23,934 nt of DNA, taken from positions 1-23,934 of the IMG/VR virus record IMGVR_UViG_3300045912_000924, one strand, 5' to 3'. This stretch comes from a virus. Made by a program: the position numbers and the translations under genes. This document shows, in pieces, positions 1-23,934 of the stretch (position 1 is its first letter; each line of letters begins with the position of its first letter). The notes beneath the pieces were generated by a model, which was not told where the DNA came from, did no database searches, and saw only the letters and a program-made list of their open reading frames with translations.

Positions 1-753
1 ATGGCCAAACTCACTGTTCATCAAATCCGTGAACTGGCAAAGCAGATCGTGCTCGAACACCCTTCGGGGATTCGTTACAGCGATTTGGTCCGACACATTT
101 CAGAGAATAATCCTGAAACACCTAAAAATACGATTCATGGTTCGGTGTGGGATTTGGATACTCGCCTGCCAAGTGTCATTCATAAACCGAGTCGTGGCTT
201 ATTCCAACCTCTCCAATCTGATCTTGAAGTGAGTCACTCAGATACGCAAGTGTCGAAATTGCTGCGTGAGGAGGAATTCTATGCACCTTTTGCGGAGTGG
301 CTTAAGAATGAGTTGGATGAGGTGACCGTTGCCGTACCGATTGGCGGTGCAGGCTTTCAAAAGAAATGGGGCACTCCTGATGTCGTGGGGGTATATAAAC
401 CACTGGCTTCCCACCGCATCAAGTTCGATTTAGAAATCGTCTCCGCTGAGATTAAAGTCGACCCCAATCAACCCGTGGTCGCCTTCGGCCAAGCGGTTGC
501 CTATAGGCTCTTTTCATCGAAGTGCTATGTGGTGATGCCAAACAGTATATCCCCTGAAGACTATGGCAGGCTAGAAGCCTTGTGTATGTTGTTTGGAATC
601 GGTTTGGTGATATTTCAATTGAATATCAATGAACCGAGTTTTTCAATTCGTGTTCGTGCGCAACGATTTTCACATGACATGTTCTACGTGAATGAATTTG
701 CCGATCGACTCTATCAACTGGATCCTACTACATTCAATCTACTCTTCGGCTGA
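1..753 (+). CDS. Winged-helix / PD-(D/E)XK nuclease-like protein
   Basis: A complete 250-residue protein. Residues about 5-72 form a compact helical region ending in a KPSRGLF turn, resembling a HARE-like winged helix that would bind DNA. Residues about 88-205 carry a restriction-endonuclease-like core: GTPD with D127, the SAEIK strand with E150 and K152, and QAVAY giving Q164 and Y168, the Q-x3-Y motif seen in RecB-type PD-(D/E)XK nucleases. A DNA-cleaving or DNA-modification-linked role is inferred from these motifs; the true substrate is unknown. The DNA is visibly richer in A/T than everything to its right, and codon use differs from the phage genes. The gene ends at 753 and phage-like coding begins within a few bases, so it looks transferred in. 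The start is simply the first ATG of the window; no upstream DNA is available to test it. Confidence 0.72.
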   Translation: MAKLTVHQIRELAKQIVLEHPSGIRYSDLVRHISENNPETPKNTIHGSVWDLDTRLPSVIHKPSRGLFQPLQSDLEVSHSDTQVSKLLREEEFYAPFAEWLKNELDEVTVAVPIGGAGFQKKWGTPDVVGVYKPLASHRIKFDLEIVSAEIKVDPNQPVVAFGQAVAYRLFSSKCYVVMPNSISPEDYGRLEALCMLFGIGLVIFQLNINEPSFSIRVRAQRFSHDMFYVNEFADRLYQLDPTTFNLLFG

Positions 754-754
754 A

Positions 755-997
755 TGGTGCGTTGAGGTGCGGGCCGCCGTAATCAAGTTTTGCACCGCGT
801 TCGGCCTGACGCCATCTCGGTTGCACCTCGTGCAGGCCGGCATCCAGATCGAGTTCCAGAGCGACGGCCGCCGCCGCCCGAAGACGATGACGTTCAACGT
901 CAGCACGCCGAACACCTGCGACCTCAAGAGCAAGCCCGACGAGGTGCGGGCCGTCGGGGAGCGGTGCGTCCGTCGTTGGAGGATCCTCCGTGATTGA
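755..997 (+). pseudogene. 3' fragment of a conserved phage hypothetical gene
   Basis: From base 755 an open frame in high-GC phage-like codon use encodes about 80 residues (EWCVEVRAAV...) ending in TGA at 995-997. It has no plausible start of its own: going upstream, the frame runs into the low-GC nuclease gene that ends at 753. The cysteine pair and the polar C-terminal stretch (CDLKSKPDEVRAVGERC) look protein-like, but I recognise no domain. Its stop overlaps the GTG start of the next gene at 990, as in a coupled operon. The simplest reading is a phage gene whose 5' half was replaced when the nuclease gene arrived. The function is unknown. Confidence 0.55.
978..989. promoter_or_regulatory. 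12-bp palindrome covering a ribosome binding site
   Basis: GGAGGATCCTCC is a perfect palindrome that contains the Shine-Dalgarno sequence and ends one base before the GTG start at 990. The palindrome is seen directly. Any effect on translation, such as base pairing that hides the site or intermolecular pairing, is inference. Confidence 0.4.
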
Positions 998-1970
998 TCC
1001 ACTCGAATGGCTCTGGCCCCTGGCCGACGCGCCGGAGCCGGTCGTCGCATCGCACCACGTCGCCGGCTGGCCGGACGGGGTTCTGGACCGGCTGACGGAA
1101 CTCGGGCTGTTGGTCGAGTACGAGTTGGCCGCGCGGGTCCTCTGCCCCGAATGCCGGGATCACTTCGAGGAGGTGCTGGCCTGCGAGGGGCCGGGCCGGG
1201 CCACCTACTCGTTCATCGCCTGTCCCGAACTTCGTCGGGTGCGAGTGCCACGCGACGCCCGCCGCCAGTGGGCGGTGAACTTCGCCGGCCTCACGAGCGG
1301 CTTGGCGGCCGTGATGAAGTTGACCGGCAAGGTCGCCGAACTGGCCCCCGCGCGTATCTGGCGAGTGGGTCGGACCACCTGGCACGGCGAGTCACGCGAC
1401 GTGGTGTTGGCTCGCGGCCTGACCTGGTGCGACGCAGCAAGCGTTCGTGCCGCCATCACCCGCGCCCGCAAGCCGGTCGTGTTCGTCCCGCACGCCAAAC
1501 CCGATGCCGACTTCTGGAGCGGGCGGGTGCCGCCGGTCCTCGCGCTCGACCAGATCGCGACGGACACGCCCGGAGGGATCGAGATCGACCCGATAGAGAT
1601 CCTCACGGCGTTGCGCGACGCCGAGACCCAACAGTCTGGCGATAGGACCGTCCCGGTGACCGCCGAGCAACTGACGCTCCTGATCCGTCGCCAGATCAAG
1701 GCGGAGCACAAGTCGGAATTGACCGACGACGTCTACTTGGCGGCCTACCGCCAGCACGGATCGATGCGCAAGGCGGCGGAGTTCCTCTCGGCCGAGACGG
1801 GGAGCACGATCTCGAAAGACCAGGTGCAACGCGCGGTGGCTCGGGCCGGCGGAGCGGCCGAAGTCGTGAACGCCGAGGACAGCGACTCGGTCGTTCGGCC
1901 TGTCGCGTCGCGGGACCGCGACAGGCGCGGAAAACCGGTGATTCGATCACAACCCGATGGGGAGGAGTGA
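990..1970 (+). CDS. Hypothetical protein with zinc-ribbon-like cysteines and a C-terminal HTH
   Basis: A 326-residue protein of no family I can name. Residues 52-78 contain C52-x2-C55, C65 and C78, spaced so that they could bind zinc. Residues about 255-285 (SMRKAAEFLSAE, then SKDQVQRAVAR) look like a helix-turn-helix, suggesting a DNA-binding or regulatory role. The middle is a mixed alpha/beta region without recognisable catalytic motifs. The tail is acidic, then basic and low in complexity. The GTG start at 990 overlaps the stop of the preceding gene fragment and has a strong GGAGG behind it, inside a palindrome. It precedes the sigma-like gene, so a role in phage control is plausible but unproven. 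Confidence 0.6.
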   Translation: MIDPLEWLWPLADAPEPVVASHHVAGWPDGVLDRLTELGLLVEYELAARVLCPECRDHFEEVLACEGPGRATYSFIACPELRRVRVPRDARRQWAVNFAGLTSGLAAVMKLTGKVAELAPARIWRVGRTTWHGESRDVVLARGLTWCDAASVRAAITRARKPVVFVPHAKPDADFWSGRVPPVLALDQIATDTPGGIEIDPIEILTALRDAETQQSGDRTVPVTAEQLTLLIRRQIKAEHKSELTDDVYLAAYRQHGSMRKAAEFLSAETGSTISKDQVQRAVARAGGAAEVVNAEDSDSVVRPVASRDRDRRGKPVIRSQPDGEE

Positions 1971-2093
1971 TTTGCGTTCCTTGTGACGGGTGGGTTCGTC
2001 GTGCGGGGCCGCCTCCCGCCGCGACACGCCGGCCGGCCGGTAAGGCCGTGAGGCGACCATAACCCGGCAGTCACAGGGCGTTCGTGCGGGATT

Positions 2094-2110
2094 CGCGGTG
2101 AGGCACCGCG
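2094..2110 (+). promoter_or_regulatory. GC-rich hairpin in the leader of the sigma-like gene
   Basis: CGCGGTG and CACCGCG form a perfect 7-bp stem around a 3-base AGG loop. It lies in the roughly 200-base gap (1971-2176) between the HTH protein and the sigma-like gene, about 30 bases before a 13-codon ORF. No T-run follows, so it is not a classic terminator. A leader structure is inference. Confidence 0.35.
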
Positions 2111-2138
2111 ACGCGACGCTGCCGCTCCCCGCGAGCGG

Positions 2139-2180
2139 ATGACCGTGGTGGACAGCTTCCGGCCCCGGAGGCTGTCGTGA
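2139..2180 (+). CDS. Possible 13-residue leader peptide
   Basis: ATG at 2139 opens a 13-codon ORF (MTVVDSFRPRRLS). Its TGA at 2178-2180 overlaps the GTG start of the sigma-like gene at 2177, the same GTGA arrangement used by several other gene pairs here. The ribosome site is weak (GAGCGG). It may be a real coupled leader or a chance ORF. Confidence 0.25.
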   Translation: MTVVDSFRPRRLS

Positions 2181-2761
2181 ACGGTACGCACGGGAAAGAT
2201 TTCGTTCTCACGAACTACGCTCGGAACCTCATTCAGGTCAAGGCCCGTCAACTCTGCCGCCGTCGGGAGTTCCTCCCTTCGGACCTGGCCGATCTCCAGC
2301 AAGAACTCTGGCTGATGCTCTGCGAACGCGCCGACGCCTTCGACCCGGCGAAGGCGTCGCTCGACACCTTCATCGACCGGGTGGTGAACTCGGCCGTCGG
2401 CGTGATCCTGCGGAACCGCCAGCGGCTCAAGCGGAACACCGGCGGGCCGGTCGTGTCTCTCGACGACACCGGCAACGACCCGACGCGGCCCAACTCGATG
2501 GCCCACGGCCTGTCGCCTGAACACCTCGTCCGGCGGACCGGCCACGAGCCGCGCGACGCGAGCGCGGATCGGGAAACGGCCGAGGCGGTCGAGGCCGCCC
2601 TCGCGCTCATGCCCGACGACGTGCGGGAGGTCGCCCGCCGATTGATGGGCGGCACGGTGAACGCCGTGTCCCAGGAGATGAACATCTCCCGCCGGGCCGT
2701 GCGGAAGGCGGCACGGGCCATCCGGGCGTACCTCGAACGGGCCGGGTTCGGAATCGGCTGA
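2177..2761 (+). CDS. Sigma-70-family-like RNA polymerase sigma factor
   Basis: A 194-residue protein with the two-domain plan of a small sigma factor. Residues about 36-85 resemble region 2 (DLADLQQELWLMLCERADAFDPAK, then a helix reaching VILRNRQR). Residues about 141-188 resemble region 4, with a helix-turn-helix (VNAVSQEMNISRRAVRKAAR). Between them lies a 50-residue polar linker. It would direct RNA polymerase to particular promoters, or act as a phage transcription regulator of sigma-like fold. The GTG start at 2177 has GGAGG five to six bases upstream. A promoter-like motif repeated elsewhere in the prophage starts only six bases after its stop, so it may serve the phage's own promoters; that link is inference. 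A non-sigma HTH regulator is the main alternative. Confidence 0.68.
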   Translation: MNGTHGKDFVLTNYARNLIQVKARQLCRRREFLPSDLADLQQELWLMLCERADAFDPAKASLDTFIDRVVNSAVGVILRNRQRLKRNTGGPVVSLDDTGNDPTRPNSMAHGLSPEHLVRRTGHEPRDASADRETAEAVEAALALMPDDVREVARRLMGGTVNAVSQEMNISRRAVRKAARAIRAYLERAGFGIG

Positions 2762-2766
2762 GTCGC

Positions 2767-2795
2767 GGACAACTCGCTCGCAAACGGAATACGTA
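2767..2795 (+). promoter_or_regulatory. Promoter-like motif, copy 1
   Basis: GGACAA at 2767-2772, a 17-base spacer and TACGTA at 2790-2795. The same layout, inside a longer shared context beginning CGCGGACAACTCG, recurs at 14995-15023. It sits in the short gap before the recombination module. The spacing suits a -35/-10 pair. It could equally be an operator. Confidence 0.4.
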
Positions 2796-2821
2796 ACTGC
2801 CGTGGCCCCTGCACGGCAGTT
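2795..2821 (+). terminator. Leader hairpin before the recombination module
   Basis: AACTGCCGT and ACGGCAGTT form a perfect 9-bp stem around a 9-base loop, followed by a pyrimidine-rich stretch (CTTGCTCTC). It begins at the edge of promoter-like motif copy 1 and ends 20 bases before the ATG at 2842. It could be a terminator for the sigma-like gene or an attenuator. The stem is seen; the role is inference. Confidence 0.4.
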
Positions 2822-2841
2822 CTTGCTCTCGAGGTTGACCC

Positions 2842-3156
2842 ATGAATCGAATCCTGCTGTTTCGCTTCCGACCGGGCGTTCCCATCCGGGACGTCGAGGA
2901 GACGCTCCACCTGGCGATGTTCGCCGTCGAGGGGCTCGCCGGCCGCGTTCGCGTCGGGCTGGATGCCAACTACCTGGTGGACGAGCCGAGCCGCTCGGTC
3001 CTGATCGACGAGGGGCCCTTCGTCGGCTGGCTGATCGCCCGGGTGTTCGCCGCACTGCTCGCCCGGGAGTTCGGCGAGCCGTCCTTCACCGCGACCCGCC
3101 CGCGTGATCCGCACGTCCTCACCACCGCCTCGCAACGTGAGGAGGTGTGCGCGTGA
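2842..3156 (+). CDS. Small hypothetical phage protein
   Basis: A 104-residue protein I do not recognise. It opens with a short beta-like segment (MNRILLFRFRPG) and has a moderately hydrophobic helix near residues 60-78 (FVGWLIARVFAALLARE) that is too mixed to call a membrane span with confidence. The ATG at 2842 follows GAGG in the leader. Its TGA at 3154-3156 overlaps the GTG at 3153 of the ATPase gene, so the two are probably translated together, which places it in the recombination operon. Confidence 0.6.
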   Translation: MNRILLFRFRPGVPIRDVEETLHLAMFAVEGLAGRVRVGLDANYLVDEPSRSVLIDEGPFVGWLIARVFAALLAREFGEPSFTATRPRDPHVLTTASQREEVCA

Positions 3157-3944
3157 ACCTGCTCAGCAAGGTCCAGCGTGGCCGCACGCCGCGGCCGCCC
3201 CGGCTGCTCGTCTACGGCACGCCCGGCATCGGCAAGAGTACCTTCGGGTCGCAGGCCCCGAGTCCGGTGTTCGTGCCGACCGAGGACGGCCTCGACGAGA
3301 TCGACTGCGCCAAGTTCCCGCTCGCCGTCACCCTCGACGAGGTGCTCGCGGCGATCACCGAGTTGCGGACGCAGCCGCACGACTTCGAGACGGTCGTGCT
3401 CGACAGCCTCGATTGGCTGGAGCGGCTGATCTGGGACCGGGTGTGCGCCGAGTTCAGCGTGAAAAACATCGAGAAGGCCGACGGCGGTTACGCCCGCGGC
3501 TACACGCACGCCCTCACCCACTGGCGCGAGGTGATCGATCAACTCAACTTGCTGCGTTCGCAGCGCGGCATGGTGGTCGTGCTGATCGCCCACGCCAAGG
3601 TCGAGAAGTTCGAGGATCCCGAGGCCCCGCCCTACGACCGCTACTCGCCCCGGCTGCACAAGCACGCTTCGGCATTGGTCAGCGAGTGGTGCGACGCCGT
3701 GCTGTTCGCCACGCGGAAGTTCCGCACGCAGAGCGAGGACGCCGGGTTCGGCCGCAAGCGGACCATCGCGCATGCCGTCGGCAAGGACGGCGGCGAGCGA
3801 ATCCTCCGTACCGTCGGCGGTCCGTCGTGCGTGGCCAAGAACCGCTACGGGCTGACCGAGGAACTGCCCCTGTCCTGGGCGGCGTTCGTCGCGGCCATGT
3901 CCAACGCTCCCGCCGTCCGCGCGACGGTAGGAGGGGAGTCGTGA
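3153..3944 (+). CDS. Phage RecA/Sak4-like AAA ATPase (AAA_24 type)
   Basis: A 263-residue nucleotide-binding protein. Walker A is GTPGIGKST at residues 22-30 and Walker B lies near V81-D84 (ETVVLDSLDW); LIAHAKVEKF further on resembles the sensor strand of RecA-like ATPases. Phage proteins of this class, often followed by a DUF669 protein, act in homologous recombination or single-strand annealing (the Sak4 group), and that is the inferred role. I chose GTG at 3153 over GTG at 3147 because AGGAGG at 3140-3145 is seven bases away and the start overlaps the previous stop as GTGA. The stop at 3942-3944 overlaps the next start in the same way. Confidence 0.82.
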   Translation: MNLLSKVQRGRTPRPPRLLVYGTPGIGKSTFGSQAPSPVFVPTEDGLDEIDCAKFPLAVTLDEVLAAITELRTQPHDFETVVLDSLDWLERLIWDRVCAEFSVKNIEKADGGYARGYTHALTHWREVIDQLNLLRSQRGMVVVLIAHAKVEKFEDPEAPPYDRYSPRLHKHASALVSEWCDAVLFATRKFRTQSEDAGFGRKRTIAHAVGKDGGERILRTVGGPSCVAKNRYGLTEELPLSWAAFVAAMSNAPAVRATVGGES

Positions 3945-4198
3945 TCCGTGTCAGCATCTGCACGGAGGACTGGTCCGTCGCGGCCACGGTGCGCGATGGC
4001 GACGTTCACAACCCGTTCGCCGGGGTCAACGAGGACGAGATCCTGGCCCAAGCCATCGATGATGCTCTCGGGCACGCCGGGCCAGCCGTGTGGAACCCAC
4101 TCTACGTCCTGGCCAAGGTCGTGGAAGACATCGACCCGAGCGAGATCCCCTTGCTGCAGGCGGCAGCGGCCGCGTTCAAGGAGGCCGCCGCGGAGTAA
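3941..4198 (+). CDS. Small acidic phage protein in the recombination operon
   Basis: An 85-residue acidic protein (start MIRVSICTEDWSVAATV) with no family I recognise. The last part is alanine-rich and helical. GTG at 3941 overlaps the ATPase stop as GTGA and has GGAGGGGAG directly upstream, so it is very likely a real translated gene, coupled to the ATPase. It may be an accessory of the recombination proteins, but nothing in the sequence states its role. Confidence 0.62.
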   Translation: MIRVSICTEDWSVAATVRDGDVHNPFAGVNEDEILAQAIDDALGHAGPAVWNPLYVLAKVVEDIDPSEIPLLQAAAAAFKEAAAE

Positions 4199-4219
4199 CG
4201 CCGGATCGCCGAGCAGAAA

Positions 4220-4293
4220 TCCAGCAACACTCGACCAACCCAACCGACCCATCAACCGAACGACCCAAGGACCAAGGACCGAGGAACCGACCC
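4220..4293 (+). other. T-poor, A/C-rich untranslated leader
   Basis: About 70 bases before the DUF669 gene contain only two T residues on the plus strand and repeat short units such as ACCAAGG. The transcript should be unstructured. GAGGA at 4281-4285 is the ribosome site, eight bases from the ATG. This may aid high expression of an SSB-like protein; that is inference. Confidence 0.35.
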
Positions 4294-4761
4294 ATGGCTA
4301 ACCTGAACGGCTTCGACGCCAACCAAGTGGAACCGACCGGCGACTTCGACCCCGTCCCGGCCGGCAAGTACCTGGCCGTCATCTCCGACAGCGAGATGAA
4401 GCCGACCAAGTCCGGCAGCGGCAGCTACCTGCAACTCACGTTCGAGATCCTCGACGGCCCGCACAAGGGGCGGCTGCTGTGGGCGCGGCTCAACCTCGAC
4501 AACCCGAACGCGACGGCGGTGGCCATCGCCCGGGCGGAATTGTCCGCCATCTGTCGGGCCGTCGGCGTGCTGGCCCCCAAGGACTCGGTCGAACTGCACA
4601 ACCTGCCACTGGTCATCCACGTCCGCTGCAAGAAGCGGGACGACACCGGCGAGGTGACCAACGAGGTCAAGGGCTACTCGCCCAGGACCGCCCCGGCCGA
4701 GACGCCGCCAATCAAGCATGCCGCGCCGGCGGCTAACGGCACCCCGCCGTGGAAACGCTGA
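4294..4761 (+). CDS. DUF669 family protein (SSB-like)
   Basis: A 155-residue protein with the hallmarks of DUF669: an N-terminal FDANQVEPTGDFDPVPAGKY segment, then a beta-rich core with YLQLTFEILDGPHKGR and LWARLNLDN. The C-terminal tail is flexible and proline- and alanine-rich, ending in aromatic and basic residues (PPWKR), as tails of single-strand-binding proteins often do. DUF669 genes sit beside AAA_24/Sak4 ATPases in many phages and are thought to be single-strand-binding partners. The same neighbour is present here, one small gene upstream. The ATG at 4294 is preceded by GAGGA. The exact biochemical activity is inferred from family and context. Confidence 0.78.
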   Translation: MANLNGFDANQVEPTGDFDPVPAGKYLAVISDSEMKPTKSGSGSYLQLTFEILDGPHKGRLLWARLNLDNPNATAVAIARAELSAICRAVGVLAPKDSVELHNLPLVIHVRCKKRDDTGEVTNEVKGYSPRTAPAETPPIKHAAPAANGTPPWKR

Positions 4762-4775
4762 CCGGAGACGCCGCC

Positions 4776-5060
4776 ATGCTCGAAGTGGAACTGCCGTACC
4801 CGCCCTCGATCAACCACTACTGGCGGCGGGTCGGCCGGGCGACCCTGATCAGCCGCGAGGGGCGGCGGTTCCGCGCGAGCGTGGTGGCCATCCTCGCCGC
4901 GATGCGACTCGAACCGATGATCGGCGACCTGGCCGTCGAGGTCGAGGTGTACCCGCCCGACCGCCGGCGGCGGGACATCGACAACGTGCAGAAGGCCCTG
5001 CTCGACGCATTGGCGCACGGCGGGGCTTACTACGACTCCATGCACATCGGCCGCAACTGA
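4776..5060 (+). CDS. rusA: RusA-like Holliday junction resolvase, C-terminally truncated
   Basis: A 94-residue protein starting MLEVELPYPPSINHYWRR, the typical RusA opening, with the RDIDN motif (D67, D69) that supplies metal-binding aspartates followed by VQKALLDAL. RusA cuts four-way junctions made by recombination, which fits the ATPase and DUF669 genes upstream. Family members usually run to about 120 residues and continue after a DDSQ-type motif. Here the chain reads GGAYYDSMHIGRN and stops, so the third acidic site is altered and the final strand is missing. The stop lies exactly where DNA turns A/T-rich. The ATG at 4776 is preferred over GTG at 4749 because of GGAG eight bases before it and its match to the family N-terminus. 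Probably inactive. Confidence 0.72.
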   Translation: MLEVELPYPPSINHYWRRVGRATLISREGRRFRASVVAILAAMRLEPMIGDLAVEVEVYPPDRRRRDIDNVQKALLDALAHGGAYYDSMHIGRN

Positions 5061-5120
5061 CGTTCTTCGCAATCGGGGCTGCGAGTGGAATAAACTAGTT
5101 TCATATTGTATTTTTAGTTC

Positions 5121-6608
5121 CTACTTCTGCTTGTTCTTCTGCTTTTTAGACCGTGTCGAATACTCTCGACAAACAGCTTCGAGGTCGAGCCTGGGTATCT
5201 CATCTCGCAGCCGCATTAGGGCATTCTGGCTGTACATCTTGTACTTAGTTTTCCCAATTGTAATCTCGGAGAAACAGTCGGGATCCCTCTGGAGTTCGAG
5301 CCTCCAAATCAAGGCGAGCGTCTTGTGTAGGTCGAGCTTAAGACGCTTGCCCAGTTCCTTCGCGCCGAAGCAGTAGAAGTCCGTGTTGTTCACCTTCCGC
5401 ACGGCTACCGTTGCCATCGGGTCTTCTCCATCGCGGACGACGCGGACGGGGATGCCGCCTTGCTTCTGGATGGTCAACGCCACGCCGATCCCGCTGCCGT
5501 CCGCTGTCATTCTCAGTCGGGCGATGCCCTTGAACACCTCGTCCCACGCCGCCGCTTCAGACACCTGTCGGCGAGCGGCGTCAAACTCCTCTGCGGAAAC
5601 GTTCGCCTGCTGCCCGTCGAGGGCACGGTCCATCGCCAGCAAACACCGCAGCTTTGTCTCGGCCCGCACGCTGTCCCGTTCTTTGGCTTCCTCCAACAGA
5701 CGCTTCAATTGCGTAAACTCTTCGTCCATGACCACGTGAATGCTGGTCGGCGGATCGGTCGAGAGGGGCAGCACACGGCGCGGGAGGCGCTTGGCTAGGG
5801 AAATCCCGAACAGGCTGGCAAGCAGCTTGCCGAACAGCGTCAGGGTACTCTGGGAGACGGTGTACAACACCTGCTCGGAGACATCTACGAGATAGTGCTG
5901 CGCTTGATCACGAAGGTTGTTTAGGACGCGCAGCGTGGCCCGCTCGTCATAGGAAAGGAAGTGCACGTCGCCGTCGTCCGTCGCCCGGTTCAGGCAGTTG
6001 TCGAACGAGATGGTGTAGCCCGTGATCCGGTCGCGGATGTCGCCGCCCCGCTGGAGTAGACCGGCCTTGAGCAGCATCTCGCAGGCGTGTTCGAGGAAGA
6101 TCAGCACAGATGCCTGCCGTCCCTGGTCGGACGAGCGGTTGAAGTAATCGACACCATTAGTCAACGAATCAACAGCCTGAGTGAGGAGTCGCTCCACGTC
6201 GGGACGTAGGGGCTGTTTGCAAACCGAGCAAACGGCCCGCCAGAAGGGTCGGTCTTCCAAGGAGAGGCCAGTCGCATTGTTGAATTGCTGGCGGATGGCG
6301 TCGAAGGCCGGCGAGTAGGGTAGGCTGTCTCGGCCCCCGAGCATGCCCGCGAGCAACTGCCGCAGGGAATCAGCTTGCTGGTGGGCGAGGGCCGGGGCTG
6401 GCTCCCCACGTTTCTTGCCCTTCCACCCGCCCCTCTTGGCCGCGTTAGAAAGGAGCCGCCAGAATTGCTGCCGGGTGACAGTACCGATCGCTTTGCAGAA
6501 TGCGGCGTAATGCCGCTCGAACTCCTCGGAGTAGGGCAAGGCATCCCTACTTAGTTCAGTCTGCTTTAAGACTTCTTTAATGGCATTTGTTGTTGCCGAA
6601 TTACTCAT
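5121..6608 (-). CDS. DUF3644/HEPN-type protein, candidate ribonuclease
   Basis: A 495-residue protein. Residues about 143-240 match the DUF3644 pattern: GVDYFNRSS, then a helix with LEHACEMLLKAGLL, and LRDQAQH containing R233-x4-H238, the R-x(4-6)-H signature of HEPN ribonucleases. DUF3644 proteins are HEPN-like, so an RNA-cleaving toxin or antiphage role is a reasonable inference. The N-terminus has two copies of one module, LPYSEEF...FWRLLSN at about 24-56 and LPYSPAF...FWRAVCS at about 96-129. The C-terminus (about 415-480) looks like a winged helix and ends in a lysine-rich tail. ATG at 6608 is supported by GGAG eight bases upstream. Composition is less GC-rich than the phage genes and the orientation is opposite. 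It lies between a broken RusA gene and a headless phage gene, so it is an inserted cargo gene. Confidence 0.68.
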   Translation of the reverse strand: MSNSATTNAIKEVLKQTELSRDALPYSEEFERHYAAFCKAIGTVTRQQFWRLLSNAAKRGGWKGKKRGEPAPALAHQQADSLRQLLAGMLGGRDSLPYSPAFDAIRQQFNNATGLSLEDRPFWRAVCSVCKQPLRPDVERLLTQAVDSLTNGVDYFNRSSDQGRQASVLIFLEHACEMLLKAGLLQRGGDIRDRITGYTISFDNCLNRATDDGDVHFLSYDERATLRVLNNLRDQAQHYLVDVSEQVLYTVSQSTLTLFGKLLASLFGISLAKRLPRRVLPLSTDPPTSIHVVMDEEFTQLKRLLEEAKERDSVRAETKLRCLLAMDRALDGQQANVSAEEFDAARRQVSEAAAWDEVFKGIARLRMTADGSGIGVALTIQKQGGIPVRVVRDGEDPMATVAVRKVNNTDFYCFGAKELGKRLKLDLHKTLALIWRLELQRDPDCFSEITIGKTKYKMYSQNALMRLRDEIPRLDLEAVCREYSTRSKKQKNKQK

Positions 6609-6650
6609 CAACTCAACTCCCGAAGTGGCGCGGTCATCATCGAAAGTTAG

Positions 6651-6659
6651 ATCGTACCA
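6651..6659 (-). promoter_or_regulatory. Possible extended -10 promoter of the HEPN-type gene
   Basis: On the minus strand the sequence reads TGGTACGAT, matching the TGnTATAAT extended -10 form with two differences, about 40 bases before the ATG at 6608. No clear -35 is seen. It sits at the edge of the insert, which would give the gene its own promoter. Confidence 0.28.
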
Positions 6660-6662
6660 CAC

Positions 6663-6980
6663 TTGCAAAGGTTCGCCCGGCAGAAGGCCGTCGCGTGGTG
6701 GAAGAAGCGGTCGCGCGAGCCGGTGCCGGCGACGGCGGCCGAGGCGGTCGAGATCGCCAACGCGGGTGGGCTGGCCGCGACCAAGTCGATCACCGTCCGA
6801 TCGGTCAGCGGTGAGGAGTACGACCGCATCACCGACCACGAACTCGGCCCGATCCCGGAGGTGCTGGATCGCGGCGAGGCCCATGACGCCGGCGACACCG
6901 AACCGCTGGACGACGACGCGCTCGACTTCCCGTTCGGCTACAACGTGCCCGCCACCACGGAGGAGGAGATCCCGTGGTGA
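6663..6980 (+). CDS. C-terminal fragment of a phage replication protein, possibly a helicase
   Basis: A frame of about 105 residues, high in GC, that has no good start: the candidate TTG at 6663 lacks a ribosome site, and the frame is closed by a stop at 6648-6650 inside the inserted segment. The chain starts QRFARQKAVAWWKKRS, then TKSITVRSVSGEEYDRI, and ends in an acidic tail. Its place between a RusA gene and a primase, and its basic helical opening, suggest the C-terminus of a DEAD-like helicase, but I see no helicase motif in what remains. The stop at 6978-6980 overlaps the GTG of the primase gene. The N-terminal part was probably lost when the HEPN-type gene arrived. Confidence 0.45.
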   Translation: MQRFARQKAVAWWKKRSREPVPATAAEAVEIANAGGLAATKSITVRSVSGEEYDRITDHELGPIPEVLDRGEAHDAGDTEPLDDDALDFPFGYNVPATTEEEIPW

Positions 6981-7366
6981 ACCCCGATCACCTGCTGGCC
7001 GCCGCCCTCCGCTACGCCGAGATGGGCTACCGCGTCTTCCCGTGTATCCCGGGCACCAAGCACCCGATCACGCAGCACGGGTTCAAGGACGCCTCGACCG
7101 AGCCGTCCCAGATCGAACGCTGGTGGGCGCGGCACCCGCGGGCCAACGTCGGCATCGCCGCCGAGGGCCTGCTCGTCATCGACATCGACGGGGCCGACAA
7201 CCCTTGGCCCGGCGATCCTGAGAAGGCCGCTGACCTGGCCGGTGCCGTCGCCCTGACGCCGCGCGGCGGTCGGCACTACCTGTTCCGCCGACCCGAGGGC
7301 AAGGGCTGGAAGTGTTCGACCGGTCGGCTCGCCCTGGGCGTCGATATCCGCACCCTCGGAGATTGA
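6977..7366 (+). CDS. Primase-polymerase (Prim-Pol) domain, truncated by frameshift
   Basis: A 129-residue N-terminal Prim-Pol domain, which would synthesise primers for phage DNA replication. The opening (AAALRYAEMGYRVFPCIPGTKHP) is typical. VIDIDG supplies D69 and D71, the metal-binding pair, and PRGGRHYLF supplies H100. The chain ends at TLGD, just where the family continues with a glycine-rich GGYVV-PPS segment. In another frame the coding resumes at about 7353 as PSEIEEGSYRFGEG. A deletion of roughly 30 bases, not a multiple of three, explains both facts. GTG at 6977 (GTGA overlap, AGGAGGAG eight bases upstream) is preferred to GTG at 6974. The product is probably inactive unless the frame is restored. 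Confidence 0.72.
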   Translation: MNPDHLLAAALRYAEMGYRVFPCIPGTKHPITQHGFKDASTEPSQIERWWARHPRANVGIAAEGLLVIDIDGADNPWPGDPEKAADLAGAVALTPRGGRHYLFRRPEGKGWKCSTGRLALGVDIRTLGD

Positions 7367-7505
7367 GGAAGGCTCGTATCGCTTTGGCGAGGGCCTGGAC
7401 CTCGACGACCCGCTCGATCAACTACCCGACCCGCCGGCGTGGCTCGCCGCCGAACTCGACGCGCTGGCTTCGCCGGAGCGGAACGGGTCGGCTCAGGGCT
7501 CGCCG

Positions 7506-9095
7506 GTGACGCACGCCAACGGCACGGTCGGTCACGGCAAGGTGAACCCGATCCCGGTCGGGCGACGCAACGCGACCCTGGCCCGACTCGCGGGCACCAT
7601 GCGTCGCGTCGGCATGGAGTTTTCCGAGATCGCCGCCGCGCTGCACCAGACCAACCGCAGGCGGTGCGAGCCGGAACTCAACGACCGTGAGGTCGACCGC
7701 ATCGCCGAGAGCATCGCGCGGTATCCGCCGGACGAAGTGTCCGTGGCTCTCGCCGAGGACCAGTACCGCCAGATGCAGGCCGACCACGATGAGAGCGAGC
7801 CGGGAATCGATGTCCCCGATCCGGGACCGATCCCCGATGAACTGCTCCGCGTCCCCGGCTTCATCGACGAGGTGATGCGCTACACGCTCGACACCGCGCC
7901 GTACCCCGAACCGGTGCTGGCGTTCGCCGGAGCACTGACTCTGCAAGCTTTGCTCGCCGGCCGCAAGGTCCGCGACGCGATGGACAACCGGACCAACTTG
8001 TATGTGCTCAGCCTGGCCAACTCTGGCGTCGGCAAGGATCACGCCCGCAAGGTCAACGCCCGCATCTTGTACGAAGCCGGGCTGGCCGACTGCCTGGGAA
8101 CATCGTTCGCGTCCGGTGAAGGCATCGAGGACCGGTTGTTCGTGCAGCCAGCGACGTTGTTACAGGTCGATGAGATCGACGGGCTCCTGCTCCGCGTCGG
8201 CCAGGCCCGCGACGCCCGGCACGAGGCCATCGTGTCGATGCTCCTGCAGATGTACTCGTCGGCGTCGAGCATCTACGTCATGCGGGCCAAGGCGAATCAG
8301 GAACGCACCGTCATCGATCAGCCGTGCCTGTGCTTGTTCGGCACCGCCGTGCCCAAGCATTTCTACGAGTCGCTGTCGGCCCGGCTCATGACCAACGGCT
8401 TCCTGGCGCGACTGCTCATCCTCGAGTGTCGCGGTCGCGGTATCGGACGGGACGACACCGAGCAGCCGATCCCGGAGTCGATCCTGGACGCGGCGCGCTG
8501 GTGGGCCGAGTTCCGTCCCGGTGGCTCGGGCAACCTGGCCGACTGGCACCCGATCCCGCACCGTGTGCCGCAGACCGATGACGCGACGGCACTGTTCCGC
8601 GACATCCGAGAACGGGCGGATGCCGAGTACGCCGAGTGCGAACAGGCCAACGACCCGGCCGGCATGGCGATCTGGGCGCGAGCCTACGAGAAAGCCCGGC
8701 GGCTCGCGCTGCTCTATGCCGTCAGCGCGTGTCGGGAGAACCCGACCATCACGCCCGAGGCGGCGACCTGGGCGGGCGCGTTCGTCGAACACCAGACCAA
8801 GCGAATGCTCTTCATGGCCCGCCACTACGCCAGCGAGAGCGAGTTCGACGGCAAGCGGAAACGTCTCTTGGATGTGCTCGATCAATGGCGACGCCAGCGC
8901 GGCGACGATTGGATGTCCTTCTGGCGGATCAACCGCAAGCTGCCCTGGTCCAACCGCGAACACGAGGAGGTCCGCGACACGCTGCTGTTGCAGCGACTCA
9001 TCGAGTCACAGGTGTTGACCACCGGGCGACGCGGCCGGCCGGGCCTGTTCTACCGGCTCGCGCCGACGCCCGGCACTCGGGAGGGAGCCGCATGA
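7506..9095 (+). CDS. Primase C-terminal plus DUF3987-like helicase domain (second half of split gene)
   Basis: A 529-residue stretch counted from GTG at 7506, although homologous-looking coding begins in this frame near 7353 (PSEIEEGSYRFGEGLDLDD, then PPAWLAAELD). Residues about 15-75 resemble the PriCT_1 primase C-terminal domain (ATLARLAGTMRRVG, then DREVDRIAESIARYPP). Residues about 105-480 resemble DUF3987, a P-loop domain of primase-helicases: ANSGVGKDH at 171-179 stands for Walker A, with aspartate after the lysine, and LLQVDEIDG at 218-226 for Walker B. With the Prim-Pol fragment upstream it would form one primase-helicase. The GTG at 7506 lacks a convincing ribosome site, so this half may not be made alone. 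It ends in an ATGA overlap with the next ORF. Confidence 0.72.
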   Translation: MTHANGTVGHGKVNPIPVGRRNATLARLAGTMRRVGMEFSEIAAALHQTNRRRCEPELNDREVDRIAESIARYPPDEVSVALAEDQYRQMQADHDESEPGIDVPDPGPIPDELLRVPGFIDEVMRYTLDTAPYPEPVLAFAGALTLQALLAGRKVRDAMDNRTNLYVLSLANSGVGKDHARKVNARILYEAGLADCLGTSFASGEGIEDRLFVQPATLLQVDEIDGLLLRVGQARDARHEAIVSMLLQMYSSASSIYVMRAKANQERTVIDQPCLCLFGTAVPKHFYESLSARLMTNGFLARLLILECRGRGIGRDDTEQPIPESILDAARWWAEFRPGGSGNLADWHPIPHRVPQTDDATALFRDIRERADAEYAECEQANDPAGMAIWARAYEKARRLALLYAVSACRENPTITPEAATWAGAFVEHQTKRMLFMARHYASESEFDGKRKRLLDVLDQWRRQRGDDWMSFWRINRKLPWSNREHEEVRDTLLLQRLIESQVLTTGRRGRPGLFYRLAPTPGTREGAA

Positions 9096-9382
9096 GTGAA
9101 TTATTGCCTTTCTTGTTGTTCTTGCAGCCGCCCGCGATGGAGAGCGGAGACGAGAACGGGGAGTCGAGGGGTAGCGCAAGAACAGCAAGAAATTCAAGAA
9201 ATCCTTCTTCTCTCTCTTCTTTCCCCTCTCCCGCTCCTCCGGTCCGAACCCGCGGGTCGGTTCCGGGCGGGCGTAGGTACTTGGAAAACCCGCTCGCTTT
9301 CCTGACGTCCGCGGGAACAGCCGCCAAGCGGGACAGAGTTTGTTTTCCGTGTCCGAACACCCCAGGAGCCTACCCGCCATGA
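9092..9382 (+). CDS. Small coupled ORF of unknown function
   Basis: A 96-residue ORF whose ATG overlaps the previous stop (ATGA at 9092) and whose TGA overlaps the ATG at 9379 (again ATGA). Both overlaps favour translation. However, the protein looks odd: a hydrophobic start (MSELLPFLLFLQ), then a serine- and arginine-rich low-complexity stretch, with AGA, TTA and TTG codons rare elsewhere in the prophage. The DNA holds a long inverted repeat and a pyrimidine tract. It may be a real peptide, or a structured spacer that happens to be open. I recognise no family. Confidence 0.4.
   Translation: MSELLPFLLFLQPPAMESGDENGESRGSARTARNSRNPSSLSSFPSPAPPVRTRGSVPGGRRYLENPLAFLTSAGTAAKRDRVCFPCPNTPGAYPP
9109..9192. 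repeat. Long inverted repeat, 17-bp arms
   Basis: TTTCTTGTTGTTCTTGC at 9109-9125 and GCAAGAACAGCAAGAAA at 9176-9192 pair at 16 of 17 positions around a 50-base loop. The arms are A/T-rich in a GC-rich setting. Such a structure between operon segments could be an RNA hairpin or a small palindromic element. Confidence 0.6.
9202..9232 (+). other. 31-base homopyrimidine tract
   Basis: Bases 9202-9232 are all C or T on the plus strand, directly after the purine-rich right arm of the inverted repeat. Strand-asymmetric tracts of this kind can form triplex or act as a terminator-like U-rich RNA. No function is shown. Confidence 0.6.
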
Positions 9383-9408
9383 AGATCGAACTGTGAAAGA
9401 TCACCGAC

Positions 9409-10746
9409 GTGAAGCCCTACCCCGGCAACCCGCGGCTCAACGACGATGCCGTCGATGCGGTCGCCGCCAGCCTGAAGGAGTTTGGCTTCCGCCAGCCGAT
9501 TGTGGTCGATACCGAGGGCGTCATCGTCGTCAGCCACACGCGCTACAAGGCCGCGCTGAAGCTCGGGCTGGAGAAGGTGCCCGTCCACGTCGCCAAGGAT
9601 CTGTCGCCCGAACAGATCAAGGTCTACCGCATCGCCGATAACCAGACGGCGTCGCTGGCGACGTGGGATTACGACCTGCTGCCGATCGAACTGGCCGGGC
9701 TGAAGGACGCCAATTACGACCTCGGCCTGCTCGGCTTCGATCCGGACGAACTGGCGAAGCTGCTCGATCCCACGCTCCGGGACGGTCTCACCGATCCCGA
9801 CGACGTGCCGGCCCCGCCCGATGAGGCCGTCACGCGGCCGGGCGACCTCTGGATCCTCGGCAGCCATCGCCTGCTCTGCGGCGACTCGTCGAAGCCCGCG
9901 GACGTGGACCGTCTGCTCGCCGGCGCGACCATCCACCTGGTGAACACCGACCCGCCTTACAACGTGAAGGTCGAGCCGCGGAGCAACAACGCCATCGCCG
10001 CCGGGCTTTCCTCGTTCCCCGCGACGAAGCAGGGAGCCATCGACGCGGCCGACGCCGGCGGCATGCACCACCAGGGCTTCGACCTCGCCCGCGACAAGAC
10101 CAAGTCGAAGCCGACCACCCGGAAGCTGCGACCCAAGGACCGGCCGCTGGCCAACGACTTCGTTTCGGACGAGGCGTTCGACCAATTGCTCGACGCGTGG
10201 TTCGGCAACATGGCCCGCGTGCTGGTGCCCGGACGCGGCTTCTACATCTGGGGCGGCTACGCCAACTGTGCCAACTACCCGCCGTTTCTCAAGAAGCACG
10301 GACTGTACTTCTCGCAGGCGATCATCTGGGTTAAAGAGCACCCCGTCCTGACCCGTAAGGACTTCATGGGCAACCACGAATGGTGCTTCTACGGCTGGCG
10401 CGAGGGCGCGGCCCACGTCTACCTCGGCCCGAACAACGCCACTGATGTGTGGAGCGTGAAGAAGGTCAACCCGCAGTCGATGATCCACCTCACCGAGAAG
10501 CCGGTCGAACTGGCGGTGCGGGCCATGCAGTACTCGTCCCGCGAGGGCGAGCACGTGCTGGACCTGTTCGGCGGCTCGGGCAGCACGCTCATCGCCGCCG
10601 AGCAGACCGGCCGCAAGGCGTTCCTGATGGAGCTCGACCCGCTCTACTGCGACGTCATCGTCACCCGCTGGGAGCAGTTCACCGGGCGGAAGGCCGAGCG
10701 GATTGCCGTGCCCCAGGCCGCATCAGCCGAGGAGGTGCCGGCATGA
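9409..10746 (+). CDS. ParB-like domain fused to a DNA N4/N6 methyltransferase
   Basis: From GTG at 9409 the frame gives 445 residues. Residues about 1-110 are a ParB/Srx-like domain (PVHVAKDLSPEQIKVYRIADNQTA; VSHTRYKAA where GHTR is usual). Residues about 145-430 are a methyltransferase with DPPY at 181-184, HLTEKPVEL at 360-368 and FGGSG at 387-391. The catalytic motif precedes the AdoMet-binding one, as in beta-class enzymes that methylate adenine N6 or cytosine N4. Phages use such enzymes to modify their DNA against restriction. The ancestral start appears to be ATG at 9379 (ATGA overlap, AGGAG upstream): it reads MKIEL, then TGA, then KITDVKPY in frame, where the family has tryptophan (TGG). 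GTG at 9409 has no clear ribosome site, so expression may be weak or lost. It ends in an ATGA overlap with the next gene. Confidence 0.82.
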   Translation: MKPYPGNPRLNDDAVDAVAASLKEFGFRQPIVVDTEGVIVVSHTRYKAALKLGLEKVPVHVAKDLSPEQIKVYRIADNQTASLATWDYDLLPIELAGLKDANYDLGLLGFDPDELAKLLDPTLRDGLTDPDDVPAPPDEAVTRPGDLWILGSHRLLCGDSSKPADVDRLLAGATIHLVNTDPPYNVKVEPRSNNAIAAGLSSFPATKQGAIDAADAGGMHHQGFDLARDKTKSKPTTRKLRPKDRPLANDFVSDEAFDQLLDAWFGNMARVLVPGRGFYIWGGYANCANYPPFLKKHGLYFSQAIIWVKEHPVLTRKDFMGNHEWCFYGWREGAAHVYLGPNNATDVWSVKKVNPQSMIHLTEKPVELAVRAMQYSSREGEHVLDLFGGSGSTLIAAEQTGRKAFLMELDPLYCDVIVTRWEQFTGRKAERIAVPQAASAEEVPA

Positions 10747-11117
10747 TCTACCTGGCCTCGCCGTACTCCCATGCCGACCCCGCCGTGCGCGAGGAACGCT
10801 ACCGAGGTGCATGCCGGGCAACCGCCGCGTTGCTGAAGGCGGGGTTCGTCGTGTTCTCGCCGATCGTCCACAGCCACCCGCTGGTGGCGTTCGCGCTGCC
10901 GACCGGCTGGGACTTCTGGGAGCGGATCGACCGGGCCTACCTGGCCCGGTGCGACGAAGTGGTGGTGCTGATGCTCGACGGCTGGCGGGAGAGCACCGGC
11001 GTGCGGGCCGAGATCGCCCTGGCCCGCGAACTCGGCAAGCCGGTCCGGTTCCTCGGCGTGGACGAGGCCACCGGTTCGCCCACGTTCGCCCCAGTCGCGG
11101 CCGGCTTGCCGGGGTAG
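10743..11117 (+). CDS. DUF1937 family protein
   Basis: A 124-residue protein that matches the DUF1937 pattern along its length: MIYLASPYSH at the start, VFSPIVHSHPL, the WDFWERID segment, CDEVVVLMLDGW and the STGVRAEI loop. The fold is related to nucleoside 2-deoxyribosyltransferases and suggests a nucleotide-linked enzyme, possibly one acting on phage DNA precursors, but the substrate is unknown. ATG at 10743 overlaps the methyltransferase stop as ATGA with GGAGG upstream. It ends the leftward operon; a pair of overlapping hairpins follows, before a minus-strand gene. Confidence 0.75.
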   Translation: MIYLASPYSHADPAVREERYRGACRATAALLKAGFVVFSPIVHSHPLVAFALPTGWDFWERIDRAYLARCDEVVVLMLDGWRESTGVRAEIALARELGKPVRFLGVDEATGSPTFAPVAAGLPG

Positions 11118-11122
11118 CCAAC

Positions 11123-11169
11123 GGGGCCAACGAGAAGAGGCCCCAACCCTGGCGGAAGAGTGGGGCCTC
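11123..11169. terminator. Overlapping hairpins between convergent genes
   Basis: GGGGCC (11123-11128) can pair with GGCCCC (11139-11144). GAGGCCCC (11137-11144) can instead pair with GGGGCCTC (11162-11169) as a perfect 8-bp stem. The two share one arm and exclude each other. They lie between convergent genes ending at 11117 and 11196. No T-run follows, so a bidirectional terminator is only a guess. Confidence 0.4.
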
Positions 11170-11195
11170 GCGGGCGAGCGGAGGGTAGCGGCGTG

Positions 11196-11804
11196 TCAAT
11201 CCTTGGTCGATTCGGTGTTGAAGGCGAAGTGGCCCGGGGAGGTCTTGCGGAACCGGGCCTTGGCCCCCTTCGTGGCCACCTCGCGCAGTATGGCAGCGTA
11301 AAGGGTGGCGGAAGGCGTCTTGCCGCCGGGGCTCGTCCAGAGGCTCCGTTCCGTCATGGCCTCGATCATCGCCTTGGTCGTCATCGGCTCGCCGGTCGTG
11401 GCCAGCACCTTGGCGGCGGCGTCGAGCGCACTGACCTTCTTCGGCTTCGGCTCGGGCTTGGCCTTCTTCGTCCGCGTCTTCGGTTCCGGCTTCGGCGCGG
11501 GCGGGGCGACCTTCACCGTCTGCTTGTCGCCGGCGACGATCCGGTAGGTGCGTTCGCTGGTGAGTTCGCACAGCTTGCGGGCGTGTTCGCCCTCCTCGGG
11601 CGTGCGGATCGTCTCGAAGTCGGACCAGGTGCCATCGTCGCAGATCTGCACCACGTCGTACGGCTCGTAGCCGGGGTACGGCGGCGCGACCGGGGCGGCC
11701 TCGGTCGCGGGCGGGGCGGGCTTCTTGGCGGGCTTGGTCGCCTTGGCGGTGGCGGGCTTCTTGGCCGGGGCCTTCTTGCCGGTGGTCTTCTTGGTCGCGG
11801 TCAT
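11196..11804 (-). CDS. HARE-HTH domain protein with a lysine-rich tail
   Basis: A 202-residue protein. Residues 1-35 are almost only K, A, P and T, like the tails of bacterial histone H1-like proteins. Residues about 40-100 are a small acidic region (PYDVVQICDDGTW). Residues about 102-124 are a second K/P-rich linker. Residues about 125-197 form a HARE-HTH winged helix (ALDAAAKVLATTGEPMTTKAM, then TPSATLYAAILRE and GHFAFN). HARE-HTH domains occur in chromatin, transcription and restriction proteins and have been proposed to read modified DNA. DNA binding is the safe inference. The ATG at 11804 follows GAGG. It runs against the phage operons, near the methyltransferase. Some Gemmataceae-type genomes carry similar tailed proteins, so it may be host-like. 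Confidence 0.72.
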   Translation of the reverse strand: MTATKKTTGKKAPAKKPATAKATKPAKKPAPPATEAAPVAPPYPGYEPYDVVQICDDGTWSDFETIRTPEEGEHARKLCELTSERTYRIVAGDKQTVKVAPPAPKPEPKTRTKKAKPEPKPKKVSALDAAAKVLATTGEPMTTKAMIEAMTERSLWTSPGGKTPSATLYAAILREVATKGAKARFRKTSPGHFAFNTESTKD

Positions 11805-11891
11805 GGTCGTCGTCCTCGCGTCGGGGTTGTGGCTGCCTTCGTCAGGCGGCGGGAGCCACCCGCCGCGACCCGCCGGGGCGGGTTTCGGCTC

Positions 11892-12119
11892 CTACTGCTC
11901 GCTGCGGTCGAGGAAGGCGACCGCCTGGAGCAGCAGGGCGTTGACGTGGTTGATGTCGCCGACGTGGCCCCAGTGGATCGGGTGGTCGTCGTCGCCCGGG
12001 GCGGGCATGTCCTGCAGCAGGTCGGCGATCCGGTCGAGCAGGTCGCGGGCGACCAGGTGCGAGTTCTCGTAGGCGGCCTCGGCGGTCAGCTTCGGCTTGG
12101 GGGTCTTGCGGGGTTCCAT
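11892..12119 (-). CDS. Small hypothetical protein
   Basis: A 75-residue, mainly helical protein (ENSHLVARDLLDRIADLLQDMP, then HWGHVGDINHVNALLLQAVAFL) with no family I can name. CGGAGG lies seven bases before its ATG at 12119, which supports a real gene. It lies upstream of the HARE-HTH gene on the same strand, 87 bases away, and diverges from the terminase operon across a 122-base gap. Confidence 0.55.
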   Translation of the reverse strand: MEPRKTPKPKLTAEAAYENSHLVARDLLDRIADLLQDMPAPGDDDHPIHWGHVGDINHVNALLLQAVAFLDRSEQ

Positions 12120-12241
12120 GTTCGGGCCTCCGGTGGTGATGTTCGCGTGTTCATCAACGCGCTGTCACAGTTACCTCCGGTCCGCCCGACAGGGAAGCGC
12201 AGAAGGCGAGGATTCCGGCTGGTTTTTCAGGGATTTCCGCG

Positions 12242-12463
12242 ATGAACGACGCACGCGACGACACGCCCGCCGGCGGTCTGAACCCGAACGCCCTGTCTGT
12301 GGCCAACGCGGCTCGTCTCTTGTCGAAGGTGGGCGGCGAGCGGGTGACGGAGGAGATGATCCGGGCCGACCTGACGGCGGGCGCGCCGGCGAACACGGAC
12401 GGGACGATCAACCTGGTGCACTACGCGGCCTGGCTGGTGAAGGAGCGGAGCGGTGGCGACTGA
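12242..12463 (+). CDS. Small terminase-like protein
   Basis: A 73-residue protein immediately upstream of the large terminase and overlapping it (stop 12461-12463, next start 12453). It has a helical layout like a small DNA-binding domain: LSVANAARLLSKVGGERVT, then MIRADLTAG and YAAWLVKE. The same layout, including ARLL/CRLL, AG and AWLV, recurs in the first 60 residues of the large terminase. This suggests a DNA-recognition subunit for packaging, but it is shorter than most small terminases and the assignment rests on position and this internal similarity. The ATG at 12242 has only a weak AGGGA ribosome site. Confidence 0.5.
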   Translation: MNDARDDTPAGGLNPNALSVANAARLLSKVGGERVTEEMIRADLTAGAPANTDGTINLVHYAAWLVKERSGGD

Positions 12464-14771
12464 CCCGCGGCGACTGCGACCGAGCGAGCTCTGCCGGCTG
12501 CTGAACTCGACCCCGCTGGGCGAGGTGATCAGCGAGCGGCAGCTGTACCGCCATCGCACCCGCGCCGGCCTGCGGATCGGCGACGCCCGCCACGTCGATC
12601 TGCTGCGGTACGTCGCCTGGCTGGTGAGCATCCGGCACGCCCCGAAGCGCGAACCCGAGGCCGACCCCTATGAGGCGGTCAAGGAGCGGTCCCGCGCCCG
12701 CAACCTGGCGTTGTCGCTGGCCGGCCGCGACATCGGCGACCTGCCGAACGTGGCGGACCCGGGCCGCAAGGCGCGGGCGGCGGGCGACTTCCGCTTCTTC
12801 TGCGACAGCTACTTCCCGCTGACGTTCCACCTGCCCTGGTCCCAGGACCACTTGAAGGTCATCGCCCGCATCGAGCAGGCCGTGCTGCGCGGCGGGCTGT
12901 TTGCGATGGCGATGCCGCGCGGCAGCGGTAAGTCCACCATCTCGGAGTGCGCCTGCATCTGGGCCGTGCTGTACGGGCACCGCGAGTTCGTCTGCCTGAT
13001 CGGGTCGGACGAAGGCCACGCGATGGACATGCTCGACGCCATCAAGATGGAGCTCGACGGCAACGACCTGCTGCTCGCCGACTTCCCCGAGGCGGTTTTT
13101 CCGATCCAGGCGCTCGACGGCATCGCCAACCGCTGCAACGGGCAACTGTACAAGGGCGAGCGGACGCACATCGGCTGGACGGCCCGCGAGGTGGTGCTGC
13201 CGACGCTCAAGCCCGACGGCTGGCTCCAGTGCGACGACCTGCGGCCGTTCGTCCGCGACGACGGCACCTCGAAGGCCTCGGGCGCGATCATCAAGGTGGC
13301 GGGCATCACCGGCCGCATCCGGGGGATGAAGTACAAGCGGGCCGACGGCCGCACGGTGCGGCCGACGCTCGTCGTCCTCGACGACCCGCAGACCGATGAG
13401 AGTGCCCGCAGCCTGAGCCAGTGTGCGACCCGCGAAAGCATCCTCGCGGGGGCAGTGCTGGGGTTGTCCGGGCCGGGCACGAAGATCTCGGGGATCATGC
13501 CCTGTACGGTGATCCGGCCCGGCGACATGGCCGACGCCATCCTCGACCGGGACCGCCACCCCGAGTGGAATGGCCAGAGGACCAAGCTCGTCTACGCCTT
13601 CCCCACCGACGAGGCCCTGTGGAAGCGGTATGCCGAGGTCCGCGCCGAGAGCCTGCGGCAAGGCAACGGCGGCGAGGAAGCGACCACCTTCTACCGCGAA
13701 CACCGCGCGGCGATGGATGAAGGGGCCGTAGTGGCCTGGCCGGAGCGGTTCAACCACGACGAGTTGTCGGCCATCCAGCACGCGATGAACTTGCGGCTGC
13801 AGGACGAGGCGGCCTTCTTCGCCGAGTACCAGAACGAACCGCTGCCGGCCGAGACGGCCAGCGACGACGAACTGACCGTCGAGCAGATCGCCGGCAAGCT
13901 CAACCGGATGAAGCGCGGGGAGGTGCCGGTCGGCGTCAACCACGTCACCGCCTTCATCGACGTGCAGGGGAACTTGTTGTTCTGGCTCGTGGCCGGGTGG
14001 GAGGACGACTTCACCGGCTACGTCCTCGACTACGGCGCTTACCCGGACCAGAAGCGGCCGTACTTCACACTCCGCGACGCCCGGCCGACGCTCACCGGGA
14101 TCCTGCCCGGCGGCGTCGAGGCGGCGATCTACGCCGGGCTGGAGACGCTCACGGGCCAGATCCTCGGCCGGGCCTGGCGGCGGGACGACGGCGCGGACCT
14201 GCGGGTCGAACGGTGCCTGATCGACGCCAACTGGGGCTCCTCGACGGACGTGGTCTACCAGTTCTGCCGGCAGTCGGCGCATGCCGGGGTGGTGCTGCCG
14301 AGCCACGGGCGGTTCGTAGGTGCGTCGAGCCAGCCGTTCAGCGAGTACAAGCGGCGGCCGGGCGACCGGGTCGGCTTCAACTGGCGGATGCCCAACGTCC
14401 AGGGCAAGCGGGCGGTGCGGCACGCCCTCTTCGACACCAACTTCTGGAAGAGCTTCGTTCACGCCCGCCTGGCCGTGCCGATGGGCGAGCGCGGCTGCCT
14501 GTCGCTCTTCGGCGAAAAGCCCGAGACGCATCGCCTCTTCGCGGAACACGTCACGGCCGAATACCGCGTGAAGACCGAGGGGCGGGGCCGCACGGTGGAC
14601 GAGTGGAAGCTGCGGCCCGAACGCAGCGACAACCACTGGCTCGACGGCCTGGTCGGTGCGGCGGTCGCGGCCTCGATCCAGGGGGCCATCCTGCCTGGCA
14701 CCGGCGGTCGTGAGCCGGCCAAGCGCGGCCGGGTCAGCTTCAAGCAGCTTCAACAACGGACACGAAAATGA
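12453..14771 (+). CDS. Phage terminase large subunit (gpA family)
   Basis: A 772-residue packaging motor. Residues 1-60 form an HTH-like module similar to the preceding small protein. The ATPase has Walker A PRGSGKST at 155-162 and Walker B TLVVLDDPQ at 305-313. The C-terminal nuclease has acidic residues in FIDVQGNLLFW (about D503), LIDANWGSS (about D591) and HWLDGLVGAAVAA (about D731). It cuts phage concatemers and drives DNA into the prohead. Size and layout fit the lambda gpA type. GTG at 12453 overlaps the small gene's end. The stop overlaps the ATG of the zinc-ribbon gene. No damage is visible, unlike the replication genes. Confidence 0.88.
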   Translation: MATDPRRLRPSELCRLLNSTPLGEVISERQLYRHRTRAGLRIGDARHVDLLRYVAWLVSIRHAPKREPEADPYEAVKERSRARNLALSLAGRDIGDLPNVADPGRKARAAGDFRFFCDSYFPLTFHLPWSQDHLKVIARIEQAVLRGGLFAMAMPRGSGKSTISECACIWAVLYGHREFVCLIGSDEGHAMDMLDAIKMELDGNDLLLADFPEAVFPIQALDGIANRCNGQLYKGERTHIGWTAREVVLPTLKPDGWLQCDDLRPFVRDDGTSKASGAIIKVAGITGRIRGMKYKRADGRTVRPTLVVLDDPQTDESARSLSQCATRESILAGAVLGLSGPGTKISGIMPCTVIRPGDMADAILDRDRHPEWNGQRTKLVYAFPTDEALWKRYAEVRAESLRQGNGGEEATTFYREHRAAMDEGAVVAWPERFNHDELSAIQHAMNLRLQDEAAFFAEYQNEPLPAETASDDELTVEQIAGKLNRMKRGEVPVGVNHVTAFIDVQGNLLFWLVAGWEDDFTGYVLDYGAYPDQKRPYFTLRDARPTLTGILPGGVEAAIYAGLETLTGQILGRAWRRDDGADLRVERCLIDANWGSSTDVVYQFCRQSAHAGVVLPSHGRFVGASSQPFSEYKRRPGDRVGFNWRMPNVQGKRAVRHALFDTNFWKSFVHARLAVPMGERGCLSLFGEKPETHRLFAEHVTAEYRVKTEGRGRTVDEWKLRPERSDNHWLDGLVGAAVAASIQGAILPGTGGREPAKRGRVSFKQLQQRTRK

Positions 14772-14965
14772 AGCCCAGTCCTCCGCCGCGAAAGCCAATC
14801 GGCATCCGCTGTCCCCGCTGCGGCGGAGGGTGGTTCAAGACGACTCACACGGAACCGTTGTCCGATGGACGGATTCGTCGGCGGAAGAAATGCCTCGGAT
14901 GTGGCCGGAGGGTCGTCACGTTCGAGGCGATTCTCACCCCGACAACCGCCGACGGCCACATGTAG
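14768..14965 (+). CDS. Stand-alone zinc ribbon resembling the NrdR N-terminus
   Basis: A 65-residue basic protein with CPRC (C15, C18) and CLGC (C42, C45), an intervening DGRIRRRKKC segment and GRRVVTFE after the second pair. This order closely resembles the N-terminal zinc ribbon of the NrdR repressor, but the ATP-cone domain is absent. It probably binds zinc and nucleic acid. The ATG at 14768 overlaps the terminase stop as ATGA, so it is read with the packaging genes. Its role in phage is unknown; similar small zinc ribbons act as late transcription factors in other phages. Confidence 0.65.
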   Translation: MKPSPPPRKPIGIRCPRCGGGWFKTTHTEPLSDGRIRRRKKCLGCGRRVVTFEAILTPTTADGHM

Positions 14966-14994
14966 CAAGCCACTCGAAGAATCTCATCGCACGC

Positions 14995-15023
14995 GGACAA
15001 CTCGAAAACGGACGGCATAGGTA
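14995..15023 (+). promoter_or_regulatory. Promoter-like motif, copy 2
   Basis: GGACAA at 14995-15000, a 17-base spacer and TAGGTA at 15018-15023. It matches copy 1 at 2767-2795 in both boxes and spacer length, and the two share AAACGGA within the spacer. It lies in the gap before the portal operon. Confidence 0.4.
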
Positions 15024-15052
15024 ACGATCAAGGCCATCCCGACCCGGCCGGC

Positions 15053-15077
15053 AGCGGCCCGGGGATCGCCGCTTTTT
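15053..15077 (+). terminator. Intrinsic terminator or attenuator before the portal operon
   Basis: AGCGGC and GCCGCT form a 6-bp stem with a 9-base loop, followed by a T-run (five T in a row with the stem's last base). It resembles a rho-independent terminator. It stands 15 bases before the ATG at 15093 and just downstream of promoter-like motif copy 2, so it could end terminase transcripts or act as an attenuator. Confidence 0.5.
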
Positions 15078-15092
15078 CGTGGGCCTGCGCGA

Positions 15093-15290
15093 ATGTCCGA
15101 CGAACTCGACGACGCCATCGAACAGAACGCGAAAGGGCCGGCCAAAGCGTCCGGCGACGCCGGCTCGGTCGAGCAGCACAAGCTCGCCGAGCAGATCGAG
15201 GCCGACCGCTACCTCGCGTCCAAAGAGGCTGCCAAGAAGCCGAACCGTGGCCTGCGGTTCAACAAGATCGTTCCGCCGGGGGCCGACTGA
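15093..15290 (+). CDS. Small conserved phage protein before the portal
   Basis: A 65-residue polar, helical protein (MSDELDDAIEQNAKGPAKASGD, then VEQHKLAEQIEADRYLASK) with a basic end LRFNKIVPPGAD. It lies between the terminase region and the portal, where lambda-type phages carry small connector proteins such as gpW. The sequence does not resemble gpW closely enough to name it. The stop is immediately followed by the portal ATG. The ribosome site at the ATG is poor, so translation may rely on other signals. Confidence 0.6.
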   Translation: MSDELDDAIEQNAKGPAKASGDAGSVEQHKLAEQIEADRYLASKEAAKKPNRGLRFNKIVPPGAD

Positions 15291-16754
15291 ATGTTCCGCT
15301 GGCTGGCCAACCTGATCGCCGGAAGTGACCGGTCGCCGTCGCGGCCGGCGACGGTGCGTGTCGTCCGCGCGCGGTACGACGCCGCCATCACCACCGACGA
15401 CAACCGCCGCCACTGGGCGGCCGCCGACGGGCTTTCGGCCAACGCCGCCAACAGCCCGGACGTTCGCCGCGTCCTGAGGAACCGCGCCCGCTACGAGGCC
15501 GCCAACAACAGCTACGCCAAGGGCATCGTCCTCACGCTGGCCAACGACGTGATCGGTACCGGACCGCGACTCCAGTTGCTCTCCGACGATCCCGAGACGA
15601 ACCGGCGGGTGGAGCACGAGTTCGCCCGCTGGGCCACCGCCGTGCGGCTGCCCGAGAAGCTCCGCACCATGCGGCTGGCGCGGGCCACCGACGGCGAGGC
15701 GTTCGCCGTCTTGACCAGCAACCCGCGGTTGCCGCTGCCGGTGCAACTCGACGTCCGCCTGATCGAGGCCGAGCAGGTGACCACCCCGGACCCACGGCTC
15801 GACGCGAGCGTGGACGGGATCGTCTTCGACGCGGCGGGCAACCCGGTCGAGTACCACGTCCTCCGCGATCATCCCGGGGAGGCGGCCTTCCGCCGCCCGC
15901 TGGCGTTCGACCGCGTGCCCGCTGAATCGGTGGTGCATTGGTTCCGCTGCGACCGGCCCGGCCAGGCGCGGGGCGTTCCCGACATCACGCCGGCCCTGCC
16001 GCTGTTCGCGCAGTTGCGGCGGTTCACGCTCGCAGTGCTGGCCGCCGCCGAGACGGCAGCCGACTTCGCCGGCATCCTCTACACCGACGCGCCGGCGAGC
16101 GGCGAGGCGGACGCCGCCGAGCCGCTCGAGCCGATCGAACTGGAGAAGCGGGCACTGGTGACGATGCCCGGCGGCTGGAAGATGAGCCAGTTGCAAGCGG
16201 AGCAGCCGACCACCGGCCACAAGGAGTTCGTCGAAGTCATCCTCAACGAGATCGCCCGCTGCCTGAACATGCCGTTCAACGTCGCGGCGGGCAACAGCTC
16301 GGGCTACAACTACGCGTCCGGCCGGCTCGACCACCAGACGTACTTCAAGGCGATCCGCGTCGAGCAGGCCCACCTCGAAGACGTGGTCCTCGACCGCGTC
16401 CTGGCCGCGTGGTTCGACGAAGCGGCCCTCGTCCCCGGTCTGCTGCCGCCCGGCCTCGGGCCGATCGCGGCCGTCGAACACGCCTGGTTCTGGGACGGCC
16501 ACGAGCACGTCGACCCCGCCAAGGAAGCCACGGCCCAGGCGACCCGCCTGGCCAACCACACGACCACCCTCGCCCAGGAGTACGCCCGCCAGGGCCGCGA
16601 CTGGGAGGACGCCCTGCGGCAGCGGGCCAAGGAGGTCGCGCTCATGACCGAACTGGGGCTCGTTGCCGCACCGGCCGCGCCCGCACCGACCGACCCCGAC
16701 GACCCCGAGGAGGACACCGAGCATGACGACGAACGGTCCCGAACCGACGCCTGA
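15291..16754 (+). CDS. Phage portal protein (lambda family)
   Basis: A 487-residue portal protein, the ring at one capsid vertex through which DNA enters and leaves. Typical features: an N-terminal RARYDAA segment, RNRARYEAANNSYAKG at about 63-78, DVIGTGPRLQ, the strand LIEAEQVTTP at about 162-171, VVHWFRCDRPGQARGVPD, and LNMPFNVAAGNSSGYNYASGRLD near residues 324-346. These match the lambda gpB portal family. It is followed by an overlapping protease-capsid gene. The C-terminus is acidic and proline-rich. No damage is visible. Confidence 0.9.
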   Translation: MFRWLANLIAGSDRSPSRPATVRVVRARYDAAITTDDNRRHWAAADGLSANAANSPDVRRVLRNRARYEAANNSYAKGIVLTLANDVIGTGPRLQLLSDDPETNRRVEHEFARWATAVRLPEKLRTMRLARATDGEAFAVLTSNPRLPLPVQLDVRLIEAEQVTTPDPRLDASVDGIVFDAAGNPVEYHVLRDHPGEAAFRRPLAFDRVPAESVVHWFRCDRPGQARGVPDITPALPLFAQLRRFTLAVLAAAETAADFAGILYTDAPASGEADAAEPLEPIELEKRALVTMPGGWKMSQLQAEQPTTGHKEFVEVILNEIARCLNMPFNVAAGNSSGYNYASGRLDHQTYFKAIRVEQAHLEDVVLDRVLAAWFDEAALVPGLLPPGLGPIAAVEHAWFWDGHEHVDPAKEATAQATRLANHTTTLAQEYARQGRDWEDALRQRAKEVALMTELGLVAAPAAPAPTDPDDPEEDTEHDDERSRTDA

Positions 16755-18684
16755 GAGCCTGTGGCTGACGGCCGAGATGCGCGTCGCACCGGCCGACGCG
16801 GGCAAGGCCCCCGACGGCACGCCCGCGCTGCCCCGGTTCCACATGGTCGCCTACACCGGCGGGGCCATGCGGCTGGAGGGGTGGAAGCACCCCGTCGTGG
16901 TCGACCTCGCGGGCCTGACCATCCCGTCGCAGTCCCGGCCGATCCGCGTCGGGCACAACACCGATCGGCTGGTCGGGCACACCCACGCCATCGCCCAGGA
17001 GGACGGGCGGCTGGTGGCATCCGGCGTGTTGAGCATCCCCGGCCCCGACACCGAGCGGGTGGTGGCCGGCTCGCGGAACGGCTTCCCCTGGCAGGCGAGC
17101 ATCGGCGCGCGGGTCGACCAGTACGAGTTCGTCAAGGACGGCCAGGTCGCGGCGGCGAACGGCCGCGAGTTCCCCGGCCCGGTCGTCGTCGTCCGCAAGT
17201 CCACGTTGGGGGAGATCAGCTTCGTCGACCTCGGGGCCGACGGCAACACCAGCGCGAGCGTGGCCGCCAAGGCCCAGGAGGGTTCGACCATGACCACCCC
17301 ATCCACTGCCACCGGCGGCCCGGACCTCGCGGCCGGCGACCCCGTACAGTCGCTTCGTACCGCGACCGCCGCCGAGGTGAAGCGGATCGCCGCGGTCCGT
17401 CGCGTCTTCGCCGGCACGCACCCCGAGGTGGAGGCCCAGGCCATCGAGGAAGGCTGGGACGAGACGCGGGCCGAACTCGACCGGCTTCGGCTCGACCGCC
17501 CGGCCGCCCCGGCGGTGGCCGGCACCCGCGCCGACGACCGCTTCCCGGCGGCCCAGATGCTCGAGGCCGCACTGGCCCTGACGCGGCCGCCGATGCAGCC
17601 CGAGCGGCACTACCCCGCCGACCTGCTCCAGGCGGCTGAGGACCGCTACGGCCCGGGGTTGAAGATCCGACAGGTCATCTACTTCGTGGCCCGGGCCAAC
17701 GGCTACACCGGGTCGCCGTTCATCGACAAGCGCAGCTTCGGCGACGCCATGTACTACGCCTGGACGCTGCCGATGACGGTGCGGGCGGCCGGGACGAGTA
17801 CGCTGTCGCTGCCCGCCATTCTGTCCAACCTCGCCAACAAGGAACTGCTCGACGCCTACCGCGAGGAGGACCAGACCTGGCGGGAGATCGCCATCGTCCG
17901 CTCGGTCAGCGACTTCAAGACGGTCACCAGCCACCGCCTGCTCGACAACATGGAGTACGAGGAGGTGGCCCCTGACGGCGAGATCAAGCACGGGACGGTG
18001 GCGGAGGAGACGTACACCCGGCAGGCGAAGACCTACGGCAAGATGTTCGCGCTGACGCGGGAGAAGATCATCGACGACGACATGAGCGCGTTCGACGACA
18101 TCCGCGACCGGCTGGGGGCCGGGGCGGCCCGCAAGCTCAACAGCGTGTTCTGGAAGGCGTTCCTCAACAAATCCTCGTTCTTCACCGCCCCGCGGGGCAA
18201 CTTCATCAGCGGGGCGAACACCGCGCTGGGCCTCGACGGGACCGGGCTGCAGGAGGGCATCCTGGCCTTCCGCAAGCTGAAGTCGCCGGACAAGAAGCGG
18301 ATCGGCGGGACGCCGACCATCCTGCTGGTGCCGCCGGAATTGCAGTTCGTCGCCCAGCGGCTCTACCAAAGCACGACGGTCAACACCGGCGGGGCGTCCA
18401 CCAAGGACAGCGTGCCCAACGACAACATCCACGCCGGCAAGTACCGCCCGGTGGTGTGCGACTGGCTGAGCGACACGGAGTTCGCGGGGCACTCGGCCAA
18501 GGCGTGGTACCTGTTCCGCAACCCCGGCGTGCTGGCCCCGGTGGCGGTGAGCTTCCTCGACGGGGTGCAGACGCCGACGGTGGAGGCGGCGGACGCCGAC
18601 TTCAACAAGCTGGGCATCCAGTTCCGCGGCTACTTCGACTTCGGCGTCGACCTGGCCGGCATCAAGGTCAAGGGCGAGGCGTGA
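16723..18684 (+). CDS. Fused prohead protease and major capsid protein
   Basis: A 653-residue protein from ATG at 16723, with GAGGAGGA eight bases upstream and overlap with the portal's end. Residues about 35-175 form a prohead protease domain: VGHN with H78, WQASIG with S126 and GEISFVDLGAD near 163-173, in the order of S78-type prohead proteases. Residues about 190-300 are a polar helical linker that could act as scaffold or delta domain. Residues about 300-653 are a capsid domain (TSHRLLDNMEYEEVAPDGE, FALTREKIIDDDMSAF, VPPELQFVAQRLY), resembling Mu-like gpT. The protease would clip the capsid during maturation. An internal ATG at 17290 has its own AGGAGG. Confidence 0.85.
   Translation: MTTNGPEPTPESLWLTAEMRVAPADAGKAPDGTPALPRFHMVAYTGGAMRLEGWKHPVVVDLAGLTIPSQSRPIRVGHNTDRLVGHTHAIAQEDGRLVASGVLSIPGPDTERVVAGSRNGFPWQASIGARVDQYEFVKDGQVAAANGREFPGPVVVVRKSTLGEISFVDLGADGNTSASVAAKAQEGSTMTTPSTATGGPDLAAGDPVQSLRTATAAEVKRIAAVRRVFAGTHPEVEAQAIEEGWDETRAELDRLRLDRPAAPAVAGTRADDRFPAAQMLEAALALTRPPMQPERHYPADLLQAAEDRYGPGLKIRQVIYFVARANGYTGSPFIDKRSFGDAMYYAWTLPMTVRAAGTSTLSLPAILSNLANKELLDAYREEDQTWREIAIVRSVSDFKTVTSHRLLDNMEYEEVAPDGEIKHGTVAEETYTRQAKTYGKMFALTREKIIDDDMSAFDDIRDRLGAGAARKLNSVFWKAFLNKSSFFTAPRGNFISGANTALGLDGTGLQEGILAFRKLKSPDKKRIGGTPTILLVPPELQFVAQRLYQSTTVNTGGASTKDSVPNDNIHAGKYRPVVCDWLSDTEFAGHSAKAWYLFRNPGVLAPVAVSFLDGVQTPTVEAADADFNKLGIQFRGYFDFGVDLAGIKVKGEA
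17276..17292 (+). promoter_or_regulatory. Internal ribosome site and ATG within the protease-capsid gene
   Basis: AGGAGG at 17276-17281 stands eight bases before an in-frame ATG at 17290, exactly between the protease and the linker-capsid part (M190). Starting here would yield a 464-residue protein without the protease. Nested starts that give separate assembly proteins are known in lambda (C and Nu3). Use of this one is inferred. Confidence 0.5.
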
Positions 18685-18703
18685 TCCCCACTCGGAGGCA
18701 AAC

Positions 18704-19036
18704 ATGGCGCAGGTGATCTTCATCCACGACGGCGGGACCATCGACCACATCCCGGTGGCCGACGTGGCGGCCGGGGACGTGGTCGTGCAGGGCGAACTGG
18801 TCGGCGTCGCCAAGCTCGACATCAAGGCTGGCAAGCTTGGGGCACTCGCCGTCGTCGGCGTGTTCGACTTCCCGGTAGACGATGTTTCCGAGTGGAACGT
18901 CGGCGATCTGGCCTACTGGGATCCGGGCGACGGCTTCGCCACCAAGACTGCGACCGGTCACAAGCTGCTGGGCAAGGCGGTGCTGGTCGACTCCCGGCCG
19001 GGCAGCCCGCACGTCCGCGTCCGGCTCAGCCAGTGA
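18704..19036 (+). CDS. DUF2190 capsid-associated protein
   Basis: A 110-residue beta-rich protein matching DUF2190: VVVQGELVGVAKLDIKAG, LGALAVVGVFDFP, VGDLAYWDPGDGF and a C-terminal LLGKAVLVD, then VRVRL. Members sit just after capsid genes and are thought to decorate or stabilise the head. The position here is the expected one. ATG at 18704 follows CGGAGG. Confidence 0.8.
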   Translation: MAQVIFIHDGGTIDHIPVADVAAGDVVVQGELVGVAKLDIKAGKLGALAVVGVFDFPVDDVSEWNVGDLAYWDPGDGFATKTATGHKLLGKAVLVDSRPGSPHVRVRLSQ

Positions 19037-19043
19037 GGATGCC

Positions 19044-19424
19044 ATGCCCGACCTCTTGCGGACCGGCTCCGACTGGCTGGCCGAGAGGCTCAAGGAACAC
19101 GCCTCACGGCCGGTCGCGTACCGGCGCGGGGCCGACGAGGTGAGCCTGCAAGCAACCATCGGGCGGACGCTCTTGAAGCTCGACGACGGCTACGGCGGCG
19201 TGCGGATGGAGTGGACCGACCGCGACTTCCTGATCCACGCGGCCGACCTGGTGCTGGGCGGCAACGCGGTCCTGCCCGAGCGGGGCGACGTGATCCGCGA
19301 GACGCAGGGCGGCAAGACGTTCGTGTACGAGGTGATGGCCCCGGGCAAGGAGCCCGCGTGGCGGTGGTCCGACGTGTTCCGCAAGGTGCTGCGGGTTCAC
19401 GCCAAGCAAGTGGGGGCCGAGTGA
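19044..19424 (+). CDS. Probable head-tail joining protein
   Basis: A 126-residue protein (MPDLLRTGSDWLAERLKEHAS, then VSLQATIGRTLL, a WTDRDFLI strand, GDVIRE and YEVMAPGKEPAWRWSD). The layout (N-terminal helix, beta strands, then an aromatic turn) is that of small neck proteins such as lambda FII, and the position after the DUF2190 gene agrees. The ATG at 19044 follows GAGG. No specific name is claimed. Confidence 0.62.
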   Translation: MPDLLRTGSDWLAERLKEHASRPVAYRRGADEVSLQATIGRTLLKLDDGYGGVRMEWTDRDFLIHAADLVLGGNAVLPERGDVIRETQGGKTFVYEVMAPGKEPAWRWSDVFRKVLRVHAKQVGAE

Positions 19425-19609
19425 TGCTCGAACTGATGCGACAACTCCTGGGTTTGCACCGGCAAGATCCGGCGGGGCTCCGCGAGGCTCTGCCGGTCCT
19501 CAAGGCGATCCTGCACTCCGACGCCCTGACCGAGATCGTTCGGGCCACCAAGTCCCCGGTCGATGACCTGGTGCTGCGGGTGCTGCGGGCGTTGGTCCCC
19601 CAGGAGTGA
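19424..19609 (+). CDS. Small hypothetical protein in the neck-tail operon
   Basis: A 61-residue helical, leucine-rich protein (MLELMRQLLGLH, then LPVLKAILHSDALTEIVRATK). ATG at 19424 shares its A with the last base of the previous stop (TGATG), and the next gene begins three bases after its stop with AGGAG between them. That packing supports a real gene. No family is recognised. Confidence 0.5.
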   Translation: MLELMRQLLGLHRQDPAGLREALPVLKAILHSDALTEIVRATKSPVDDLVLRVLRALVPQE

Positions 19610-19612
19610 CCG

Positions 19613-20041
19613 ATGCCCGCGACGATCCTGGCCCTGGCCGACGCCGTCGTCGAGCAACTGAACGCCACCGCGTTCAGCCAGCCGCTCGTCGCCGTGCGGC
19701 ACTACCAGCCGTGCTTCGAGCTTTCGGAGATGACCGAACTGCGGGTCAGCGTCGTGCCACGCTCGGTGGCCAGCAAGGCCCTCGACCGCAACCGGGACAG
19801 CTTCGACTTCAAGATCGACGTGGCGGTGCAACGCAAGGTCGAGCCGAGCGTGGGGAACCTCGATGCTCTCATGGAACTGGTGGAGGAGATCGCCGACCAC
19901 TTCCGCTCGCACCCGCTGGCCGGCTTCCCGCAGGCCCGCTGCACCGAGGTGGCCAACGAGCCGATCTACGCGGCGGAGCACCTGGAGGAACTCCGCCAGT
20001 TCACCAGCGTCCTCACGCTCACGTTCAAGGTCTGGAGGTGA
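19613..20041 (+). CDS. Probable tail terminator/completion protein
   Basis: A 142-residue alpha/beta protein (MPATILALADAVVEQLNA; VRHYQPCFELSEM; LRVSVVPRSV; DFKIDVAVQRKVEP; then FTSVLTLTFKVWR). One helix followed by four strands resembles tail-terminator proteins that close the tail tube beneath the neck. The place between neck proteins and tail tube fits. AGGAG lies just before the ATG. The assignment rests on layout and context, not on a named motif. Confidence 0.5.
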   Translation: MPATILALADAVVEQLNATAFSQPLVAVRHYQPCFELSEMTELRVSVVPRSVASKALDRNRDSFDFKIDVAVQRKVEPSVGNLDALMELVEEIADHFRSHPLAGFPQARCTEVANEPIYAAEHLEELRQFTSVLTLTFKVWR

Positions 20042-20044
20042 GCC

Positions 20045-20476
20045 GTGATCACGATGACCTTCCAGGCCGCCAAGCAGGGCTTCTTCGACCGGGCCAAGGT
20101 CAAGAACGCCGTCGATGCCGGCACCCGGCGGGTGCTGTCGCGGTTCGGGGCGTTCGTGCGAACGCGGGCCAAGACGTCGATCCGCAAGAAGAAGGGCACC
20201 AGCCCGCCCGGATCGCCGCCGCACTCGCACGTCGGCCTCTTGCGGAAGTTCATCCTGTTCGCCTACGACCCGACCCGGAAGTCGGTCGTGATCGGGCCGA
20301 CGCTGATCCGCGCGGAGTCGCAAGCTCCCCGCTTGCTCGAACACGGCGGCGAGGCGGTCCGCCGGACGAAAGCCAAGACGCGCCGGCTCCGCTACCGCCC
20401 CCGGCCGTTCATGGGGCCGGCCTTCGAGGCCGAGCAGGCCCAACTGCCGCCTATGTGGAAGAACTCCGTCCGCTGA
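20045..20476 (+). CDS. Neck/minor tail protein, HK97 gp10-like
   Basis: A 143-residue basic protein. It opens with FQAAKQGFFDRAKVKNAVDAGTRRVLSRFG, a long helix, then RTRAKTSIRKKK, a PPGSPPHSH loop, RKFILFAYD and LLEHGGEAVRR, and ends RPFMGPAFEAEQAQLPPMW. The pattern of basic helix, PPGSPPHSH-like loop, LEHGG and RPFMGPA is typical of HK97 gp10-like neck proteins that connect head and tail. GTG at 20045 follows GGAGGT. It overlaps nothing and is 10 bases before the tail tube gene. Confidence 0.68.
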   Translation: MITMTFQAAKQGFFDRAKVKNAVDAGTRRVLSRFGAFVRTRAKTSIRKKKGTSPPGSPPHSHVGLLRKFILFAYDPTRKSVVIGPTLIRAESQAPRLLEHGGEAVRRTKAKTRRLRYRPRPFMGPAFEAEQAQLPPMWKNSVR

Positions 20477-20486
20477 GGAGACACCG

Positions 20487-20927
20487 ATGGCCGTGAAACT
20501 CGGGCTCGACGCCAAGCTGTACCGCAACACCGGCACGTTCGCCTCGCCCGCCTGGAACGAGATCGCCAACGTCAAGGATGTCACGTTGAACCTCGAAGCG
20601 GGCGAGGCCGACGTCACCACCCGCGGCAACGCCGGCTGGCGCGCGACCGTGGCCACGCTCAAGGACGGGTCGATCGAGTTCGAGATGGTCTGGGACACGG
20701 CCGACGACGACTTCGCCGCCATCCGCGACACGTTCCTCAACCGCGGGGCGATGGAGTTCGCCGTCATGGACGGACCCATGAACGTGCCCGGCTCGCAGGG
20801 GCTGCGGGCGACCTGCATGGTCACCAACTTCAGCCGCAACGAGTCGCTCGAAGAGGCGATCACCGTCAGCGTCACCGTCAAGCCGACCTTTTCCGTCAAC
20901 CCGCCCACCTGGGTCGTCGCCCCCTGA
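20487..20927 (+). CDS. Phage major tail (tube) protein
   Basis: A 146-residue beta-rich protein. Features such as KLYRNTGTFASPAW at the start, VTLNLEAGEADVTTRGNAGWRATV in the middle and ITVSVTVKPTFS at the end are typical of tail-tube proteins of non-contractile phages. It would polymerise around the tape measure. Position after neck proteins supports this. ATG at 20487 follows AGGAG. The usual tail-assembly chaperone genes are not found downstream; a protease gene follows. Confidence 0.75.
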   Translation: MAVKLGLDAKLYRNTGTFASPAWNEIANVKDVTLNLEAGEADVTTRGNAGWRATVATLKDGSIEFEMVWDTADDDFAAIRDTFLNRGAMEFAVMDGPMNVPGSQGLRATCMVTNFSRNESLEEAITVSVTVKPTFSVNPPTWVVAP

Positions 20928-20947
20928 TCACCACCCGAGGAGTCACC

Positions 20948-21820
20948 ATGCGTTTCCTGTTCGCCGTCTGTCTGCTCGCTCTCGCGCCGCTCGCGGTTCA
21001 CGCCGAGCCGATCCGCATCGGTGGCGAGACGAAGTACAAGCCGCATTCGCTCGTCCGGCTCAAGGCCGAGGGCGTCGATGCCAAGGCCGCGCTCTTGTGG
21101 CGGGTCTACCCGTCGAAGGACGTGCAGCGGGCCACCAGCCCGCGCGGCCTGTTGGAGTTCGCCGCCCACCCCGGCACCTACGAGGTCGAACTGCTCGTCA
21201 TCACCAACACCGACGGCACGCTGTCGGTCGAGGAAGCCCGCGTCAGCGTCACCATCGAGTCCTGCACGCCGGTGCCGCCGGTGCCGCCCAAGCCCGACCC
21301 CAAGCCGCCGGAGGGTGGCAAGCTCGACCCGGTGAACGCCCTGGGCCGCATCCGCTTCGGCACCGCCGGCTGCACGGCCACGGTGATCGGCCCGCGCCGG
21401 CCCGACGGCCGCTGGGACGTGCTCACCGCCGCCCACTGCGTCTCGGGCGTCGGCGCACGGGGGACGCTGACCCTCAAGGACGGCCGCTCGTTCGGGATCC
21501 GCGTCGTCGCCTTCCACAAGACGCCGGACGTGGCCTGGTGCGTCACCGACGACGAGGTCAAGGACTTGCCCTACGCATTGATCGCGGAGAGCAACCCGGC
21601 GGTGGACACGCCGGTCTGGCACATGGGCTTCGGCGTGGACCGGCCGGGCAACCGCGAGGACGGCACCGTCGCCGAGCGGGAGAACGGCCAGGGACAACTG
21701 CGGATGGTCCTGAGCGTCTCGTCGGGGGACTCCGGCGGCGGCATCTTCCGCGGCGACACGAACGAACTGGTGTCGGTCGTCTGCTGCACCAGCGGCATGG
21801 CCAGCCTTACTTCGCAGTGA
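20948..21820 (+). CDS. Secreted trypsin-like serine protease, C-terminally truncated
   Basis: A 290-residue protein in the tail operon. Residues 1-19 are a signal peptide (RFLFAVCLLALAPLAVHA) with a probable cut after HA. Residues about 22-105 form a beta-rich domain, followed by a P/K-rich linker at 107-122. Residues about 131-284 are a trypsin-fold protease with LTAAHC (H163), TPDVAW (D194) and SSGDSGGG (S262). It could act on the host surface or be a lysogenic-conversion gene. The last residues, ASLTSQ, are read from DNA at the junction with the hydrolase insert at about 21803, and family members continue some 20 residues beyond VCCTS, so the final strand and helix are missing. ATG at 20948 follows GAGGAG. 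It overlaps the hydrolase stop by a few bases on the opposite strand. Confidence 0.8.
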   Translation: MRFLFAVCLLALAPLAVHAEPIRIGGETKYKPHSLVRLKAEGVDAKAALLWRVYPSKDVQRATSPRGLLEFAAHPGTYEVELLVITNTDGTLSVEEARVSVTIESCTPVPPVPPKPDPKPPEGGKLDPVNALGRIRFGTAGCTATVIGPRRPDGRWDVLTAAHCVSGVGARGTLTLKDGRSFGIRVVAFHKTPDVAWCVTDDEVKDLPYALIAESNPAVDTPVWHMGFGVDRPGNREDGTVAERENGQGQLRMVLSVSSGDSGGGIFRGDTNELVSVVCCTSGMASLTSQ

Positions 21821-22781
21821 ACTTTGCCTTGCTGCCAGCAAACTTGACCATCCCGCCATCAGCTTTAAGAAACGACTTGGCTTCGGGAACATCCTTCAAG
21901 TAGGCGTCCCAGAAGGCTAATGACGACGCCTTTACCAGCGGGCCGTAAGCATCACCGCCACGACCTTGTAAACCACCTCTTGCTGGCCCGCCTCCATAGG
22001 AGAAGTGATTGGCCCCCTCGATAACGAGCAGGTGCTTGTCCTTCGGCGGGCTAAGATCGAACGGCTCATTCCGCCACGCCGCATCGTGACCGGGCCGAAT
22101 GTCCTTTGTGCCTGTGACGTAGAGGATAGGAGTTTCGGCCTTCTTCCAGCTTTCTTTTGTGAGTCCATATTCCCCCGTACCCGCCGCCGAGAAGGGCAGG
22201 ACACACTTTACCCGTGAATCGGCAAACGATTGCATTTTACCGTTGGCCTCCACGGTCACGCCCCCGATTAGCATGGACACGCACGCCCCGTAGGAATGGC
22301 CGCTCACCCCAATGCGATCTTTGTCCAATAATCCCTTCAAGTCAGGAACTTCTTTCACCAGTTCTTCAAGTGCGTCGAGAACAGCAGACACGTCCTTGAC
22401 CCGATCACCGAGGCCGGACGAAAGGTTGCTCAATCCGCCCCCGCCCAACTTCGGTCGCTCGCCCTCGCCGCCAGTTTTCCGGGCGTCGGCGTGTTGGGGA
22501 TGAATGGTGACGTAGCCGTGACTGGCCCAATGCTGGCTCACGCTGGAGTATACTTCGATGCCCGCCCCGAACCCGTGCGAAAACACAATGACCGGGAAAG
22601 GGCCGTCGCCCTTCGGGTAGTAGACCCGAACGATGAGTTCCTTCTTCCGTTTCTTGTCGTGCAGCGTGACCTTCTCAACGGTCTGCACCTTAAACGGGCC
22701 GGGGTCGAGTTTGTAGCCCTTGTCGTCTGCGACGACCGAGGCAACACAGAAAAAGCCAACGAACAGAAGAACGACTCGCAT
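21807..22781 (-). CDS. Secreted alpha/beta hydrolase (dienelactone hydrolase / PET-hydrolase-like)
   Basis: A 324-residue protein. Residues 1-18 are a signal peptide (MRVVLLFVGFFCVASVVA). The hydrolase core has FSHGFG near 67-72 (oxyanion region), GHSYG with nucleophile S163, D227 in GTKDIRP and H259 in GANHFSY, forming a complete triad. It would cleave ester bonds outside the cytoplasm; the natural substrate is unknown. ATG at 22781 is preferred because GGAGGT lies seven bases upstream; an earlier in-frame ATG at 22802 has none. A TGTAAT box on the minus strand at 22844-22849 might be its -10. It is less GC-rich, opposite in strand, and has nothing to do with tails, so it is an inserted, host-type gene. 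It separates the protease fragment from a headless tape-measure gene. Confidence 0.82.
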   Translation of the reverse strand: MRVVLLFVGFFCVASVVADDKGYKLDPGPFKVQTVEKVTLHDKKRKKELIVRVYYPKGDGPFPVIVFSHGFGAGIEVYSSVSQHWASHGYVTIHPQHADARKTGGEGERPKLGGGGLSNLSSGLGDRVKDVSAVLDALEELVKEVPDLKGLLDKDRIGVSGHSYGACVSMLIGGVTVEANGKMQSFADSRVKCVLPFSAAGTGEYGLTKESWKKAETPILYVTGTKDIRPGHDAAWRNEPFDLSPPKDKHLLVIEGANHFSYGGGPARGGLQGRGGDAYGPLVKASSLAFWDAYLKDVPEAKSFLKADGGMVKFAGSKAKFTAK

Positions 22782-22923
22782 CGGGAAGACCTCCAACTGC
22801 AATCGAACACGGTCTATCTTCTCAACCCGCCAGCGCCCAAATCATTACAGTTGAACCTCTTTAACCCCGAAATCTTGAACTGGTTTCGGAACACCATCGT
22901 GCCTCACCATCTACTAAATAAGG

Positions 22924-23934
22924 TTGTTCCGCCTGCTGGCCGACCGCATCGCCCAGGTCGGCAACCCGACCCAGCGGGCCGCCCTGGCGATGGACGTCTT
23001 CGGCAAGTCCGGCCAGAAGCTCATCCCGCTCCTCTCTGCTGGGGCGAAGGGGATCGACGAGTTGCGGGCGGAAGCGAACCGGCTCGGGCTGACCGTGGGC
23101 ACCGACCAGGCCCAGTCGGCCGCCGACCTGCAGGACGCCTGGAACCGTCTCATCAAGACGCTCAAGGCCGCCGCCTTCGCCATCGGCGGCGCACTCGCCC
23201 CGGACCTGACCGCGCTGCTCGGCACGATCACCCGGTTCGTGGTCGGGGTGGTGAACTGGGTGAAGGAGAACAAGGCGGTCATCGTCACCGTGGCCAAGGT
23301 GATCGCCGCCGTGGTCGGCGTGGGCGTGGCCCTGATCGCGGCCGGCGGGGCCATCTCGTTCGTCGGCGCGGCCATCGGCGGGCTGGTGTCACTCATCATG
23401 GGTGCGGTGGCCGTGTTCAAGATCCTGGCCGCCGTCGTCGCGGCGATCTTGAGTCCGATCGGCCTGGTCACCGCCGCCGTGGTCGCGCTGGCCGGCTACC
23501 TGATCTACACGTCCGACGCCGGCAGTCAGGCCCTCGGCTGGCTCGGTGAGCAGTTCAACGGACTGAAGGAAACGGCCATCGCGGCGTGGCAAGGCATCTC
23601 GGACGCCCTGGCCGCCGGCAATATAGGACTGGCGGCCCGCATCCTCTGGCTCACCTTCAAGATGGAGTTCCAGAAGGGCGTCCTCTGGCTGGAGGAGAAG
23701 TGGATCGACTTCAAGAACTTCTTCATCGACACCTTCTACCGGGCGGTCTACGGCCTGGCCCGGTTCCTCAACGACGCCTGGGCCGGCATCCAGGTCGCCT
23801 GGGTCGAGACGGTCAGCTTCCTCGGCACCGCCTGGACGAACTTCATCGGCGTACTGCTTTCGCTAAGACTTGAGGCTGGAGACCGGAGGCTGGAGCCAGA
23901 AATCAGCCCTGGATGGCCCGGATCAGTCCGTTGA
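22924..23934 (+). CDS. Tail tape measure protein fragment
   Basis: An open frame of 336 codons, phage-like from about 22926 to 23856. FRLLADRIAQVGNPTQRAAL, then MDVFGKSGQKLIPLL, is the segment typical of tape-measure proteins. Residues about 112-200 hold hydrophobic segments (VIVTVAKVIAAVVGVGVALIA; ISFVGAAIGGLVSLIMGAV), as in this family. The protein sets tail length and aids DNA entry. Tape measures usually have 600 or more residues, so most is absent. The TTG at 22924 is no convincing start, and the left side abuts A/T-rich DNA upstream of the hydrolase gene. After WTNFIGVL the chain reads into a repeat-bearing non-phage tail and stops at the window's last base. It is almost certainly non-functional. 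Confidence 0.72.
   Translation: MFRLLADRIAQVGNPTQRAALAMDVFGKSGQKLIPLLSAGAKGIDELRAEANRLGLTVGTDQAQSAADLQDAWNRLIKTLKAAAFAIGGALAPDLTALLGTITRFVVGVVNWVKENKAVIVTVAKVIAAVVGVGVALIAAGGAISFVGAAIGGLVSLIMGAVAVFKILAAVVAAILSPIGLVTAAVVALAGYLIYTSDAGSQALGWLGEQFNGLKETAIAAWQGISDALAAGNIGLAARILWLTFKMEFQKGVLWLEEKWIDFKNFFIDTFYRAVYGLARFLNDAWAGIQVAWVETVSFLGTAWTNFIGVLLSLRLEAGDRRLEPEISPGWPGSVR
23872..23895 (+). repeat. Direct repeat GAGGCTGGAG at the tape-measure junction
   Basis: GAGGCTGGAG occurs at 23872-23881 and 23886-23895, separated by ACCG (14-base period). It lies just after the point near 23857 where tape-measure coding stops looking like phage protein, so it marks a breakpoint. Confidence 0.6.

Follow-up and report, generated by a model that had tools for sequence, protein, structure and literature searches.

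A predicted winged-HTH module present both as a small protein and as the front of the large terminase in viruses of planctomycete bacteria

The large terminase (TerL) of the virus described here begins with a module that also exists as a separate 73-residue protein, encoded by the gene just upstream. The DNA analyzed, referred to below as the window, is a stretch of 23,934 nt (23.9 kb; virus record IMGVR_UViG_3300045912_000924, positions 1 to 23,934). In the window and its relatives, the small protein (S) and the TerL N-terminus (T) are homologous in sequence, share a predicted order of structural elements, nearly always occur together in the same gene order, and differ in the charge of one predicted helix. 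To explain these findings, it is proposed, with a probability of roughly 0.6, that S and T are ancient duplicates of one winged-HTH module of the gpNu1, HTH_17, or MerR kind. In this model, T, as part of a motor whose nuclease is of the lambda gpA type, probably reads DNA, and S, encoded by the overlapping upstream gene, would be its free-standing partner, small-terminase-like but reduced. S and T would most likely form a one-to-one pair by way of helices 1 and 3, much as two gpNu1 DNA-binding domains do, and this mixed winged-HTH pair would bring the motor to the packaging site with no classical TerS ring involved. The features concerned are as follows.

12242..12463, + strand: S, 73-aa protein with an ATG start (open reading frame; BLASTP similarity to the front of TerL)
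12453..14771, + strand: TerL gene, 772 aa, GTG start, with an ATPase region and a lambda gpA-type nuclease (phrog_38, phrog_15, PF20454)
12453..12647, + strand: T, the copy of the module fused into TerL as residues ~1-65 (BLASTP, profile-profile match, predicted model)
12453..12463, + strand: 11 nt shared by the end of S (stop codon) and the beginning of TerL (GTG) (open reading frames; equal overlap in 132 of 149 loci)
12440..12445, + strand: AAGGAG within the 3' end of S, likely TerL ribosome-binding site (read from the sequence)
12347..12391, + strand: S helix 2 segment (VTEEMIRADLTAGAP), acidic (mean net charge -2.47, 160 rows)
12531..12575, + strand: T helix 2 segment (SERQLYRHRTRAGLR), basic (mean net charge +3.73, 164 rows)

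In a PHROG profile search, TerL residues 87-467 match phrog_38 (E 1.7e-31) and residues 473-744 match phrog_15 (E 5.8e-28); Pfam places PF20454 GpA_nuclease at 471-744 (E 2.9e-24, above cut-off). With both the ATPase and the GpA nuclease regions present, the protein belongs to the gpA-nuclease TerLs. About 85 residues lie N-terminal to the phrog_38 region. S, the gene directly before TerL and overlapping it by 11 nt, occupies the position of a small terminase. The AAGGAG at 12440-12445, judged by its letters, is likely the ribosome-binding site of TerL; it lies inside S, so conservation of the S end may partly reflect what TerL needs of the DNA.

That S and the N-terminus of TerL are the same module had been postulated in an initial annotation of this DNA, and BLASTP, shuffled controls, and profile comparison all bear this out. 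S aligned with TerL residues 1-80 gives 26.6 bits (E 6e-6, for a single comparison), with 19 of 60 positions identical. The alignment score is 57; two sets of 20,000 shuffles each averaged 22 and peaked at 50 and 53, and none of the 40,000 shuffled sequences scored as high. When alignments made only of S and only of T are compared by hhalign, the probability is 93.6-96.6% and E ranges from 2.2e-7 to 5.8e-10, depending on the choice of rows; one such profile-profile comparison gives E 6.4e-8. The pairwise profile score (40.8) is far above its controls: the best of 200 column-shuffled T profiles reaches 16.5, and the best of 42 other 75-residue windows of TerL reaches 11.4. S and T can also be compared within single loci, where the Z score has a median of 6.4 over 152 loci (lowest 0.3), at least 3 in 142 and at least 5 in 117, with 10 below 3. 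Most of the spaced features pointed out earlier hold up. A24-R25-L26-L27 of S corresponds to C14-R15-L16-L17 of T, A46-G47 to A38-G39, and Y61-A-A-W64-L-V to Y53-V-A-W56-L-V, and the two genes do share 11 nt. The proposed pair of Glu with Val or Ile is weaker: G-E-V is kept among T relatives, but S has G-E-R-V, and its Glu is variable in the family. Taken together, these results make S and T almost certainly homologous.

Single-domain structure prediction, which had been suggested as a further check, yields the same order of elements in both: strand, helix, helix, strand, helix. The AlphaFold model of S (m193a5b891659, 73 residues, mean pLDDT 85.4) has E18, H20-31, H37-45, E57, and H58-69, and that of T (mec6a1de381af, TerL 1-99, mean pLDDT 84.6) has H10-18, H28-42, H50-61, and H72-94. 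The initial annotation had named differing folds, or a profile match no better than random helices, as grounds for abandoning its reading; given the matching element order and a profile match above controls, neither was found. Fold searches of the PDB are weak, with no Z above 4.5 for the Rex and RacA winged-HTHs or for EF-hands and a best Z of 4.2 for the S model, and no convincing match to S or T appeared among solved structures in structure or profile searches. We consider it very likely that both have the winged-HTH fold. Separately, positions 5-41 of S profile A3 weakly match the C-terminal part of the TrwC relaxase (1omh, E 0.003).

To which family does the module belong? The S of the window has no Pfam or PHROG match at meaningful E, with no PHROG family at E up to 1 and no match to the HTH_17 or MerR Pfam families. 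Likewise, 65 S rows give no meaningful Pfam or PHROG match (phrog_57 appears in one row only, E 0.29), and the P27 profile (PF05119) matches neither the window S nor these rows. Divergent S proteins, whose helices 1 and 2 are joined without a 6-residue insert, read as ordinary HTHs, matching HTH_17 at 1.3e-5 (25.8 bits, cut-off 27), HTH_20 at 6.4e-6 (26.5 bits, cut-off 27), and HTH_5 at 8.9e-5 (22.7 bits, cut-off 22). They also match phrog_57, 'terminase small subunit', the best four at 1.0e-4 to 5.6e-4 and three more at 0.0035-0.098; the part matched is the N-terminal stretch of lambda gpNu1, which itself is phrog_57 at 1.3e-76. However, excisionase and repressor PHROGs match divergent S about as well, and two other PHROGs outrank phrog_57 for the L327 protein; consequently, 'HTH' is a firmer label for S than 'TerS'. 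A direct link to gpNu1 was sought by hhalign and dropped, the probability being 0.26% for the S profile and 0.04% for the T profile; 80 gpNu1 relatives were near-copies and were left out.

The RLL motif in helix 1 and Y-x-A-W-L-V in helix 3 are found in S and T alike, whereas helix 2 sets the two apart. Over a 15-column segment, this helix is basic in all 164 T rows (mean +3.73) and acidic or neutral in 158 of 160 S rows (mean -2.47). Given this contrast, the idea of one unit used twice is right as far as descent is concerned, and DNA binding by S is something we only infer. In lambda TerS, helices 1 and 3 hold the dimer contacts of the DNA-binding domain, according to PMC6739421. When residues of S and T are matched to these contacts by eye, the pairing surfaces appear to be kept and the reading helices to have diverged, a pattern that suggests a mixed S:T pair. 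Such pairing is put forward tentatively, with rather less than even confidence.

The distribution of the two copies was followed through a TerL search, from which 80 loci were kept from viral contigs and 80 from species genomes; with the window's own copy (L081), this makes 161. By a count of titles, 74 of the 80 species-genome contigs bear planctomycete names, and the S/T-bearing viruses are viruses of planctomycete bacteria. S and T are both present in 149 of the 161 loci, and 132 of these have an S-TerL overlap of exactly 11 nt. T is found without S in six (L006, L007, L111, L125, L130, L134), in all of which TerL is at a contig edge, and neither is found in another six, four at an edge, one broken (L142), and one with 3.7 kb upstream (L077). 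A wider set, enlarged with distant TerLs from a sample of the phylum and from searches with divergent members, holds 215 loci; 36 were set aside (31 with less than 900 nt upstream, five with a TerL score below 300), leaving 179 scorable. Both copies are present in 162 of them: 160 in frame, L019, where TerL is in two frames with T in the first (2.6e-42), and L217 (reverse strand, about 1409-1924), where T lies in a separate frame overlapping that of TerL, which may be a genuine split or an assembly error of one base. T occurs without S in two of the 179, both damaged (L142 truncated, L231 a remnant), neither in 15, and S without T in none. The association has a Fisher P of 8e-19 over the 179 loci, a value that ignores relatedness. 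One locus counted as 'neither', L226, has a 68-aa upstream gene that resembles S at E 7.6e-4, missing the 1e-4 cut; the front of its TerL, which also missed that cut, might be a divergent T.

Across Planctomycetota, a TerL match with E no higher than 1e-10 occurs in 40 of 294 sampled genomes, some of the matches being distant TerLs without T. Among phage records with a TerL match, no match reaches T in the best 30 of 149, and none of the 149 attains 80% query coverage. Two planctomycete genomes (G009 and G012) have four T matches each and several loci with both copies, which suggests several related prophages per genome. In two loci, an insert of ~640-810 nt separates S from TerL. The one at L151:1184-1826 has the TerL start (IDPRRLRPTQLVQ) on both flanks, as if duplicated by the insertion; the other, of ~810 nt at L124:982-1793, bears minus-strand ORFs, one of which is presumably PIN-like, judging from a motif.

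Relatives without the module show what can stand in its place. S and T are absent from L219-L226, L229, and L230, whose TerLs are 38-62% identical, and also from L077, L342, L346, L348, and L352. In two of these, the gene before TerL is a PF05119 (P27-type) small terminase (L219, 1.3e-8; L222, 2.5e-17), and the upstream gene of L223, at 0.0043 and under the cut-off, is probably another. In L229-L231 there is a small upstream gene without a known family. In the last of these (L231, G290:C997), only the end of T remains in TerL and a different small gene replaces S, possibly a trace of module exchange, as if caught afterwards. Mainly from the replacement by a P27 TerS in relatives without T, few as these loci are, it is argued that S and T together do the job of a small terminase, and such a role for S as a small-terminase-like partner is probable. 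The original suggestion, that one DNA-binding unit now serves both as a small subunit and as a fused reader, thus stands in part. Homology, predicted topology, an old and near-constant co-occurrence, and a P27 TerS at the place of S speak for it; an acidic or neutral helix 2 in 158 of 160 S rows speaks against it, as does an S too short for a TerL-binding C-terminus of the lambda TerS type. Indeed, S ends 4 residues past its third predicted helix, without the C-terminal region that binds TerL and oligomerizes, and this is counted against the present proposal.

A T-like domain is also found in three HNH nucleases (L084, L184, L183). In the first two cases a T-bearing TerL is on the same contig, and the L183 nuclease lies ~11 kb from TerL in the same genome. 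T matches the HNH-borne copies with a probability of 99.8% (E 2.4e-28); the L084 protein matches Pfam HNH below the cut-off (E 0.0027). Upstream of TerL, HNH genes occur in L084, L162/L184, L011, L020, and L030, of which the last three have a similar HNH domain with no T seen, and no T-bearing HNH nuclease was found in the window. Recognition of DNA by T would fit both its basic helix 2 and this reuse. A T-bearing HNH nuclease would fit packaging, since the HNH protein gp74 promotes cos cleavage in HK97; it is also possible that it is a homing nuclease. In a tree of S and T (62 rows, 70 columns, midpoint root only, many forks unresolved), S forms one side of a branch (100/95), and the three HNH-borne copies form one clade (100/98) inside T. 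Duplication is favored over two recruitments, although the tree is rooted by midpoint only. A bolder version would have TerL, S, and sometimes an HNH nuclease share versions of the winged-HTH as an 'address' for one packaging site, chosen by a mixed S:T pair that is part of the motor, with no TerS ring; this is regarded as doubtful.

A conserved non-coding element lies just upstream of S, at 12163-12257 (model E 2.1e-12). Its model was built from 46 relatives, with seeds chosen via five hand-chosen words, and in 77 of 100 held-out loci it locates the element no more than 350 bp upstream of S, with 23 misses. Further copies exist in many relatives, 5-6 in each of the four viewed (L131, L141, L118, L104). 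The element was considered as a cos site, an idea dropped because of the multiple copies per relative, which at least in L131 seemingly precede short minus-strand genes. The element is read instead as a promoter-like site belonging to the gene at 11892-12119, on the minus strand. Elsewhere in the window, 2177-2761 (+) encodes a probable phage sigma factor (Sigma70_ECF 1.3e-5, phrog_1740 1.5e-10), and it is our guess that it serves promoters of this phage. Other neighbors are an N6/N4 DNA methylase with a fused ParB N-terminal domain (9409-10746, +); a basic protein with a HARE-HTH domain (1.6e-9), before S (11196-11804, -); a 65-aa zinc-ribbon protein resembling the N-terminus of NrdR (2.5e-9), directly 3' of TerL (14768-14965, +); and a 673-aa ORF (16663-18684, +) with similarity both to head protease and to major capsid families (phrog_4523, 3.4e-61), the two seemingly fused.

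Several other explanations of S have to be weighed. The opposite charges of helix 2 in S and T, together with the finding that S never occurs without T, could mean that S is an acidic cover for the basic helix of T, a DNA mimic or gate that holds TerL off DNA until assembly. However, in divergent S proteins the HTH helix is basic or mixed (e.g., SPKTVRAHIRRGLPL), which gives the ancestral S the look of a DNA-binding protein, and in two relatives a TerS occupies the place of S; an acidic cover is therefore unlikely. Alternatively, S might be a transcription or excision regulator that lies before TerL by chance, with packaging served by T alone. HTH_17, MerR, excisionase, and repressor families do match divergent S at TerS-like E values, but the overlap is fixed, the pairing of S with T is near-strict, and a P27 TerS is found at the place of S in L219 and L222, so that a chance neighbor seems quite improbable.

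Two further alternatives concern origin and fold. S and T could have been recruited separately from one winged-HTH superfamily, with no duplication, as the deep S/T split (100/95, midpoint root) and the weak likeness to T of deep S members such as L232 (Z 2.8) would allow. Yet the S and T profiles match mutually (E 6.4e-8) and neither matches gpNu1, and intermediates such as the S of L340 reach the T profile (1.2e-6); separate recruitment is consequently thought improbable. It has to be asked as well whether the three helices of S, with the loop N-x-D-G-T-I, make up an EF-hand-like protein and not a winged-HTH, given that the top Foldseek rows are S100/centrin for S (E 0.5) and troponin C/calmodulin for T (E 0.9). 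This is highly improbable: the Rex and RacA winged-HTHs score about equal to the EF-hands (Z up to 4.5), the Pfam matches listed for 65 S rows (E up to 1) comprise 19 families, none of them an EF-hand, the divergent members of the S family are HTHs, and an invariant Pro, P49, sits at what we take, from loop numbering, to be the first ligand position.

The proposal of an ancient S/T duplication with a mixed S:T pair gives a clear case of a recognition module that enters and leaves TerL, S and T being present in some relatives and a P27 TerS without T in others. The module has also passed to an HNH nuclease, and this TerL family is common in the Planctomycetota sample. As a review notes (PMC9611059), complexes of TerS with TerL tend to be transient and difficult to study. 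With one reader seemingly fused to the motor and the other of only 73 residues, reader, motor, and site would be testable with two small proteins. A search of the open-access literature brought up no description of TerL with a fused winged-HTH, nor did passages of PMC7824862, PMC7947584, and PMC11331095.

The closest known systems include the terminase of lambda (gpNu1 TerS, gpA TerL). There, too, TerL has a GpA-type nuclease and a small gene overlaps its front (lambda record positions 711-736), and the S family is weakly related to the DNA-binding stretch of gpNu1. The lambda complex consists of one TerL and two TerS (PMC9611059). In contrast to S, gpNu1 has 181 residues and a C-terminal TerL-binding part, and the TerL of the window, unlike gpA, bears a predicted winged-HTH of its own. 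P27-type small terminases (PF05119, phrog_83) occupy the same place before related TerLs (L219, L222, and probably L223), but they have no sequence relation to S, and the TerLs beside them lack T. In HK97, the HNH protein gp74 promotes cos cleavage (PMC9410871); HNH genes likewise lie upstream of TerL in some relatives of the window, although the L084, L184, and L183 nucleases differ from gp74 in carrying the T domain of TerL. A natural mixed winged-HTH pair is also known, RppC-TerS of PICI, which resets packaging specificity, according to PMC6739421. On that account, RppC-TerS resembles the pairing suggested for S and T in having two different winged-HTHs act as one reader; it differs in that RppC is satellite-encoded and hijacks TerS, whereas S and T are both owned by the phage and T is fused to TerL. 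Set beside these systems, S and T look like a pared-down, rearranged form of the standard means by which phages direct the motor to the DNA to be packed.
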